Assembly (NCBI RefSeq): GCF_030811555.1
Contig: NZ_JAUSQZ010000001.1
Span: forward strand, 1,426,001-1,490,000
From: Kineosporia succinea
GTDB lineage: Bacteria > Actinomycetota > Actinomycetes > Actinomycetales > Kineosporiaceae
Length of the DNA stretch: 64,000 nt
Direction of reading: 5' to 3'
The notes beneath the pieces are model-generated. The model was given only the letters and a program-made list of their open reading frames with translations. It searched no databases and had not been told where the DNA came from. A program made the position numbers and the translations under genes. Positions 1-64,000 of the stretch are shown piece after piece (within the stretch, counting starts at the first letter, position 1; each line of letters starts with the position of its first letter).

Positions 1-1343
1 CGGCCCAGGCCGACCTCGGCATCAGCGACGCCAACCGCCAGTGGGTCGTCACCGCCTACACGCTGGCCTTCGGCGGTCTGCTGCTGCTCGGTGGGCGCAT
101 CGCCGACTACACCGGTCGCAAGCGCATCTTCCTGATCGGCCTGATCGGCTTCGCCCTCGCCTCGGCCCTGGGCGGCGCCGCCACCAACGACGTGATGCTC
201 TTCGGCGCCCGCGCGCTGCAGGGTGTCTTCGCGGCTCTCCTGGCCCCGGCCGCCCTTTCGCTGCTGCAGGTGGGCTTCACCGACGCCAAGGAACGCGCCC
301 GCGCGTTCGGTGTCTACGGTGCGATCTCCGGCGGTGGCGCGGCCATCGGCCTGATCCTCGGCGGCGTGCTCACCGAGTACGTGAGCTGGCGCTGGTGCCT
401 CTTCGTCAACGTGCCGATCGCGATCCTCGCCGCGGTCGCCGCCGTCGGCGTGGTGCGTGAGAGCAAGGCCCACGGCGACACCCGTTACGACATCCCCGGC
501 GCTGTCCTGGTCAGCGGTGGCCTGGCCGCCCTGGTCTACGGCTTCACCCAGGCCGCCGAGGCCACCGACGGCTGGACCGACACCAGCACGATCACCTGGC
601 TCGTCGCCGCGGCCGTGCTGCTGATCGGCTTCGTGGTCTGGGAGACCCGCACGCACCACCCGCTCCTGCCGCTGCGCGTCGTGCTCGACCGCAACCGGGG
701 TGCCGCGTACCTGTCCTCCCTGCTCATCGGGGCCGGCCTGTTCGCCATGTTCCTGTTCCTGGCCTACTACTTCCAGCAGAACCTGGGCTACAGCGCGGTC
801 AAGTCCGGCTTCGCGTTCCTGCCCTTCAGCGCCGGCATCATCGTGTCCGCCACCGTGGCCAGCAGCCTGATGCCGAAGGTCAACCCACGGATCCTGCTCG
901 TCGTCGGCGGTGTGCTGGCAACGGCCGGTCTGGCGCTGCTCACCCGCATCGAGCTCGACAGCAGCTGGCTCACGCTGATCCTGCCCGCCGAGGTCCTGAT
1001 CAGCCTGGGCATGGGCCTGTTCTTCGTGGTCTCGGCCAGCCTGGCGCTGACCAAGGTCGAGGAGCACGACGCCGGTGTCGCCAGCGCCATGCTCAACACC
1101 AGCCAGCAGATCGGTGGCGCGCTCGGAACGGCGCTGCTGAACACGCTCTTCGCGAGCGCCGTCACCAACTGGATGGTCGACAACGCGGCCGGTGGCAACC
1201 CGGCCGAGGCCGCGATCCACGGGTACCACGTGGCCTTCTGGGTGGGCTCGGCGTTCATCGCCACCGCCACGGTCGCCGTGCTGCTCATGGTCAACGCCCG
1301 CAGCAAGGACCTCTCCGCCGGCGACATGGTCCACGTCGGCTGA
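1..1343 (+). CDS. DHA2-type MFS multidrug exporter (5' end outside the window)
   Basis: The reading frame is open from base 3 to the TGA at 1341-1343, giving 446 residues, so only some 40 N-terminal residues are missing. It belongs to the 14-helix DHA2 (EmrB/QacA) major facilitator branch, inner-membrane drug/proton antiporters. Visible marks are the loop 2-3 motif GGRIADYTGRKR near the start of the visible part, many hydrophobic segments of about 20 residues, and the typical late segment with MLNTSQQIGGALGTA. The substrate cannot be told from sequence. No regulator lies in view; one may lie upstream of the window. The family call is firm. Confidence 0.93.
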   Translation, partial: AQADLGISDANRQWVVTAYTLAFGGLLLLGGRIADYTGRKRIFLIGLIGFALASALGGAATNDVMLFGARALQGVFAALLAPAALSLLQVGFTDAKERARAFGVYGAISGGGAAIGLILGGVLTEYVSWRWCLFVNVPIAILAAVAAVGVVRESKAHGDTRYDIPGAVLVSGGLAALVYGFTQAAEATDGWTDTSTITWLVAAAVLLIGFVVWETRTHHPLLPLRVVLDRNRGAAYLSSLLIGAGLFAMFLFLAYYFQQNLGYSAVKSGFAFLPFSAGIIVSATVASSLMPKVNPRILLVVGGVLATAGLALLTRIELDSSWLTLILPAEVLISLGMGLFFVVSASLALTKVEEHDAGVASAMLNTSQQIGGALGTALLNTLFASAVTNWMVDNAAGGNPAEAAIHGYHVAFWVGSAFIATATVAVLLMVNARSKDLSAGDMVHVG

Positions 1344-1390
1344 GATCGGCCGACATCGGCCGAGTTCGATCGAGAGCTGAACAAACACCA

Positions 1391-1431
1391 TTGAGGACGC
1401 GTGGGGGCCCGGTGCCCCCACGCGTCCTCAA
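1391..1431. terminator. Bidirectional hairpin terminator
   Basis: A perfect 18-bp stem (1391-1408 with 1414-1431) and a 5-base loop lies between the converging exporter and hydrolase genes. The stop codon of the minus-strand hydrolase (1428-1430) sits inside the right arm, so the hairpin serves both genes. Confidence 0.9.
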
Positions 1432-2285
1432 TCGTTGGTGGGCACCGAAGAAGTGAACTCCAGCACCGCCGCCGCCAGGGGCGCGTGCACCGCCGACGGC
1501 AGGGCGTGCCCCATCCCGGGAATGCTCACCAGCCGGGCGTTTCCGATCACCCGGGCGATGTGCTCGGCGTGCGGCGGCGGGTTGATCGGATCGGCCGGCG
1601 CCTCCAGCACGAGCGTGGGCACCGTCACCGCGGCCAGTTCGGCGCCGCGATCGAGACCGTCCTGGGACGCCCGGGCGTGAGCGGTCGACGAGCCGTCGTG
1701 ACCGGTGTGCTCGATCACGACCTGCTCCTGACGCCGGAACTCGTCGTCGTCGAACGGGATCACCGGACCGTTGAGCAGACGCCAGTGCTCGACCCGAAAA
1801 GCCATCTCCTGCCGCGCGTCACGCTCGTCGCTGAGGTGTTCCCAGAGGTCGAGCAGCTGCGGCGACGGGCCCGGCATCCCCTCGACCTGCCAGGCGTCGA
1901 GCGCGGCGGTCGCGAGAACTGTTGCGCTGAAAAGTCTCTCCGGATGATCGAGCAGCAGCAGCTGCACCAGCGTGCCGCCCAGCGACATGCCCACGACGTG
2001 TGCCTTCGCGACCCCGAGCGCGTCCAGCACGGCCACCACGTCGGAGGCCAGATCGGTGAGGGCGTACGGATGCTCGTCGAAAGCCCAGGTGGAGCGGCCG
2101 GTGTCACGGTGGTCGAACCGGATCACCCGGTGCTCGGCGGCGAGGGCGTCGACCAGCCCGTCGGGCCAGGCCGCGCCGCTGGCGTTCGCGCCCATCACCA
2201 GCACGAGCGGTGTGCCCGAACCGCGTTCCTCGACCCACAATTCGTAGTCCGGCGTGACCGGGACCCGATGCTCACGTCGCTGCAT
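1428..2285 (-). CDS. Alpha/beta hydrolase
   Basis: 285 residues, the normal size for a single-domain alpha/beta hydrolase fold enzyme in the cytoplasm. The nucleophile elbow is GMSLGG with Ser101. The likely acid is the Asp in EAPADPINPP and the catalytic His is in GMGHALP near the C-terminus, in the expected order. An oxyanion-hole region (MGANASGAAW) follows the first strand. The frame stays open well upstream, but homology begins at VTPDYELWVEE, so the ATG at 2285 is preferred; its ribosome-binding site is poor. The substrate is unknown; esterase, haloperoxidase-like or polyketide-methylesterase-like roles are all possible. It is divergent from the DinB-like gene. Confidence 0.85.
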   Translation of the reverse strand: MQRREHRVPVTPDYELWVEERGSGTPLVLVMGANASGAAWPDGLVDALAAEHRVIRFDHRDTGRSTWAFDEHPYALTDLASDVVAVLDALGVAKAHVVGMSLGGTLVQLLLLDHPERLFSATVLATAALDAWQVEGMPGPSPQLLDLWEHLSDERDARQEMAFRVEHWRLLNGPVIPFDDDEFRRQEQVVIEHTGHDGSSTAHARASQDGLDRGAELAAVTVPTLVLEAPADPINPPPHAEHIARVIGNARLVSIPGMGHALPSAVHAPLAAAVLEFTSSVPTND

Positions 2286-2324
2286 GAGCGAGCACGCTAA
2301 CAACCCGGTTCCGGAAGTGCCACG

Positions 2325-2918
2325 ATGATTCCCATGACCCGGGACATGAAGAGCAAACTCCAGGAGTACCTCGACGAGACGCGTGACGCTCTGGTCTGGA
2401 AGCTCGAGGGGCTGAGCGAGTACGACCTGCGGCGTCCGGTCGTGCCCACCGGCACGAACCTGCTCGGCATCCTGAAGCACGTGGCCAGCGTGGAGGCCGG
2501 GTACCTGGGATCGGTGTTCGGGCGGCCGTTCGCCGACGAGCCGTTCCCCTGGCTCGAGGACGACGCCGAGCCCGACGGCGACTTCTACGCCACGGCCGAC
2601 GAGACGCCGGAGCAGTTCTTCGACCTCTACCGCCGGGTGCGCGCGCACTCCGACGCCACGATCGCGGCGCTCCCCCTCGACGCGACCGGCACGGTTTCCT
2701 GGTGGCAGGCCGGACACAACACGGTCACGCTCGAGCAGATCATCGTGCACATGATCTACGAGACCGGCCGGCACGCGGGCCACGCCGACATCGTGCGGGA
2801 ACTGATCGACGGCGCGGTCGGGCGCCTGCCGGGCAAGACCAACCTGCCCGACGTCACCGACGCCGAGCGGACGACGCGACGCGACAAGCTCGAGGAGCTC
2901 GCCCGCCGCTTCGCGTGA
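2325..2918 (+). CDS. DinB/DUF664 family putative metal-dependent protein
   Basis: 197 residues with the four-helix bundle character of the DinB/YfiT superfamily. The expected histidines are present: His52 in ILKHVAS, and a C-terminal His-rich helix HMIYETGRHAGHADI, which in this family supply a divalent metal site. Relatives in actinobacteria are often thiol-dependent transferases using mycothiol or bacillithiol; mca in this window shows the host uses mycothiol, but that link is inference. The ATG at 2325 follows GGAAG with 7-base spacing; a second ATG lies three codons in. It is monocistronic, and its end converges on the TetR gene. Confidence 0.82.
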   Translation: MIPMTRDMKSKLQEYLDETRDALVWKLEGLSEYDLRRPVVPTGTNLLGILKHVASVEAGYLGSVFGRPFADEPFPWLEDDAEPDGDFYATADETPEQFFDLYRRVRAHSDATIAALPLDATGTVSWWQAGHNTVTLEQIIVHMIYETGRHAGHADIVRELIDGAVGRLPGKTNLPDVTDAERTTRRDKLEELARRFA

Positions 2919-2973
2919 GACCGGTCCACCCGCTCGAGGTGAGACCGGCTCGTCCCCCGTCGGCATGCACTTC

Positions 2974-3567
2974 TCAGCCCTGGGGCGCCCCGTTCAGGGG
3001 CCACCACTGCGGGACCATCTCGCGGTAGATCCGCATGAAGTCGTCGATGCCGAGTTCGGGGCGTTCCAGCCAGCCGGCGATCGCCCCGACCGTGCCGTCG
3101 GCGACCATGCGGGCCGCGATGTCGGCCGCCACCTCGTCGGGGATGCCGTCGACCGGCACCTCGACGCGCTTGCGGGCCAGCTCCAGCAGCAGCCGCCCCG
3201 ACTCCAGGAAGTGCGCCCCGAGCATCGAGCGCAGACCCACCTCCGAGGTGTAGGCGAGGTCGCGCCGGTAGATCGGGATGTTGCGCTCGATGTGCCGCAT
3301 CACCCCCATCGTGACCTGGTTGACCACGTCGGCCAGGTCCCGGGTGGTGTCGGCGATCATCTCCTCCCGTAGCTGGTCGAGGTCCGCCAGCAGGGCCTGA
3401 CGCAGCAGGTCGTCGGGTGACGAGGCGTGTTCGTAGAAGGTCGACCGGTGCACGCCGGCCTCCCTGGCCAGCTCGGACACGCTGACCTGCGTGACCGGCC
3501 GCTCCTCGGCCAGCCGGAGCACGGCCTGATGCAACCGCTCACGGCTACGGCGTTGCCGTGCGTCCAT
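2974..3567 (-). CDS. TetR/AcrR family transcriptional regulator
   Basis: 197 residues. The N-terminal helix-turn-helix is clear (SVSELAREAGVHRSTFYEH, about residues 28-46), followed by an alpha-helical ligand-binding domain with no recognised subfamily. It is transcribed away from the SDR gene with a 130-bp gap holding inverted repeats, the usual arrangement for a repressor controlling itself and its neighbour. The ligand is probably related to the SDR substrate (inference). The ATG start is at 3567. Confidence 0.88.
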   Translation of the reverse strand: MDARQRRSRERLHQAVLRLAEERPVTQVSVSELAREAGVHRSTFYEHASSPDDLLRQALLADLDQLREEMIADTTRDLADVVNQVTMGVMRHIERNIPIYRRDLAYTSEVGLRSMLGAHFLESGRLLLELARKRVEVPVDGIPDEVAADIAARMVADGTVGAIAGWLERPELGIDDFMRIYREMVPQWWPLNGAPQG

Positions 3568-3584
3568 TCGTGAACCCTCCCGGA

Positions 3585-3606
3585 ATACGTATCCGACAGT
3601 CGTCGG
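3585..3606. promoter_or_regulatory. Candidate TetR operator
   Basis: Two adjoining palindromes lie just upstream of the tetR start: ATACGTAT (3585-3592) and CCGAC-AGTC-GTCGG (3593-3606). Their position between divergent tetR and SDR genes fits an operator; no known consensus was matched. Confidence 0.45.
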
Positions 3607-3670
3607 TTATCTTGATGTCAACAGAACAGATTGCAAGGGGCGGACGGACTCCCCACCACGGGTCGTCCGC

Positions 3671-3685
3671 CCTGAGCCACTCAGG
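3671..3685. promoter_or_regulatory. Inverted repeat in the SDR leader
   Basis: CCTGAG-CCA-CTCAGG immediately precedes the ribosome-binding site of the SDR gene. It could be a second operator or a small leader hairpin. Confidence 0.35.
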
Positions 3686-3697
3686 ACGGAGAACATC

Positions 3698-4453
3698 ATG
3701 GCCACGTACGACGTAGCAGGCCGCTCGGCGATCGTCACCGGTGCCGGTTCGGGCATCGGGCGGGCCGTCGCCCACCTGCTGGGCGCCAACGGTGCCAGTG
3801 TCATCGTGTCCGACATCAGCGCCGAGAGCGCGGACGTCGTGGTCAAGGAGATCATCTCCGCCGGTGGCGCCGCCCAGGCCGTGGTCGGCGACGTCAGTGA
3901 CATCGCCGTGCACAAGGCGCTGGTCGAGGCCGCGAACGCGCTGGCCCCGCTGAAGATCGCGGTCAACAACGCCGGTATCGGTGGCCCGGCCGCCCCGATC
4001 GCCGAGTACGACGTCGAGAAGTGGAAGAAGGTCGTCGAGGTCAACCTCAACGCCGTCTTCTACGGTGTGCACGAGCAGATCCCGGCGATGATCGCGAACG
4101 GCGGCGGCTCTGTGATCAACATGGCGTCGGTGCTGGCCTCGGTCGGTATCGCCAACAGCTCGGCCTACGTCACCACCAAGCACGCGCTGCTCGGCCTGAC
4201 CAAGAACGCCGCCCTCGAGCACTCGGCCCAGGGTGTGCGCGTGAACGCGGTCGGCCCCGGTTTCATCCACACCCCGCTGGTCGACGCCACGCTCGACGCC
4301 GACGCCCAGTCGTTCCTGGCCGGCCAGCACGCCCTGAACCGTCTCGGCACGCCGGAGGAGGTCGCGGCGCTCGTCGCCTTCCTGGCGTCCGACGCGGCGA
4401 GCTTCATCACGGGCAGCTACCACCTGGTGGACGGCGGGTACTCGGCGCACTGA
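3698..4453 (+). CDS. SDR family NAD(P)-dependent oxidoreductase
   Basis: 251 residues, a classical short-chain dehydrogenase/reductase. The Rossmann cofactor motif TGAGSGIG is at 14-21, NNAG at 90-93, the catalytic Asn117, Ser144, and the Tyr157-x3-Lys161 pair in SAYVTTKHA. Asp39 after the second strand (VSDI) suggests NAD(H) rather than NADP(H). It is probably a 3-oxoacyl-reductase-like or alcohol dehydrogenase of secondary metabolism; the substrate is not deducible. The ATG follows ACGGAG. It is likely controlled by the divergent TetR protein. Confidence 0.92.
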   Translation: MATYDVAGRSAIVTGAGSGIGRAVAHLLGANGASVIVSDISAESADVVVKEIISAGGAAQAVVGDVSDIAVHKALVEAANALAPLKIAVNNAGIGGPAAPIAEYDVEKWKKVVEVNLNAVFYGVHEQIPAMIANGGGSVINMASVLASVGIANSSAYVTTKHALLGLTKNAALEHSAQGVRVNAVGPGFIHTPLVDATLDADAQSFLAGQHALNRLGTPEEVAALVAFLASDAASFITGSYHLVDGGYSAH

Positions 4454-4478
4454 TCACATACTGCCCGACCCGCAGCAC

Positions 4479-4524
4479 GACCGGGGAGTCTCCGGCCCTT
4501 TGAGGCGCCGGACGTTCCCCGGTC
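4479..4524 (+). terminator. Hairpin terminator after the SDR gene
   Basis: A 17-base arm pairs with its partner apart from a small internal loop (GACCGGGGA with TCCCCGGTC, and TCCGG with CCGGA). It lies 26 bases after the SDR stop. Confidence 0.7.
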
Positions 4525-4617
4525 GAGTTCCGGTTTCAAGGAGATGGAACGGGTTTGACGAGCTGTTAGGTCTTTTGGCTCATCGGGCTTAGGACGAGCG
4601 CTCCTAGGCTCACGGAC

Positions 4618-5709
4618 GTGACTCGCCGCCATCAGCGCCTCGTCGGAATCATCGCCGCCATCACCCTGGTCGTCGCCGGACTCGGCTACCTGGGTCTGCG
4701 GTCGCGGTCGTCGAACGCGAATGCCGCCTCGGCCGCCCTGGTCTCCACCGACGTTCCGGTGACCTCGCCCAGCACGGCGACCACCACGTCCACCATCAGC
4801 CCCTCGAACAGCCGGGCGCTGAAAGAGAAGGCGGCCGAGGCCCGGCGGCAGGCGAAGGCACTGAAGGCCCGCATCGCGAAGGCCCGTGAAGCGGCGAGGC
4901 CGACGGCGAGCCCCACCCCGAAACCCGGCTCGGGTTCCGGATCTTCGACGACGCCTCCCGCTGCCCCGGCGACCTCGTCGGCGAAGAAGGGCGCGGCGCT
5001 GTGGAACCAGGACGGCATCACCGCGTCGCTGAAGGATTCCGGCGTGAGCTGGTTCTACAACTGGGCACCCGACCCGCAGGGCGTTCAGGCGCCGGCCGGT
5101 GTCGAGTTCGTGCCGATGATCTGGGGTGCCGACTCGGTGACGGCGGCCAACCTCGCCACGGTGAAGAAGAACGGTGACACGCTGCTCGGTTTCAACGAGC
5201 CCGACCTGGGTGAGCAGTCGAACATGTCGGTCGAGAAGGCGCTGGAACTGTGGCCGCAGCTCGAGAAGACCGGCATGCGACTGGGCAGCCCGGCAGTGGC
5301 CTGGGGCGCCGACGCCGACGGCGAGTGGCTCGACCGGTTCATGGACGGGGCCGGGTCTTCCGTCGACTTCATCACGCTGCACTGGTACGGCTCGGACTTC
5401 AACAGCACCAACGCCACGGCGCAGCTCAAGTCGTACATCGAGGCGACGCACAAGAAGTACGGCAAGCCGATCTGGCTGACGGAGTACTCGCTGATGAACT
5501 TCGCGGCGGGGGCGCAGAAGTTCCCGAGTGCGGCGAACCAGGCCGAGTTCGTGGAGAAGTCGACGAAGATGCTCGAGAGCCTCGACTACGTCGAGCACTA
5601 CTCCTGGTTCGCCTTCCCGACCTCGAAGAACGGGCAGGACGAGACCGGCCTGTACCGCCCGGGCGGTACACTGACGGCGCCGGGCAAGGCGTACCGCTCA
5701 GCCGGCTGA
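4618..5709 (+). CDS. Membrane-anchored or secreted GH128-like glycoside hydrolase
   Basis: 363 residues. A basic N-terminus and one hydrophobic segment (about 8-27) act as signal or anchor. A Ser/Thr-rich stretch, a short Lys/Ala/Arg-rich charged helix (66-93) and a Pro/Gly/Ser linker follow. The catalytic domain (about 125-363) matches the 'glycosyl hydrolase catalytic core' (GH128, endo-beta-1,3-glucanase type): GFNEPDLGE carries the presumed acid/base Glu194 and WLTEY the presumed nucleophile Glu289; HWYG lies between them. The likely role is hydrolysis of beta-1,3-glucan outside the cell, for example fungal wall material. The GTG start at 4618 is leaderless-like. It is monocistronic. Confidence 0.86.
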   Translation: MTRRHQRLVGIIAAITLVVAGLGYLGLRSRSSNANAASAALVSTDVPVTSPSTATTTSTISPSNSRALKEKAAEARRQAKALKARIAKAREAARPTASPTPKPGSGSGSSTTPPAAPATSSAKKGAALWNQDGITASLKDSGVSWFYNWAPDPQGVQAPAGVEFVPMIWGADSVTAANLATVKKNGDTLLGFNEPDLGEQSNMSVEKALELWPQLEKTGMRLGSPAVAWGADADGEWLDRFMDGAGSSVDFITLHWYGSDFNSTNATAQLKSYIEATHKKYGKPIWLTEYSLMNFAAGAQKFPSAANQAEFVEKSTKMLESLDYVEHYSWFAFPTSKNGQDETGLYRPGGTLTAPGKAYRSAG

Positions 5710-5750
5710 GCGCTCCCGCTGTGCACGCGGCCCGATCGCGCCACACAGCG

Positions 5751-6041
5751 TCAGCTCAGCGCACGTACCCAGAACCTCCGGGTCTTGACATCGAAAGCGT
5801 AGAGCAGGCAACGGTTCACCGAGGTCTCGGCGGCGCGCAGGGCCTGGACGCTGATCCGGCAGGCCTCCAGCAACGGGTAGCCGTAGGCGCCCGTCGAGAG
5901 GGCGGGGAAGGCCACGCTCGTCGCACCCACCTCCTCGCACCGACGCAGACTCGAGGCGTAGGCGGCGGCGAGCAGCTCGTCCGCCGGCTCGTCGACCCCG
6001 AACCGCGGCCCGACGGCGTGCACCACGTGCTTGACCCGCAC
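5751..6041 (-). pseudogene. 5'-truncated macro-domain (ADP-ribose-binding) gene
   Basis: The 96 readable residues match only the C-terminal half of a macro domain: VKHVVHAVGPRF is the mid-domain strand, and the phosphate-binding loop FPALSTGAYGYP is intact. The N-terminal half, which normally carries the GDIT segment and the Asn-rich ADP-ribose pocket, is absent. Upstream in the same frame only about 47 bases separate it from ychF, and these hold the ychF terminator. The piece is therefore a remnant left by deletion, or less likely a short protein using the GTG at 6041. An intact family member would remove ADP-ribose-type modifications. Confidence 0.7.
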
Positions 6042-6062
6042 CAGACAGACAGTTCCCGGACG

Positions 6063-6090
6063 GCGCCTGCCGTTTTCCGGCAGTGGCGCT
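6063..6090 (-). terminator. Hairpin terminator of ychF
   Basis: CTGCCG pairs with CGGCAG, extended by GGCGC with GCGCC across a bulge, directly after the ychF stop codon on the minus strand. Confidence 0.6.
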
Positions 6091-7174
6091 ACACGTTGAA
6101 GCGGAACTCGACCACGTCGCCGTCCTGCATGACGTAGTCCTTGCCCTCCATGCGCACCTTGCCCTTGGACTTCGCCTCGGCCATCGAGCCGGCGTCCATC
6201 AGGTCGTCGAAGCCCACGATCTCGGCCTTGATGAACCCGCGCTGGAAGTCGGTGTGGATGACACCGGCGGCCTGCGGGGCGGTCCAGCCCTGGTGGATCG
6301 TCCAGGCGCGGGACTCCTTCGGGCCGGCCGTCAGGTAGGTCTGCAGGCCCAGCGTGTGGAAGCCGACCTTGGCCAGCTGGTCCATGCCGGACTCCTCCTG
6401 GCCGACGCTGGAGAGGAGCTCGGCGGCCTCTTCCTCCTCGAGCTCGATCAGCTCGGACTCCAGCTTGGCGTTGAGGAAGATCGCGTCGGCCGGGGCCACC
6501 AGCTCGCGCATCCTCGCGTGCAGCTTCTCGTCGGACAGGCCGTCTTCGTCGACGTTGAACACGTAGATGAAGGGCTTGCTCGTCATCAGGCTGAGCTCGC
6601 GCAGGTGCTCCATCTCAATGCCGGCCTTCGCGGCGCCCTGGGCCAGCGTGGTGCCGGCCTCGAGCAGTTTCTGCGCGGCCACGGCGGCGTCGAGCACGGC
6701 CTTGTCGGCCTTCTTGCCCTTGACCTCCTTCTCGAGGCGGGGGACAGCCTTCTCGAGCGTCTGCAGGTCGGCCAGCATCAGCTCGGTGTGGATGACCTCG
6801 ATGTCGTCGGCGGGGTCGACCCGGCCCGCGACGTGGATGACGTCGTCGTCGACGAACGCCCGCACCACCTGGCAGATCGCGTCAGCCTCGCGGATGTTGG
6901 CCAGGAACTTGTTGCCCAGCCCCTCACCCTCGCTGGCGCCCTTCACGATGCCCGCGATGTCGACGAACGACACCGTGGCCGGCACCAGCCGCTCGCTGCC
7001 GAACACCCCGGCCAGCTTGCCGAGCCGCTCGTCGGGAAGCGGGACGACACCGACGTTGGGCTCGATCGTGGCGAACGGGTAGTTCGCCGCGAGAACCTCC
7101 GCCTTGGTGAGCGCGTTGAAGAGCGTCGACTTGCCGACGTTCGGGAGACCGACGATGCCGATGGTGAGTGCCAC
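6089..7174 (-). CDS. ychF: Redox-regulated ribosome-binding ATPase YchF
   Basis: 361 residues, full family length. The P-loop GLPNVGKST is at about 8-16, the switch segment ATIEPNVGVVPLPD and the DIAGIVKGA motif follow, then a coiled-coil region (about 130-210) and the C-terminal TGS domain ending in GDVVEFRFNV. YchF is an Obg-family protein that prefers ATP and binds the ribosome; it acts in translation and oxidative-stress control. It corresponds to the Rv1112 end of the mycobacterial syntenic block. The ATG start is at 7174. Confidence 0.97.
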   Translation of the reverse strand: MALTIGIVGLPNVGKSTLFNALTKAEVLAANYPFATIEPNVGVVPLPDERLGKLAGVFGSERLVPATVSFVDIAGIVKGASEGEGLGNKFLANIREADAICQVVRAFVDDDVIHVAGRVDPADDIEVIHTELMLADLQTLEKAVPRLEKEVKGKKADKAVLDAAVAAQKLLEAGTTLAQGAAKAGIEMEHLRELSLMTSKPFIYVFNVDEDGLSDEKLHARMRELVAPADAIFLNAKLESELIELEEEEAAELLSSVGQEESGMDQLAKVGFHTLGLQTYLTAGPKESRAWTIHQGWTAPQAAGVIHTDFQRGFIKAEIVGFDDLMDAGSMAEAKSKGKVRMEGKDYVMQDGDVVEFRFNV

Positions 7175-7354
7175 GGGGCAAGGTTACTGGCCACAGCTCC
7201 CGGTCCCGAATTGCGGACGTGCCGGTCGCCTCCCCCACCCGCCCCGCCGCCCGCCTCTGGCACCAATGAGTGACGCGCGACGCACCGATCGCACACGACC
7301 ACCAGTCAGTCCGCGGGTCCCGGAAACCACCGCTCCCCGCCCCTCTGATTCCCA

Positions 7355-7430
7355 CCTCACCCCGGCCGCTCCGCTCACCCCGGCCGCTCCGCTCACCCCG
7401 CCGCTCCGCTCGCCCCGGCCGCTCCACCTT
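7355..7430. repeat. Imperfect 18-bp tandem repeat
   Basis: Three to four degenerate copies of CTCACCCCGGCCGCTCCG precede the 13-bp array. Spacing drifts by a deletion in the third copy. The tract is non-coding. Confidence 0.75.
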
Positions 7431-7512
7431 CCCCAGACCACCCACCCCACCGCAGCCATGCCGTCCAGCTTCGATCCCACGTCCCCAGACGACTCCCCCG
7501 GCGGGGCTCCTG

Positions 7513-7824
7513 CCACCCCGCCTCACCACCCCGCCTCACCACCCCGCCTCACCACCCCGCCTCACCACCCCGCCTCACCACCCCGCCTCACCACCCCGCC
7601 TCACCACCCCGCCTCACCACCCCGCCTCACCACCCCGCCTCACCACCCCGCCTCACCACCCCGCCTCACCACCCCGCCTCACCACCCCGCCTCACCACCC
7701 CGCCTCACCACCCCGCCTCACCACCCCGCCTCACCACCCCGCCTCACCACCCCGCCTCACCACCCCGCCTCACCACCCCGCCTCACCACCCCGCCTCACC
7801 ACCCCGCCTCACCACCCCGCCTGA
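7513..7824. repeat. Perfect 13-bp tandem array, 23 full copies
   Basis: The unit CCACCCCGCCTCA repeats without a single mismatch from 7513 to 7811 (299 bases, 23 x 13). A 24th copy (7812-7824) has one change near its end. Thirteen is not a multiple of three, so open frames across it are artefacts reading Pro/His/Leu/Thr-rich repeats. The minus strand is rich in G runs. The array lies about 340 bp upstream of ychF and about 280 bp before rmuC. Confidence 0.98.
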
Positions 7825-8101
7825 TGCCGTCCACCCTCAAATCACGCGTCCCTCAGCAACACGTCGCCCGAGGTGCCCCCACCTCTTCAACTGCCGCAGT
7901 GCCCGACCTATCTCCACATCTACGAGCTCCGCGATTCGCACGCCGATGTTTTCGATTATCGTTAATCGAAAACATCACGATCCCGCCCGACTACGAAGAA
8001 GACGACCGTCGGCGCGGCCCGCCGAAATGTCACCCGTCCCGGGGACGACACCCCCGGGACCTGGTCCGAAATTGTCGGTGGCGCCTGGCATCGTGGCCCT
8101 C
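7825..8101. other. Non-coding stretch upstream of rmuC
   Basis: No convincing gene is seen. Between the array and rmuC the only structure is the AT-rich palindrome at 7945-7976. The frame of rmuC happens to be open through much of it, but the residues there look non-coding. Confidence 0.6.
7945..7976. promoter_or_regulatory. Perfect AT-rich palindrome, candidate operator
   Basis: GATGTTTTCGATTA (7945-7958) and its exact complement TAATCGAAAACATC (7963-7976) flank TCGT. The 14-bp arms are unusually AT-rich for this DNA. The core resembles operators of GntR-type repressors, but that is only a resemblance. It ends 125 bp before the rmuC start. Confidence 0.6.
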
Positions 8102-9424
8102 ATGACAACCGCGGTGGGATTCCTGCTCGGCCTGGTCCTGGGCCTGGCACTGGCGGCGTTCGGCGCGCGGGCGGTCTTCGCGCCCCTGATGCGCTCCCGG
8201 CAGGCCTCCCTCGAGGCCGAGCGCGACCTGCTGCGCGAGCGCATCACCGACCTCGAGGCCGCGGCCGGGCAGGATCACGAGCTGGTCGCCACGCTGTCCC
8301 CGTTGGCCGCGACGTTGCAGCGGGTCGAGAAACAGGTGGCCACGCTCGAGCGCGACCGGGTGGAGCAGTTCTCCCGTCTCGACGAGCACCTGACCGCGGT
8401 GCACGCCTCCGGCGAGTCGCTGCGCGCGCAGACGGCCGCCCTGGCCGGGGCGCTGCGCTCCCCCACATCTCGCGGTGCCTGGGGCGAGGTGCAGCTGCGC
8501 CGGGTGGTCGAGCACGCCGGCATGCTGCCGCGCGTCGACTTCGTCACCCAGGCCTCCGGCACCACGCCCGACGGCAACGGCGTCCGGCCCGACCTTCTGG
8601 TCAACCTGCCCGGCGGCAAGTACGTCGTGGTTGATGCCAAAGCCCCGCTGGCCGCATTCCTCGAGGCCAGCGAGAAGGGTGAGGCCGCTCTGAGCGCCGC
8701 GGCGGGAGCGCACGCCAAGGCCCTACGGGCACACGTCGACGCCCTGGCCGCGAAGGAGTACTGGACCGCGTTCCAGCCGACCCCGCAGCTGGTGGTCTGT
8801 TTCGTGCCGGGCGAGGCGTTCCTGGCGGCCGCCTGCACCGCCGACCCGAGTCTGCTCGAGCACGCGATGGCCCGCCGCGTGGTGCTGGCCACGCCCACCA
8901 CGTTGCTGGCCCTGCTCCGCACGGTGGCCCTGACCTGGCAGTCCGAGGCGGTCAGCGGCAACGCCCGGCACCTGCTCGAGATCGGCACCGAGCTCTACCG
9001 CCGCCTGTCCGGTCTCGGGGAGCACGCCGGCAAACTCGGCCGCGACCTGCACCGCGTCGTCGAGGACTACAACGCCCTGGTCGGCACCCTCGAGCGCCGG
9101 GTCTTCGTCACCGCCCGCAAGATGCAGGAACTCGACCTCGTCGACCACGACCTCACGGCGCTGACCCCGCTCGAGTCCAGTCCCCGCCCGCTCACCGCCG
9201 ACGAGCTCATCGTCGGCGCCGCCCGGCTGCCTGACGAGTCGGACAATCGTTCGGCCGGAAGAGATCTCCGCCCCGGGAGAGCCGACCCCCGGCACCGGCC
9301 AGACCCCGCCGCCGAGCAGCTCGAGCCCGACGCCCTCACCCCAGGCGCGCCCGATGCTAACTCCCTCGGCACCGACGCTCTCGCCGCCAGCACTTTTGAT
9401 CCGGATCGCTGGGCACCTCGCTGA
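8102..9424 (+). CDS. rmuC: DNA recombination protein RmuC
   Basis: 440 residues. An N-terminal membrane helix (about 3-25) is followed by a coiled coil (about 30-125) and the nuclease-like RmuC domain (about 125-370), with GAWGEVQLRRVVEHAGM and the catalytic-core-like strand VVVDAKAPL. RmuC limits recombination at inverted repeats and acts in DNA-damage tolerance. The C-terminal 60 residues are low-complexity and acidic. The ATG at 8102 places the membrane helix at the N-terminus as in the family; no good ribosome-binding site is visible, and a GTG lies three codons upstream. Confidence 0.92.
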   Translation: MTTAVGFLLGLVLGLALAAFGARAVFAPLMRSRQASLEAERDLLRERITDLEAAAGQDHELVATLSPLAATLQRVEKQVATLERDRVEQFSRLDEHLTAVHASGESLRAQTAALAGALRSPTSRGAWGEVQLRRVVEHAGMLPRVDFVTQASGTTPDGNGVRPDLLVNLPGGKYVVVDAKAPLAAFLEASEKGEAALSAAAGAHAKALRAHVDALAAKEYWTAFQPTPQLVVCFVPGEAFLAAACTADPSLLEHAMARRVVLATPTTLLALLRTVALTWQSEAVSGNARHLLEIGTELYRRLSGLGEHAGKLGRDLHRVVEDYNALVGTLERRVFVTARKMQELDLVDHDLTALTPLESSPRPLTADELIVGAARLPDESDNRSAGRDLRPGRADPRHRPDPAAEQLEPDALTPGAPDANSLGTDALAASTFDPDRWAPR

Positions 9425-9620
9425 CCGACTAGCCGGCCGTACTGCTCCGGCCAGGGCGGGCAGTGCGGACTGCGGCGGCGGCCGGGGAGCTGCGCTGGTA
9501 GACCGGTAGGCAGGGCGTCACGCAGTCAGGGCGTCGCGGATGTGCCGATCCTGAACATGGCATCCGGGTCGGTAGCCGGTACGAATTGATCATCACTCCC
9601 CTGAGCGAAGGACGACACCC

Positions 9621-10751
9621 GTGGCCAAGATCCTCATGGTGCTCAGCGCGGCCGACAGCCTGACGTTGGCCGACGGCACCTCCCACCCCACCGGTTACTG
9701 GGCCGAGGAGGTCGTGCGGTCGCACCAGGTCCTGACCGAGGCCGGCATCGCGGTCGAGATCGCGACGCCCGGCGGCCGCGCCCCGGTGCCGGATGCGGGC
9801 AGCCTGCCCGAGGGTGACGAGAACACGCCCCTCTTCCGCGCCTACCTCGACTCGATCGACGAGGAGCTCGAGCACCCGAAGAAGCTGTCCGAGGTCTCCG
9901 GTCCGGACTACGACGGCGTCTACGTACCGGGCGGCCACGCCCCGATGACCGACCTGATCGACGATCCCGACCTGCGCCGTCTCCTCACCCGCGCGGTGGC
10001 GAAAGACCAGGTCGTGGCCACCCTCTGCCACGGCGCCGCGGCCCTTCTCAGCGCCACCACCACCGACGGCGGCTTCGCCTTCGCCGACCGCCGGATCACC
10101 GCCTTCACCGACGAGGAGGAGAACACCGGCGGCCTGGGCGAGCGCAACCCGTGGTTCCTCGAGACCCGCCTCAAAGAGCTGGGCGCCGCCCTGGAGACCG
10201 GTGCGGCCTGGAGCGACACGGTCGTGGTGGACGGCAAGCTGATCACCGGCCAGAACCCGCAGTCCAGCCTCAGCACCGCCAAGGCCGTGGTCGAGGCCCT
10301 GAAGGAGATCCCCAACGGCACCGCCCGCGACCTGCACGGCGCCGCGCACATCCGGCGCTACCGCGAGACGAAGGGCGCCGACGGGCACGACTGGCGCTAC
10401 GGCACGACGATCCTGCTGCTCGACAGCATCGGCAACAAGTCCGGCGAACAGCGCACCCACGCCCTGATCTACCGGCCCTGGAACGGGGCCTACCTGGTCG
10501 TCGCGTCGAAGGGCGGCGCCGACGCCCCGCCCGCCTGGTCACTCAACCTGAAGGCGACCCCGGACACGCAGATCCAGGTGAAAGACCAGATCGTGCCGGT
10601 GCGCGCCCGGGTGGCCACGCCCGACGAGAAACCCGCCATGTGGGCCGAGATGACCGACGCCTGGCCGGATTACGACGACTACCAGGCCCGCACCGATCGT
10701 GAGATCCCGATCGTGGTCCTGGAGCCGACCGGCGCGGCCCGACCCGCCTGA
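9621..10751 (+). CDS. DJ-1/PfpI domain fused to a deazaflavin-dependent (Ddn-type) reductase domain
   Basis: 376 residues, two domains. Residues 1-228 are a DJ-1/PfpI protein of the Hsp31/class I type: Glu29/Glu30 in GYWAEE, the nucleophile Cys136-His137 in ATLCHGAA, and the Hsp31-like segment LTGQNPQSS-type (LITGQNPQSS here). Such proteins act as glyoxalase III or chaperones. Residues about 240-376 match the F420-dependent nitroreductase (DUF385/Ddn) family: HIRRYRETKGADGHDW, the strand LLLLDS followed by NKSGEQRTHALIY, VVASKGG, PAWSLNL and the ending REIPIVVLEP. The fusion suggests combined detoxification of reactive carbonyls and a reduction using F420H2 or flavin. The GTG start follows AAGGA. 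It is monocistronic. Confidence 0.88.
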   Translation: MAKILMVLSAADSLTLADGTSHPTGYWAEEVVRSHQVLTEAGIAVEIATPGGRAPVPDAGSLPEGDENTPLFRAYLDSIDEELEHPKKLSEVSGPDYDGVYVPGGHAPMTDLIDDPDLRRLLTRAVAKDQVVATLCHGAAALLSATTTDGGFAFADRRITAFTDEEENTGGLGERNPWFLETRLKELGAALETGAAWSDTVVVDGKLITGQNPQSSLSTAKAVVEALKEIPNGTARDLHGAAHIRRYRETKGADGHDWRYGTTILLLDSIGNKSGEQRTHALIYRPWNGAYLVVASKGGADAPPAWSLNLKATPDTQIQVKDQIVPVRARVATPDEKPAMWAEMTDAWPDYDDYQARTDREIPIVVLEPTGAARPA

Positions 10752-10776
10752 GCCGACCAGAAACCCAAGCCGATGG

Positions 10777-10802
10777 TGGACGCGGTGGTACCGCAACGTC
10801 CA
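10777..10802 (+). terminator. Hairpin after the DJ-1 fusion gene
   Basis: TGGACG pairs with CGTCCA, with an inner CGGT/ACCG pairing, 25 bases after the stop codon. Confidence 0.55.
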
Positions 10803-10806
10803 TAAG

Positions 10807-10842
10807 CCGGGGTGGCCGCCCCCACGGAGACGGCCACCCCGG
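10807..10842. terminator. Perfect hairpin between convergent genes
   Basis: CCGGGGTGGCCG (10807-10818) pairs exactly with 10831-10842, 12-base loop. It sits four bases beyond the fdhA stop on the minus strand and also ends read-through from the plus strand. Confidence 0.8.
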
Positions 10843-10846
10843 GAGC

Positions 10847-12064
10847 TCAGGCCTGAACCATGCCGTGCGGATCGATCACGTACTTCTTCGGCGCGCCCTT
10901 GTCGAAGTCGGCGTATCCCTGTGGGGCCTCGTCGAGCGAGATCACCTCGGCATTGACCGCTTTCGCGATCTGCACCTTGTCATGGAGGATCGCCCGCATG
11001 AGCCCGTAGTTGTACTTCATCACCGGGCACTGACCGGTCACGAACGACAGCGACTTGGCCCAGCCGGTGCCCAGCGAGAGCGACAGCGACCCGACCTTGG
11101 CGGCCTCGTCGACACCACCCGGGTCACCCGTGACGTAGAGCCCCGGAATGCCCAGCGCCCCACCGGCGGCGGTGATCTCCATCAGCGAGTTCAGCACGGT
11201 TGCCGGGGCTTCTGCCCCCGAGCCGTCGCCGTGACCACGGGCCTCGAAGCCCACGGCGTCCACCCCCGCGTCCACCTCCGGCACCCCGAGGATCTGCTCG
11301 ATCTGGTCTTTCGGGTCGCCCTGCGACACGTCGACCGTCTCGCACCCGAAACTCTTGGCCTGCGCGAGCCTCTCGGCGTTCAGGTCACCCACGATGACCA
11401 CGGCCGCTCCGAGCAGCTGGGCCCCCACGGCCGCGGCCAGCCCGACCGGCCCGGCCCCCGCGATATACACCGTGGAGCCCGGTTTCACGCCGGCGGAGAC
11501 CGCCCCGTGGTAACCCGTCGGGAAGATGTCGGAGAGCATCGTGAGATCGGTGAGCTTGGCCAGCGCCTGGTCCTTGTCGGGGAACTTCAGCAGGTTGAAG
11601 TCGGCGTACGGCACCATCACGTACTCGGCCTGACCGCCGACCCAACCGCCCATGTCGACGTACCCGTAGGCCGCCCCCGGACGGGCCGGGTTCACCGTCA
11701 GGCAGATCCCGGTCTTGCCCTCCTTGCAGTTGCGGCAGCGTCCGCAGGCGATGTTGAACGGCGTCGAGACCAGGTCACCGACCTTGAGGAACTCCACGTC
11801 GGGCCCGACCTCGGCCACCTCGCCGAGGATCTCGTGACCGAGCACCAGGTTCGGCGGGGCGGTGGTGCGGCCGCGCACCATGTGCTGGTCGCTGCCGCAG
11901 ATGTTCGTCGTGGCGACCTTGAGAATGACGCCGTGGTTGCATTTTCGGCCGACGTTGTCGGGATGCACACCCGGGCCGTCCTGCAGTTCCAGCTTGGGGT
12001 AGGCGATGTCCTGGACCTCGACCTCGCCGGGCCCGATGTACGCAACGCCTCGGTTGCCTGCCAT
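10847..12064 (-). CDS. fdhA: Glutathione-independent formaldehyde dehydrogenase
   Basis: 405 residues, a zinc-dependent medium-chain dehydrogenase that oxidises formaldehyde with NAD without added thiol, of the Pseudomonas putida PFDH type. Catalytic zinc ligands are Cys56 (ICGSDQH) and His77/Glu78 (GHEILG). Structural zinc cysteines are at 107, 110, 113 and 121 (CGRCRNCKEGKTGIC). The Rossmann loop is GAGPVGLAAA. The long insertion typical of PFDH is present, so it is not a mycothiol-dependent FDH. The ATG follows AGAGG. It is monocistronic between two hairpins; cytoplasmic formaldehyde detoxification is the likely job. Confidence 0.93.
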   Translation of the reverse strand: MAGNRGVAYIGPGEVEVQDIAYPKLELQDGPGVHPDNVGRKCNHGVILKVATTNICGSDQHMVRGRTTAPPNLVLGHEILGEVAEVGPDVEFLKVGDLVSTPFNIACGRCRNCKEGKTGICLTVNPARPGAAYGYVDMGGWVGGQAEYVMVPYADFNLLKFPDKDQALAKLTDLTMLSDIFPTGYHGAVSAGVKPGSTVYIAGAGPVGLAAAVGAQLLGAAVVIVGDLNAERLAQAKSFGCETVDVSQGDPKDQIEQILGVPEVDAGVDAVGFEARGHGDGSGAEAPATVLNSLMEITAAGGALGIPGLYVTGDPGGVDEAAKVGSLSLSLGTGWAKSLSFVTGQCPVMKYNYGLMRAILHDKVQIAKAVNAEVISLDEAPQGYADFDKGAPKKYVIDPHGMVQA

Positions 12065-12146
12065 CTGCGATCAACCTCTTCGTCGAACGACAGCGTGTGG
12101 ACGTCCCCATCACAACACGCCTCTTGCGAAGAGGCCAGAAAACACG

Positions 12147-12176
12147 AACCGCCCTGTCCGATCGGACAGGGCGGTT
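12147..12176 (-). terminator. Intrinsic terminator of ispH
   Basis: A perfect 13-bp stem (AACCGCCCTGTCC with its complement) and a 4-base loop. In the ispH direction it is followed by a TTTT run, the classic form. Confidence 0.92.
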
Positions 12177-12190
12177 GTGGGTTCTCGAGC

Positions 12191-13216
12191 TCAGCCCTTC
12201 TCATCGGCGGCGGCAGCCTTCTCGGCCGCCTTCGCCTTCATGTCCCGTCGGATCTCCCGCGGCAGCGAGAACAGCAGGTCTTCCTGCGCCGTGACGACCT
12301 CTTCGGTCTTGCCGAAACCGCGCTCGGCGAGCCAGGTCAGCACGTCCTGCACGAGGATCTCGGGCACCGACGCCCCCGAGGTGACGCCGACCGTGGTCAC
12401 GCCCTCGAGCCAGGCCTCGTCGATCTCGGCGGCGAAGTCGACGCGGTACGAGGCCTGTGCGCCGTACTCCAGCGCGACCTCGACCAGCCGCACCGAGTTG
12501 GAGGAGTTCTGCGAGCCGACGACGATGACCAGGTCGGCCTCGGGCGCGATCTTCTTCACCGCGACCTGACGGTTCTGCGTGGCGTAGCAGATGTCGTCGC
12601 TCGGCGGGTTCTGCAGGTTGGGGAACTTCTCCTTGAGGCGCCGCACCGTCTCCATGGTCTCGTCGACCGAGAGCGTGGTCTGCGACAGCCACACGACCTT
12701 GTCCGGGTCGCGCACCTCGATGCCCTCGACGTCGTCGGGGCTGTTGACGATCTGGATGTGCTCGGGCGCCTCGCCGGCGGTGCCCTCGACCTCTTCGTGA
12801 CCGGTGTGACCGATCAGCAGGATGTCGTAGTCACCGTTCGCGAAGCGCACGGCCTCCTTGTGCACCTTGGTGACGAGGGGGCAGGTCGCGTCGATGGTCT
12901 TCAGCTGGCGGCGGTCGGCGGCGTCACGCACGGCCGGGGACACGCCGTGCGCGGAGAAGACGACGATCGCACCCTCGGGCACGGCGTCGGTCTCGTCGAC
13001 GAAGACGGCGCCCTTGTCCTGCAGCGAGGACACGACGTGCCGGTTGTGCACGATCTCCTTGCGCACGTAGACCGGGGCACCGTGCACCTCGAGCGCCTTC
13101 TCGACCGCCAGCACGGCACGGTCGACACCGGCGCAGTAGCCACGCGGAGAGGCCAGGAGCACTCTCTTCGTGGCAGCGTTCGTGGGGGCCGTGGAGGCAA
13201 TGCTCGATGCGGTCAC
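12191..13216 (-). CDS. ispH: 4-hydroxy-3-methylbut-2-enyl diphosphate reductase
   Basis: 341 residues. IspH performs the last step of the MEP pathway, making IPP and DMAPP with a [4Fe-4S] cluster. The three cluster cysteines are Cys28 (RGYCAG), Cys112 (DATCPLV) and Cys210 ([11 protein letters not shown]), and the SQTTLS and SSNSVRL motifs are intact. An Ala/Lys/Glu-rich tail (about 315-341) is not part of the fold. It is divergent from xseA with only 44 bp between the starts, as in the mycobacterial Rv1108c-Rv1110 region. Its product feeds the isoprenyl chains made by the synthase at 28.5 kb. Confidence 0.97.
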
Positions 13217-13260
13217 GCGTCCATGGTAAGTGGCTCCCGCAGCTCCGCTAACGTGACCTG

Positions 13261-14499
13261 ATGAGCAGTACGCCCCGGAAGATCCCGGCCACGGCGGGTG
13301 ACACGACCGCCGATCAGCCCTGGCCGGTGCGGCTGCTGTCGTCGAAGCTCACCGACTATGTGGCCAGGTCACCTGCGGTCTGGGTGGAGGGGCAGGTGGT
13401 GCAGCTCACGCGCAGACCCGGACAGACCACCTGCTACCTGACCCTACGTGACCCGGATGTCGACCTCTCGTTCAACGTCTCGACCCATGTCCGGGTGCTC
13501 GACGCCCTGTCGGCCCCGCTGTCGGACGGTTCCCGGGTCGTCATGCACGTCCGCGCCCAGCTCTTTCCCCGCCGGGGTTCGCTGAGCCTGTTCGCCGACC
13601 AGATCCGCCCGGTCGGCGTCGGGGAACTGCTCGCCCAGCTCGAGCACCTGCGCCGTCTGCTCACGGCCGAGGGGCTCTTCTCCGCCGACCGCAAGCGCCC
13701 GCTGCCATTCCTGCCGCGCACGGTCGGGCTGATCTGTGGCCGGGCGTCGGCCGCGGAGCGCGACGTGGTCGAGAACGCCCGCCGCCGCTGGCCGGCCGTG
13801 ACGTTCGAGATCAAGGCCGTCGCGGTGCAGGGTCCCCAGGCGGTGCAGGACGTGGTGGGCGCGTTGCGGACACTGGACGCACAGGAGGACGTGGACGTCA
13901 TCGTCGTCGCCCGGGGTGGCGGGTCGGTGGAGGACCTGCTCCCGTTCAGCAACGAGGCGCTGCTGCGGGTGGTGTCGGCCTGCCGGACGCCGATCGTCAG
14001 CGCGATCGGGCACGAGGTCGACAAGCCGCTGCTCGACCTGGTGGCCGACTTCGCGGCCTCGACCCCGACGGACGCCGGCAAGCGGATCGTGCCGGACGTC
14101 GAGGCGGAGATCGAGGGCATCCGGCAGACCCGGCGGCGTGCTCGCCAGGCCCTGGCCTCCCGGCTCGAGCGCGAGGTGGCGACGATCGCCGCGCTGCGCT
14201 CCCGCCCGGTGATGGCCGATCCGCACCGGCTGCTGACCGAGCAGGCGCTCGTGGTGCAGGCGCAGCGCGAACGGGCGGCGCGGGCTCTGGCCAACCGGCT
14301 CTCGCACGGCCGCCAAGACGTCGATCACCTGCGGCAGCGGGTGCGGGCGCTGTCGCCGGTCGCGACGATGGCCCGGGGCTACGCGGTCGTGCAGCGGGAG
14401 GACGGGCAGGTCGTGCGCTCCCCCGACGAGGTGACCGCCGGGGACGCGGTGCGGGTGCGGGTGCACGAGGGCGAGTTCACGGCCGAGGTCAGCCCCTGA
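13261..14499 (+). CDS. xseA: Exodeoxyribonuclease VII large subunit
   Basis: 412 residues. An N-terminal OB-fold domain (about 18-115, starting [20 protein letters not shown]) is followed by the catalytic domain with [22 protein letters not shown], the [22 protein letters not shown] block and [11 protein letters not shown] long helical region (about 280-370) binds the small subunits. The enzyme degrades single-stranded DNA from both ends and acts in repair. The ATG at 13261 opens the operon; xseB follows after 40 bp. Confidence 0.97.
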
Positions 14500-14539
14500 G
14501 GCGACCGGGAGCCCGGGCACGAAGGCTTAGGCTCCTTCC

Positions 14540-14791
14540 GTGACCCCGCCGCGCGTGAAGAAGACCGAGGAACCCGACGAACTGGCGGAGCTCTCCTACG
14601 AGCAGGCTCGCGACGAACTGGTCGCCGTGGTGCGCCGCCTGGAGAGCGGGGCGGAGACGCTCGAGGAGTCACTCGCGCTGTGGGAACGCGGTGAGGCCCT
14701 GGCCCGGCGCTGCGAGACCTGGCTGGCGGGGGCGCAGGCGAAGCTGGACGCGCGGCACCCCGAGACCGCTCAGGACGAGGACGAGGCCTGA
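14540..14791 (+). CDS. xseB: Exodeoxyribonuclease VII small subunit
   Basis: 83 residues starting with GTG, the usual size. The family core [20 protein letters not shown] and [14 protein letters not shown] is present, forming the helices that wrap the XseA coiled coil. It is translated in an operon with xseA. Its last 22 bases overlap the end of the convergent tetR gene, so there is no room for a terminator between them. Confidence 0.95.
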
Positions 14792-15300
14792 CCCAGCCGG
14801 TCGGTGACGGCCCGGGTCACCAGGTCGTCGATGCGCCCGGCCTGACCCGCCGGCTCCAGCGTCCGATCGGCCGCGAAGGTCGCGATGCCGTGCACGTGCG
14901 TCCAGATCAACAGCGCGTCTTCCTCTCCGGCCACCTCACTCACCCGCCCGAGCAGGGGCAGCCACACTTCACGCAGTGAGTGCCCGCTGTCGGCGAGAAG
15001 GTCGTGCCGGAAGATCAGGCGGAACATCTCCGGCCGGCTCCGCGCGAACGTGACGTACTCCCGCGCCGCCCCGAGCACCCCACCCCGCATCAGCGCCTGC
15101 TCGAGCCCTCGCGTCAGGTCACTGGCCCCGGATTTTGCGATGGCCCCCAGCAACTGCTGGTGCGTGGGAAAGTAGCGACGCGGCGCTCCGTGCGAAACCC
15201 CCGCCTGCCGGGCGATCTCACGAAGCCCGAGCCGACCGGGCCCCTCCCTCTCGAGCAGGTCCACCCCGACCGCGACCAGCCGTTGCTCCAGACCGGCCAC
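14770..15300 (-). CDS. TetR/AcrR family regulator (WHG-like C-terminal domain)
   Basis: 176 residues. The helix-turn-helix is [23 protein letters not shown] (about 24-46), with the Gly-Ala-Pro turn common in actinobacterial TetR proteins of the TetR_C_33/WHG group. The C-terminal half has the helices [18 protein letters not shown] and [13 protein letters not shown] typical of that group. It lies 30 bp after plsC on the same strand, so it is co-transcribed and probably autoregulates through the operator at 16016-16030. Overlaps the end of xseB. Confidence 0.87.
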
Positions 15301-15330
15301 CCGCCGCCACCGCCCGTTCCACGAAAACCG

Positions 15331-15993
15331 TCACCGTGCGGCCCTCTTGGCGACCGACGCGTACACGTCAACGTACTCCTGCCCACCACGCTCCGCCAGG
15401 ACACCCATCAAGTCGTCGGTGAGTTGCCTTACCAGTTCACGATTGTCGCCCTGCCCGTGAAATTCGGCGAGATCCAGCGGCGCACAGAACTCGACCCGCA
15501 CCCTCCCCGGCCGCCAGATCGTGGTGCCCGGCGGATTGACCCGGTCGGTGCCCCGCAACACCACCGGCACCACGGGCGCCCCGGTTTCGAGCGCCACCCG
15601 GATCGCCCCGGTGCGACCACGGTGCAGACGCCCGTCCGGCGAGCGCGTCCCCTCCGGGAAAATCCCCCAGACCCCGCCATCGTCAATAATTTTCAGGGCC
15701 TGCCCGAGTGACGAGGCCGCCTTCGCCGGGTTGCCACGTTCCACCGGGATCTGCCCGGCCGCGGTGAAGAACCAGCGCCGCAACCGCCCACCGGTGAAGT
15801 ATTCCGACTTGGCCAGAAACGTGACGCGCCGCCGCGTGGCCAGAATCAGGAACAGCGAGTCGGAGAACGACAGATGATTGCCCGCCAGGATTACCGCCCC
15901 CTGCCGCGGCAGATGCTGACGCCCCGTCACCACCGGCCGCCCGAACAGCCAGACCAGCGGCGACAGCAGCATTCTCAGCATTCCGAACAACAT
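15331..15993 (-). CDS. plsC: 1-acylglycerol-3-phosphate O-acyltransferase (PlsC family)
   Basis: 220 residues. PlsC-family enzymes move an acyl chain from acyl-CoA or acyl-ACP to lysophosphatidic acid at the membrane. The catalytic NHLSFSD (His40-x4-Asp45) and the glycerophosphate-binding FPEGTRSPDG (about 113-122) are present, with a hydrophobic N-terminus (1-18) for membrane contact. It is short compared with housekeeping PlsC, so other lyso-acceptors are possible. It is the first gene of a two-gene unit with tetR, an uncommon arrangement suggesting induction by a lipid or membrane-active ligand. Confidence 0.9.
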   Translation of the reverse strand: MLFGMLRMLLSPLVWLFGRPVVTGRQHLPRQGAVILAGNHLSFSDSLFLILATRRRVTFLAKSEYFTGGRLRRWFFTAAGQIPVERGNPAKAASSLGQALKIIDDGGVWGIFPEGTRSPDGRLHRGRTGAIRVALETGAPVVPVVLRGTDRVNPPGTTIWRPGRVRVEFCAPLDLAEFHGQGDNRELVRQLTDDLMGVLAERGGQEYVDVYASVAKRAAR

Positions 15994-16015
15994 GGCGCCT
16001 CCCGATCACGGCTAC

Positions 16016-16030
16016 GTAGACAGTGTCTAC
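16016..16030. promoter_or_regulatory. TetR operator upstream of plsC-tetR
   Basis: GTAGACA-G-TGTCTAC is a perfect 7-1-7 palindrome of classic TetR-operator form, 22 bp before the plsC start codon. It probably overlaps the promoter of the plsC-tetR operon. Confidence 0.75.
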
Positions 16031-16371
16031 TCGAGTGCGCGGTCAAAGCAAATAGCGGACGCGGCGGTCCAGTGAGCGGATCAGCCCCACCTTCGGCCGG
16101 GCCGGGGGAGCAGGAGGTGAGGGAGTCCTTGCCGAAATCGGCCGGACGATGGCCAAGGAGAGGGCGGGCAGACCTTACGGATCGACCGCCGGTTTCGAGG
16201 ACGGATCCCCCTGCCCGTCGCCCCGGTCGGCCGGCCGGGTCGCCCGTTCACCAGGTTGTTAGGGCAGCGGGCCGACCGAGCAGGCCCCGCGAACCACGAC
16301 GAGCGGACCGTACGAGGAGACGGGCCGGCCGCGAACACCGGCGAGCGGCAGGTGCGGCCGCGGCGCGTCCG
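16031..16371. other. Non-coding stretch
   Basis: About 340 bp of GC-rich DNA upstream of the plsC operon and downstream of the DUF4245 gene. No gene, terminator or clear motif was recognised apart from the adjoining triplicate repeat. Confidence 0.5.
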
Positions 16372-16449
16372 GTCGAGCAGAAGAGGCCTACGGCAGGGTC
16401 GAGCAGAAGAGGCCCACGGCAGGGTCGAGCAGAAGAGGCCTACGGCAGG
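16372..16449. repeat. 26-bp tandem triplication across a stop codon
   Basis: Three head-to-tail copies of a 26-bp unit (GTCGAGCAGAAGAGGCCTAC plus GGCAGG), the middle copy with one T-to-C change. The third copy contains the stop codon (16440-16442) and last codons of the minus-strand DUF4245 gene; the other two lie downstream of it. Confidence 0.95.
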
Positions 16450-17102
16450 ACGGCGGCCACGGCCGTGGCGAACTCGTTCATCTGGGCCTCGGTGGCGGTG
16501 CCCGTGACCACAGTGGTGATGCCGTCGTCGGCACGGTTGACGAAGCTGATCGTGCCGCGGTCGTTGCGGCTGCGCACGACCCACTCGACGCCGCCGATGG
16601 TCTCGGTGCCGGCTTCCTGGCCGTCGGTGACCTGGCGCGACTCCCAGGCCCGGGTCACGTCCTTGGCCTGCTGGATCCCGGCGTAGGTCCCGCCCGGCGT
16701 GGTGTAGGTCAGCGACCAGGTGGCGATGTCGTTGGTGGTGCCCGTCTCCAGGCCGGCCGAGCGGGCGGTCCAGCCCGCGGGCAGGTCGGGCTGCGAGGGG
16801 GCGAAGCCCACCGACGGGCCGGCACCGAGCGCGGCCGAGCTGACGTTCACGTCGTGCGTGGGCAGCCCGTTCGGTCGCGGCACCAGGAGCAGCAGCAGGA
16901 GCACGATGCCGACGATCACGGCCATCGAGATGAGCATGTCGCGGGGGCGGGTGCTCATCGACTTGCGCCGGTGCTCAGCGCTGCGGGCCGCCGCCGAGCC
17001 GACGACCTGCGCCTCGGACGCGGGGGACGCCGAGGAGCTCCCGGCGGACGGGGCGGTCTCCGACGCGGCGGCGGGGCTGTCGGTGCTGGGCGTCTCGGTC
17101 AC
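16440..17102 (-). CDS. DUF4245 family membrane-anchored protein
   Basis: 220 residues with the GTG start used here. A Ser/Ala-rich cytoplasmic N-terminus (1-50) leads to RPRDMLISMAVIVGIV, one membrane helix (about 56-75), and an outside domain of about 140 residues in the DUF4245 pattern (LPAGWTARSAGL, WSLTYTTPGG, GVEWVVRSR). Function is unknown; it corresponds to Rv1100 of M. tuberculosis, next to glpX and fum there. The GTG is unusual because GGGAGG abuts it directly; an ATG at residue 49 (MSTRPRDM) is the alternative start. Divergent from the sugar kinase. Confidence 0.82.
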   Translation of the reverse strand: MTETPSTDSPAAASETAPSAGSSSASPASEAQVVGSAAARSAEHRRKSMSTRPRDMLISMAVIVGIVLLLLLLVPRPNGLPTHDVNVSSAALGAGPSVGFAPSQPDLPAGWTARSAGLETGTTNDIATWSLTYTTPGGTYAGIQQAKDVTRAWESRQVTDGQEAGTETIGGVEWVVRSRNDRGTISFVNRADDGITTVVTGTATEAQMNEFATAVAAVLP

Positions 17103-17217
17103 CTCCCTATGGTCGCGCCCCGAGTGCCCGAACGTGTAACCGGGTGGGCGGGGACACGCCCGCGCCCCGGGGACCCCTACCCTTGAGCCCCCGGTACGTG
17201 ATCGCGAGGAGGCGGCG

Positions 17218-18134
17218 TTGGACGAGGTCCTGGTCATCGGTGAAGCCCTGGTCGACATCGTGCATGCCCCAGGACGAGCCCCCGTCGAGCACCCCGGGGG
17301 CAGCCCCGCCAACGTGGCGCTTGGTCTGGCCCGTCTCGGGGTCGGCACCCAACTGCTCACCCGGATCGGCGACGACGCCCGCGGCCGCTCGATCCTCGAG
17401 CACCTGCGCTCCTCCGGCGTCAGCCTGGCCGAGGGCTCGGTCACGGCCGACGCCACGTCCACGGCCACCGCGCGGCTCGATGCCGAAGGCGTGGCGAACT
17501 ACGACTTCGCGCTTCGGTGGGCCCTTCCCGACATCGTTGTCAGCCCGGGGGTGCGAGCACTCCACACCGGCTCGATCGCGGCCACCCTGGCTCCCGGCGG
17601 CGACGACGTGCTGCGGCTGGTCGAGCAGAACGCGGGACGCGTGGTGATCACCTACGACCCGAACGCGCGGCCCGCGCTGATGGGGTCACGCACGGACGCG
17701 CTGGAACGTATCGAGCGGATCGTCCGGTCGGCCGACGTGGTCAAGGTGAGCGACGAGGACCTGGAGTGGCTCGCCCCCGGCGCGGACCCGCTGCAGATCT
17801 GCGAGGCCTGGCGGGCCGGCGGCCCGTCCCTGGTGGTGCTGACCCGCGGCGGCGAGGGCGCGGTCGGTGTCACGGCCACCGGGGTGGTCGAGGTCGCCGC
17901 CCCGAAGATCTCGGTGACGGACACCGTCGGCGCCGGGGACTCACTGATGAGCGGGCTGCTGCACGGCCTCGACCGGGCCGGCCTCCTCGACCCGGCCACC
18001 ATCAAACAGGTGGCCGAGAAACCCGCCGCGGACCTCGTCCCCCTGCTGACCCACGCCGTGAAGATCGCCGCCTACACGTGCACCCGGGCCGGCGCCCAGC
18101 CCCCCACGCTGGAGGAACTGGACGCCTGGCAGCC

Positions 18135-18138
<4 letters not shown>
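17218..18138 (+). CDS. PfkB family carbohydrate kinase (fructokinase-like)
   Basis: 306 residues, starting with TTG behind a strong GAGGAGG. PfkB kinases phosphorylate sugars with ATP in the cytoplasm. Signature 1 [15 protein letters not shown] is at 27-41 and signature 2 [12 protein letters not shown] at 235-246, with the catalytic base Asp241. It resembles fructokinases and ketohexokinases more than ribokinase, but the substrate is not certain. Its stop codon TAG shares CTAG with the stop of the convergent fumarase gene, a 4-bp overlap without terminator. Confidence 0.9.
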
Positions 18139-19811
<1,673 letters not shown>

Positions 19812-19923
19812 GACCAGATACTAAGCAACCTGACCGGACAGGTTGTGAGTGTGTGGGACGCCGGACCTCTCCGGCCGTCGTCCGCACCACCCGACATCTC
19901 CCCCGTCGTGCGGTGAACCGTGA

Positions 19924-21015
19924 TCAGACCGGCGCGGCGACCACCGTGATCACGCGGTCGATCTCCTCGATGATGGCCCGCGTCGGTGCCCCGGAGGACG
20001 CGATGCGGCGAATCTCGAGCAGCTTGTTCAGCGTGGCCCGGTCGGCCTGCGCCAGCACCTCTTCGGCCCGCTTCTCGGCCAGCTCCCGCTCGGCCTGCTC
20101 CCGGTTCACCGCGCCGCCGTTGAACAGCGTCTCCAGCGCGGCCATCACCCGGGTCAGCATGCTGTGCACCGCATCTGCCGCGAAACCGCCCAGCAGTGCG
20201 ATCGCCGGCCGGGCCAGACCCGACAGCGCGTCACCGCCGCCACCCAGCGGGATCAGCTCGGCGATCACCAGTCCGGCCGCCATCCCGAGCAGGATGCGCT
20301 GCAGGAAGGTGTGGTCGAACTCCGGGTCGTAGCTGCCCCGGGCCACCTCGCGCCCGGCCCGGTACAGGGCCGTCAGCCCGGCTCCGAGCGCGGCCGCGGT
20401 GAGCAGGAAGATCTCGCGCAGCAGCAGGCTGCCGAACGCCGGGTCGCTGTTGCCCAGGCCGGTGCCCGCGCTCGCCTCCCGCGCCGCCGGCACGGCCGCC
20501 AGCAGCACGAAGGCCACCAGGAAGCCGAGGGTCGTGGCCATCAGCCAGCGCACCAGCGGAACCGTGCTGCCGGCGGGCGAGATCCCGGCGAACAGAAAGG
20601 CTTTCACGCCCTTCTTCCCCGGGGCCACCGCGGGCGCCCCACCCTGACGCGGGATGCGCCCGGTCAGCCGGGAGGGCTTGAGACCCTCGCGGTACCCGTG
20701 CAGCAGCTCCAGCGTGGCCGGGCGGGCCGGCGCCACGATGCGGCTCAGTTCCCGGTGGGCGCGGACCAGGGCCTCCGTGGCCATCATCCGGTCGGCGTCG
20801 CTGGGCGCGGCGTTCCATCCGTCGGCGTTCAGGTCGACCACGGTCGTGCGGTCGCGAACGGCCTCGAACATCCACGCCTGCGGCGCCGGGGTGAGTCCCA
20901 GGTCGAGAACGTGGGCGAGCATCACCTCGACCTGCCTACGCAGGCGTTCGACTTCCTGTCCCTTGCCGCCCTCAATACTTCCGAGGGCGGTGAGTGTTGT
21001 CTCCGGAACCACCAC
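19924..21015 (-). CDS. Conserved multi-pass membrane protein of unknown function
   Basis: 363 residues, no family recognised. The first 150 residues are soluble and mostly helical. Four membrane segments follow (about 172-192, 213-236, 251-270 and 285-300). The C-terminus (about 310-363) is a charged coiled coil (NREQAERELAEKRAEEVLAQ) that probably faces the cytoplasm. The GTG at 21015 follows AAAGGGGAA with good spacing; the next codon is another GTG. It is monocistronic and divergent from the carbonic anhydrase region. Function cannot be stated; a stress or sensory membrane role would be a guess. Confidence 0.8.
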   Translation of the reverse strand: MVVPETTLTALGSIEGGKGQEVERLRRQVEVMLAHVLDLGLTPAPQAWMFEAVRDRTTVVDLNADGWNAAPSDADRMMATEALVRAHRELSRIVAPARPATLELLHGYREGLKPSRLTGRIPRQGGAPAVAPGKKGVKAFLFAGISPAGSTVPLVRWLMATTLGFLVAFVLLAAVPAAREASAGTGLGNSDPAFGSLLLREIFLLTAAALGAGLTALYRAGREVARGSYDPEFDHTFLQRILLGMAAGLVIAELIPLGGGGDALSGLARPAIALLGGFAADAVHSMLTRVMAALETLFNGGAVNREQAERELAEKRAEEVLAQADRATLNKLLEIRRIASSGAPTRAIIEEIDRVITVVAAPV

Positions 21016-21524
21016 GTTCCCCTTTCACAGGCTCCTAAGGTGACTGAACGTAAGGGATCGGTAGCGGATTGTTTCGCATCTTTGGGATGGCAGAGGGAAA
21101 GTAGGGTGTTCGGTCCAGACCTGTCTCCCCCTGGTCAGCCCCTCCACAAAGGTCCCAGCTCGTCCCATGCGCACCACCCGTCGCTTCTTGCCCCGCACGT
21201 AACCCGTTGCCAGTGCGGGAAAGTCGGCACGACGGCGTGTCGCGGCATTTATGCCACCAACACGGGGGACAAGCCGAGCGTGTCGCAATCCGGCGTGTCG
21301 GCGTGTCGCGCACCGAACCGGCACTCTCGGGGCGTTTCCGTTCCGACGGCCGGGGAGCGGTCAGGGAGCAGCCGGGGAGCAGCCGGGGAGCAGCCGGGGA
21401 GCAGACCTGGCGCCCTCCGTGACCGGCGTGATAGCTCACCGTGGAGAAATGCTGGCCCGGAGCAAGAGAGAATGGCCTCTGCGGTCCGGCAGCATCCGGA
21501 CTCCAGGAAAGGGTGCCCACTGAC
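21016..21524. other. Intergenic region with short direct repeats
   Basis: About 500 bp without a convincing gene between the membrane protein and the carbonic anhydrase. It holds four copies of GCGTGTCG (21235, 21278, 21293, 21301; the last two adjoining) and an 11-bp tandem repeat at 21363-21406. Confidence 0.65.
21363..21406. repeat. 11-bp tandem repeat, four copies
   Basis: The unit GGGGAGCAGCC occurs four times head to tail with a first-base change in copy 1 and one change in copy 4, about 120 bp upstream of the carbonic anhydrase start. Confidence 0.9.
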
Positions 21525-22181
21525 ATGAGTACGACCGACGAGATGCCCGACGCCGCGGGCAGCCTGGCCGAACTGATGGCCGGCAACCGCCGCTTCGTGC
21601 TGGACGACGCCGCCCATCCCAACCAGGACGTCCACCGCCGCTCCACCCTCACCGGTGGCCAGCGTCCGTTCGCCCTGATCTTCGGGTGCGCCGACTCCCG
21701 GGTGGCCGCCGAGATCATCTTCGACCAGGGCCTGGGCGACCTCTTCGTGGTGCGCACCGCCGGTCACGCGGTCGACAACGCGGTGCTCGGCTCGATCGAG
21801 TTCGGCGTCGAGGTGCTCGGCATCCCCCTCGTGGTCGTGCTCGGTCACGACAGCTGCGGCGCCGTGAAGGCCACGATGGAGGCGCACGACAGCGGCCAGA
21901 TGCCCTCGGGCTACCTGCGCACGGTGGTCGAGATGCTCAGCTCCAGCGTGATCAACGCCCGCCGTCACGGTCACGGCGAGATCAACGAGATCGTCGCCGA
22001 GCACTCGGTGCAGGTGGCACAGGAACTGCCCGAGCGTTCCAGCGTGATCGGGCGCCGGGTGGCCGAGGGCAAGCTGGCCATCGTGGCCCTCGAGTACGCA
22101 CTCTCCGACGGCGCCGTGCAGGTGCTGAGCAGCACGATCCCCACCCCCGACGCCCCGGCACCGGATCCGCAGGTCGCCTGA
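21525..22181 (+). CDS. Beta-class carbonic anhydrase
   Basis: 218 residues. It hydrates CO2 to bicarbonate with zinc held by Cys55 (FGCADSR), His108 and Cys111 (GHDSCGA); Asp57 and Arg59 form the catalytic dyad. The size and the NRRF opening fit the canonical bacterial beta-CA. The frame is open further upstream, but the ATG at 21525 has AGGAAAGGG before it and starts at the conserved part. It probably supplies bicarbonate for carboxylations; a hairpin follows the gene. Confidence 0.95.
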   Translation: MSTTDEMPDAAGSLAELMAGNRRFVLDDAAHPNQDVHRRSTLTGGQRPFALIFGCADSRVAAEIIFDQGLGDLFVVRTAGHAVDNAVLGSIEFGVEVLGIPLVVVLGHDSCGAVKATMEAHDSGQMPSGYLRTVVEMLSSSVINARRHGHGEINEIVAEHSVQVAQELPERSSVIGRRVAEGKLAIVALEYALSDGAVQVLSSTIPTPDAPAPDPQVA

Positions 22182-22190
22182 ACGCCCGGT

Positions 22191-22228
22191 TGGTCACTCA
22201 GAGCCAGCTCGATAGCTTTGAGTGACCA
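22191..22228 (+). terminator. Hairpin terminator of the carbonic anhydrase gene
   Basis: TGGTCACTCA (22191-22200) pairs exactly with TGAGTGACCA (22219-22228), ten bases after the stop codon, followed by TTTC. Confidence 0.8.
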
Positions 22229-22246
22229 TTTCGGCGATCCCTTCGG

Positions 22247-22474
22247 GTGGGGGCGGGTTTCATGGGCTTACGGACGCGTCGGCGCCCCTTGGAAGGAGAG
22301 GCCCGGCTCCCGGGGGACGCGGGGTTTCCCGAGGACGCCGGTCACGAGGCCGTCGGCCAGGCCCTCCTGATCGCCGCGGTCAGCGCGGGTGCCCTGACCG
22401 CCGTGGCCCTGGGCCTTTCGGTGGTCGACAACCTGCAGTCGTTCATCAGCCGCCTGTCCACCTACCTCACGTAG
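22247..22474 (+). CDS. Possible small single-pass membrane protein
   Basis: 75 residues from a GTG (an ATG at 22262 is the alternative). A charged first half ends in GHEAVGQALLIAAV, followed by one hydrophobic helix (about 39-62) and a short polar tail ending LSTYLT. The layout, a Glu just before a hydrophobic stretch, is like Flp/TadE-type pilins, but no tad genes are nearby and the match is weak. It stands alone between the carbonic anhydrase terminator and fumC. It may not be a real gene. Confidence 0.45.
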   Translation: MGAGFMGLRTRRRPLEGEARLPGDAGFPEDAGHEAVGQALLIAAVSAGALTAVALGLSVVDNLQSFISRLSTYLT

Positions 22475-22576
22475 CCCGCGAGGGCCGGCACCGCGCGTCC
22501 GCCGCTGATCGTCAGCAGAGGTCACGCTGCCCACCCCGGGTGGCCGCCCCCCGGGCCCCGGCGCGAGGATCAGGGC

Positions 22577-23968
22577 ATGGCCAATGAAGACATGCGCATC
22601 GAGCACGACACGATGGGCGAGGTCCGGGTACCCGCCAGCGCCCTGTGGGGAGCCCAGACCCAGCGCGCCGTGGACAATTTCCCGATCAGCGGGGTGCGGA
22701 TCGACCCTCTGGTGATCTCCGCCCTGGCCCGGATCAAGGCGTCCGCCGCGCGGGTGAACGCCCAGCTCGGGGTCGTGCCCGACGAGATCGCCGAGGCGGT
22801 GGCCAAGGCCGCCACCCGGATCGCCGAGGGTGAGCACGCCGACCAGTTCCCCATCGACGTGTTCCAGACCGGCTCCGGCACCTCGACCAACATGAACGTC
22901 AACGAGGTCGTGGCGAACCTGGCCGGGCAGGCCCTCGGCACCAAGGTGCACCCGAACGACCACGTCAACGCCTCGCAGTCGTCGAACGACACGGTTCCCA
23001 CCGCCGTGCACGTGGCCGCGGCCGACGCCGTCGTCAACGGGCTGCTGCCCTCGCTCGACGTCCTGGCCAAGAGCTTCGAGAACCTCGCGGGCCGCACCGC
23101 CCACGTGGTCAAGGCCGGCCGCACCCACCTGATGGACGCCACTCCCGTCACCCTGGGCCAGGAGTTCGGCGGTCACGCGGCGCAGGTGCGGCGGGCGATC
23201 GAGCGCATCATCGACACCCTCCCCCGCGTCGTCGAGGTCCCGCTGGGCGGCACCGCGACCGGCACCGGCATCAACACCCCGCCCGGCTTCGCGGCCGGGG
23301 TGATCGCGGATCTGGCCGTCAGCACCGGACTTCCGATTACCGAGGCCCGGGACCACTTCGAGGCCCACGGTTCCCGCGACGCCCTGGTCGAACTGTCCGG
23401 CGCCCTGCGGGTTCTCGCGGTGAGCCTGACCAAGATCTGCAACGACCTGCGCTGGATGTCATCGGGCCCGAACGCCGGTCTGGGCGAGATCCACCTGCCC
23501 GACCTGCAGCCCGGTTCCTCGATCATGCCGGGCAAGGTGAACCCGGTGATCCCCGAGGCGGTGCTGCAGATCTGCGCCCAGGTGGTGGGGCACGACGCGA
23601 CGCTGGCCTGGGCCGGTGCCAGCGGGAACTTCGAGCTCAACGTGATGGTGCCGGTGATCTCCCGGTCGCTGCTGGAGCAGATCAAGCTCCTGACCCGGGG
23701 CTCACTGCTGCTGGCCGAGCGGGTCGTCGACGGGATCGAGCCCGACGAGCGACGGGCCCGGGAGCTGGCCGAGTCGTCCCCGTCGATCGTCACCCCGCTG
23801 GCCCGGCCGCTCGGTTACGAGGCCGCCGCGAAGATCGCGAAACACGCCGTGGCGGAACGCATCACGATCAAGGCCGCCGCCATCGCGCTGGGCGTGGTGG
23901 AGCGCGGCGAACTGACCGAGGAGGAGCTGGACCGGCTGCTCGACGTCAGCACCATGACGCATCCCTGA
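22577..23968 (+). CDS. fumC: Class II fumarate hydratase
   Basis: 463 residues, the cofactor-free, heat- and oxygen-stable fumarase of the TCA cycle (homotetramer). Family blocks are all present: [15 protein letters not shown], the [14 protein letters not shown] active-site loop, [27 protein letters not shown] and the signature [11 protein letters not shown]. The ATG is at 22577. It corresponds to Rv1098c in the mycobacterial block. The gene ends with a perfect bidirectional hairpin before the transglycosylase gene. Confidence 0.97.
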
Positions 23969-23971
23969 CAA

Positions 23972-24007
23972 CGAAAAGGCGCTCCCCGTGCGGGGAGCGC
24001 CTTTTCG
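23972..24007. terminator. Bidirectional intrinsic terminator
   Basis: A perfect 16-bp stem (23972-23987 with 23992-24007) and GTGC loop. Both ends carry A/T tracts (GAAAAGG and CCTTTTC), so it can stop fumC and the minus-strand transglycosylase gene. Confidence 0.95.
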
Positions 24008-24018
24008 ACGAGCAGAGA

Positions 24019-25317
24019 TCAGTACCAGCCGACCGACTGGCTGTGGCTCCAGGCCCCGCAGGGGGTGCCGTAGCGGTCGGCGATGTAGTCGAGTCCCCAG
24101 CGGATCTGCGTGACCGGGTTGGTCTGCCAGTCGGAACCGGCGCTGGCCATCTTCGAGCCGGGCAGCGACTGCGGAATGCCGTACGCACCGGACGAGGGGT
24201 TGGTGGCCTGGTAGTTCCAGCCGCTCTCCTTGGTCCAGAGCGAGTCCAGGCAGGAGAACTGCGACGACGACCAGCCCCGGTCGGCGAGCATGAGCTGCGC
24301 GACCGACTTGGGGTTGGTCTGCGCGTTGCGCATGGCCTTCTCGCGACGCTCGGCCGCGGCCTTGATCCGGTCGGCGGCCGCCTTGGCCTGCTTGTACTGG
24401 GAAAGCGCGGCCTTCGCCTTGGCCGGGGAGGCCGACTTCAGCGACTGCTTGGCCTCGGTGGCCTCCTCGGCCGCCTTCTCGGCGGCCGCGGCCGCGGCGG
24501 CGACCTCGGCCTTCTCCTCGTCCTGGGCCTGCTGCTCGGCGGCGGTGAGCTCGAAGGCGGCGGACGCGCTGGCGCCCTCACCGATCGGCGACGCGTTGCC
24601 GGCGAGCTGGGTGACCGCGACGCCCTCGGCGCCGACGACGAGTGCCATCACCAGCAGGCGGGCCGCGGTGGACTTGCCACCACCGAAGAGGCGCCGCTTG
24701 GAGGTCTCGGCGGGAGACGGGGTGGCCGTGCGCAGATCGGCGGAGTCGCCGGTGAGGTCGAGACCCCACTCGGCCGGGTCGACGCCGGCACCCGCGGGGG
24801 CCTGGAGCTCGATCGGCGCGGTGGGCGGGGAGGTCGCCAGGCCCCCAGCCGCGACCTTGCGCGCAGGAGCCGGGATCGCGATCGGGACCAGAGGAGGACG
24901 ACGGTCGGGCTGGCGGAACGCGTCCTGCGAGATCGGCGTCGGCACCGGCATGTCGATGCCGGCCGGACGCCACGGGTCGGTCTGCGGGATCGGGAGGACG
25001 GCCGGGGTGGGCGCTACCGCAACCGGGTACCGCGCCTGGAGCGACGAGCGCCGGGCGGCCTCCGAGCTGCGCAGGGCACTCGCCGGGGCCGCGGGACGCT
25101 GCTGGCGACCGGCCGGGGCGCCGGTCGGGCGGCTACCGCCCGAGGGCCGGCTGGTCGCTCCCCGGCGGGCGGCGGCGCGGGCCTCGGCCCGGCGCAGCTC
25201 CGAACGCTTGGGAAAGCTCTTCGTGTCGCCTCGGACCGGACTGGTGGGCACCCCTCCCGTGCTCAACCACAAGTCCGCGAGGTCTTCGTCGTTTTCAGAC
25301 CCAATGGTTGCCGTCAC
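24019..25317 (-). CDS. Membrane-anchored transglycosylase-like protein, paralog 1
   Basis: 432 residues. A long Pro/Arg/Ala-rich cytoplasmic N-terminus (1-210) precedes one membrane helix (about 217-238, ARLLVMALVVGAEGVAVTQL), an Ala/Glu/Lys coiled coil (about 255-330), and a C-terminal lysozyme-like domain (about 345-432) with LADRGWSSSQFSCLDSLW, TKESGWNYQATNPSSGAYGI and PQSLPGSKM; the Glu in KESGW is the likely catalytic acid. It should cleave or bind peptidoglycan outside the cell. The start is uncertain: GTG at 25317 or TTG at 25353, which has AGGAG but too close. Its last 90 residues are nearly identical in pattern to paralog 2 just upstream. Confidence 0.85.
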   Translation of the reverse strand: MTATIGSENDEDLADLWLSTGGVPTSPVRGDTKSFPKRSELRRAEARAAARRGATSRPSGGSRPTGAPAGRQQRPAAPASALRSSEAARRSSLQARYPVAVAPTPAVLPIPQTDPWRPAGIDMPVPTPISQDAFRQPDRRPPLVPIAIPAPARKVAAGGLATSPPTAPIELQAPAGAGVDPAEWGLDLTGDSADLRTATPSPAETSKRRLFGGGKSTAARLLVMALVVGAEGVAVTQLAGNASPIGEGASASAAFELTAAEQQAQDEEKAEVAAAAAAAEKAAEEATEAKQSLKSASPAKAKAALSQYKQAKAAADRIKAAAERREKAMRNAQTNPKSVAQLMLADRGWSSSQFSCLDSLWTKESGWNYQATNPSSGAYGIPQSLPGSKMASAGSDWQTNPVTQIRWGLDYIADRYGTPCGAWSHSQSVGWY

Positions 25318-25473
25318 GGCGACTACCGTGGCGAATCGGAACGACGAGCACAAGTCTCCTGGTGAGGGTTAAGAAAGGTTTGACACCGAAAAGACGAATC
25401 AGTAGACGCAGGGTGACTCGGCCGTACACACGGTGATTTTTTATGATCTTGGACGAGTGTCCGGAAACACAGC

Positions 25474-25503
25474 GGCCCGGCCCCCCTCGCGGGAAACCGG
25501 GCC
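25474..25503 (-). terminator. Weak hairpin after paralog 2
   Basis: GGCCCGG and CCGGGCC, separated by 16 bases, lie 16 bases beyond the stop of the second transglycosylase-like gene. Confidence 0.45.
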
Positions 25504-25519
25504 ACCGAGAAGCAGGACC

Positions 25520-26248
25520 TCAGTACCAGCCGACCGACCGGCTGTGCGACCAGGCGCCGCACGGGCTGCCGTAGCGGTCGCTGATGTAGCGCAGGCCCCA
25601 CTTGATCTGCGTCGTGGGGTTGGTGCGCCAGTCCTTGCCGGCGGCCTTCATCTTGCTGCCGGGCAGCGACTGCGGGATGCCGTAGGCGCCGGACGAGCGG
25701 TTGGTGGCCGTGTGCCGCCAGTTGCTCTCCTTCTCCCACAGCTTCACCAGGCAGGTGTACTGACCGGACTTCCAGCCACGGTCGGCCACCATCAGCTTGG
25801 CCACGGCCTTGGCCGTGCGCGGGCTGGTGCGGGAGGCCTGCGCCTTCGCGGCCGCCTGGCGCCGGGCGGCGGCCTTGCGCTCGGCCTCCTTCTTCGCCGC
25901 GGCCTTCTGGGCGGCGGCGACCTTGGCGGCGGCCTTGGCGGCCTTCGCCTTCACGGCCGCCGCGCGGGCGGCCGAGGCCTTGATGTCCTGGCTGGACTTC
26001 GCGCTGGCCGTGGTGAGGGCCGACGTCGCGAGAGCCGGGGCGGTGAGGGTGGAGACGGCGCCGCTGCTGCTCAGCGTGCTGCCGGTGAGAGTGATCCGGC
26101 CGGTCAGGTCCTGCTCGGCCGGGCGGACCGCGCCGTTCGCGGAGGTCTGTGCGTCACGGTCGGACTGCGGTGCGGTGGCGATCACGGTGCCGGTGACGGC
26201 GGTGAGGAGGACTGCCACCGAGAGGGAGCGCAGGGCGCTGGGAAGCAC
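25520..26248 (-). CDS. Secreted transglycosylase-like protein, paralog 2
   Basis: 242 residues. The GTG at 26248 has GAAAGG six bases before it and is followed at once by a signal peptide (about 5-27, LRSLSVAVLLTAVTGTVIATA). Next come a Ser/Thr-rich part, an Ala/Lys coiled coil (about 90-155), and a lysozyme-like domain with KESNWRHTATNRSSGAYGI, PQSLPGSKMKAAG and the ending CGAWSHSRSVGWY. It shares domain and ending with paralog 1 but is exported instead of anchored by a long N-terminus. The pair likely arose by tandem duplication; both probably remodel peptidoglycan during growth. Confidence 0.88.
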   Translation of the reverse strand: MLPSALRSLSVAVLLTAVTGTVIATAPQSDRDAQTSANGAVRPAEQDLTGRITLTGSTLSSSGAVSTLTAPALATSALTTASAKSSQDIKASAARAAAVKAKAAKAAAKVAAAQKAAAKKEAERKAAARRQAAAKAQASRTSPRTAKAVAKLMVADRGWKSGQYTCLVKLWEKESNWRHTATNRSSGAYGIPQSLPGSKMKAAGKDWRTNPTTQIKWGLRYISDRYGSPCGAWSHSRSVGWY

Positions 26249-26726
26249 GTAGAGCCTTTCAACGGTGCGCCCCGGGTCACGGCGCATCTGCGTCACTCCG
26301 CTCCAGGGCCCGCCGGTACCCACCATCGGCACCGCGCTGACACCACGGGGGCCCGCGAGACCGGACCGCACCGGGTCCATCCGGTTGCGATGGGCCCTCG
26401 CCGCGATGAACGGCGGGTGCGGTCGTCACTCACAGGAGCGGGGTGCTGACTCACTCACCGTGCGGGACGGGGGCATCGGAATTCAAACGAATCACAGCCA
26501 TGTGATTGCGTTGCGTCAAACTTCTTGGCCTTTCTATTACCCACCGTCGAAGGTTGTGAGGGTCGTCACCGGCATTTGGGTGAAGATCCGATCCCTAGTG
26601 CGACAGGCGATTACAGGCTTGAGGACGCTTTTGGTCACCGATTCCGGTTCCGTCACCGATGACGGTCGCGCCACGGATTCAGTGCCGATGCACCGCCACT
26701 TCGATAGCCCTGAGCAACCAAAACGA
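26249..26726. other. Long leader/promoter region of paralog 2
   Basis: About 480 bp without a gene. It contains the palindrome at 26490-26507 and a 9-bp direct repeat GTCACCGAT (26634 and 26652). I looked for a c-di-AMP (ydaO) riboswitch, common before cell-wall hydrolase genes, and did not find its conserved segments. Confidence 0.5.
26490..26507. promoter_or_regulatory. Inverted repeat upstream of transglycosylase paralog 2
   Basis: AATCACA-GCCA-TGTGATT is a perfect 7-4-7 palindrome 242 bp before the GTG start. The half-sites are in the opposite order to a CRP box, so it is not called as one. Confidence 0.45.
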
Positions 26727-26754
26727 AAGGCCCGGCCGTTCCCGGCCGGGCCTT
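26727..26754 (-). terminator. Intrinsic terminator of phoH
   Basis: A perfect 12-bp stem AAGGCCCGGCCG with its complement and a TTCC loop, followed on the minus strand by CGTTTTGG. Confidence 0.92.
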
Positions 26755-26771
26755 CCGGAACGATCAGCCGA

Positions 26772-28124
26772 TCACGGAACGAAGTTCTCCAGCAGTTCCG
26801 TCACCAGGGCCGCCACCGGCGAGCGCTCCGAGCGGGTCAGCGTGACGTGGGCGAACAGCGGGTGCCCCTTGAGCGCCTCGATCACCGCCGCGACCCCGTC
26901 GTGCCGGCCGACCCGGAGGTTGTCGCGCTGGGCCACGTCGTGGGTCAGCACCACCCGGGAGTTCTGGCCGATCCGGGAGAGCACGGTCAGCAGCACGTTG
27001 CGCTCGAGCGACTGGGCCTCGTCGACGATCACGTAGGCGTCGTGCAGCGAGCGGCCCCGGATGTGGGTGAGCGGGAGCACCTCGAGCATGCCGCGCTCCA
27101 TCACCTCCTCGACCACCTCGGGGGCGACCAGCGCGCCGAGGGTGTCGAAGACCGCCTGGGCCCAGGGGTTCATCTTCTCGGCCTCGTTGCCGGGCAGGTA
27201 GCCGAGGTCCTGCCCACCGACCGCGTAGAGGGGACGGAACACCATGATCTTGCGGTGCTGACGGCGCTCGAGCACGGCCTCCAGACCCGCGCACAGTGCC
27301 AGCGCCGACTTGCCGGTGCCGGCCCGGCCGCCCATCGAGACGATCCCGATCTCCGGGTCGAGCAGCAGATCGATCGCGATGCGCTGCTCGGCGCTCCGGC
27401 CGTGCACGCCGAACACCTCGCGGTCGCCGCGAACCAGCTTCACCCTCTTGTCGGGGGTGACCCGGCCCAGCGCGGAACCGTTGGGCGAGGCGATGACCAG
27501 CCCGGTGTGGCAGGGCAGTTCGGCCGCCTCGGGCACGTCCAGCGACTCACCGGCGTAGAGCAGGCCGACCTCGGAGGCGTCGAGCTTGAGCTCGTCCAGA
27601 CCGGTCCAGCCGGAGTCGACGGCCAGCCCGGCCTGATACTCCTCGGCGGTCAGGCCGATCGCCGAGGCCTTGATCCGCATCGGCAGGTCCTTGCTGACCA
27701 ACGTCACCGAGTGCCCCTCGGTGGCCAGGCTGCGGGCCACCGCGAGAATCCGGTTGTCGTTGTCCGCCCGCCGGAATCCGTCGGGCAGGACCGCGAGATC
27801 GGCGTGGTTGAGCTCCACCCTCAGCGTTCCGCCGGCGTCACCGATCGGCATCGGGGCATCCAGACGCCCGTGCCGGATCCGCAGATCGTCGAGGAGCCGC
27901 AGGGCCTGCCGCGCGAAGTAGCCGAGCTCGGGGTGGTTGCGCTTCCCCTCCAGCTCGGTGATCACGACGACAGGAAGGACGACCTCGTGCTCGGCGAAGC
28001 GGTGAATCGCCTTCGGGTCGGACAGCAGCACCGACGTGTCGAGCACGAACGTGCGGCCACCGGAATCGTTCTGGGCGGCAGGCACGTCTGTGGAGGCCTG
28101 GGTGAAACTCGCGGGCAATGCCAC
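26772..28124 (-). CDS. phoH2: PIN-PhoH protein (PhoH2-type RNase/helicase)
   Basis: 450 residues with two domains. The N-terminal PIN domain (about 24-160) has the acidic nuclease residues Asp29 (VLDTSVLL), Glu58, Asp122/124 (ADNDNRI) and Asp146. The PhoH ATPase (about 235-450) has Walker [10 protein letters not shown] (265-273) and Walker B VIVDEAQ. In mycobacteria PhoH2 is a sequence-specific RNA helicase and RNase; a small PhoAT antitoxin is sometimes encoded just upstream, but I see no such ORF here. The GTG start follows GAGGGGAG. It corresponds to Rv1095. Confidence 0.94.
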
Positions 28125-28466
28125 GGTGACTCCCCTCGCTGGAGGATGCTTAGCGCCCCGCCGGGCAACGACGTATTACCTGGCGGCAACTGACGCTACG
28201 CGGAGGTATAACGGTCGCTACCCGGACACCTTCACGTCAACCCACTGCACGTAAACGGATTTGACGGCCCACGTGACAAATCTGACGGGGACATCCGGCG
28301 CGACTTCGGGAACTCCGGCGCGGCCAGCAGGAATTCAGCCACGGGCAATTGACGATCGGTGATCGCCGATCACAGACCAATATCGTCGCTATCACGGCCA
28401 GGTTACGCGCGATTGAACATCCGGGTCCAGAATTCCGGCGTGGTTTTCAAAGGCCACCACCAACAA
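28125..28466. other. Intergenic region upstream of phoH2
   Basis: About 340 bp, less GC-rich than its surroundings and without a gene. It contains overlapping palindromes at 28354-28373, including GTGATC-GCC-GATCAC (28359-28373), and separated GATTTG/CAAATC half-sites near 28258-28288. These may be regulatory sites for phoH2. Confidence 0.5.
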
Positions 28467-28509
28467 ATGGTGGACGTGGTGGCCGGCGAGCGACCACCGC
28501 GTCCATCAT
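28467..28509 (-). terminator. Hairpin after the isoprenyl synthase gene
   Basis: ATGGTGGACGTGGTGG pairs with 28494-28509 with two mismatches, seven bases beyond the stop codon on the minus strand. Confidence 0.75.
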
Positions 28510-28516
28510 GGTGGTT

Positions 28517-29284
28517 TCAGGCCCCGTAACGCCTCTCGCGCTGGGCGTACTGCCGCAGTGCGCGCAGGAAGTCGACCTTGCGGAAGTCGGGCCACAGCGC
28601 CTCGCAGAACGAGAACTCGCTGTGCGCGCTCTGCCAGAGCAGGAAGCCGGACAGGCGCTGCTCGCCCGAGGTGCGGATCACCAGGTCGGGATCGGGCTGG
28701 CCCTTGGTGTAGAGGTGCTCGGCGATGTGGTCGACGTCGAGAATCTCGGCGAGCTCCTCGATCGTGGTGCCGCGGGCCGCATGGTCGGACAGCAGCGAGC
28801 GCACCGCGTCGGCGATCTCGCGACGGCCGCCGTAGCCGATGGCGATGTTGACCATGCGCGGGCAGCCGACGGAACGGGTCTGCTCCTCGAGCTCCTTGAG
28901 CCGGCCGGAGGTGGCGGCGGGCAGCAGGTCGAGCGCGCCGACCGGATGCACCTGCCAGCGACCGGTGGCCGCGATCTCACCGGCGACACCCTCGGAGATC
29001 TGGAACAGCGCGGCCAGCTCCTCGGGCGAGCGCCCGGTGAGGTTGTCGGTGGACAGCAGCCACAGCGTGACGACCTCGACGCCGACCTGGTCGCACCAGC
29101 CGAGGAACTCGAGGATCTTGGCGGCGCCGGCCCGGTGGCCACCGCTGGCATCGAGCCCGGAGTTCTTCGCCCAGCGCCGGTTCCCGTCGAGGATGACCCC
29201 GATGTGCCGGGGAATCGCCTCGGGCGCCAGGCCCCTCATGACGTTGCGCTGATAGGCGCGGTAGACGAGCCGGCGCAGTCCCAT
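28517..29284 (-). CDS. Z-isoprenyl diphosphate synthase (UppS family; likely Z-FPP synthase type)
   Basis: 255 residues. Cis-prenyltransferases add IPP to an allylic diphosphate. The catalytic Asp33 is in GVILDGNRRWAK, and the basic substrate motif RTSGEQRLSGFLLWQ and the ending EALWPDFRKVDFL are present. Mycobacteria have two such enzymes; the short-chain one (Rv1086) is encoded beside hemolysin III (Rv1085c), exactly as here, so a Z-farnesyl diphosphate product is likely (inference from synteny). It would supply precursors of the lipid carrier for cell-wall building. The ATG at 29284 follows GAGG; the frame extends further but without homology. Confidence 0.9.
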   Translation of the reverse strand: MGLRRLVYRAYQRNVMRGLAPEAIPRHIGVILDGNRRWAKNSGLDASGGHRAGAAKILEFLGWCDQVGVEVVTLWLLSTDNLTGRSPEELAALFQISEGVAGEIAATGRWQVHPVGALDLLPAATSGRLKELEEQTRSVGCPRMVNIAIGYGGRREIADAVRSLLSDHAARGTTIEELAEILDVDHIAEHLYTKGQPDPDLVIRTSGEQRLSGFLLWQSAHSEFSFCEALWPDFRKVDFLRALRQYAQRERRYGA

Positions 29285-29484
29285 GAACCTCACGTTAGCG
29301 CTGTCCGGTACCCGGGATGTAGCGAAGTGCCCGATCTTCAAGCAGACGGCGCACTCTCGCAACACGATAGTGACCTGGGTACCGGTCTCGCACGGTCCGG
29401 ACGGCTCGGTCAAGGGGTCTGGGCCCACGAAATACCGAGTGGTTCACCCACCGCCGATTCCCAGGTGTCGCCGCTAGTCTCGGT

Positions 29485-30282
29485 GTGATGACGGAACCTC
29501 ACGACCTGCTCCCGGGTCCCGACGACCGGGACGAGCGCAACCCCCGTACCGGCCTGCTCGGCGCGGGTCTCGAAGCCGGACGTGACCGCCTCGAGGCCGG
29601 TCGCGACCGCATCGAGGCCGGCGTCGAGAAGCTCGAGACCAAGCTCGACGGGCTGAAGCCGCGGCTGCGCGGCTGGCTGCACATGGGCACGTTCCCACTG
29701 GCGGTCCTGCTCGGCGCCACGCTGGTGATCCTCGCCCCCGACGACCGCACCCGGGTCTCCACCGCGATCTTCGCGGTGACCGCGTCCATGCTCTTCGGCG
29801 TCAGTGCCCTTTACCACCGCGGTGACTGGAGCCCTCGCACCGGCGCCGTGCTCAAGCGCATCGACCACGCCAACATCTTCCTGATCATCGCCGGCACCTA
29901 CACGCCCTTCAGCGTGCTGCTGCTGCCCTCGGGCCCGGCCCGCACCCTGCTGTGGATCGTCTGGACCGGGGCCCTGCTCGGGGTGGCGTTCCGGGTGCTG
30001 TGGGTCGGCGCCCCGCGCTGGCTCTACGTGCCGGTCTACATCGCCCTCGGCTGGGTGGCCCTGGCCTACGTGCCGCAACTGCTGCACGGCGGTGGTGTGG
30101 CGGTGTTCGCGCTGATCGTGGCCGGCGGAGCGCTCTACACCATGGGCGGCGTGGTCTACGGCCTGAAGAAGCCGAACCCGAGCCCGCGCTGGTTCGGCTT
30201 CCACGAGGTGTTCCACGCGTTCACGGTGCTGGCGTTCATGGCGCACTCCACCGGCATCGGCATCGCCGCGTTCAGCTCGTAG
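29485..30282 (+). CDS. Hemolysin III family (PAQR-like) membrane protein
   Basis: 265 residues; GTG at 29485 followed directly by ATG at 29488, either of which could start. The first 55 residues include a charged repeat (EAGRDRLEAGRDRIEAG). Seven membrane segments follow (about 68-260). Family marks are the Ser/His of SALYHRGDWS, the DHANIFLIIAGTYTPF block and the terminal HEVFHAFTVLAFMAH, which together form the PAQR metal site. The role in bacteria is unclear; hydrolase activity on lipids is suspected for PAQR folds. Divergent from the isoprenyl synthase, as in mycobacteria. Confidence 0.92.
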   Translation: MMTEPHDLLPGPDDRDERNPRTGLLGAGLEAGRDRLEAGRDRIEAGVEKLETKLDGLKPRLRGWLHMGTFPLAVLLGATLVILAPDDRTRVSTAIFAVTASMLFGVSALYHRGDWSPRTGAVLKRIDHANIFLIIAGTYTPFSVLLLPSGPARTLLWIVWTGALLGVAFRVLWVGAPRWLYVPVYIALGWVALAYVPQLLHGGGVAVFALIVAGGALYTMGGVVYGLKKPNPSPRWFGFHEVFHAFTVLAFMAHSTGIGIAAFSS

Positions 30283-30778
30283 GCCCGGCTTTTCGCACCT
30301 TCTCCACCTCTTCCATCGCGGTGCGCAGGTCGGTGAGCCAGGTGCTCGTGTTGTCACCGACCAGCCGCACGCACCAGGCCAGCGCGTGCGCCCGCGACCG
30401 GGCCACCCCGGCGTCGACCAGGGTGTCGAGCACCAGCCGCTCGGGCTGGCGCAGCCGGGTCATCACCGGCACCGCGAGGCTGGTGAACACCTCGGTCTCG
30501 TCTCCCGCCGTCACCGCCCAGGCCACCTTGCGCTCGAACCGGTGCTCGGCCTCGCGGGCGATCTGGATGCGCCGGTCGCGGGTGTCCTCCCGGAACCGGG
30601 CGATCGCGCCGGCGGTGGCCTCCTTGCGGGCCACCTCGTCGTCGGTGGGGGCGGGACCCGGGATCGTCAGCCGCACCAGGATCTCCTCGCGGTCGGTCGT
30701 GACCTCCGCCGCGGGCTCGTTCCACTCGGCCGGCAACCGGGCGCCGAACCATGCCTGCACTGCTCCTGCTTCATCCAT
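30272..30778 (-). CDS. Conserved actinobacterial protein with possible ribbon-helix-helix-like segment
   Basis: 168 residues, no named family recognised. The N-terminal half is acidic and ends in a basic helix with RDRRIQIAREAEHRFERK. The C-terminal half (about 100-160) reads LAVPVMTRLRQPERLVLDTLVDAGVARSRAHAL in two steps: a short strand then two helices, like a ribbon-helix-helix DNA-binding fold. The ATG at 30778 lies six bases from a 41-bp inverted repeat, so the protein may regulate itself. Its end overlaps the hemolysin gene by 11 bp. Function unknown; the DNA-binding idea is an inference. Confidence 0.78.
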   Translation of the reverse strand: MDEAGAVQAWFGARLPAEWNEPAAEVTTDREEILVRLTIPGPAPTDDEVARKEATAGAIARFREDTRDRRIQIAREAEHRFERKVAWAVTAGDETEVFTSLAVPVMTRLRQPERLVLDTLVDAGVARSRAHALAWCVRLVGDNTSTWLTDLRTAMEEVEKVRKAGPTS

Positions 30779-30784
30779 GCATCG

Positions 30785-30825
30785 ATGATTACTCGCTTAC
30801 AGAGGCCTTGCAAGCGTGTAATCAT
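30785..30825. promoter_or_regulatory. Long AT-rich inverted repeat, candidate operator
   Basis: ATGATTACTCGCTTAC (30785-30800) and its counterpart at 30810-30825 match at 14 of 16 positions and flank a central AGGCCT palindrome. It covers the region just upstream of the minus-strand gene starting at 30778, where promoter elements should lie. Confidence 0.7.
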
Positions 30826-30926
30826 TGTTCTTCCCTGAGCAGAGAACCGGCCCTGGCACGGCATCGGTGTCACGTGCCGTTCGCCGAACCGGTGATCGCG
30901 CGCAATCAGAGCGCTACCCTGTGCGC

Positions 30927-31172
30927 ATGACCACACAGCGCAGCGGCAGGGTCACAGATCTGAGCGTTGTGATCGACCCGGCCACCACGACCTGGGTCGC
31001 CGGGCGTTCCCAGGAGGGGCTCGACGACCGCCTCGAGGTCGCCGTGCTCGAGCCCGGCAACCGCATCGCGGTCCGCGACGTCACGCAGCCGGTCGGCCCG
31101 GCCCTGGTGTTCTCCAGCGCCGAATGGCAGGGGTTGCTCGGCGGGCGGCCGAGTCTCGTCGACCTGCGTTAG
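30927..31172 (+). CDS. DUF397-like small protein
   Basis: 81 residues from the ATG at 30927. The C-terminal half follows the DUF397 pattern (RIAVRDVTQPVGPALVFSSA, then EWQGLLGG). DUF397 proteins usually follow an XRE-type regulator as a pair with a presumed antisigma or toxin-antitoxin-like role in actinobacteria; no such partner is adjacent here, so it is an orphan or a divergent relative. A 14-bp direct repeat (31156 and 31174) spans its stop codon. The start lacks a strong ribosome-binding site. Confidence 0.65.
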   Translation: MTTQRSGRVTDLSVVIDPATTTWVAGRSQEGLDDRLEVAVLEPGNRIAVRDVTQPVGPALVFSSAEWQGLLGGRPSLVDLR

Positions 31173-31259
31173 ATCGTCGACCTGCGTCCCGTCGCCGCGT
31201 CAGAGCCCGTTGGGCGCACCTCGGTCACCCGATCCCGGCAATCTCATGCGTCACAACGT

Positions 31260-33350
31260 CTAGATCTCTTCGGTCAGGCGGTTCTCGAGGTCCGCGATCG
31301 TGGTCGCGGGCAGCCGGCAGACGAAGTCCCGGCACACGAACGCCTGCGCCTCGCCGAACCGGCTCAGCGTGCGCCCGGCCAGCAGCGGCACCCCGGGCGA
31401 GTCCGGCCGGCCGGTACTGATCACCGCCCCCGGAGCCGATGACCGGAGCGCCGTCTCGTGCAGGCTCGCGCGCACCGGGTCTTCGTCCGGCCCCACGACC
31501 GCGATCTCGCGCGGTCCGTCGAGCCGGGCCACCGACACGGCCAGCGCCCAGCCGAAGGCCTGCGGCGCGTGCCCGCCGACCGCCCCGGCGGCGGCCAGAC
31601 AGCGCTCGGCCGCAGCCCGCGCCCGGTGCGACCCGGTCAGCGCGGCGTACGACAGCAGGGCCCCCGCCGCCGCGGAAGCGCCTGAGGGGTAGGCGTTGTC
31701 GGTCGGGTCGGCCGGGCGGCGCAGCGCCAGCAGGGCCCGGTCGGTGGAGTCGCGCGCGGTGTCGTGCACCCCGTCCTCGTCGATGAACTGGCTCATCACC
31801 ACCTCGAGCAGGTTGCCCGCGGTGGCCAGCCAGCGCACGTCCCCGGTGACGTTGTGCAGGGTGAGCAGGCCCTCGGCCAGGTCGCCGTAGTCCTCCAGCA
31901 CACCGGCCGCATGACCGGGGTTGCCGTGACGACTGGCCCGGTACAGCCTCGGCACCACTCCCGACCCGTGAATGTGCACGCGCAGCACCAGATTCGCGAT
32001 CTTCGCGGCCGCCGTCACCAGGTCGGGGCGGTTCAGCAGGGCGCCGGTCTCGGCCAGCGCGGCGATCGCCAGCCCGTTCCAGGCGGCCACCACCTTGTCG
32101 TCGCGGCCGGGCTGCGGCCGGGCCGTGCGCACCGCCCGCAGCTTCTCCCGGATGCCCTCCCAGCGAGCGGCCGTGAACGGGTCGGCCCACACGTCCTGCG
32201 CCAGCTGGGCCGTGGAGGTGCCGCGCTCGAACGTGCCCGGGCGCCCCACCCGCAGCAGCGCCGCGGCCCAGGCCCCGTCCTCCGGGCCGAGGTGGGTGAG
32301 CAGGTCCTCCGGCGTCCAGACGTAGGTGCGTCCCTCCTCGCCGTGCGACTCGCCGGTCTCCTCGTCGGTCACCGTGGTGTCCGCGTCGAGCGACGAGGCC
32401 AGCCCCTGCTCCTGCGTGAGCAGCGCCGACACCATCCAGTCGCAGGTCTCCAGCGCGATCCGCGAGCCCACCGCCTCACCGGTCAGCCGCCACCAGTGCA
32501 GGTACACCCGGGCCAGCTGGGCGTTGTCGTAGAGCATCTTCTCGAAGTGCGGCACCACCCAGGCGGCGTCCACGCAGTAGCGCGCGAAACCGCCCACCAC
32601 CTGGTCGTACATGCCGCTGCGCGCCATCGCCCGCAGGGTGCGCCCGGCCAGGTCGCGGGCCGCCCGGCCGCCCGGGGTCCGCTCCTGGACGGTGGCGTAG
32701 CGGATCAGGAACTCCAGCACCATCGACGGCGGGAACTTGGGCGCACCGCCGAAACCGCCGTGCACCGGATCCTCCGAGGAGACCAGCTTCTGCAGGGCGC
32801 TGGTCAGGGTGTCCCAGTCCGGCGCCCCGCCCTCGGAACCGCTCGGGATCGCCTGGTCGGCCAGGGCCTTCGCGATCCGGTCGCCCGCCTCCTGCACCTC
32901 GCCCCGCCGCTGGTTCCAGGTGTTGGAGACCGCGGTGATCAGCTGGCGGAACGACGGGTGCTGACCGCGCGGCACCGGCGGGTAGTAGGTGCCCGCGTAG
33001 AACGGCCGCCCGTCGGGGGTGAGGAAGACCGTCATCGGCCAGCCGCCCTGACCGGTCAGCGCCTGGGTCGCGGCCATGTAGGTGGCATCCACGTCCGGGC
33101 GTTCCTCACGGTCCACCTTGACGTTGACGAACAGCTTGTTCATCAGGTCGGCGACCTCGGGGTCCTCGAAGGACTCGTGCGCCATGACGTGACACCAGTG
33201 GCAGGCGGCGTACCCGACCGAGAGCAGGATCGGCGCGTCCCGGCGGACGGCCTCCTCGAAGGCCGCCTCGCCCCACTGCCACCACTCGACCGGGTTGTCC
33301 TTGTGCTGCAGCAGGTACGGGCTGGTCGCGTACTCCAGTCGGTTCGCCAC
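31260..33350 (-). CDS. DUF255 thioredoxin-domain protein (YyaL/SSP411 family)
   Basis: 696 residues. The N-terminal thioredoxin-like domain (about 1-165) has the redox motif CHWC (Cys50, Cys53) in [18 protein letters not shown] and [14 protein letters not shown]. The rest is an (alpha/alpha)-barrel like N-acylglucosamine 2-epimerases (about 190-690). Function is unproven; it corresponds to Rv1084. The GTG at 33350 is chosen because homology begins at [14 protein letters not shown]; the frame extends 16 codons upstream without homology. It lies downstream of a strong hairpin and so is its own unit. Confidence 0.92.
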
Positions 33351-33411
33351 GTGGGCCAAGGTCTCACGCAGACGCGCCGTGCGCCGCCGGACACGCACCG
33401 TACGGAAACGA

Positions 33412-33442
33412 AAGAGGGGCGAATCCCGGATTCGCCCCTCTT
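33412..33442 (-). terminator. Intrinsic terminator of the glycosyltransferase operon
   Basis: A perfect 14-bp stem (AAGAGGGGCGAATC with its complement) and a 3-base loop, 13 bases beyond the glycosyltransferase stop, followed by CGTTTCC on the minus strand. Confidence 0.92.
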
Positions 33443-33455
33443 CTCACGCTCCGGC

Positions 33456-34376
33456 TCAGATCACCGGCGGACGGCCTGCCCTGGTCATCCGCCAGATCGC
33501 CCTCCACCCCATCCGGCGGCGCGGGCCACCGTTCTGGGTGAGGCCCTGCCAGTAGCCCTTGAGCATCTCCGCGGCGTCGTCGCGGGCGCGCAGGCGCAGC
33601 GCCGAGATCGTGAACCAGACCCCGACGTAGATCACGCCGACCGGCATCGGCAGGTTGCGCCGCGCCAGCCAGACCCGGTTGCGGGCCGAGAACCGGTGGA
33701 ACACGGCGTGCCGGGTCGGGGCGATCACCGGGTGGTTGACCACGAGCTCACCGTCGTAGCGCACCCGGTATCCCGCGTCCCACACCCGCCAGGCCAGCTC
33801 GATGCCCTCGTGGGCGTACCAGAACGGCGCCGGCCAGCCCTCGGTGGCGGTGAAGACGTCGCGGCGCAGGGCCACCCCGCCCTCCCAGATCGCGGCCACG
33901 TCGCTGCTGCGGTGCGGATCGCCGACGCGCAGGCGAGGCGTCCAGCGACGCGGCGAGGGCAGGCCGTCGGGATCGGCGACGCGGGGCTGGATCAGGCCGA
34001 GACTCGGCTCGTCGGTGAACTTCTGCGCGATCTGGGCGAGGATGTCGCGGCTCGGCAGGGAGGCGTCGTCGTCGAGGAAGAAGAGCAGCTCACCCTCGAC
34101 GTAGGGCACACCGGCGTTGCGGCCGGCCGGGATGCCGAGGTTCTCGGGCAGTCCCACCCCGCGGGCGCCCGCGGGCAGGCCGACCGGCTCCCAGCCGTTG
34201 CCGACCACCACCACGTCGGTGACCACACCCCGCTGGGCCAGCACCGACTCCACCGCGCGGTTCAGGGCCTCGGGCCGCTTGCCCTGGCTCAGCAGCACCA
34301 CGCCGTAGTGGGCCACCGGCAGTGGGCGCGTCGTCCTCGGCGCGCCCGGCACGTTCTGTTCCGTCACCGCGCTCAC
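33456..34376 (-). CDS. Family 2 glycosyltransferase
   Basis: 306 residues, starting with a GTG that overlaps the stop of the upstream phosphatidyltransferase by 4 bp (GTGA), so the two are translationally coupled. The GT-A fold is visible: LLSQGKRPEALNRAVESVLA, PENLGIPAGRNAG, the nucleotide/metal motif FFLDDDAS (about 92-99), and the acceptor-side WYAHEGIELAWRVWDAGY. A hydrophobic patch near the C-terminus (VGVIYVGVWFTISAL) may contact the membrane. It probably adds a sugar to the phosphopolymer or lipid made by the adjoining enzymes; donor and acceptor are unknown. Confidence 0.9.
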   Translation of the reverse strand: MSAVTEQNVPGAPRTTRPLPVAHYGVVLLSQGKRPEALNRAVESVLAQRGVVTDVVVVGNGWEPVGLPAGARGVGLPENLGIPAGRNAGVPYVEGELLFFLDDDASLPSRDILAQIAQKFTDEPSLGLIQPRVADPDGLPSPRRWTPRLRVGDPHRSSDVAAIWEGGVALRRDVFTATEGWPAPFWYAHEGIELAWRVWDAGYRVRYDGELVVNHPVIAPTRHAVFHRFSARNRVWLARRNLPMPVGVIYVGVWFTISALRLRARDDAAEMLKGYWQGLTQNGGPRRRMGWRAIWRMTRAGRPPVI

Positions 34377-35212
34377 CGCAGCCGCGCCGAGGACAGGACC
34401 GCCGCGAGGTGCCCCACGACCGTGACGGAGACCGCCACGACCAGGGCCACCAGGAGCGCTCCCGTAGCGGTGTGGTTGCCTGCCACCAGATCGACGACGG
34501 CCGCCGCGAGAACCAGCAGCGACAGCTCCACCGAGTGGAAGACCCGATGGAACGGAAGCAGTTTCGCGATCCGGCGCAACGTGCGCACCGACCCTGCGGA
34601 GGGGACGCGGACCTGCTCCGCGTCTTTCATCGCCGTCATCCCGGCGTAGTGCCGTGACACGTGCACCAGGTCGTTCTCCACCTTGTTGAGGGCCACCAGC
34701 AGGGCCAGCAGCGCACCGAGGAACAGCGCCGGGTCGGCCAGCGAGGCGAGCAGCCCGGCCCACCACCCGGACCCGCCGTCGGTGACCGTGGGGCTCGACC
34801 CGAGGCCGCCTCCCGTGGCCACCCGCACGCCCAGCGCCAGCGCGATGCCGCACTCGGCCACGTAGTGCCCGACCCGGTCGAGGTAGACACCCACCGGTGA
34901 GGACGTGCCCCGCCACCGCGCGACCTCGCCGTCGGAGCAGTCGAGCAGCATCTGCAGCTGCACGAAGAACGCCGCGAGCAGCGCGCCCCAGATGCCCGAC
35001 CAGGCGGTGGAGACGGCCGACAGCGCCGCCGCCCCGATCATCAGCCAGGTCACCTGGTTCGCCGACAGGCCCAGGGCCACCAGCGGACGGGTCAGGTAGG
35101 GCGAGATCTGCCGCAGGTAGGCGTGAGCCACCCAGTGCTCGGCGGCGGCCCGGCTGCGGACGTGCTCGGGCTGACCGACCCGTCGGAGCTCGGCGATGCT
35201 GGGCCCGCTCAT
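34373..35212 (-). CDS. CDP-alcohol phosphatidyltransferase, variant active site
   Basis: 279 residues with about six membrane helices. The CDP-alcohol phosphotransferase signature is present as DCSDGEVARWRGTSSPVG followed by VYLDRVGH. The first three Asp of the D-x2-DG-x2-AR-x8-G-x3-D-x3-D pattern are intact, but the fourth, normally the catalytic base, is His (in DRVGH). It may use the His as base, or be a specialised or inactive subunit beside the complete paralog upstream. The start ATG overlaps that paralog's stop (ATGA). The product is unknown. Confidence 0.88.
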   Translation of the reverse strand: MSGPSIAELRRVGQPEHVRSRAAAEHWVAHAYLRQISPYLTRPLVALGLSANQVTWLMIGAAALSAVSTAWSGIWGALLAAFFVQLQMLLDCSDGEVARWRGTSSPVGVYLDRVGHYVAECGIALALGVRVATGGGLGSSPTVTDGGSGWWAGLLASLADPALFLGALLALLVALNKVENDLVHVSRHYAGMTAMKDAEQVRVPSAGSVRTLRRIAKLLPFHRVFHSVELSLLVLAAAVVDLVAGNHTATGALLVALVVAVSVTVVGHLAAVLSSARLR

Positions 35213-37152
35213 CGCGCGACTCCGATCCATGACTTGAGAGAAGTTGCCACCGAGGCCACCGCGACCACGGAGGTGAGTGCCCAGAGCCCGCCCGTCACCC
35301 AGTCGTGGGTGTCGATGGGCATGAGGACACCGGGCAGGACGATCAGGACCAGGAAGGCGACCATCCGCAGATCGGCGCCGATCACCACCCAGGACTCGGT
35401 GGCCGCACCCTCGCGCACCCCGTAGGCCTGCAGGTAGTGGGCGACCGCGACGACCGCGACGAGCATCACCGCGGCGCCGTGCTCGGCCCCCACGCCGGTG
35501 CCCAGCAGATAGACCAGCGCCATCTCGACCACGGCCAGGGTGGGCGCGGCGATCACCGCCGCCCGGCCACGCAGCCGCTGCAGCGCGGCCCCGAGCCAGG
35601 GCCCGGTGTCGGCCGGCACCGCGGGACGCTGCGGTCCCCGCAGCGAACGGCCCCGCGCCGCGAGCGCCGCCAGCAGGTAGACCGCCGCGGCCAGACCGGC
35701 GGCGCACAGGGCGATCAGCGTGCCCTTCGGCGTCCAGAGGGCGGCGCCCAGCGAGATCAGCAGGAAGCGCTCGCCGATCGGGAAGTGCCCGATGCGCTTG
35801 AGCCAGCCGCCGACGCCGTGGGTGTCGGTGGAGGAGACGAAACCGCTCGGCGTGCGCAGGTTCCCGGCCGGGCCGCGCCAGCTCACCGGAGCCTCGACCA
35901 CGGCGCCGGCGAGCTGGGCCCGGCGCAGCGACCAGGACAGGTCGGCCAGGCTGCGGAAGGTCTGCACCCCGATCGCCAGCGCGGCGAGCGGCCACAGGTC
36001 CTGATCGGCGCGCGCCCCGGCCAGGGCCAGCGCGAAGACGACGGCGAACTCCTTGATGCGGTCGGTGCCGGCGTCGAGCCAGGCGCCGAACCGGGAGAAC
36101 CGGCGGCGGTAGCGGGCCAGCTCACCGTCGACGCAGTCGACGACCACGCAGAGCTGGAGCAGCAGGGCCCCGACCACGGCCAGGGGCCGGTCGCCGGTGG
36201 CGATCAGCCCGGCGGCGACCAGGCCGATGACGAACGAGAAGGCGGTGACCTGGTTGGGCGTGAGGCCCAGGCGCTCGGCCGGGCCGGTCAGCCGCCAGGA
36301 CAGCTTGCGCAGCACGAAGGTGGAGAAGAAGCCGTCACCGCCGCGGGCCGCCTCGCGCAGCCGCACCCGGCGCTCGGGCACGGCGGCCAGGGCCAGTTCG
36401 GCGGCCGCGGCCTGAGCGGCGTCGGCCGGGCGGGCCCAGACGTAGCCACCGATCGGCACCGGGCGCAGGGTCACCCCGGCGCCGGGCAGGCGGGCGGCCA
36501 GGTCGAGCAGCAGGCTGCTGGGCGTGGCCGGGTCGAGCTCGTGCACCAGGCCGGCCGCGGCGGGTCGGTCGGCGGCGTCGATCCGGATCACGTCGAGGAG
36601 CTCGCGATGACCGCCGGACTCGTCACCCGCCAGCGCCCCCGAGTGCACCCGGGGGTCGTCGAGCACCGCGCCCAGCGCGGTGCCGTTGATCACCAGGTCG
36701 GCCGGGATCAGCGCCACCGGCCGGCGGGGCACGGCGTTGCGGCCGACCCCGGTGGGAGGCGTGCCGTCGTCGTAGACCGGGTGCCCGGGCGTGGGCTGGC
36801 CGGCCACCGCGGCGGCCAGGGTGGCGACCCCGGCCAGGCTGCTGACCGTGACCACCTGCTCGTCGGCGATCGTCACACCCTGTTCGGCCAGCGCCGTCCG
36901 CAGGGCCTGGACCCGCGACGGAACGTTCGGGCGAAGCTCCAGGAAAACGATGTCGAGGGGCTGGCCCGAAGATCCGGAAGTGCTCACCGGTCGGGGCTCC
37001 GGTATCGTCGAGGCCACGGACACCTCGTCACGCATGGTGACGGCAGTGCCGGTACGGTGCCGCAGCTCCGTCTTGGCCGAAAGCCCTCGCGCATCCACCC
37101 TCTGAGGTCCGTTCTGTCGGCTCGAGTCGAAGAACATTAGCACTGCGTTCAT
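35209..37152 (-). CDS. Two-domain CDP-alcohol phosphatidyltransferase (DUF5941 type)
   Basis: 647 residues. The N-terminal part (about 50-290) resembles the nucleotidyltransferase-like half of bifunctional inositol-phosphate cytidylyltransferase/transferases: PRRPVALIPADLVINGTALG and the closing RLREAARGGDGFFSTF. The membrane part (about 300-647) has GLTPNQVTAFSF and the full signature DCVDGELARYRRRFSRFG, WLDAGTDRIKE with all four Asp. The C-terminal helices match DUF5941. It probably activates and transfers a phospho-alcohol such as inositol phosphate or glycerol phosphate. The ATG at 37152 has GAGGG; an ATG at about codon 40 is the alternative. First gene of the three-gene operon. Confidence 0.85.
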   Translation of the reverse strand: MNAVLMFFDSSRQNGPQRVDARGLSAKTELRHRTGTAVTMRDEVSVASTIPEPRPVSTSGSSGQPLDIVFLELRPNVPSRVQALRTALAEQGVTIADEQVVTVSSLAGVATLAAAVAGQPTPGHPVYDDGTPPTGVGRNAVPRRPVALIPADLVINGTALGAVLDDPRVHSGALAGDESGGHRELLDVIRIDAADRPAAAGLVHELDPATPSSLLLDLAARLPGAGVTLRPVPIGGYVWARPADAAQAAAAELALAAVPERRVRLREAARGGDGFFSTFVLRKLSWRLTGPAERLGLTPNQVTAFSFVIGLVAAGLIATGDRPLAVVGALLLQLCVVVDCVDGELARYRRRFSRFGAWLDAGTDRIKEFAVVFALALAGARADQDLWPLAALAIGVQTFRSLADLSWSLRRAQLAGAVVEAPVSWRGPAGNLRTPSGFVSSTDTHGVGGWLKRIGHFPIGERFLLISLGAALWTPKGTLIALCAAGLAAAVYLLAALAARGRSLRGPQRPAVPADTGPWLGAALQRLRGRAAVIAAPTLAVVEMALVYLLGTGVGAEHGAAVMLVAVVAVAHYLQAYGVREGAATESWVVIGADLRMVAFLVLIVLPGVLMPIDTHDWVTGGLWALTSVVAVASVATSLKSWIGVAR

Positions 37153-37420
37153 GTGCCGGCCCTCTTCGCGCTCAGTCTCGTTCCCTTGCGCGACAAGCAC
37201 AAATGGCAACGGAGCGTCAGGTTCAGCCTGGCGGCCTGCCGGCCGATCTCACTCAGAGCCATCCGCCGAGGTGGCAGGGACGCGTGTAACGATCTGAACG
37301 CGAAAGAACGATCAGGCAAACGCGCAGATCTCCGGATGAGAACAAAGGCTCGGACGGCGCATATGCTCGGCGCCGGTCCCTCCCCCGTACGACCGATTCG
37401 CGAAAGGCACCAGACCCCCG
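37153..37420. promoter_or_regulatory. Divergent promoter region of the polymer locus
   Basis: A 268-bp gap between the minus-strand phosphatidyltransferase operon and the plus-strand glycerophosphotransferase-like gene. It is less GC-rich than the genes and must carry both promoters; no specific operator was recognised. Confidence 0.5.
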
Positions 37421-38896
37421 ATGGCGCTGCCTACCTCCGTGTCCCGCTTCCTCCGTTCGCCCAGCCCGGCCACGTTCGGCGCGCTGACGAACACGATCAA
37501 CAACAAGCGGAGGTCGATGGGCCGGCGCAAGCCCACCCGGGGGCCGCGGCTGAACCGGGTGCCGGAGGGCCCCGCACCGGCCGCCGAGGTGGTCGTGTAC
37601 TTCGCCGAGGACCGTCGCAAGATGTACCAGCTCGACCAGTGGCTGCCGGTTCTCGAGGAACTGCACCGCCGTCACCCGGTGGTCGTGGTGATGCGGTCGA
37701 AGGCCTCGTTCAACAACCTGAGCGAGCGCACCCCGCTGCCGACCGTCTACGTGCGGCGCCTGGCCGACGTGCTCGAGCTGTACGACGAGCTCGACCCCAA
37801 GGTCGCGATCTACGTCAACAACGGCGTCGCCAACTTCCAGTCGCTGGCCGTCGCCACGATGCTCCACGTGCACGTGAACCACGGTGAGAGCGACAAGGTC
37901 AGCATGGTCTCCAACCAGGCCAAGGCCTACGACCGGGTGTTCGTCGCGGGTGAGGCGGCCGAGCGCCGGCACGCCGCCGCGCTGATCAACTTCGACCACA
38001 CCAAGCTGGTGCGCACCGGCCGCCCGCAGCTCGACCTGTCGTTCGAGACCGTGCTGGAGCCGTCCGACCGCAGGACCGTCATCTACGCCCCCACCTGGGA
38101 GGGCGAGAACGACTTCAACAACTACACCTCGGTCGACCGCTACGGCGCCGAGATCGTGCGCCAGCTGCTGGCTCTCGACGGTGTGCGCGTGGTCTACCGG
38201 CCGCACCCCCGGGTCGCGAGCAGCACCACGCTCGAGGTCGTGGGCGGGCACCGCGAGATCCTGGCGATGATCGAGAAGGCCGCCGAGGCCGAACCTCTCG
38301 CCGGTCACGCGACCGCCATGGAGGGCTCGATCCTGGCCCTGTTCCAGGAGTGCGACGCCATGGTCACCGACGTCTCGAGCGTCGGCCTGGACTTCCTCTA
38401 CCTGCGCAACGACGCCCCGCTCTTCATCACCGACCGCCGCGACAACCCCACCCAGCTGGCCGTCGACGCCCCGATCAGCGGCGCCTCCGACGTCGTGAAC
38501 AGCGACACCGTGGGCTCTTTCGGCACGGTGCTGGCCGACCGCCTGGCCCACGACTCGCGCCTGGCCGAGCGGATCGCGATGCGGCGCTTCTACTTCGGTG
38601 ACATCGCGCCGGGTGAGAGCACGCAGCGCTTCCTCGACGCGGTCACCGAGGTGGCGGCGCAGCGCGACGAGATGGTCGCGCTGCTGCCGAACCGGCAGAC
38701 GCACCCCTCGGCCGCGGCGGCGGCCTCCGGCGACGCGGTGGGCGACGTGACCCCGGCCGAGGCCTCGTCGGAATACGCCCAGCCCGAGGAGAATGTCGAG
38801 GAGATCGAGGTTCCCCAAGAGCTTCGGCCTGGAGCGGTGGCCCCAGCTGAGGTCGCCGAGGGTGCCCCGGTGACAGACGGAGCCGGCCGCCTCTGA
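37421..38896 (+). CDS. CDP-glycerol glycerophosphotransferase-like protein (TagB/TagF family)
   Basis: 491 residues. The GT-B-like core (about 55-420) has the family's marks: the nucleotide-binding turn HVNHGESDKVSM, RTGRPQLDLSF, VIYAPTWEGEND, VRVVYRPHPR, and the CDP-binding block CDAMVTDVSSVGLDFLYLRN. Such enzymes make poly(glycerol phosphate) or poly(ribitol phosphate) wall teichoic acid on the inner membrane face. The basic N-terminus (SRFLRSPSPATF, RRSMGRRKPTR) could bind the membrane. The acidic last 70 residues are low complexity. The ATG at 37421 follows weakly. The next gene starts four bases after its stop. Confidence 0.92.
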   Translation: MALPTSVSRFLRSPSPATFGALTNTINNKRRSMGRRKPTRGPRLNRVPEGPAPAAEVVVYFAEDRRKMYQLDQWLPVLEELHRRHPVVVVMRSKASFNNLSERTPLPTVYVRRLADVLELYDELDPKVAIYVNNGVANFQSLAVATMLHVHVNHGESDKVSMVSNQAKAYDRVFVAGEAAERRHAAALINFDHTKLVRTGRPQLDLSFETVLEPSDRRTVIYAPTWEGENDFNNYTSVDRYGAEIVRQLLALDGVRVVYRPHPRVASSTTLEVVGGHREILAMIEKAAEAEPLAGHATAMEGSILALFQECDAMVTDVSSVGLDFLYLRNDAPLFITDRRDNPTQLAVDAPISGASDVVNSDTVGSFGTVLADRLAHDSRLAERIAMRRFYFGDIAPGESTQRFLDAVTEVAAQRDEMVALLPNRQTHPSAAAAASGDAVGDVTPAEASSEYAQPEENVEEIEVPQELRPGAVAPAEVAEGAPVTDGAGRL

Positions 38897-38900
38897 TCAG

Positions 38901-39692
38901 ATGTCTGTCGTGAACAGCATCCCCGGGCCGTTCGGGCCAGGACTCGCGATCGCCTCGCACCGGGGCTTCGGCAAGAACGTCGAGGGCTGGCCGGAGAACT
39001 CGCTGCCCGCCTTCCAGGAGGCCCTGCGGCACGGGGTGCCGTGGCTCGAGGTCGACGTGCGCCGCACGCGCGACGGCGGGCTGTTCGTGCACCACTGGCC
39101 CAGCGTCGGGCTGGACGACGCCCGGTTCGTGTCCGACCTGACCACCGGCCAGGCCCGGGCCGCCGGGCTGCTCGCCCTCGACGACCTGCTCGAGGTGCTG
39201 CCCGACGGCGTCGGCGTGATCTTCGATGTGAAGACCGCCCTCGAAGACGCCCTGCTGAAGCCCTCGGAGGACACCACCGGGCTGCTGCTGCCGACGCTGG
39301 CCGCCGAGCACTCCCGCCGGCCGGTGGTGGTGACCTCGTTCGACCCGGCGTCGCTGCTGTTCGTCGGCCAGGCCCTGCCCGGGGTGCCTCGCGGGCTGAT
39401 CACCTGGATCTCGTTCCCGCTGCGCAAGGCCGTGCCGGCCGCCGCGCGGCTGGGCGTCGAGGTGCTGTCGACGCACTGGAAGTCGTTCGGGGCCAACGGC
39501 ACCGACTCGGCGCCGCACCACCGGCCGCCCGGCTACGCGATCGACATCGCGCACCGGGCGGGGCTGCAGGTGCTGGCCTGGTCACCGGGCCTGGGCCCGG
39601 CCGCGGACCTGGCCGCGGCCGGTGTCGACGCGCTGGTCGTCGACGACGTGCCGGGGGCTCTAGCCCTGGCTCGGGGTCTGAACCGTCCCTGA
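38901..39692 (+). CDS. Glycerophosphodiester phosphodiesterase
   Basis: 263 residues, GDPD family. It hydrolyses glycerophosphodiesters to glycerol-3-phosphate and an alcohol. Catalytic and metal residues: IASHRGFGKN (His and Arg), WPENSLPAF, LEVDVRRTRDG (Glu, Asp) and HHWP (second His). No signal peptide, so it acts in the cytoplasm. The ATG is four bases after the glycerophosphotransferase-like gene, a clear operon; together they suggest turnover or recycling of glycerol-phosphate units. Its end overlaps the convergent small gene by 33 bp. Confidence 0.93.
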   Translation: MSVVNSIPGPFGPGLAIASHRGFGKNVEGWPENSLPAFQEALRHGVPWLEVDVRRTRDGGLFVHHWPSVGLDDARFVSDLTTGQARAAGLLALDDLLEVLPDGVGVIFDVKTALEDALLKPSEDTTGLLLPTLAAEHSRRPVVVTSFDPASLLFVGQALPGVPRGLITWISFPLRKAVPAAARLGVEVLSTHWKSFGANGTDSAPHHRPPGYAIDIAHRAGLQVLAWSPGLGPAADLAAAGVDALVVDDVPGALALARGLNRP

Positions 39693-39959
39693 CACCGGCG
39701 ACGAGGCCTCGGGCGCCTGCGAAGCCTCGGCCGACGGGGAAGCCGAAGCCGCCTCGGCCCGCGCCTCCTCGTCGGCCTTGAACTTCACCCGGCGCATGCT
39801 GCGGGTCATGGCGCGGATGATCAGCACCGTGGCCACGGCCAGGCAGAAGATCGCCACGAACCCGGCGAACCCGGGCGAGACCGTGTCGGCGTCGGGCACC
39901 CGCACCGCGTCCGGCTTCGTCGTCGCAAGCGTCACGGCGACCAGCGTCGCTGAACCCAT
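39660..39959 (-). CDS. Small single-pass membrane protein (Rv1083-like position)
   Basis: 99 residues from the ATG at 39959 (a GTG lies one codon upstream). One helix (about 33-52, FVAIFCLAVATVLIIRAM) is followed by a basic patch RSMRRVKF and a long Ala/Ser/Glu-rich tail. It sits next to mca, the same place as Rv1083 in M. tuberculosis, and is probably its counterpart; function is unknown. The coding end overlaps the GDPD gene on the other strand. Confidence 0.75.
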   Translation of the reverse strand: MGSATLVAVTLATTKPDAVRVPDADTVSPGFAGFVAIFCLAVATVLIIRAMTRSMRRVKFKADEEARAEAASASPSAEASQAPEASSPVSGTVQTPSQG

Positions 39960-39983
39960 CACTGCACCAGCACCCAGTTCCGT

Positions 39984-40868
39984 CTAGACCTTCGCGCGGT
40001 CACGGATGCCGGCGAACAGGTCGTCCTCCGGAAGCTCCGTGTCGACCAGACTACGCGCCAGCTCGAAGTCGTCGGTCGGCCAGGTCTGGGCCTGCACCTC
40101 GTTCGGGATCGCGAAGAACCAGCCGTCCGGGTCGATCTGCGTGGCGTGGGCCCGCAACGCGGCGTCGCGGCGGTCCATCCAGCCGACGATGTTGACCTGG
40201 GTGGTGATCTTGCGCTCCGGCGGGGCGTCGGCCTGGTTCCGGCGTTCGAGCCACTCACCCATCGGCGACTCCTTGCCCATGGCCAGCAGCGCCTCGTGGA
40301 ACGCCATCATCCGGGCGGTCGAGAAGCCCACGTCGTAGTAGAGCTTGAGCGGGCTCCAGGGCTCGCCGCTGTCGAGGTAGCGGGTCGGGTCGCCGGCCGC
40401 CTCGAAGGCCTCGACCGAGACCTTGTGGGTCATGATGTGGTCGGGGTGCGGATAGCCACCGAGCTCGTTGTAGGTGGTCATCACGTGCGGGCGGAACTCG
40501 CGCACCAGACGCACCAGCGGGGCCGAGGCCACCTCGAGCGGCTGCACGGCGAAGCAGCCCTCGGGCAGCGGCGGCAGCGGGTCGCCCTCGGGCAGGCCGG
40601 AGTCGACGAACCCGAGCCAGTGGTGGCGGATACCGAGCGCGGCCGCCGCGGCGGCCATCTCCTTGCGGCGCCGCTCGGGCAGGTCCCGCTCGATCTCGGG
40701 GTCGCCCTGCAGCTTCGGGTTGAGCACGTCGCCGCGCTCACCCCCGGTGCAGCTGACCACCAGGACGTCGACGCCCTCGTCCACGTAGCGGGCCATCGTG
40801 GCCGCGCCCTTGCTGGACTCGTCGTCGGGATGCGCGTGCACCGCCATGAGCCTGAGCTGCTCGGCCAT
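39984..40868 (-). CDS. mca: Mycothiol S-conjugate amidase
   Basis: 294 residues. Mca cleaves the amide of mycothiol conjugates, releasing mercapturic acids for export, and so completes electrophile detoxification. The zinc motif AHPDDES (His13, Asp16) near the N-terminus and the distal HPDH (YPHPDHIMTH) are intact, and TYNELGGYPHPDH and the C-terminal block favour Mca over the deacetylase MshB. The ATG at 40868 follows GGAGG. Corresponds to Rv1082; it shows the host makes mycothiol. Confidence 0.96.
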   Translation of the reverse strand: MAEQLRLMAVHAHPDDESSKGAATMARYVDEGVDVLVVSCTGGERGDVLNPKLQGDPEIERDLPERRRKEMAAAAAALGIRHHWLGFVDSGLPEGDPLPPLPEGCFAVQPLEVASAPLVRLVREFRPHVMTTYNELGGYPHPDHIMTHKVSVEAFEAAGDPTRYLDSGEPWSPLKLYYDVGFSTARMMAFHEALLAMGKESPMGEWLERRNQADAPPERKITTQVNIVGWMDRRDAALRAHATQIDPDGWFFAIPNEVQAQTWPTDDFELARSLVDTELPEDDLFAGIRDRAKV

Positions 40869-41073
40869 GCCGGGTCCTCCTGGGGGTCAAGATGTCGTCA
40901 CGATGCGCGTTCACATCGCCTGGGCGGATGCGGGCGCGCGACGGCGACTCCCCCACTGACGCGCGCAGCCGATCTGAGGGGACAATCATGTCGGACGCCC
41001 GGGCATTCCCGGACCACGACTGGCACGCCTGCGTGGCAGTGTCACGAACCGTAGCGATCAGAGGTAGAGACCC

Positions 41074-41490
41074 GTGACTTCCCCGGCCACCGAGCCCGTT
41101 CCTCACGACGCCCTGGCCGACCGGTACGGGCGCCGCCGCCGGGCCCCGCGCCGCGGGCTGGTGATCGGGGCGCTGGCCACGGCCGCGGTGCTCGTGCTGG
41201 GTTTCATCTTCTGGATCACCGTGATCGACCGCGACCAGGTCACCTGGCAGGACCACAGCTTCTCGGTGACCTCCCCGTCCGAGGTGGTGCTGACCTTCGA
41301 CGTGCAACTGCACCGGGGCGCGACGTCGGCCGTGTGCTCGCTGCACGCGCTCAACTCGCTCAAGACCGAGGTGGGCCTGCGTGACGTCGAGGTGGCGGGC
41401 GACGACGACGGGCGGGTCCGGATGACCGTGACGCTCCCCACCAGTGAGGAGGCCACGGCGGGCGAGGTCGTTTCCTGTGTGGCCCGATAA
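41074..41490 (+). CDS. DUF4307 membrane protein
   Basis: 138 residues from GTG. A short cytoplasmic part with basic residues ([12 protein letters not shown]), one membrane helix (about 27-50, LVIGALATAAVLVLGFIFWITVI) and an outside domain of about 85 residues with two cysteines (Cys89-type in AVCSLHAL and the terminal VVSCVAR) that could form a disulfide. DUF4307 is the family of Rv1081c, between greA and mca in mycobacteria as here. Function unknown. A candidate AGAGG lies nine bases upstream. Confidence 0.9.
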   Translation: MTSPATEPVPHDALADRYGRRRRAPRRGLVIGALATAAVLVLGFIFWITVIDRDQVTWQDHSFSVTSPSEVVLTFDVQLHRGATSAVCSLHALNSLKTEVGLRDVEVAGDDDGRVRMTVTLPTSEEATAGEVVSCVAR

Positions 41491-41678
41491 TGGCCGGGCA
41501 GACGCTCGCCGCTAACCGGTAGGGCCCCGTCAGGAATGGCGGCCCGGAACCGTTCGTCACACTCCGCCGTTGCACCCTGCACTTGCAGTCCGGGCTTTCT
41601 TGTTAAGCTCAAGGTTTCGTCCCGGACGCCGTCGCCGAAATAGCGCGACCTTTATGCGACCAGAAATGGAGATGCCCC

Positions 41679-42170
41679 GTGAGCGAGACCGGTGCTGCCG
41701 TCGCATGGCTGACCCAAGACGCCTATGACCGGTTGAAGAACGAGCTCGAGCATCTCTCGGGCCAGGGCCGCGTCGACATCGCCAAGACGATCGAGGCGGC
41801 CCGCGCCGAGGGCGATCTGAAGGAGAACGGCGGCTACCACGCGGCCAAGGACCAGCAGGGCAAGATGGAGGCCCGCATCCGCCAGCTGCGCCAGCTGCTC
41901 GAGACCGCGAAGGTCGGCGAGTCCACGGCCGACGAGGGTTCGGTGGCATCCGGCAGCGTCGTCCGCATCGACCTGGCCGGCGAGGAGATGACCTTCCTGC
42001 TCGGCAGCCGCGAGGTGGCCGGCGACACCGACCTCGACGTCTACAGCGAGAAGAGCCCGCTGGGCGCTGCGATCGTGGGTCACCAGGTGGGCGACACTAC
42101 CTCGTACACCGCGCCGAACGGCCGCGAGATCAAGGTCAAGATCCTCGAGGCCAAGCCCTTCACCGGCTGA
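41679..42170 (+). CDS. greA: Transcription elongation factor GreA
   Basis: 163 residues, full length, GTG start. The N-terminal coiled coil (about 10-80) reaches into the RNA polymerase secondary channel; its tip has the acidic residues in ARAEGDLKENGGYHAAKD that help cleave backtracked RNA. The C-terminal FKBP-like domain ends with SPLGAAIVGHQVGD and NGREIKVKILE. A GGAG lies upstream. The gene ends in a perfect 46-bp palindrome. Corresponds to Rv1080c. Confidence 0.97.
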   Translation: MSETGAAVAWLTQDAYDRLKNELEHLSGQGRVDIAKTIEAARAEGDLKENGGYHAAKDQQGKMEARIRQLRQLLETAKVGESTADEGSVASGSVVRIDLAGEEMTFLLGSREVAGDTDLDVYSEKSPLGAAIVGHQVGDTTSYTAPNGREIKVKILEAKPFTG

Positions 42171-42190
42171 TCCGGATTTTCTCACCGCCT

Positions 42191-42236
42191 ACGGACGCGG
42201 CGGTCACCTTCGCGCGAAGGTGACCGCCGCGTCCGT
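42191..42236. terminator. 46-bp perfect palindrome, bidirectional terminator
   Basis: Two 23-base arms meet without any spacer (ACGGACGCGGCGGTCACCTT then CGC, and the exact complement). It lies between the converging greA and AI-2E transporter genes. Confidence 0.92.
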
Positions 42237-42251
42237 CATTGACCGTTGTTC

Positions 42252-43451
42252 TCAGGCCCGCTCGGCCGCAGGGGTGTCCACGTCGCTCGCGGGTTCGGAA
42301 TCCCCGTCGCGGGCCTCGTCGGCCAGCGGCCCGACCTCTTCCTCGCTGGGTTGCTCGTGCGGCTGGTCGGGGTCGCGGCCGGCCAGGTACTCGCCGATGA
42401 CGTTCACCACCGCCACGAACGGCACCGCGAAGAGGGCGCCGATGATGCCCGCGAGCAGAACCCCGGCCGAGATCGCGATGATCACCGCCAGCGGGTGCAC
42501 ACGCACCGCCCGGCCGAGCAGGAACGGCTGCAGCACATGCGCTTCCAGCTGCTGCACGGCGATGACGATGCCGAGCATGATGACGGCCTTCCAGAACCCG
42601 ACCGCCACCAGGGCCACCAGCACCGCCGCGGCGCCGGACACCAGCGCACCCACGATCGGCACGAAGGCGCCGATGAACACGACCATGCCCAGCGGGAACG
42701 CCAGCGGCACCCCGAGCACGGCCGCGCCGATGCCGACCCCCACCCCGTCGACGAAGGCGACGATGACGGTGGCGCGCACGTAGGCGGTCAGGGTCGCCCA
42801 GGCGCGCACGCCCGAACCGCGGACCTTGTCGCGGGTGGGCGCGGGAAACAGCCCGACCACCCACGACCACATCCGGTCGCCGCCGGAGAGGAAGAAGTAG
42901 GTCGCGAACAGCACGATGAAGATGCCGGTGAGCACGTGCCCCGCGGTGTTGGTGACTTCCAGCGCACCGGAGACGATCTCGCTGCCGCCGTTGCCCCGGA
43001 TGCTCTCCTGGATGCTGGCGATGTAGTCGTTGAGCTGGTCGTTGGTCAGGTTCAGGGGGCTGTCGGCGAGCTGCTGCTGCAGTTCGGTGATGCCGTCGGC
43101 CGCGTCGTCGCGCAGCTCGTCGAACCCGCTCACCGCCTGCTGCCCGATCAGGGCCATCAGCCCGGCCACGAACACGATGGTGAGGAACACGGTGAGCAGC
43201 GCCGCGGCCGGGTTCGGCAGCCCGACCTTGTCGTCGTCGCGGGCCAGCGCCCGGTGCACGGGTTTCAGCAGCGCCGAGAGCATCAGCGCCACCAGCAGCG
43301 GCACGAAGATCACCTGGTACTGCGAGAAGATGCGCCAGAGCAGGTAGACCGTGCCCGCGATCAGCAACACCCGCCAGGCCCAGGCCGCGCTCACCCGCAG
43401 ACCGTGCGGGAGTTCGGCCGGGCGCACCCGGGTCGGGTCGTCGTGCTCCAT
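42252..43451 (-). CDS. AI-2E family membrane protein (PerM-like)
   Basis: 399 residues with eight predicted membrane helices in the AI-2E/PerM pattern, including VPLLVALMLSALLKPVHRAL near the start and PLGMVVFIGAFVPIVGALVS, EAHVLQPFLLGRAV and PLAVIIAISAGVLLAG in the second half. The C-terminal 45 residues are acidic and unstructured. In M. tuberculosis the protein at this place (Rv1101c) is PerM, needed for cell division and persistence. The family also includes transporters. The ATG at 43451 follows GGGAAGGG. The long open frame further upstream has no homology. Confidence 0.93.
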   Translation of the reverse strand: MEHDDPTRVRPAELPHGLRVSAAWAWRVLLIAGTVYLLWRIFSQYQVIFVPLLVALMLSALLKPVHRALARDDDKVGLPNPAAALLTVFLTIVFVAGLMALIGQQAVSGFDELRDDAADGITELQQQLADSPLNLTNDQLNDYIASIQESIRGNGGSEIVSGALEVTNTAGHVLTGIFIVLFATYFFLSGGDRMWSWVVGLFPAPTRDKVRGSGVRAWATLTAYVRATVIVAFVDGVGVGIGAAVLGVPLAFPLGMVVFIGAFVPIVGALVSGAAAVLVALVAVGFWKAVIMLGIVIAVQQLEAHVLQPFLLGRAVRVHPLAVIIAISAGVLLAGIIGALFAVPFVAVVNVIGEYLAGRDPDQPHEQPSEEEVGPLADEARDGDSEPASDVDTPAAERA

Positions 43452-43516
43452 GCTCACCCTTCCCATATTGCCCCGTGTCGGGCGTTCAGCACGGTGACGC
43501 AGCACGTGTCGCGCCG

Positions 43517-45223
43517 TCACGGCCGTGTCGGCTTCACCTCGTGCTCGAGCATGTGCAGGCCGGCGTTCGCCAGTCGCTCCACCACCTCGGGCCGCGCGCG
43601 CCCGTGGAGCAGTCCAGCGGCGAAGAGCGTGTAGTGCACGTCGAGGGCGGTCTCGGCGTGCTCGGGCACGGCCCACCCGCCGGCGTGGTCGTCGAGAACC
43701 TGCTTGAGGACGCGTCGGCACACCTGTGCGTCGGCGTGCCGGAACACGCCTCCGCCGGCTACCAGAAGAGTGACGTCGCGCAGCGGGCGCGCCGGTGCCC
43801 CCGGGCGCCGGGGGCGGCCGTGCCGTCGCACGGCGACGGTGACGGCGAGACCGGCGAGGAGGACGTCGGCCTCCTGATCGGCTCGGCGGCCCGACTCCTG
43901 GGGCTCCCGGCCTGACTCCCGGCCTGACTCCCGGCCTGACTCCCGGCCCGGCACTCGGCCCGGCCCTCGGTCGGATTCCGGCCCGGCCTCTGGTTCTGCC
44001 TCTGGGCCGTCCTGTGCACCTGACGTGGCCCGCCGCTCCGCGTAAATCCTCAGCGCTGAGGCCTCTTCACTCCCCAGCAGCCCTTCGGCCACGGCCGCGT
44101 CCACCACCCCGACGGCCCCCGACCGCACACCGAGATCACCTTCGACCGTGCGCACCGACCGCCAGCCGCCCGACGCGCCGTCCGGCACGTCCCCCGTCCG
44201 GTCGTCCGGTCGGCCCACGGGCAGAACCGAGTACACGTCCGTGGTGGCGCCCCCGACGTCGACGAGCAGCAGCCCTCGCGGACCGGCGAGCGCCTCGACC
44301 CCGGTGAGCACCGCGTCGGGGGTGGGGGCGAGGACGAGCTGGCCGAAGGACCGTGCATTGATCTGCGAAGCCTTGCGGGACAGGCCCTTACCGCCGATGA
44401 CGTGCCGCAGGAACGCCTCCCGGATGGCCTCGCGCGCGGGCCCGGGCTCGTAGTCACCGATGCGGGGCAGCACGTTGGCGGTGACGGTGACCGAGCGCCC
44501 GCGCCGGCGTAGTTCGTCGGCGGCGGCCTCGGACGCGTCACGATTGCCCGCCACGACCACCGGCACCGGCAGACGCGCGATGCCGATGCGGCGCGCGTTG
44601 TGCACGAGGACGTCGGCGTTGCCCCCGTCGGTGCCGCCGGTGAGCACGATCAGGTCGGGACGCGAGGCTCGCAGCTCGTCGACCTGCGCCCGGGTGAGCA
44701 GGCCGGAGCTCAGGTGCACGACCCGTCCGCCAGCCGAAAGTGCCACGCGCTGACCGGCTTCCGCCGTGACGAGGCGCTCGTGCCCGACCACCGCGAGCCG
44801 TAGCCCACCGCCCGCGCTGGAACAGGCCAGGATCTCGGCGGCAAGCACCTCGGCCCGACTGACCCGAGCCGCACCGCTCCCCGACCGCCCGGGTGCACCG
44901 CGCGGCCCCTCGCCCTCCGCACCGCCGCCCGAGCCGACCGAGCCGACCGAGCCGCCCGAGCCGCCCGAGCCGCCCGAGCGTGAGAACGCGTCGTGCGTGC
45001 CCTCATCGCCCGCACCGCCACCCGACCGCCCGGGTGCACCGCGCGTGCGCCGCTCACCGACGTCCGCCGCCAACTGCTCACGAGCGGCGGCCACCCCCAC
45101 CATGACGTCGGGGAACGTGGTCGGGTGCTGGGACGTGCCCAGCACCCGACCGTCCGAGACATCGGCCAGCAGCGCCTTGGTGAAGGTCGATCCGACGTCG
45201 ACGCAGAGCACCAGTTCGGCCAT
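43517..45223 (-). CDS. GlmL/MutL-like actin-fold protein with repeat expansions
   Basis: 568 residues, an ASKHA-fold protein of the glutamate mutase-associated GlmL family (DVGSTFTKALL at 9-19, LTGGTDGGN, VDVGGATTDVYSV, LVAGGGVFRH). GlmL is thought to reactivate B12-dependent aminomutases, but no mutase subunit is encoded nearby. Two insertions interrupt the fold: a Gly/Ser/Arg stretch (about 57-120) built on a 141-bp duplication and 9-bp repeats, and a Glu/Arg/Ser/Gly stretch (about 395-450) built on 12-bp repeats. Both keep the frame. It is 23 bp downstream of metB on the same strand, likely co-transcribed. The ATG is at 45223. Confidence 0.85.
   Translation of the reverse strand: MAELVLCVDVGSTFTKALLADVSDGRVLGTSQHPTTFPDVMVGVAAAREQLAADVGERRTRGAPGRSGGGAGDEGTHDAFSRSGGSGGSGGSVGSVGSGGGAEGEGPRGAPGRSGSGAARVSRAEVLAAEILACSSAGGGLRLAVVGHERLVTAEAGQRVALSAGGRVVHLSSGLLTRAQVDELRASRPDLIVLTGGTDGGNADVLVHNARRIGIARLPVPVVVAGNRDASEAAADELRRRGRSVTVTANVLPRIGDYEPGPAREAIREAFLRHVIGGKGLSRKASQINARSFGQLVLAPTPDAVLTGVEALAGPRGLLLVDVGGATTDVYSVLPVGRPDDRTGDVPDGASGGWRSVRTVEGDLGVRSGAVGVVDAAVAEGLLGSEEASALRIYAERRATSGAQDGPEAEPEAGPESDRGPGRVPGRESGRESGRESGREPQESGRRADQEADVLLAGLAVTVAVRRHGRPRRPGAPARPLRDVTLLVAGGGVFRHADAQVCRRVLKQVLDDHAGGWAVPEHAETALDVHYTLFAAGLLHGRARPEVVERLANAGLHMLEHEVKPTRP
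43904..43951. repeat. 12-bp tandem repeat inside the GlmL gene
   Basis: Four head-to-tail copies of CTCCCGGCCTGA, the last with two changes. They encode the repeated Arg-Glu-Ser-Gly peptide of the second insertion. Confidence 0.95.
44881..45045. repeat. 24-bp direct repeats bracketing a 9-bp repeat tract in the GlmL gene
   Basis: The same 24 bases (beginning CCGACCGCCCGGGTGCACCG) occur at 44881-44904 and 45022-45045, 141 bp apart, a multiple of three. Between them lie five copies of GAGCCGCCC/GAGCCGACC (44931-44975) encoding Gly-Ser repeats. Confidence 0.93.
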
Positions 45224-45246
45224 CGGCCCATGATCACACGTCGAGG

Positions 45247-46491
45247 TCAGCCCAGGGCCTGCTCCAGGTCGGCGACCAGGTCGGAGGCGTCTTCGAGGCC
45301 GGCCGAGATGCGCACCAGGTCGGCGGGCACCTCGAGCTCGGACCCGGCCACCGAGGCGTGGGTCATCTGGCCCGGGTGCTCGATCAGCGACTCGACCCCG
45401 CCGAGCGACTCGGCCAGCGTGAACACCTGGGTGCGGCGGCAGACCTCGAGCGCCGCCTCCTGCCCGCCCGCGACCTGGAACGACACCATGCCGCCGAAGC
45501 GACGCATCTGCTCGGTGGCCGCCTTGTGACCGGGGTGCTCGTCGATCGACGGGTAGAGCACCCGGGTGACCTTCGGGTGCTGGCGCAGCATCTCGACGAT
45601 CTTCTCGGCGTTGTCGCAGTGCCGCTCCATGCGCACCGCGAGGGTCTTGAGACCGCGCTGCACCAGCCAGGAGTCGAACGGGCCGGGGATCGCACCCATC
45701 GAGTTCTGGTGGAAACCGACCCGCTCGACCGCACTTTCGCCGAGACCGGCGATGCCGTCCATCCAGGGGGCGAAGGCACCGTGGGACACCACCGCGGCGC
45801 CACCGACCACGTCGGAGTGACCCCCGGCGTACTTCGTGGTGGAGTGCACGACGATGTCGGCGCCCAGGCTCAGCGGCTGCTGCAGGTAGGGCGTGGCGAA
45901 GGTGTTGTCGACGACGAGCAGGGCACCGGCCGCGTGCGCGACGTCGGCCAGCGCGGCGATGTCGGAGACCGACAGCAGCGGGTTGGTCGGGGTCTCCACC
46001 CAGACCAGGCGGGTCTGGCCGGGACGGACGGCGGCGCGCACGGCATCGACGTCGACCAGCGAGGCGGGCGTGTGCTCGACCCCCCAGGGACCGGCCACCC
46101 GGGCCACGAGACGGTAGGTGCCGCCGTACGCGTCGTCGGGAATGACCATGTGGTCGCCCGGGCGCACCAGCGAGCGGATCAGCGCGTCTTCGGCGGCCAG
46201 CCCGGAGGCGAAGGCGAAACCCCGGGCCGAACCCTCGGGGGCCTCCAGCGCGGCCAGACAGTCTTCGAGCGCCGTGCGGGTCGGGTTGCCCGACCGCGAG
46301 TACTCGTATCCCACCCCGAGCCCCTGACGCAGGCCGCCGACGCCGTCCTGCGCGTAGGTGGAGGTCTGGTAGATCGGGGTGACGACAGCGCCGGTGGCGG
46401 GGTCGGGCTCGGACCCCACGTGGATGGCCCGGGTCGAGAACCCGGCCGTTGACCAGCGGGATTCCGCGGACTTCGAGTTCGGCTCGTTCAC
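45247..46491 (-). CDS. metB: Cystathionine gamma-synthase
   Basis: 414 residues, a PLP enzyme of the Cys/Met transsulfuration family. The PLP lysine is in [14 protein letters not shown], the phosphate-binding turn in [12 protein letters not shown], and the substrate region GIAGLGES with [17 protein letters not shown] follow the family order. Such enzymes join an activated homoserine with cysteine, or work in the reverse, gamma-lyase sense; the annotation metB follows the conserved mycobacterial neighbourhood (Rv1079). Start is GTG at 46491 or TTG at 46500, neither with a strong ribosome-binding site. The GlmL gene follows. Confidence 0.93.
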
Positions 46492-46631
46492 GGCGACCAA
46501 GCTACTACCGGGCGCCGACAGTTCTGACCGCCCCGGCGGTCGGCTCCGGGAACGGATCGGGACCAGACGTGGTTGTGCACAGCGGATGCGGGAGGAGATC
46601 GTCCCGCCCGGAAGGACCTGAGGAGGACCGG

Positions 46632-47321
46632 ATGATTTTCGGCAGCAGGCTGAAGAGCACGATGGTGGAGCAGGACAAGGCGCTGCCGGGCCGCGACAGC
46701 CGCCCGTTCACCGTGCCGGCCGGCCATGCCGTTCTCGGTACCCCGCTCGAGGGCCCCTGGCCCGAGGGCACCCAGGTGGTCTACGTGGCCATGGGCTGTT
46801 TCTGGGGCGCGGAGAAGACGTTCTGGCAGACGCCGGGCGTCGTCACGACGGCCGTCGGTTACCAGGGTGGCTACACCCGGAACCCGACGTACGAGGAGAC
46901 CTGCTCCAGCCAGACCGGCCACACCGAGGCCGTGCTCGTCGCCTACGACCCGGCCAAGGTCAGCATCAACGACCTGCTGAAGACGTTCTGGGAGTCGCAC
47001 GACCCGACCCAGGGCTACCGTCAGGGCAACGACCTCGGCACGCAGTACCGCTCGGCGTTCTACTGGACCACCGACGAGCAGCGTGAGGCCTACGAGGCCA
47101 GCCGCACGACCTACCAGGCGGCCCTGGACAAGGCGGGCTTCGGCGCGATCACCACCGAGGCGCGGTCCGCGCACGACGCGGGCACCTTCTGGTACGCCGA
47201 GGACTACCACCAGCAGTACCTCTACAAGAACCCCAACGGTTACTGCCCCGACCACGGCACGGGCGTCGCCTGCCCGATCGGCGTCGGCGTGCTCTACGGA
47301 ACGGGCGTCAAGGCCGAGTAG
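46632..47321 (+). CDS. msrA: Peptide methionine sulfoxide reductase MsrA
   Basis: 229 residues. MsrA repairs the S form of methionine sulfoxide. The catalytic Cys56 is in [14 protein letters not shown]; resolving cysteines are in the tail [15 protein letters not shown]. The GYQGG turn, the [12 protein letters not shown] block and the [18 protein letters not shown] block are complete. The ATG at 46632 has a perfect AGGAGG six bases before it. Divergent from metB: methionine synthesis and methionine repair lie side by side. Confidence 0.96.
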
Positions 47322-47384
47322 CCCCACCGGGACCCCCGTATATTCGGGTGCGGGGGTTCCACCCGGTGAGTGAGGGTAGGCAGC

Positions 47385-47798
47385 ATGGATGCCATCACCT
47401 TCGTCCGGCCGGCCGAGCTGGCTCCGGATGTTCCCTACGCCTACGCCTCCGTGGTCGACAGGGGCCGGCTGATCTTCACCGCGGGCGCCTGCCCGATCGA
47501 CCAGCACGATCAGATCGTCGCCCCGGGCGACGTGGCCGCCCAGACCGCGCAGGTCATGGCCAACCTCACGGCGGCCCTGGCCGCGAGCGGCGCCGGGCTC
47601 TCCGACGTCCTGAAAACCACCGTGTACGTGGCCTCCTCGCGACGCGAAGACCTGGTCGCGGCCTGGGACGTGGTGCACGACGCGTTCGGTGATCACGACG
47701 CGCCCAGCACCCTGCTGGGCGTCAGCGTCCTGGGCTACGAGCACCAGCTGGTCGAGGTGGAGGCCGTCGCCGCCGTGGACCCGCCCTCACCGCGATGA
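47385..47798 (+). CDS. RidA/YjgF family protein without the deaminase arginine
   Basis: 137 residues. The Rid fold is evident (LIFTAGACPIDQHDQIVAPG, LKTTVYVASSRREDL, LVEVEAVAAV). In true RidA imine deaminases an Arg occupies the PxRS-type motif after the last loop; here the aligned stretch is APSTLLGVSVLG with no Arg. It should therefore belong to another Rid branch (Rid4-7 type) with an unknown reaction. The ATG at 47385 follows GAGGGTAGG. The next gene overlaps by 4 bp (ATGA), so they are coupled. Confidence 0.88.
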   Translation: MDAITFVRPAELAPDVPYAYASVVDRGRLIFTAGACPIDQHDQIVAPGDVAAQTAQVMANLTAALAASGAGLSDVLKTTVYVASSRREDLVAAWDVVHDAFGDHDAPSTLLGVSVLGYEHQLVEVEAVAAVDPPSPR

Positions 47799-48316
47799 CC
47801 TTCGCCCTGCGCCCCGATCTCGACCGGGCACTGGCCGCGGCCCGGCGCCTCCAGCCCGGCGGGCCCGCGACCTGGCTCGAGCGACCGCCCCCGCACGCGC
47901 AACGTTTCCACCGCGAGGTCCGTCTGCCCGGAACGGTCGCGGACTACCGCGGCACCCTGTTCGGCTGGGAGATCCACCGCGGCGCGGGCCTTCGGATCGC
48001 GGCCACCGGTGACGCCGCCCTGGGCGCGACCGTCGTGCTCGGCATCCGCCTGGGCCCGGTGTGGGCGATGGCGCCGTGCCGGGTGGTGGACGTGACCGAC
48101 ACCGACGGGTGTGCCGCCTTCACCTACGCCGCGCTGCCCGGCCACCCGGAGGCGGGGGCCGAGCGCTTCGCCTACGTCGCGGACGGCGACGGGGTGCGTT
48201 TCGAGCTCAGCGCCGTGAGCCGCGAGGCCTTCTGGGGCAGCCGGCTGCTTCCCGTCGTGGCCCGGAAGGTGCAGCGGCGCACCACCGATCGCTACCTCGC
48301 GGCCGCCCGGCCCTGA
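47795..48316 (+). CDS. DUF1990 family protein
   Basis: 173 residues. The DUF1990 pattern is clear: GWEIHRGAGLRI near residue 53, LGPVWAMAPCRVVDVTDTDG, FTYAALPGHPEAGAERF, and the ending ARKVQRRTTDRYL. The family probably has an SRPBCC-like beta-sheet fold that binds a hydrophobic ligand; function unknown. Its ATG overlaps the Rid gene stop, and a hairpin follows its end, so the two form a unit. Confidence 0.88.
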   Translation: MTFALRPDLDRALAAARRLQPGGPATWLERPPPHAQRFHREVRLPGTVADYRGTLFGWEIHRGAGLRIAATGDAALGATVVLGIRLGPVWAMAPCRVVDVTDTDGCAAFTYAALPGHPEAGAERFAYVADGDGVRFELSAVSREAFWGSRLLPVVARKVQRRTTDRYLAAARP

Positions 48317-48332
48317 CCACAGTGCCAAAACA

Positions 48333-48362
48333 CGAAGGGCCGCCCCGGAGGGCGGCCCTTCG
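48333..48362. terminator. Bidirectional hairpin terminator
   Basis: A perfect 12-bp stem CGAAGGGCCGCC with its complement between the converging DUF1990 and uppP genes; AAAACA precedes it on the plus strand, giving a T run in the uppP direction. Confidence 0.9.
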
Positions 48363-48373
48363 CGGAACACCGA

Positions 48374-49198
48374 TCAGGTGGCCGAGATCAGACCCAGGCT
48401 GAGCGCGCCGAGCAGGACCAGGCCCAGCACGATGCGGTACACGACGAAGACGTAGACGCTGTGGCGCTCCACGAACTTCAGCAGCCAGGCGATGATCGCG
48501 TAGCCGACCACGAAGGCGACGATCGTGGCGATCGCCATCTGCAGACCGCTCACGTCGCTGTCGCCCGCCGTCACGTCCGGCAGGCTGAACAGGCCGGAGG
48601 CCACGACCGCGGGGATGGCCAGCAGGAACGAGTAGCGCACGGCCACACCGCGCTTGAGACCGAGGGCCAGACCGGCCGTGATCGTGCCGCCGGAGCGGGA
48701 GACGCCCGGGATCAGCGCCATGGCCTGGGCGAAGCCGAGGATGATGCCGTCCTTGACGGTCAGGCTCTCCTGCTCGCGGTACTGCGGGCCGAACTTCTCG
48801 GCCAGACCGAGCACGATGCCGAAGATCACCAGCATGCTGGAGACCAGCCAGAGGTTTCGCGCGGGCTCCTTGATCGCGTCCTCGAAGAGCAGGCCGAGCA
48901 CACCGATCGGGATGGTGCCCAGGATGACCAGCCAGGCCATCCGGTAGTCGAAGGTCTGGCGCACCTCGGCGTCGACGAACCCCTTGCACCAGGTGATGAA
49001 GAGGTTCCAGATGTCCTTGGCGAAGTAGATGAGGACGGCCGCCTCGGTGCCCAGCTGGGTCACCGCGGTGAACGCCGCGCCGGCGTCGCGGTTGAAGAAC
49101 ACCTCGGACACGATCCGCAGGTGCCCCGAGGACGAGATCGGGAGGAACTCGGTCAGCCCCTGCACCAGACCGAGAACGATGACCTCAAGCCAGCTCAC
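48374..49198 (-). CDS. uppP: Undecaprenyl-diphosphatase
   Basis: 274 residues, BacA/UppP family, eight or more membrane helices. It removes a phosphate from undecaprenyl diphosphate so the carrier lipid can be reused, and gives bacitracin resistance. The two conserved inner loops are intact: [14 protein letters not shown] (about 14-27) with the catalytic Glu and Ser, and [10 protein letters not shown] with the phosphate-binding Arg. GTG start at 49198, weak AAGGGG upstream. The longer open frame upstream has no homology. Confidence 0.96.
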
Positions 49199-49554
49199 GG
49201 CGGTCAAACCCCTTCGTTGCGGCGCCCGGGGAACACCTTCTGAGTGACGATGCCGCGGTCTGCCTGCGCGAGGTCCCCGGCTGCGCCGCCGGAGACCGAT
49301 GTCGTGGTTGCGCGCCGAAAGCCCCGCAAGAGGGACGGGCGCCCGCCGACCATACACGTCCGGACGGATCGTCAGGCAAACTCGCCGATACCCCGAAAAC
49401 CCGCGCGAGACGGTCGGCATCGTGCAACGAGTCCGCCCCCGCACCAGTTCCGGGCCGAGGCGAAAAAGGCCGAAAACGATGGACGACGAACAGCTTGCAT
49501 CCTCTCCGCTCCGCCCCGTGAGGGGATTCACCCATCGGCGTCGGCCGAACGGAG
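49199..49554. other. Intergenic region upstream of uppP
   Basis: About 350 bp without a convincing gene. Open frames here on both strands have the Arg/Pro-rich residue mix of shadows. It must contain the uppP promoter. Confidence 0.5.
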
Positions 49555-49582
49555 GAGCCGCCCGGCGTCGGCCGGGCGGCTC
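49555..49582 (-). terminator. Hairpin after the Clp_N/HTH gene
   Basis: A perfect 12-bp stem GAGCCGCCCGGC with its complement and a GTCG loop, about 50 bases past the stop; no T run, so efficiency is uncertain. Confidence 0.65.
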
Positions 49583-49630
49583 ATCGGTGCCGGATCGTGA
49601 TCGATTTCTAATCGGACGCCCGCCGTGAGG

Positions 49631-50350
49631 TCACGGCGTGAGCTCGGCCAGGATCCGGTCGATGTCGGCCTCGAGCCTCTCGGTCGAGGCGCCGAGCGAC
49701 GCCAGCACCCCCCGCCCGTCCTCGTACTCGGCGAGCGCCAGGAGGATGTGCTCGGTGCCGACGTGGGCGTGCCCCTTGCGCAGTGCCGTGCGCATGGTCA
49801 GCTCGAGCACCTTCTTGGACGCCCCGTCGAAGGGGATGAGAGCGGGCACCTCGCCACCACCGGCGGGCAGGGTCGCGGTGGCCGCCTCGACCAGCGCCTC
49901 GACGGCGACGCCCTGCGCCGCGAGTGCCCTCAGGGCCAGCGTGTCCGGGACGTGAGCCAGCCCCAGGATCAGGTGGGCGGGCGCGACCTGGACGTTTCCG
50001 GCGCGCTGGGCGGCGGTGTGCGCGTGGGCCACGGCGGTGCGGGCGCGGGGCGTGAAGCGACTGAAGCCGTCCTGCGTGTCGACCGGCTCGCTGTCGCCCT
50101 TGGGCACGAAGCGCTTCTGCGCGGCCTGCTTGCTCACGCCGAGGCTGCGGCCGATGTCGGCCCACGAGGCGCCGGAACGCCGGGCCTCGTCGACGAAGTG
50201 CCCGATCAGGTGGTCGGCCACCTCGCCGAGGTAGTCACCGACCACGACCGCGCCGGTCAGCTGCTCGAGCGGCTCGGTGTGGGTCTTCTTGATGCCCTGG
50301 ATCAGGTCGTCCAGGCGCACGCTCTGGGTCGTCGAACTGGAATCCGTCAT
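49631..50350 (-). CDS. Clp amino-terminal domain protein with helix-turn-helix
   Basis: 239 residues. The N-terminal part carries a helix-turn-helix, ASWADIGRSLGVSKQAAQKRF (about 61-81). The rest (about 95-239) is a double Clp_N domain (RFTPRARTAVAHAHTAAQ, HLILGLAH, then LELTMRTALRKGHAHVGTEHILLALAE), the substrate/adaptor-binding module of ClpA/ClpC, but without ATPase domains. It may sense Clp substrates or proteolysis state and regulate genes. The ATG start lies within a perfect operator palindrome, strongly suggesting autoregulation of a leaderless mRNA. Confidence 0.88.
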   Translation of the reverse strand: MTDSSSTTQSVRLDDLIQGIKKTHTEPLEQLTGAVVVGDYLGEVADHLIGHFVDEARRSGASWADIGRSLGVSKQAAQKRFVPKGDSEPVDTQDGFSRFTPRARTAVAHAHTAAQRAGNVQVAPAHLILGLAHVPDTLALRALAAQGVAVEALVEAATATLPAGGGEVPALIPFDGASKKVLELTMRTALRKGHAHVGTEHILLALAEYEDGRGVLASLGASTERLEADIDRILAELTP

Positions 50351-50398
50351 GCGTCAACCATAGGTTGACGCATGAGCAGCGTCAACCAGTGGTTGACG
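50348..50398 (-). promoter_or_regulatory. Promoter with twin operators of the Clp_N/HTH gene
   Basis: Two palindromes share the half-site CGTCAACC. Operator 1 is a perfect 12-3-12 palindrome (50348-50374) that includes the start codon; operator 2 (50380-50398) is 8-3-8. On the minus strand operator 2 supplies a -35-like TTGACG, and 17 bases on lies TATGGT, so the transcript would begin at or near the ATG. Confidence 0.75.
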
Positions 50399-50400
50399 GA

Positions 50401-51567
50401 CTAGGCGGCCCGGGTGAACGCCGGGCGGCCGTCGCGTTCCAGCAGGTCTTCCAGCTCGGCCGCGATCGGGTCGGCCGGGTCGAACGCCCCCAGGCCCAGG
50501 GCATTGGGGACGAGGTGGAGACCCGGGGCGACGACGGCGACCCGGCGGGTGGGAACCGGGGAGGACACCGGGACGGCGCCGCGGTGCACGTCGTCCGCCA
50601 TCGGCACCCGCACCGAGACCGGAGCCGGGGAGGGGGCCGCGACCACCGCGGGCCGGCCCGAACGGGACTGCCGGATCGTGCCGATGTAGATACCGACGAG
50701 CAGGGCCAGGCCACCGCCGATCTGCGCGGGACCGGCGGGCTCACCGAGCAGGGTGATCGCGATGACGGTCGCGACCAGCGTCTCGAGGTTCAGGAACACC
50801 CCGGCGATCTCGGGAGCCACACCGGTCTGGCCGTAGGCGAAGAGCGTGAAGGGCATGACCGTGCCGATCACCGCGAGCGCGACCGCGGCGAGCAGCGCCG
50901 CGCCGCCCAGACCGTTCTGCCCGGGCACCGGTACTCCCTCGGTGGTCAGGGCGAAGGGCGTCACCGCGACCGCCGAGGCGAAGAACTGCGCGGTGGTGAC
51001 GGCCAGGACGTCCTGCCCGGCGAGCAGCCGGGCCTGCACCAGCGTGAAGATGGCGCCGATGGTGACGGATCCGAGCACGATCAGGTCACCGCCCAGTGTG
51101 GCCCCGCCGCCGCCCGCGCCGGCCACCACCACGATGCCCGCGAACGACAGCGCGAAACCGCCCCAGGCCACCGCCCCGAGCCGGGCCCCGTTGAAGAGCA
51201 CCGCGAGCACGGCCACCAGGATCGGCACCGAGCCGAGCAGCAGCGCGGCGTGACTGACGCTGGTGCGGTCGAGGCCCAGGTTCTGGAGCAGCACGCAGGC
51301 GCCGTAACCGAAGGCGCCGTAGAGCCAGAGCACCGGGCGCACCTGACGCAGGCGGGGCCGGGCCACCGCGACGATCAGCAGCCCGGCGAGCGCGAAGCGG
51401 AACACGACCAGCCAGGCGGGCCCGAAGCCGGAGAACGCGGCCTTGCTCAGGGGAACACTGGTGCCCCAGGAGATCCCGGCCACGGTGAGCGCGATCAGGG
51501 CCGAGGTACGGCGGTCGGAGAAGAGGCTGCGGAAGGGGGCCCGGGCAGGCGGACGTGCGGCGAACAT
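50401..51567 (-). CDS. EamA/DMT family transporter
   Basis: 388 residues with ten membrane helices in two EamA repeats (about 22-150 and 160-290; for example GISWGTSVPLSKAAFSGFGP and GVFLNLETLVATVIAITLLG). Such proteins export small metabolites or amino acids. The C-terminal 90 residues are cytoplasmic and low complexity, longer than usual. The ATG at 51567 follows GGAGAA. Divergent from an Lrp/AsnC regulator, a common arrangement for amino acid exporters. Confidence 0.9.
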   Translation of the reverse strand: MFAARPPARAPFRSLFSDRRTSALIALTVAGISWGTSVPLSKAAFSGFGPAWLVVFRFALAGLLIVAVARPRLRQVRPVLWLYGAFGYGACVLLQNLGLDRTSVSHAALLLGSVPILVAVLAVLFNGARLGAVAWGGFALSFAGIVVVAGAGGGGATLGGDLIVLGSVTIGAIFTLVQARLLAGQDVLAVTTAQFFASAVAVTPFALTTEGVPVPGQNGLGGAALLAAVALAVIGTVMPFTLFAYGQTGVAPEIAGVFLNLETLVATVIAITLLGEPAGPAQIGGGLALLVGIYIGTIRQSRSGRPAVVAAPSPAPVSVRVPMADDVHRGAVPVSSPVPTRRVAVVAPGLHLVPNALGLGAFDPADPIAAELEDLLERDGRPAFTRAA

Positions 51568-51591
51568 GACAACGATTCTCCGCACGGGATG

Positions 51592-51603
51592 CCGATAAAT
51601 CGG
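51592..51603. promoter_or_regulatory. Candidate Lrp-type operator
   Basis: CCGAT-AA-ATCGG lies in the 71-bp gap between the divergent eamA and lrp-like genes. AT-rich imperfect repeats follow (GGCAAAGTTGCC region). Confidence 0.4.
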
Positions 51604-51638
51604 ACACCGGGCAAAGTTGCCAACTATTATTTGGCCTC

Positions 51639-52127
51639 ATGGCCGTTGAGCTTGATGAAATTGATGTAAAGCTGCTGACTCAGCTGCAGCAGGACGCCGA
51701 TCGGACGAATCTGGAGCTGGCCGAGCTGGTCGGCCTCTCCCCCGCCGCCACCCTGCACCGGGTGCGCCGGCTCAAGGAGAGCGGGGCGATCCGCATCGTC
51801 AGCGCCAGCCTCGACGCCGCCGCGGTCGGTTTCCCGCTCACCGTGTTCATGGCCGTCACCACCGCGAACGCCCGGGCCACGGAGCGGTTCGAGCGCGAGG
51901 TGCAACTGCTGCCGCAGGTGGTCAGCGCCGAGACGGTGGCCGGCGAGATGGACTACTGGCTCACGGTGGTGGCCCGCGACGTGGAAGACCTGGAGCACAC
52001 CCTGACCCGGATCGCGACGCACGGCGGCGGGCGCGTGGTGACCTATCTGCGCCTGAAACAGCTGAAACCACCCACGCCCCTGCCTCTTCTGCCGAGTTCG
52101 GCCTCCCGGCAGCGTCGTCGTAGCTAG
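51639..52127 (+). CDS. Lrp/AsnC family transcriptional regulator
   Basis: 162 residues. The N-terminal winged helix (LDEIDVKLLTQLQQDADRTN, LELAELVGLSPAATLHRVRR) is at 5-45 and the RAM ligand-binding domain at about 65-145 (VVSAETVAGEMDYWLTVVARD). The tail beyond residue 148 is polar. It probably responds to an amino acid and controls the divergent EamA exporter. A 19-bp motif around GCCGAGTTCGGC near its 3' end recurs about 55 bp later beyond the stop. Confidence 0.93.
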   Translation: MAVELDEIDVKLLTQLQQDADRTNLELAELVGLSPAATLHRVRRLKESGAIRIVSASLDAAAVGFPLTVFMAVTTANARATERFEREVQLLPQVVSAETVAGEMDYWLTVVARDVEDLEHTLTRIATHGGGRVVTYLRLKQLKPPTPLPLLPSSASRQRRRS

Positions 52128-52202
52128 GACCTGTTCGGTGAGTCGCTGCCGAGTTCGGCGTCCCGGGCGCCCCGCAGTAGGCACGGACGTACGAAACGGG
52201 GC

Positions 52203-52631
52203 CTAGGTCCGGGGCGTTCCCGGGTAGGTCCCGAAGTACCAGGCGTTGCCCTCCGGGTCCCGCGCCTCGAAGTCGGTCGAGCCGTAGTCGGTGACGAAGA
52301 GCTCGGTGCTGATGACGGCCCCGGCACCGCGGGCGCGTTCGAGCAGGGCCTCGATCTCGTGCGGCGGGACCACCACGTAGCAGCTGAAACCGCCCACGGA
52401 GATGGCCTTGCCGTCGTTGCGGGCCGAGCCGAACATCACCCCGCCCCCGGCCGGCCAGGCCAGCTCGACATGGTGCACCACGTCGCCGTCCTCATGGATG
52501 ACGGTCTGCTCGAAACCGAAGGCCTCGGTCAGGAAGGCGATCAGCCGCCGGGCGTCGCGGGCCCGGAAGGTGGGCCAGACCGTGGGCGGCGGAGCGTGCG
52601 GTGCCGGTGGGTCCGTGGGCGCGGTGCTCAT
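52203..52631 (-). CDS. VOC/glyoxalase superfamily protein
   Basis: 142 residues. The vicinal-oxygen-chelate fold pattern is present: VWPTFRARDARRLIAFLTEAF, FSCYVVVPPHEIEALLERAR, and DPEGNAWYFGTYPG at the end. The usual metal residues are partly visible (His in HHVEL, Glu in FEARDPEG). Members include glyoxalases, dioxygenases and resistance proteins; function is undetermined. The ATG at 52631 follows GGGAGG with good spacing; the frame upstream of it is not used. Confidence 0.87.
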   Translation of the reverse strand: MSTAPTDPPAPHAPPPTVWPTFRARDARRLIAFLTEAFGFEQTVIHEDGDVVHHVELAWPAGGGVMFGSARNDGKAISVGGFSCYVVVPPHEIEALLERARGAGAVISTELFVTDYGSTDFEARDPEGNAWYFGTYPGTPRT

Positions 52632-52774
52632 GGGGCCTCCCTCAGGTACGAGTGACGCACACCACTGTCGCGCACCCGGCCCGTCCACCACGTCCACCGT
52701 TCAGCCCGTCCATCCCGGCAGAGCCCGCGCAGAGCCCGTGACAAAACCCGCGCAGAGCCCGTGACAAAGCAGAA

Positions 52775-52801
52775 GTCGCGGGCCCCGATGGGACCCGCGA
52801 C
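52775..52801. terminator. Hairpin terminator
   Basis: GTCGCGGG pairs with CCCGCGAC, extended by CCC/GGG inside. It lies downstream of the small minus-strand membrane gene. A 22-bp direct repeat (CCCGCGCAGAGCCCGTGACA plus AA, twice within 52724-52768) adjoins it. Confidence 0.65.
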
Positions 52802-52867
52802 GTGACGGAGGTGAGGACAGTGACGTCCGGTGGCGGCGGTGCCACCGGAGCTACCCGGCTCAGCGGA

Positions 52868-53011
52868 TCAGCGGACGTTCAGACCGGCGTCGGCGGCGAG
52901 GGGATGAACCGCCTCGTGACGGTCGGGGTCGAGCTCCCGCGAGTCCTTGCCGACCCAGGGGGCGACGGCGATGGTGACGATCAGGGCGGCGAACACAATG
53001 AAGAAGGCCAT
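52868..53011 (-). CDS. 47-residue membrane protein
   Basis: The ATG at 53011 opens 47 codons: a hydrophobic helix (MAFFIVFAALIVTIAVAPWV, residues 1-20) and a hydrophilic tail ending LAADAGLNVR. The tail contains SRELDPDRHEAVHPLAA. The frame runs further upstream but that part is the MocR promoter region. A GAGGA is 12 bases upstream. No family is recognised. It is divergent from the MocR regulator with 59 bp between starts. Composition and the terminator after it favour a real gene. Confidence 0.58.
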   Translation of the reverse strand: MAFFIVFAALIVTIAVAPWVGKDSRELDPDRHEAVHPLAADAGLNVR

Positions 53012-53070
53012 ACGTCCAGTGTCCTCTTTTTGGCCTTGCTTCCCATAGCCAATCCCTAGAGACTGGCCAC

Positions 53071-54594
53071 ATGCCACCCGCCCGGAAACAGCCAATTCAG
53101 CAAAGAGGTCGTGTGAGTGCCCGCGAACTCATGCCAATGCTGACGGAGTGGCGCACCGGGGGCGAGGGCATCCCGGGCTACCGCGCCCTGGCCGACCGGC
53201 TCCGTCTGCTGGTGCTCGACGGCCGTCTGCCCGTCGACACCGTGCTGCCGTCGGAGCGCACGCTCGCCGAGGCGCTGCAGACCAGTCGCACCACCACCAC
53301 GTCGGCCTACCGGCTGCTGCGCGAGGCCGGTTTCGCCGAGGGCAGTCAGGGCGCCGGCACCTGGACCACCCTGCCCCGCAGCGAAGGCCGTGGGGAGGCC
53401 CCGATCTGGCCCGAGCACCTCAGCGGCGAGCCCGACCCGGCCGGGGCCCGCGGCGACTTCTCCAGCGCCGCGCTGGAGGCACCGGCCGAGCTCTACCCGG
53501 CCTACCAGGCCGCGCTCGCCGAGATGCCGCGGTTCCTGCCCGGCAACGGCTACGTCACCAGTGGCCTCCCCCTGCTGCGCGACCGCATCGCCCAGCGCTA
53601 CACCGCGGCCGGGCTGCCCACGACGCCCGAGCAGATCCTCGTCACCAACGGCGCCCTGCAGGCCCTGCACCTGGTGCTGAGCCTGGTGATGGAGCGCGGC
53701 GACCGGGTGCTGGTCGAGCACCCGACCTATCCGGCGGCGGCGCAGGCGATCCGGACCCGGGGCGGGCGCTGCGTGCCGCTGCCGGTCGAGGCCGGGTGGG
53801 ACATCGGGCGGATGGCCACGCTGATCCGGCAGACCGGGGCGCACCTGGCCTACGTGATGCCCGACTTCCAGAACCCCACGGGCCGGCTGATGACCGAGGA
53901 CGACCGGCGTGAGCTGGGCGCGATGATCGCCGACACCGGGTGCCGCATCATCGTCGACGAGACGATGCGTGAGCTCGACCTGCGCACGGCGATCCCCACC
54001 GCCCAGGGCCGAGAGGGTTCCGAGCCCCTGCCGATGCCGCGCCCGCTGGCCGGTTTCGCGCCGGCCGAGCACGTGATCACGCTGGGCTCGGCGTCCAAGA
54101 CGTTCTGGGGCGGGCTGCGGATCGGGTGGGTGCGGGCGTCGCAGCCGCTGATCCGCCGGCTCGGCCTGGCCCGCGGCAACGAAGACCTGGGCGGGCCGCT
54201 GCTCGAGCAGCTGGCCACCGCGCACCTGCTGGAGAACCTCGACCAGATCAAGGCGCACCGTCAGCAGCTGGTGGCCGGGCGGGCCCTGGCGCTGCGCGAG
54301 GCCCTGGCCCAGAACCTGCCCGGGTGGGTCGTTCCCCTGCCGCAGGGCGGGATCTCGCTGTGGTGCCACCTGCCCGAGCCGCGCAGTTCGCACGTGGCCG
54401 CGGCCGCCCGGTCGATGGGGGTGTGGCTCACGCCCGGGCCGCGGTTCGGGCTCGACGGTGCGTTCGAGGCGCGGATCCGGCTGCCGTTCGCGCGGCCGTC
54501 GGCCGACCTGGTGGCGATGACCGAGGTGCTGTCGCGGGCCTGGCACGCCCAGGGCCGCCCGCACACGATGGACGACGACCTCACCACGGTCTGA
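53071..54594 (+). CDS. MocR family regulator (GntR winged helix plus aminotransferase fold)
   Basis: 507 residues. The N-terminal GntR-type winged helix (about 33-100: YRALADRLRLLVLDGRLPV, TLAEALQTSRTTTTSAYRLL) is joined to a type I aminotransferase domain (about 150-490). The PLP lysine is in LGSASKTFWGGLRIGW, and YVMPDFQNPTGRLM and IIVDETMREL give the cofactor-binding Asn and Asp. MocR proteins sense PLP-linked metabolites and often control vitamin B6, GABA or membrane-protein genes. The ATG is at 53071. The likely target is the small membrane gene opposite (inference from position). Confidence 0.93.
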   Translation: MPPARKQPIQQRGRVSARELMPMLTEWRTGGEGIPGYRALADRLRLLVLDGRLPVDTVLPSERTLAEALQTSRTTTTSAYRLLREAGFAEGSQGAGTWTTLPRSEGRGEAPIWPEHLSGEPDPAGARGDFSSAALEAPAELYPAYQAALAEMPRFLPGNGYVTSGLPLLRDRIAQRYTAAGLPTTPEQILVTNGALQALHLVLSLVMERGDRVLVEHPTYPAAAQAIRTRGGRCVPLPVEAGWDIGRMATLIRQTGAHLAYVMPDFQNPTGRLMTEDDRRELGAMIADTGCRIIVDETMRELDLRTAIPTAQGREGSEPLPMPRPLAGFAPAEHVITLGSASKTFWGGLRIGWVRASQPLIRRLGLARGNEDLGGPLLEQLATAHLLENLDQIKAHRQQLVAGRALALREALAQNLPGWVVPLPQGGISLWCHLPEPRSSHVAAAARSMGVWLTPGPRFGLDGAFEARIRLPFARPSADLVAMTEVLSRAWHAQGRPHTMDDDLTTV

Positions 54595-54636
54595 GCACTC
54601 CCGAACCCCCGACGAACCCAGATCCCGGAGTTTCCC

Positions 54637-55293
54637 GTGTCTTTCACCCCCCTCACCGACAACCGGCCCGACGACAGCTCCTGGCCCCCGATGGTCTGGC
54701 CGCTGCCGCCCGGCGTCGAGGCGAGGGCCGGGGCGGTGCGGCTCACGCCGTTCACGCCCGCCGACGCCGACGAGCTGTTCGAGGCCCTCGACCACGATGC
54801 GGTGTGGGCGCACGTGCCGGGTCGCTTCTCCGACCCGCGGCAGCTCACCGACTCGATCACGCAGCGGATGGACGCACGGGGAGACGTCGCCTGGGTGGTG
54901 CGGCTGGACGAGGCGGTCGCCGGGCTCGAGAAGGACGCGGTCGTCGGCACCACGTCGTTCCTCGACGTGGTGCCCGCCTCGGCCCGCCTGGAGATCGGGT
55001 GGACGGCCTACACCCCGGCGGTGTGGGGCACCCGGGTCAACCCGAGCGCCAAGCTGGCCCTGCTGACGGTGGCCTTCGACCAGCTGGGCGTGGGCCGGGT
55101 CCAGCTCAAGACCGACGTGCGCAACCAGCGCTCGCAGCGGGCCATCGCCAAGCTGGGGGCGCGGTTCGAGGGGGTGCTGCGGCGTTACCAGCCTCGCGTC
55201 GACGGCTCGATGCGTGACACCGTGATGTTCTCGATCACCACCGAGGACTGGCCCGCGGTGAGTTCCGGGCTGCAGGATCGTCTGAGTTCGTAG
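54637..55293 (+). CDS. GNAT family N-acetyltransferase (RimJ/RimL-like)
   Basis: 218 residues from GTG. The acetyltransferase domain spans about 28-200: VRLTPFTPADADELFEALDH, the strand LEIGWTAYTPAVWGTRVNP, and VQLKTDVRNQRSQRAIAKLGARFEGVLR in two steps, which is the acetyl-CoA loop and following helix of the RimJ/RimL group. Targets may be ribosomal proteins or small molecules; not deducible. It lies 42 bp after the MocR gene on the same strand and may be co-transcribed. Confidence 0.9.
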   Translation: MSFTPLTDNRPDDSSWPPMVWPLPPGVEARAGAVRLTPFTPADADELFEALDHDAVWAHVPGRFSDPRQLTDSITQRMDARGDVAWVVRLDEAVAGLEKDAVVGTTSFLDVVPASARLEIGWTAYTPAVWGTRVNPSAKLALLTVAFDQLGVGRVQLKTDVRNQRSQRAIAKLGARFEGVLRRYQPRVDGSMRDTVMFSITTEDWPAVSSGLQDRLSS

Positions 55294-55325
55294 AACCCGT
55301 TCCGATTCCGATCAGGGAGCCGACC

Positions 55326-55598
55326 ATGTGCCGGAACATCCGTACCCTCGCCAACTTCGAGCCGCCCGCCACCCGCGACGAGGTGGGCGCCGCCGCGTTG
55401 CAGTACGTGCGCAAGATCGCCGGCACGGCGGCACCCTCGAAGGCCAACGAGGAGGCGTTCGCGCGGGCGGTCGCGGCGATCACCGAGCACACCAACCAGC
55501 TGCTCGACGAACTGGTCACCACGGCCCCGCCGAAGAACCGCGAGGTGGAGGCGGCCAAGGCCCGCGCCCGCAGCGAGGCCCGGTTCGGGCCCCGCTGA
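55326..55598 (+). CDS. DUF2277 protein
   Basis: 90 residues matching DUF2277 over its full length: MCRNIRTLANFEPPATRDEV, ALQYVRKIAGTAAPSKANE, and the ending LVTTAPPKNREVEAAKARAR. Family members are found next to DNA-repair or metabolic genes without known function; the CRNI opening hints at a metal or redox site (inference). The ATG is at 55326, 32 bp after the GNAT gene. Confidence 0.93.
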   Translation: MCRNIRTLANFEPPATRDEVGAAALQYVRKIAGTAAPSKANEEAFARAVAAITEHTNQLLDELVTTAPPKNREVEAAKARARSEARFGPR

Positions 55599-55624
55599 AG
55601 ATCTGCGGAAGGCCACCCGGGGGG

Positions 55625-55650
55625 CGCCGGAGCGCACCGGCCGTCCGGCG
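55625..55650 (+). terminator. Possible weak terminator after DUF2277
   Basis: CGCCGGA pairs with TCCGGCG across 12 bases, 27 bases past the stop codon. No T run follows. Confidence 0.4.
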
Positions 55651-55751
55651 TCCTCAATCGGGTTGAACTGCTCGTTTATTCCCGATCACGCTCCCGGCGC
55701 AATAGCCGTTCCGGGGTGCCGCCATGCCCCCGGCAGACGTACGGTCTTCGC

Positions 55752-57179
55752 GTGACGATCTCCCCTGAGACCACGACGCCCGAAAACCTGCCCACCACGC
55801 TCGGCGCGCTGCGTGCCTCCGGTCACGTGCACCGCACCGTGAAGCAGGAGATCTCGGCCAACCTGCTCGAGCTGATGCGCGCCGGCAAGACCCGTTTCCC
55901 GGGCGTCGTCGGCTTCGACGACTCCGTGCTCCCCGACCTCGAACGCGCCCTGCTGGCCGGCCACGACGTGGTGCTGCTGGGCGAGCGCGGTCAGGGCAAG
56001 ACCCGCCTCATCCGCACCATCGTCGGCCTGCTCGACGAGTGGACACCGGTGATCGAGGGCGCCGAACTGAACGAGCACCCCTACGACCCGGTGACCCCGG
56101 CCTCGATCCGCCGCGCCGCCGAGCTCGGCGACGACCTGCCCGTGGCCTGGGTGCACCGCGAGTCCCGCTACGCCGAGAAACTGGCCACGCCCGACACCAG
56201 CGTCGGCGACCTGATCGGCGACGTCGACCCGATGAAGGTGGCCGCGGGCCGCACCCTGGGCGATCCCGAGACCATCCACTTCGGCCTGGTCCCCCGCATG
56301 CACCGCGGCATCATGGCCGTCAACGAGCTGCCCGACCTGGCCGAGCGCATCCAGGTGGCCCTGCTGAACGTGCTCGAGGAGCGCGACGTGCAGGTGCGCG
56401 GTTACGTGCTGCGGCTCGACCTCGACGTGCTGCTGCTCGCCAGCGCCAACCCGGAGGACTACACCAACCGCGGGCGCATCATCACCCCGCTGAAAGACCG
56501 CTTCGGCGCCGAGATCCGCACCCACTACCCGGCCGACCTCGAACTCGAGATGACGCTCGTGCGGCAGGAGGCCGAGCTGGTCGCCACGCTGCCCGAGCAC
56601 CTGGTCGAGGTGCTGGCCCGGTTCACCCGCGCGGTGCGCGAGTCCAACGCCGTCGACCAGCGCTCCGGGGTCTCGGCGCGGTTCTCGATCGCGGCGGCCG
56701 AGACCGTCGCGGCGTCCGCGCTGCGCCGGGCCACGCTGAACGGCGAGGAGGGCACCCCGGTCGCCCGGGTCGGCGACACCGAGGCGATCACCGGCACCCT
56801 GCGCGGCAAGGTCGAGTTCGAGGCCGACGGCGAGGGCCGCGAGGTCGAGCTGCTCGACCACCTGCTGCGCCGCTCGGTGGCCGAGACCTGGCGGGGCCGG
56901 CTCGCGGGCATCGACCTGACCGGCATCGTCGCGGCGGTGGCCGAGGGCGAGGGCGTCTCCACCGGTGAGGCCGTGGCCTCGAACGACCTGCTGGCCCAGC
57001 TGGGCACGGTGCCCGGGCTCTCCAGCGTGCTCGAGAGGCTCGGCTTCGACGAGGTCCCGAGCCCGGCCGACGCCGCCAGCGCCATCGAGTTCACGCTCGA
57101 GGGGCTGCATCTCACCCGCCGCCTGGCCAAGGACACCCTCGACGACGGGCGCACCGTCTACGGGGGCGACGGCGAATGA
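55752..57179 (+). CDS. MoxR/magnesium chelatase-like AAA+ ATPase
   Basis: 475 residues. Walker A is LLGERGQGKTRLIRT (about 75-89); the Walker B/sensor part includes GIMAVNELPDLAERIQVALLN and LEERDVQVRGY, followed by SANPEDYTNRGRIITPLKDRFG and the arginine-finger region. The C-terminal third is helical. The pair with the VWA gene is like ChlI/ChlD and matches Rv0958/Rv0959 of M. tuberculosis, whose role is unknown. The GTG start has no ribosome-binding site but a TACGGT -10-like box seven bases before it, so the mRNA may be leaderless. The next gene overlaps by 4 bp. Confidence 0.92.
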   Translation: MTISPETTTPENLPTTLGALRASGHVHRTVKQEISANLLELMRAGKTRFPGVVGFDDSVLPDLERALLAGHDVVLLGERGQGKTRLIRTIVGLLDEWTPVIEGAELNEHPYDPVTPASIRRAAELGDDLPVAWVHRESRYAEKLATPDTSVGDLIGDVDPMKVAAGRTLGDPETIHFGLVPRMHRGIMAVNELPDLAERIQVALLNVLEERDVQVRGYVLRLDLDVLLLASANPEDYTNRGRIITPLKDRFGAEIRTHYPADLELEMTLVRQEAELVATLPEHLVEVLARFTRAVRESNAVDQRSGVSARFSIAAAETVAASALRRATLNGEEGTPVARVGDTEAITGTLRGKVEFEADGEGREVELLDHLLRRSVAETWRGRLAGIDLTGIVAAVAEGEGVSTGEAVASNDLLAQLGTVPGLSSVLERLGFDEVPSPADAASAIEFTLEGLHLTRRLAKDTLDDGRTVYGGDGE

Positions 57180-59185
57180 GCCCACGCCGGCGCGATCCCC
57201 GATACCGGTACGGTCCGTGGCGGGGCGGGCCCGACCCGCTGGCCGCGCCGTACGACGTGCGCCGGGCCCTCGACGCGCTCGGCGACCGGGTGCTCAGCGG
57301 CGAGAACGTCCGAGAGGCCCTGCGCGACCTGCTGCGACGCGGCCTGCCCGACGAGAACGGCCGCCGCACCGGGCTCGACGAACTGCGGGCCCGGGCCGAA
57401 CGCCGGCGCCGCGAGACCTCCCGGCGCGGGCGGCTCGACGGAGCGGTGACCCGGGCCCGGGCCCAGCTCGACCAGGCCCTGGCCGCCGAGAAAGAAGAGC
57501 TGGCGCTGCGCGAGGGTGACGACGCGCGGTTCTCCGAGGCCCAGCTCGACGCCCTGCCCCGGTCGACCGCGGCCGCGGTGCAGGAACTCTCGGAATACCG
57601 CTGGGCCTCGAAGGAGGCCGAGCAGATCTACCGCCAGATCCTCGACGGCCTGCGCACCGACGTCATCGACCAGCAGTTCAACGGCATGCGCAACGCCCTG
57701 CAGGGGCTCGGGCCGGACGCCGACCCCCAGCAGCGCGCGGCCGCCATGGCGGCCATGAACGAGATGCTCGACGACCTGAACGGGTTGCTGGAGAAGCACG
57801 CTCGCGGTGAGGACACACCCGAGGACTTCCAGCGGTTCATGGACAGGCACGGCGAGATGTTCCCCGACGACCCGCAGAACGTCGAGGAACTCATCGATTC
57901 GCTGGCCCGCCAGGCGGCGGCCGCGGAACGCCTGATGAACGCGCTCAGCCCGCAGCAACGCGAAGAGCTCCAGGGCCTCATGCAACAGGCCCTGGGCAAC
58001 GACGGGCTGCAGTCGAAAATGGGCCGGCTGACCGACAACCTGAGGGCCTTGAGGCCCGGCGAGGGCTGGGGCGAAGGCCGAGGCGAGGGCCGGCGCATGC
58101 GCGGCCAGGGCGAGATGGGCTACGGCGAGGCCGCCGGTGCGCTGCAGGAGCTGGCCGATCTCGACGACCTGATCGACCAGCTCAGCCAGAGCCATCCGGG
58201 CGCCACGCTCGACGACGTCGACGTGGAGACCGTGGAGCGCTCGCTCGGCGCCGGGGCGGCCGCCGACGTGCAGGCGCTGCAGGAGCTCGAGCGGGAACTG
58301 GAACGGCAGGGCTGGCTGACCCGCGCCGACGGCGCACTCACCCTCTCCCCCAAGGCCTTGCGGCGACTCGGCCAGACCGCGCTGCGTCAGGTGTTCGCGC
58401 ACCTGGGCTCCGGGCGGCGGGGCGAGCACGACATCCGCGACGCGGGGGCGGCCGGGGAGGCCACCGGCAGTTCGCGCAAGTGGGAGTTCGGGGACGAGCA
58501 GCCGCTCGACGTGGTGCGTTCACTGCGCAACGCGGTGCACCGGAGCGCTTCTCAGGGGGCAGCACTCACGATGGCCCCGGAAGACTTCGAGGTCGTCGAG
58601 ACCGAACGCCGCGCCAGTGCCGCGGTGGCGCTGTGCGTGGACCTGTCGTACTCGATGATCTCCGAGGGTCGCTGGGGCCCGATGAAGGAGACCGCGCTCG
58701 CCCTGGCCCACCTGGTCGCGACCCGGTTCCCGCAGGACGCGCTGCAGATCGTCGGATTCGGGCGCTACGCCACGAAACTCACGGTCGAGCAGCTGGCCGG
58801 CATCGAGCCGGACTACGTGCAGGGCACCAACCTGCAGCACGCCCTGTCGATCGCCGGGCGGCACCTGCGCCGGCACCCGGACGCCGAGCCGGTGGTGCTC
58901 GTGGTCACCGACGGCGAGCCCACCGCGCACCTGGAAGACGGTGAGGCGTACTTCAACTGGCCGCCGACCCCGCAGACCATCAGCCTGACCGTGGCCGAGG
59001 TCGACGCGCTGACCCGCTACGGCGCGGCGATCAACATGTTCATGCTGGGCGAGAACGAGGGCCTGCGCCGGTTCGTCGACGCGATCGCCCGGCGCAACGG
59101 TGGACGCGTGTTCACCCCGGGTCTCGACAGCCTGGGTGAGTACGTGGTCAGTGACTACCTGAAGGCGCGACGCGGGCGGCGCTGA
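57176..59185 (+). CDS. VWA domain protein partnered with the AAA+ ATPase
   Basis: 669 residues; its ATG overlaps the ATPase stop (ATGA). A long helical N-terminal part (about 20-440) contains a Gly/Arg-rich spacer (GEGWGEGRGEGRRMRGQG, about 300-317). The C-terminal von Willebrand A domain (about 475-660) has the MIDAS start VDLSYSM (Asp-x-Ser-x-Ser like), then QGTNLQHALSIAGRHL with the MIDAS Thr, and VVTDGEPTAHLED. MoxR/VWA pairs act as chaperone-like machines that load metals or assemble complexes; the client here is unknown. Confidence 0.93.
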   Translation: MSPRRRDPRYRYGPWRGGPDPLAAPYDVRRALDALGDRVLSGENVREALRDLLRRGLPDENGRRTGLDELRARAERRRRETSRRGRLDGAVTRARAQLDQALAAEKEELALREGDDARFSEAQLDALPRSTAAAVQELSEYRWASKEAEQIYRQILDGLRTDVIDQQFNGMRNALQGLGPDADPQQRAAAMAAMNEMLDDLNGLLEKHARGEDTPEDFQRFMDRHGEMFPDDPQNVEELIDSLARQAAAAERLMNALSPQQREELQGLMQQALGNDGLQSKMGRLTDNLRALRPGEGWGEGRGEGRRMRGQGEMGYGEAAGALQELADLDDLIDQLSQSHPGATLDDVDVETVERSLGAGAAADVQALQELERELERQGWLTRADGALTLSPKALRRLGQTALRQVFAHLGSGRRGEHDIRDAGAAGEATGSSRKWEFGDEQPLDVVRSLRNAVHRSASQGAALTMAPEDFEVVETERRASAAVALCVDLSYSMISEGRWGPMKETALALAHLVATRFPQDALQIVGFGRYATKLTVEQLAGIEPDYVQGTNLQHALSIAGRHLRRHPDAEPVVLVVTDGEPTAHLEDGEAYFNWPPTPQTISLTVAEVDALTRYGAAINMFMLGENEGLRRFVDAIARRNGGRVFTPGLDSLGEYVVSDYLKARRGRR

Positions 59186-59283
59186 CCCGTACGACTCATG
59201 AGCCTCCCCCGTCGTTCAAGGTTCGGTTCCGGCCCGTCGACGACTCCCGGAAGTCCGCGACCCGTGAACGACAGGGGATGCCC

Positions 59284-59682
59284 ATGGCCGAGATCCTTGT
59301 CATCGACGACGACCCCGACATCCGCGATCTGCTCTTCGAGGCGCTGAGCGGCGCCGGGCACGCGGTCCGGGTCGCCGCCGACGGACTGGCCGGCCTGGAG
59401 GCCGCCAGCGGCCGGGCTCCCGACCTGGTGGTGCTCGACTGGATGCTCCCCGAGCACACCGGCCCGGAGATCTGCCAGGCCCTGCGGGCCGACTCGGCCC
59501 TGGCCGACGTGCGGGTGCTGATGCTCTCCGCCCGCGGCACCGAGTCGGACATCCGGCACGGGCAGGCGGCGGGCGTCGACGGCTACATCGTCAAGCCGTT
59601 CAGCCCGCGAGCCCTGGTCTGGCGGGTCGAGTCGATGCTGGCCACCGAGCACCAGGTGATCGACGTGACACCCGACGAGTAG
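59284..59682 (+). CDS. Single-domain response regulator
   Basis: 132 residues, only a receiver domain. The acidic pocket is IDDDPD near residue 8, the phosphoacceptor Asp is in LVVLDWMLPE (about 51), the Thr/Ser switch position is in VLMLSARG, and the Lys in IVKPF. No output domain, so it works through protein contacts, like CheY/Spo0F. The ATG at 59284 has AGGGG seven bases upstream; an ATG two codons earlier is less likely. It converges on the histidine kinase cluster and is separated from it by a strong hairpin. Confidence 0.92.
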   Translation: MAEILVIDDDPDIRDLLFEALSGAGHAVRVAADGLAGLEAASGRAPDLVVLDWMLPEHTGPEICQALRADSALADVRVLMLSARGTESDIRHGQAAGVDGYIVKPFSPRALVWRVESMLATEHQVIDVTPDE

Positions 59683-59698
59683 ACGCCCGGCGACCACG

Positions 59699-59739
59699 AC
59701 GTCCCCCATCGGCCGGTGAGAGAAGGCCGTGGGGGACGT
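59699..59739. terminator. Bidirectional hairpin terminator
   Basis: ACGTCCCCCA (59699-59708) pairs exactly with 59730-59739, extended inside by CGGCC/GGCCG, between the converging response regulator and hybrid kinase genes; TTT follows on the plus strand. Confidence 0.88.
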
Positions 59740-59760
59740 TTCGGTGACCTGGACGTGATG

Positions 59761-61233
59761 TCAGAAGCGAACGCCCACACCGCTCAGGGCGGGCAGGGAC
59801 ACCGTGAAGACCGCCCCCTCCTCGGCCGCGCTGCGCACCCCGATCGTGCCGTGGTGCGCCTCCACGATCTGCCGCACCACCGCGAGCCCCAGCCCGGTGC
59901 CCTGGATCGCCTGACGCCGGGCCTGCTCGGTCCGGAAGAAGCGGGTGAACAGCTGGTCCTGCTCCTCGACCGGGATCCCGATGCCGGTGTCGGCCACGCT
60001 GATCTCCACCGTGGGCCGGGTCAGGTCGGGCACCGAGGCCGACACGGTCACCGTGCCGCCGGCCGTGGAGAACTTCACCGCGTTCGAGAGCAGGTTCAGC
60101 AGAACGCGTTCCAGCTGCGAGCGGTTGCCGATCAGGTAGGGCAGACCGGGTGGGACCCGCACGTCGATCTCGACGCCCTGCGACTCCGTCGCCGGGCCGA
60201 GAACCCCCACGGCCTGGGCGATCAGGTCGGCCGCGTCGACCTCCTCGTCCATCCGCGCGGCCACACCGGAGTCCACGCGGGAGAGGGTGAGCAGGTCCTC
60301 GACCAGGGTGAGCAGCCGGCGGGAGTTGCGGTCGATCACCTGCACCATGCGCTGCTGGGCGTCGTTCGCCTCACCGGCCAGCAGCATCTCGGCGTACCCG
60401 GTGATGCTGGTCAGCGGAGTGCGCAGCTCGTGGCTCACGGTCGCCACGAACTCGCCCTTGAGCCGGTCGAGTTCGCGCAGCTCCTCCTCGACCTGCTTCT
60501 GCCGGGTGATGTCCACGTAGATCGCGCCGATCGCGAACCGCCGCCCGGTGCCGTCGACCACGGGGTAGCGCACCACCAGATAGGTGCGGTCCTCCCCGTC
60601 GACCGCCCAGATCTCCTCGCCCTCGACCTTGTCGGCGCCGTCCAGGCAGGCCTGCTCCACCGAGGTCAGGCGGCGCCGGTCGGCCGCCGGGCGGACCCCG
60701 GAGGCACTGGGCTTGAGCCGGTCGAACTCGGCGTTGGTGAGCAGGGTGCGGCCGTTGGCGTCACGCACGCAGATCGCGGCCGGCGCGTGATCGACCACGC
60801 CGCGCAGGATCTCGGCCGTCTCCCGGCGTTCCTGCTCGGTGATCCGGGCCTGGGTGGCGAGCCGGCGGCCGGCCAGGGCGTGCTCGATGGCCGGGGCCAG
60901 GCGCACCAGCCGGTCCTTCAGCAGGTAATCGGAGGCCCCCAGGCGCAGCGAGTTCACACAGGTGTCCTCGTCCATCACCCCGCTGACCACGATCAGCGGG
61001 ATGTCCATCTGCAGTTCCTGCAGCAGCCGCAGCGCGTCGGGCGCCGTCATGGCCGGCAGGGAGTAGTCGCACAGAACGATGTCCGGCTGCTCGCCGAGAC
61101 CGGTGATGAACTCCTCCGGCGTCTCGGCCCGGGTCCATCTGGGTTCGTACCCGGCGCGTTTCAGCTCCAGGAGGAGCAGCTCCGCGTCGTCGGGGCGGTC
61201 CTCGACGAGCAGCAGCCGCAGTGGCGATGGCAT
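59761..61233 (-). CDS. Receiver-PAS hybrid histidine kinase
   Basis: 490 residues: a receiver domain (about 1-125; EDRPDD pocket, phosphoacceptor in VLCDYSLPA, Lys in YLLKDRL), a PAS domain (about 140-250, AICVRDANGRTLLTNAEF), a HisKA domain with VATVSHELRTPLTSITGY, and an HATPase domain (NLLSNAVKF, VADTGIGIP, GTGLGLAVV). No membrane segment, so it is cytoplasmic. With its receiver in front it can be driven by an upstream kinase. It is the last gene of the minus-strand operon, 41 bp after a receiver-only gene. Confidence 0.94.
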   Translation of the reverse strand: MPSPLRLLLVEDRPDDAELLLLELKRAGYEPRWTRAETPEEFITGLGEQPDIVLCDYSLPAMTAPDALRLLQELQMDIPLIVVSGVMDEDTCVNSLRLGASDYLLKDRLVRLAPAIEHALAGRRLATQARITEQERRETAEILRGVVDHAPAAICVRDANGRTLLTNAEFDRLKPSASGVRPAADRRRLTSVEQACLDGADKVEGEEIWAVDGEDRTYLVVRYPVVDGTGRRFAIGAIYVDITRQKQVEEELRELDRLKGEFVATVSHELRTPLTSITGYAEMLLAGEANDAQQRMVQVIDRNSRRLLTLVEDLLTLSRVDSGVAARMDEEVDAADLIAQAVGVLGPATESQGVEIDVRVPPGLPYLIGNRSQLERVLLNLLSNAVKFSTAGGTVTVSASVPDLTRPTVEISVADTGIGIPVEEQDQLFTRFFRTEQARRQAIQGTGLGLAVVRQIVEAHHGTIGVRSAAEEGAVFTVSLPALSGVGVRF

Positions 61234-61274
61234 GGTTTCTCCCGTGATGTGTTACTGGTCCCGCGAATTCGCGC

Positions 61275-61739
61275 TCAACGGCCCCCACCGGCGAGCGCGA
61301 CCCTCCGATCGCGGGGCGGATGGTTGTGGACCAGCCAGTACCGCCCGATGTCGAGCACCGTCTCGAAATACGGCTCGATCTCGACCGGTTTGACGATGTA
61401 GCTGTTCGCGCCGAGGGAGTAGCAGGTCTCCAGGTCGCCGTCCTCGGCGGACGACGTCATCATCACCACCGGCACGTCGGCGAGAGCCGGGGTGGCCCGG
61501 ATCTCCCGCAGCACGTCGATGCCCGAGAGCATGGGCATCTTGATGTCGCACAGGACCGCCCGGGGCAGGTCGTTCGGGTCCCGCGAGGCCCACGGCCCCC
61601 GGCACAGCAGCAGGTCCAGCGCCTCGACCCCGTCCTTCGCGGCCTCCACCCGGCCCGGGAACCGCCCCTTGCGCAGGGCGTGCAGGGCCAGTTCGCGGTC
61701 GTGCGGGCTGTCTTCCACGAGCAGCAACCAGGGCGTCAT
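61275..61739 (-). CDS. Single-domain response regulator (Rcp1-like)
   Basis: 154 residues. Receiver pocket VEDSPHDRELALHAL, phosphoacceptor in AVLCDIKMPMLSG, switch residues VVMMTSSAED, Lys in YIVKPVEIEPYFE. The loop between strand 2 and 3 is long (LLLCRGPWASRDPNDLPR), as in Rcp1-type partners of phytochromes. Its ATG overlaps the upstream kinase stop by 4 bp, so the pair is translated together and this is probably the kinase's partner. Confidence 0.93.
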   Translation of the reverse strand: MTPWLLLVEDSPHDRELALHALRKGRFPGRVEAAKDGVEALDLLLCRGPWASRDPNDLPRAVLCDIKMPMLSGIDVLREIRATPALADVPVVMMTSSAEDGDLETCYSLGANSYIVKPVEIEPYFETVLDIGRYWLVHNHPPRDRRVALAGGGR

Positions 61740-63376
61740 CGCAGGTCACCTCCCGGCGCCGGAAGGGTGAAGCCCATCGTGGCCCCCACCCCCGGTTCTC
61801 CCACCGCACTCAGCTGACCGCCGTGCCGTTGCACGATCCGCTGCGAGAGGGCCAGGCCGATACCGGTGCCCTGGAACTCCTCGTTGTGGTGCAGCCGCTG
61901 GAAGACCTGCCCCAGCTTGGCCGCGTACCGCATGTCGAACCCCGCACCGTTGTCCTTCACCAGATACATCACCGTGTCCGGCACCTCCAGCGGCCCCGGC
62001 CGGGTGCCCGGGGTGTCGTCCTCCTCCGCGATCTCGGCCCGGACCTCGACCCGGGCCGACTCCTTCTTCCCCGTGTACTTGATGGCGTTGTCCAGCAGGT
62101 TCATCCACACCTGCTGGATCAGGCGGCGGTCCCCGTAGGCCGGCGGGAGCTTGGCGAGCACGAACTCGATCACCCGGTCCTCGCGGGCCGGTTCGAGCGC
62201 GTTCCAGCAGTCCTGCGCCAGCGACGTCATGTCGATCGGCTGCGACTGCATCTGCTGGCGCTGCATCCGGGAGAAGGCCAGCAGCGCGTCGATGAGATTG
62301 CCCATGTGCTCGGCGTTCTCGGTGATCTTGCGCAGGTACTGGGTGGCGTCCGGCGGCATCTCCCCGGCGTAGTCCTCGGCCATGATCCGGGCGAACCCGC
62401 TCATCGCCCGCAGCGGTGCCCGCAGGTCGTGGGACACGCTGTACGAGAACGCCTCGAGCTCGGAGTTGACCGCGGCCAGGTCGGCGTTCTTCTGTTCCAG
62501 CTGCACGGTGCGTTCGGCCACCCGCTCCTCGAGCAGCTCGGTGAGTTCCTGGCTGGCCTGCTGCAGGGCCCGCTGCTCGGACACGTCGTGCGTGACCTTC
62601 ACGTAACCCTGGAGGCGCCCCTGCTCGTCCCGCATCGCCGAGATCGACGCGTGGGCCCAGAAGACCGACCCGTCGCGCCGCACCCGCTTGCCCTCGACGT
62701 TGATCTTGCCCAGCGCCGCGGCGTCGGCCAGGATCTTCGCCGGTACCCCGGCGGCCTGGTCGGCGGCGTCGAAGAAGGCGGCGTAGGGCAGGCCGATGAC
62801 GTCTTTCGAGGCGTAGCCCTGCATCCGCTCGGCGGCCGCGCTCCAGCTGTGCACGCGGCCGGAGGCGTCGAGCATGATGATCGCGTAGTCCGACGCCCCC
62901 TCGAGAAGGCTCGCCAGCCGGTCCAGTTCGCTGCGGCTGCGCTCGGCGAACTGCCAGCTGTCGGTGATGTCGTTCCAGATCATCAACGCGCCGGACGTGC
63001 CGTCGTCGAGCTCGATCGGCTGCCCCGACATCATCATCCGGCGCGGTCCGCCACCGGCGTCGAAGCTCACGCTGATCAGCTCGCGTGAGATCGTCTCGCC
63101 GGCGAGAACCTTGGCCAGCGGGTCGATCTCGGCCGGGCTGCCGGCGCCGGTGACCCGCCGGGCGAGCCGTTCCATCCGGTCGCCGACGGTCACGCCGAGC
63201 ACCTCCAACAGCGAGGCCGCCGCCGGGTTCGCGTGCCGCAGCACGCGATCGGCGTCGACCACCGCCATGGAGGCCTCGGAGTTGCGCCAGAGCAGGTCGA
63301 TCAGCGAGTGCCCGCCGCTGATCGGCGGGACGAACGCCGCGGGTGGGGCTATCGGCGGGAAGGTACTGCTGGTCAC
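61736..63376 (-). CDS. PAS-PAS histidine kinase (phytochrome-type kinase core)
   Basis: 546 residues with the GTG at 63376, chosen for the GGGGGTGG before it; a GTG twelve codons upstream is possible. Two PAS domains (about 27-145 and 155-285, the second with YVKVTHDVSEQRAL), a coiled coil (about 285-325), the HisKA core FSYSVSHDLRAPLRAMSGF with the phosphorylated His, and an HATPase domain (NLLDNAIKY, VKDNGAGFDM, GTGIGLALSQ). The HisKA type is that of bacteriophytochromes, but no GAF/PHY chromophore domain is present. It probably senses a small ligand or redox state in the cytoplasm and passes phosphate to the coupled receiver. Confidence 0.94.
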   Translation of the reverse strand: MTSSTFPPIAPPAAFVPPISGGHSLIDLLWRNSEASMAVVDADRVLRHANPAAASLLEVLGVTVGDRMERLARRVTGAGSPAEIDPLAKVLAGETISRELISVSFDAGGGPRRMMMSGQPIELDDGTSGALMIWNDITDSWQFAERSRSELDRLASLLEGASDYAIIMLDASGRVHSWSAAAERMQGYASKDVIGLPYAAFFDAADQAAGVPAKILADAAALGKINVEGKRVRRDGSVFWAHASISAMRDEQGRLQGYVKVTHDVSEQRALQQASQELTELLEERVAERTVQLEQKNADLAAVNSELEAFSYSVSHDLRAPLRAMSGFARIMAEDYAGEMPPDATQYLRKITENAEHMGNLIDALLAFSRMQRQQMQSQPIDMTSLAQDCWNALEPAREDRVIEFVLAKLPPAYGDRRLIQQVWMNLLDNAIKYTGKKESARVEVRAEIAEEDDTPGTRPGPLEVPDTVMYLVKDNGAGFDMRYAAKLGQVFQRLHHNEEFQGTGIGLALSQRIVQRHGGQLSAVGEPGVGATMGFTLPAPGGDLR

Positions 63377-63422
63377 GCCGCCACCCCCGGCCTTCTCAGT
63401 CGTTCTCACCAACGGATCGGGA

Positions 63423-63815
63423 TCACCACGCGTGCTCGGTCACGGACGGTATGGGCCGTCCGGTGATGGCCTCGTCGACGGCGTCCAGCAGGGCATGGGC
63501 GGCGAACGGCTTGGTCAGGTAGGCAGCGCCGAGCTCGTGGCCCCGCAGGATGTCGCGTTCCCGCGCGGAGGCCGAGACGAAGATGGCCGGGATGTCCTCG
63601 TGCCCGTGCCGCAGCCGGGTGAGCAGGTCGAACCCGTCCATGCCGGGCAGGCCCACGTCGAGCACGTAGGCGTCCGGGGCCCCGAACTGGTCGACCGAGT
63701 CGAGGGCCAGGTCGGCGTCCGGCATCGCGATGACACGGTGGCCCACCATGACCAGTCGCATCGAGATCAGATCACGGACGTCCGGGTCGTCCTCGACCAC
63801 CAGCAGTCGGGCCAC
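63423..63815 (-). CDS. Single-domain response regulator
   Basis: 130 residues from a GTG with a perfect AGGAGG. Receiver domain only: VEDDPDVRDLISMRL pocket, phosphoacceptor in YVLDVGLPGMDGFD, switch Ser in IFVSASARE, Lys in YLTKPF. It opens a minus-strand operon of four signalling genes (receiver, PAS kinase, receiver, receiver-PAS kinase) and may act as phosphate shuttle between the kinases. Confidence 0.93.
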   Translation of the reverse strand: MARLLVVEDDPDVRDLISMRLVMVGHRVIAMPDADLALDSVDQFGAPDAYVLDVGLPGMDGFDLLTRLRHGHEDIPAIFVSASARERDILRGHELGAAYLTKPFAAHALLDAVDEAITGRPIPSVTEHAW

Positions 63816-63940
63816 GGTGCCTCCTCGTTCGCGGGATGTTCCGGGGAAGTCGCTTGCCCTGACCCATCGACACGAGGGAGGTGATTCCTTCAGTACCGGG
63901 CGGCCGTGACACCCGTCCGGCCCGTTGTGGGGACAGCCGC

Positions 63941-63955
63941 CTGACGCAGTGTCAG
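63941..63955. promoter_or_regulatory. Inverted repeat upstream of the signalling operon
   Basis: CTGAC-GCAGT-GTCAG, about 125 bp before the first gene of the two-component operon. The remaining 63816-64000 region shows no gene. Confidence 0.35.
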
Positions 63956-64000
63956 CAGCCGTTTCACCTGCTACGACGAGTGGCAGCCCACCGAACGGAG

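Follow-up and report, generated by a model that had tools for sequence, protein, structure and literature searches.

DJ-1-type enzymes, which render reactive products of sugar breakdown harmless, and enzymes using F420, a rare cofactor, both belong to common kinds of stress-protection enzymes, and the natural substrates of DJ-1 glyoxalases and F420H2-dependent reductases are often unsettled. Gene fusions are clues to activities that are used together. In Kineosporia succinea, whose genome of 8.07 Mb is one contig, a single open reading frame encodes a DJ-1/PfpI domain followed by an F420H2-dependent reductase domain of the Ddn type, and the questions are whether this frame is a genuine gene, how far it is distributed and what the two activities would do in one protein. 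The frame lies in a stretch of 64,000 nucleotides, called the window here, and all positions are counted from its first letter. The window genome is designated G000 and the five other Kineosporia genomes G001 to G005.

The fused gene and its DJ-1/PfpI half

The fused gene and the elements of its first part are as follows.

9580..9586, + strand: TACGAAT, a possible promoter -10 element
9607..9612, + strand: GAAGGA, a plausible ribosome-binding site 8 bases ahead of the GTG
9621..10751, + strand: fused DJ-1/PfpI and F420H2-dependent reductase gene, 376 amino acids, GTG start, stop included
9621..10310, + strand: DJ-1/PfpI (Hsp31-like) domain, residues 1-230
9705..9710, + strand: Glu29-Glu30, with Glu30 as the candidate catalytic acid
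10026..10031, + strand: Cys136-His137, the nucleophile elbow
10116..10121, + strand: Glu166-Glu167, candidate third member of the Cys-His-Glu triad of class II Hsp31

The gene is a single frame of 376 codons without an internal stop, from the GTG at 9621 to a stop that ends at 10751, and its third-codon-position G+C of 0.95 is inside the range of the surrounding called genes. The sequence-only reading of this locus, which had described an uninterrupted frame with both domains and had assigned them to the DJ-1/PfpI and F420/Ddn families, is borne out on both counts, the family names by Pfam and NCBIfam scores above the cut-offs. At the position of the putative ribosome-binding site, which was picked from the sequence, GAAGGA is also found upstream of the fusions of G005 and G002, AAGGAA in G003 and AAGGAG in G001. 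The putative -10 element, taken from an alignment of the upstream DNA, occurs in four of the five fused loci and is absent from G003. A consensus scan gave no sigma-70 promoter and no terminator, and nothing convincing was found when a LysR-box palindrome was sought in the upstream DNA alignment. In G003 (L006/L163), short tandem repeats lie directly upstream of the fused gene and lengthen the open frame by in-frame R-Q-L-T-A repeats.

The N-terminal half scores 55.2 bits with Pfam DJ-1_PfpI (PF01965, cut-off 26.6) over residues 30-225, and the closest solved structures are 1u9c and 4p5p. The NCBIfam equivalog model of the HchA glyoxalase III (NF003168) matches residues 3-227 with 101.8 bits, which does not reach its cut-off of 365 bits. 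The candidate catalytic residues were compared in an alignment of 28 DJ-1 proteins, consisting of 3 fused proteins and 25 of the 78 stand-alone relatives described below, picked for spread. Glu29-Glu30, Cys136-His137 and Glu166-Glu167 are invariant (28/28), an invariance favoured at Glu29 and Glu166/167 by two of the six fetching patterns (HPTGYWAE and AFTDEEEN), which cover these residues, while Glu30, Cys136 and His137 lie outside all six. Glu30 aligns with a Glu in both 1u9c and 4p5p. The same is true of Glu166/167, which would correspond to Glu170 of the yeast protein. Membership of the DJ-1/PfpI superfamily is indicated by the PF01965 score above the gathering cut-off together with the invariant elbow Cys136 and Glu30, and His137, directly after the catalytic Cys, is a feature of Hsp31 class II. 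The positions of Cys136-His137 and Glu29/30, which had been named beforehand as those of an Hsp31-like domain, are thus confirmed by the alignment.

Class II Hsp31 proteins are described as having a Glu as the third member of the triad, and the Hsp31 glyoxalase III as using Glu30 and Cys138 (PMC4021431). PfpI of Pseudomonas aeruginosa is described as a methylglyoxalase (PMC11987610), and the conversion of methylglyoxal by DJ-1 proteins as independent of GSH (PMC4021431, PMC11987610). As judged from the alignment, the catalytic residues retained in the fusion are the Glu-Cys-His set of glyoxalase III.

An AlphaFold2 model of the full fusion, made with 28 sequences, has a mean pLDDT of 80.7 and a pTM of 0.68, with block values of 87-98 in the DJ-1 half and 38-82 in the Ddn half. 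Foldseek places the DJ-1 half among Hsp31 chains, 4p5p and 1u9c.

The Ddn-type half and its F420 pocket

The second half contains the following features.

10314..10748, + strand: Ddn/FDOR-A-type F420H2-dependent reductase domain, residues about 232-376, recognized by PF04075, TIGR00026, 3r5l and other structures, and Foldseek
10431..10454, + strand: G-N-K-S-G-E-Q-R (residues 271-278), equivalent to Ddn G53-R54-K55-T56-G-Q-P-R60 at the F420 glutamate tail, with Asn at the R54 position
10509..10511, + strand: Lys297, equivalent to Ddn K79 (F420 phosphate), a Lys in the window alone among the fusions
10662..10682, + strand: W348, Y351 and Y354, equivalent to Ddn Y130, Y133 and Y136

Pfam F420H2_quin_red (PF04075) matches residues 243-369 with 125.3 bits (cut-off 22) and NCBIfam TIGR00026 gives 91.9 bits (cut-off 46.35). 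The closest solved structures are those of Mycobacterium tuberculosis Ddn, 3r5l, 3r5p and 3r5r, with an identity of 44% to 3r5l. When modelled alone, this half has a mean pLDDT of 59.3, and it is poorly modelled because only three sequences of the Ddn half were used. In a Foldseek search with this low-confidence model, the first 16 rows are all Ddn/FDOR-A F420 proteins, with TM-scores of only about 0.5 to 0.6.

The residues of Ddn that contact F420, including K79 by the phosphate, were taken from section 8 of PMC3267046. The contacts K55, T56 (as Ser), R60, S78, W88, N91, Y133 and Y136 are kept in all five fusions known from Kineosporia. The position of R54 is Asn in all five; that of K79 is Lys in the window and either Asn (three) or Ala (one) in the other four; and that of Y130 is Trp in the five fusions as well as in 16 close stand-alone relatives. 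These 16 relatives, which are all 15 Ddn-half matches of the class search plus G039 from the relatives search, have Arg54 in 16/16, Lys or Arg79 in 15/16 and R60 in 13/16. Rows with identical segments were removed from the alignment, for example L146, a copy of L011. Among 18 more distant relatives Lys79 is found in one, so a Lys at the K79 position is not shared across the family and is not diagnostic. Concerning the loss of F420-binding residues, which the sequence-only reading had named as a finding that would speak against it, the alignment gives a divided answer, as most of these residues are retained and two basic ones, R54 and K79, are altered. The description of a complete Ddn domain is correct as to length in comparison with stand-alone Ddn relatives. 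However, the changes at R54 and K79 suggest that the affinity for F420 may be reduced, and binding that is likely but perhaps weakened argues against a simple "complete F420 reductase". Judged from these residues, binding and use of F420 by the fusion are likely. CofD, a gene of F420 synthesis, is above the cut-off in all six Kineosporia genomes, as compared with 3/14 named genomes used as a control. FDOR-A enzymes are described as reducing quinones, enones and enals (PMC8498797).

The same alignment raises an alternative, namely a loss or change of cofactor in the Ddn half, which would bind F420 only weakly, bind FO, F420-0 or a flavin in its place, or help the DJ-1 half as a structural or membrane-docking module. 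Asn at R54 in 5/5 fusions and Asn or Ala at K79 in 4/5, unlike in the 16 close stand-alone relatives, are in keeping with such a change. Nevertheless, it is unlikely, as K55, S56, R60, W88, N91 and Y133 are retained, as 17/18 distant relatives, putative F420 users themselves, also have no Lys79 at this non-diagnostic position, as Kineosporia has CofD and as the Ddn half is under purifying selection.

A close stand-alone Ddn relative has a TetR regulator and an MFS transporter as its neighbours in L153 (5010-7704) and also in L158, L159, L160 and L161, that is, in five genomes of one family. This set has the composition of a regulator, an efflux transporter and an F420 reductase; the domains were checked in L153.

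Origin and distribution of the fusion

10308..10325, + strand: junction I230-P-N-G-T-A235

The full-length fusion is present in five of six Kineosporia genomes, the window genome and four others whose proteins are 78-82% identical to that of the window, which excludes an error of assembly. The junction is identical in 5/5 fusions, with no insertion or deletion, and the linker between the two halves is practically nil. Near this point the stand-alone DJ-1 relatives mostly end and the stand-alone Ddn relatives start, which indicates that two entire proteins were joined end to end. In trees of each half (40 rows and 120 rows) the five fusions constitute one clade with a support of 100/100, so that one origin suffices. 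The ratios of dN/dS, calculated by the Nei-Gojobori method with a custom script for the 10 pairwise comparisons among the five fusions, are 0.11-0.41 for the DJ-1 half and 0.17-0.40 for the Ddn half. By this measure of codon change, both halves are under purifying selection. The concern, raised with the sequence-only reading, that an error of sequencing or annotation had united two adjacent genes was examined, and the fusion stands: it occurs in five genomes with the same junction and in one 100/100 clade in both trees, and this explanation was rejected, its probability being negligibly small.

In the sixth genome, G004, the place of the fusion between rmuC and fdhA is taken by a small gene that encodes a Polyketide_cyc2 domain. 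A separate stand-alone DJ-1 protein of 34-36% identity is found in each of G001 to G005, and none was found in the window genome at E up to 1e-10.

In samples of genomes that overlap and each include the window's own genome, fused matches were found in 5/58 of the relatives (E up to 1e-20), 5/13 of the family (E up to 1e-15) and 5/396 of the order (E up to 1e-60), all of them Kineosporia, and in 1/394 of the class (E up to 1e-40) and 1/396 of the phylum (E up to 1e-50), both times the window's own genome. Consequently, no fusion was found outside Kineosporia in the relatives, family, order, class and phylum samples searched, with at most 4 or 5 candidates scored per genome in the order, class and phylum searches, so that weak or reversed fusions could escape there. 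A pattern search of genome contigs matched 473 stretches, 416 of them relatives, and the best 80 of these 416 comprised 2 fused genes (K. mesophila and K. rhizophila, the same as those of G002 and G001) and 78 stand-alone DJ-1 genes. Among plasmids, 736 of 72,556 records matched and none had a single place covering at least 80% of the fusion query. Among viral contigs, 2 stretches (patterns of the Ddn half) and 20 stretches (patterns of the Ddn-half alignment) were found and none was confirmed.

A split operon as the precursor of the fusion was also sought, over all open frames of 60 amino acids or more in the loci, and was rejected. No Ddn match lies near the stand-alone DJ-1 genes in the 78 fetched loci (from the best 80 of 416 relatives) or in 26 shorter DJ-1 loci (L113-L138), and no DJ-1 match near the stand-alone Ddn genes in 16 loci, so the pairing of DJ-1 and Ddn is without support from that side. 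The opinion that the fusion is not a described enzyme agrees with the literature, as no paper on a DJ-1 and F420 reductase fusion was found in open-licence PMC texts, among the matches listed. What is new is the combination of domains; both families are well known, and the combination is limited to one genus as far as sampled.

Neighbourhood, possible function and related systems

7946..9424, + strand: rmuC (PF02646), upstream neighbour, context only
10847..12064, - strand: fdhA, glutathione-independent formaldehyde dehydrogenase family (TIGR02819), convergent, context

The fdhA gene, with 749.9 bits against a TIGR02819 cut-off of 636.95, lies downstream of and convergent to the fusion in 5/5 fused loci. 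Its presence in 6/6 Kineosporia genomes, including the one that lacks the fusion, means that it may have nothing to do with the fused gene. On the upstream side, a divergent LysR gene adjoins the fusion in 3/5 fused loci (K. rhizophila, K. mesophila and G003), and in the window rmuC stands in its place. A LysR orthologue (E up to 1e-50) was found in three of the six Kineosporia genomes only, and none in two of the five fused genomes, including that of the window; G001 and G003 carry in addition a LysR paralogue of 44% identity. Relatives of the K. rhizophila LysR (41-61% identity) flank 28 of the 78 stand-alone DJ-1 genes from the best 80 of 416 relatives (divergently upstream in 16, upstream in the same orientation in 5 and downstream in 7), and none was found in the flanks of the other 50, as searched by tblastn at E up to 1e-20 in fetched flanks of up to 5 kb. 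LysR beside 3/5 fusions and 28/78 stand-alone genes suggests that the DJ-1 half probably came with an already existing LysR partnership.

Thirty-five of the same 78 DJ-1 genes (best 80 of 416 relatives) are preceded on their own strand by an aldo/keto reductase gene, in 34 cases within about 100 bases; four weaker matches elsewhere in DJ-1 loci were left out of this count. The enzyme belongs to PF00248 (one tested), and the nearest NCBIfam model is PRK10376, with 256 and 249 bits against a cut-off of 280 (two tested). Nearly all 35 loci are from Micrococcaceae, and as close kin they are nearly one observation, not 35. They give a hint that DJ-1 proteins of this kind work beside a reductase.

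Thus this DJ-1 subfamily (L035-L112, best 80 of 416 relatives) has two alternative neighbourhoods, LysR in 28/78, in Streptomyces and others, and aldo/keto reductase in 35/78, mostly Arthrobacter-like. In the same set, four LysR-linked loci also have a weak aldo/keto match, 15/78 have neither neighbour, and 29/78 have a luciferase-like oxidoreductase of the MsnO8 family (one protein tested) on the opposite strand. L065, recorded as part of a metagenome-assembled genome of an Acidobacteria bacterium, may be a mis-binned contig: its DJ-1 gene nests within the Arthrobacter group in the tree, and its aldo/keto reductase shares 84% identity with the Arthrobacter oryzae enzyme. Elsewhere in the window, a frame of 96 amino acids (5751-6041, - strand) has a match to the Macro domain (PF01661, 118 positions) that is confined to positions 55-117. 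It may be either a truncated piece or part of a gene with its first half in a different frame.

The favoured explanation, which is given about an even chance of being right, is that the fused protein would be a bifunctional detoxifier of electrophiles, in which a glyoxalase III and an F420H2-dependent enone/quinone reductase are made together and have independent sites. An Hsp31-type DJ-1 gene, of the kind often found with LysR, and an FDOR-A gene would have been joined end to end, once in the Kineosporia lineage. The N-terminal half would convert methylglyoxal or glyoxal to hydroxy acids without a cofactor, by means of Cys136 as the nucleophile, Glu30 as the proton shuttle and His137, and the C-terminal half would reduce enones, enals or quinones by hydride transfer from F420H2. 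Each active site would then most likely work on its own, next to the other, against the mixture of electrophiles that arises in one stress. The conversion of methylglyoxal to lactate is redox-neutral, and DJ-1 proteins carry it out without a redox cofactor, so the benefit of joining would be expected to be common control and equal amounts, and not electron transfer between the sites. The aldo/keto reductase genes described above indicate that the pairing of DJ-1 with a reductase exists elsewhere. Counted against this explanation are the fact that G004 manages without the fused gene, the altered R54 and K79 positions, the score below the HchA cut-off, the lack of a LysR match in two fused genomes and in 50 of the 78 stand-alone loci, the close kinship of the 35 aldo/keto reductase loci, and the negative search for Ddn and DJ-1 partners in the 78 and 16 stand-alone loci.

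A closer cooperation has also been considered, in which the two halves form one pathway: the F420H2 reductase would act on a substrate (quinone, enedione or enal), the DJ-1 cysteine would handle the product of this step or the precursor, and the short junction would hold the sites together. Such a pathway would suit the practically absent linker, the invariant junction and the presence of DJ-1 genes of this kind beside a reductase. It is, however, unlikely, since no common substrate is known, since the low pLDDT of the Ddn half leaves no model of an interface, and since the related stand-alone DJ-1 genes have no Ddn neighbour. Its most specific version, a new composite detoxification reaction in place of two separate ones, is distinctly unlikely; here an ortho-quinone, enedione or enal, for instance, would be reduced with F420H2, and what results would pass over the very short junction to the DJ-1 cysteine.

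The sequence-only reading had suggested a possible coupling of glyoxal detoxification to F420 redox, which might also drive it, or a repair of cofactors, such as F420 or flavin, damaged by carbonyls. According to the metabolomic results of PMC5865180, methylglyoxal rises in Mycobacterium smegmatis under pretomanid, a drug that uses up F420H2 when it is activated, so the themes of F420 and methylglyoxal meet in physiology; these results concern drug-treated cells, not the fused enzyme. In view of the redox-neutral and GSH-independent conversion of methylglyoxal by DJ-1 proteins, and as neither the sequence nor the context gives a pointer to cofactor repair, this proposal is very improbable.

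The fusion suggests that DJ-1 glyoxalases and F420H2-dependent reductases answer the same stress in actinobacteria, and this can be tested on a single protein. It does not reach far, as it concerns one genus, one origin and ordinary parts, and its interest is real but modest.

In comparison with known systems, the DJ-1 half has the same fold and the same candidate catalytic residues as the Hsp31/HchA proteins (E. coli HchA and yeast Hsp31), but the fusion scores below the HchA equivalog cut-off and has an additional domain. The stand-alone DJ-1 proteins of Streptomyces scopuliridis (L038) and Actinocorallia populi (L035), with 61-63% identity over residues 1-229, have the same catalytic residues and a LysR relative of 52-57% nearby, whereas they end near the junction, have no reductase domain and show no Ddn match in the fetched flanks. 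On the other side, M. tuberculosis Ddn (3r5l, 44% identity) is of the same family as the Ddn half but is unfused. The stand-alone FDOR-A/Ddn relatives L011/L146 (64-66% identity) are also of this family and have most F420 contacts in common with the fusion, while such relatives are unfused and differ by their Arg54 (16/16) and Lys/Arg79 (15/16). Finally, a precedent for DJ-1 joined to a second domain is given by PDB 3fse, a two-domain protein with a DJ-1/ThiJ/PfpI-like and a ferritin-like domain, although the partner there is ferritin-like and here of the Ddn type.
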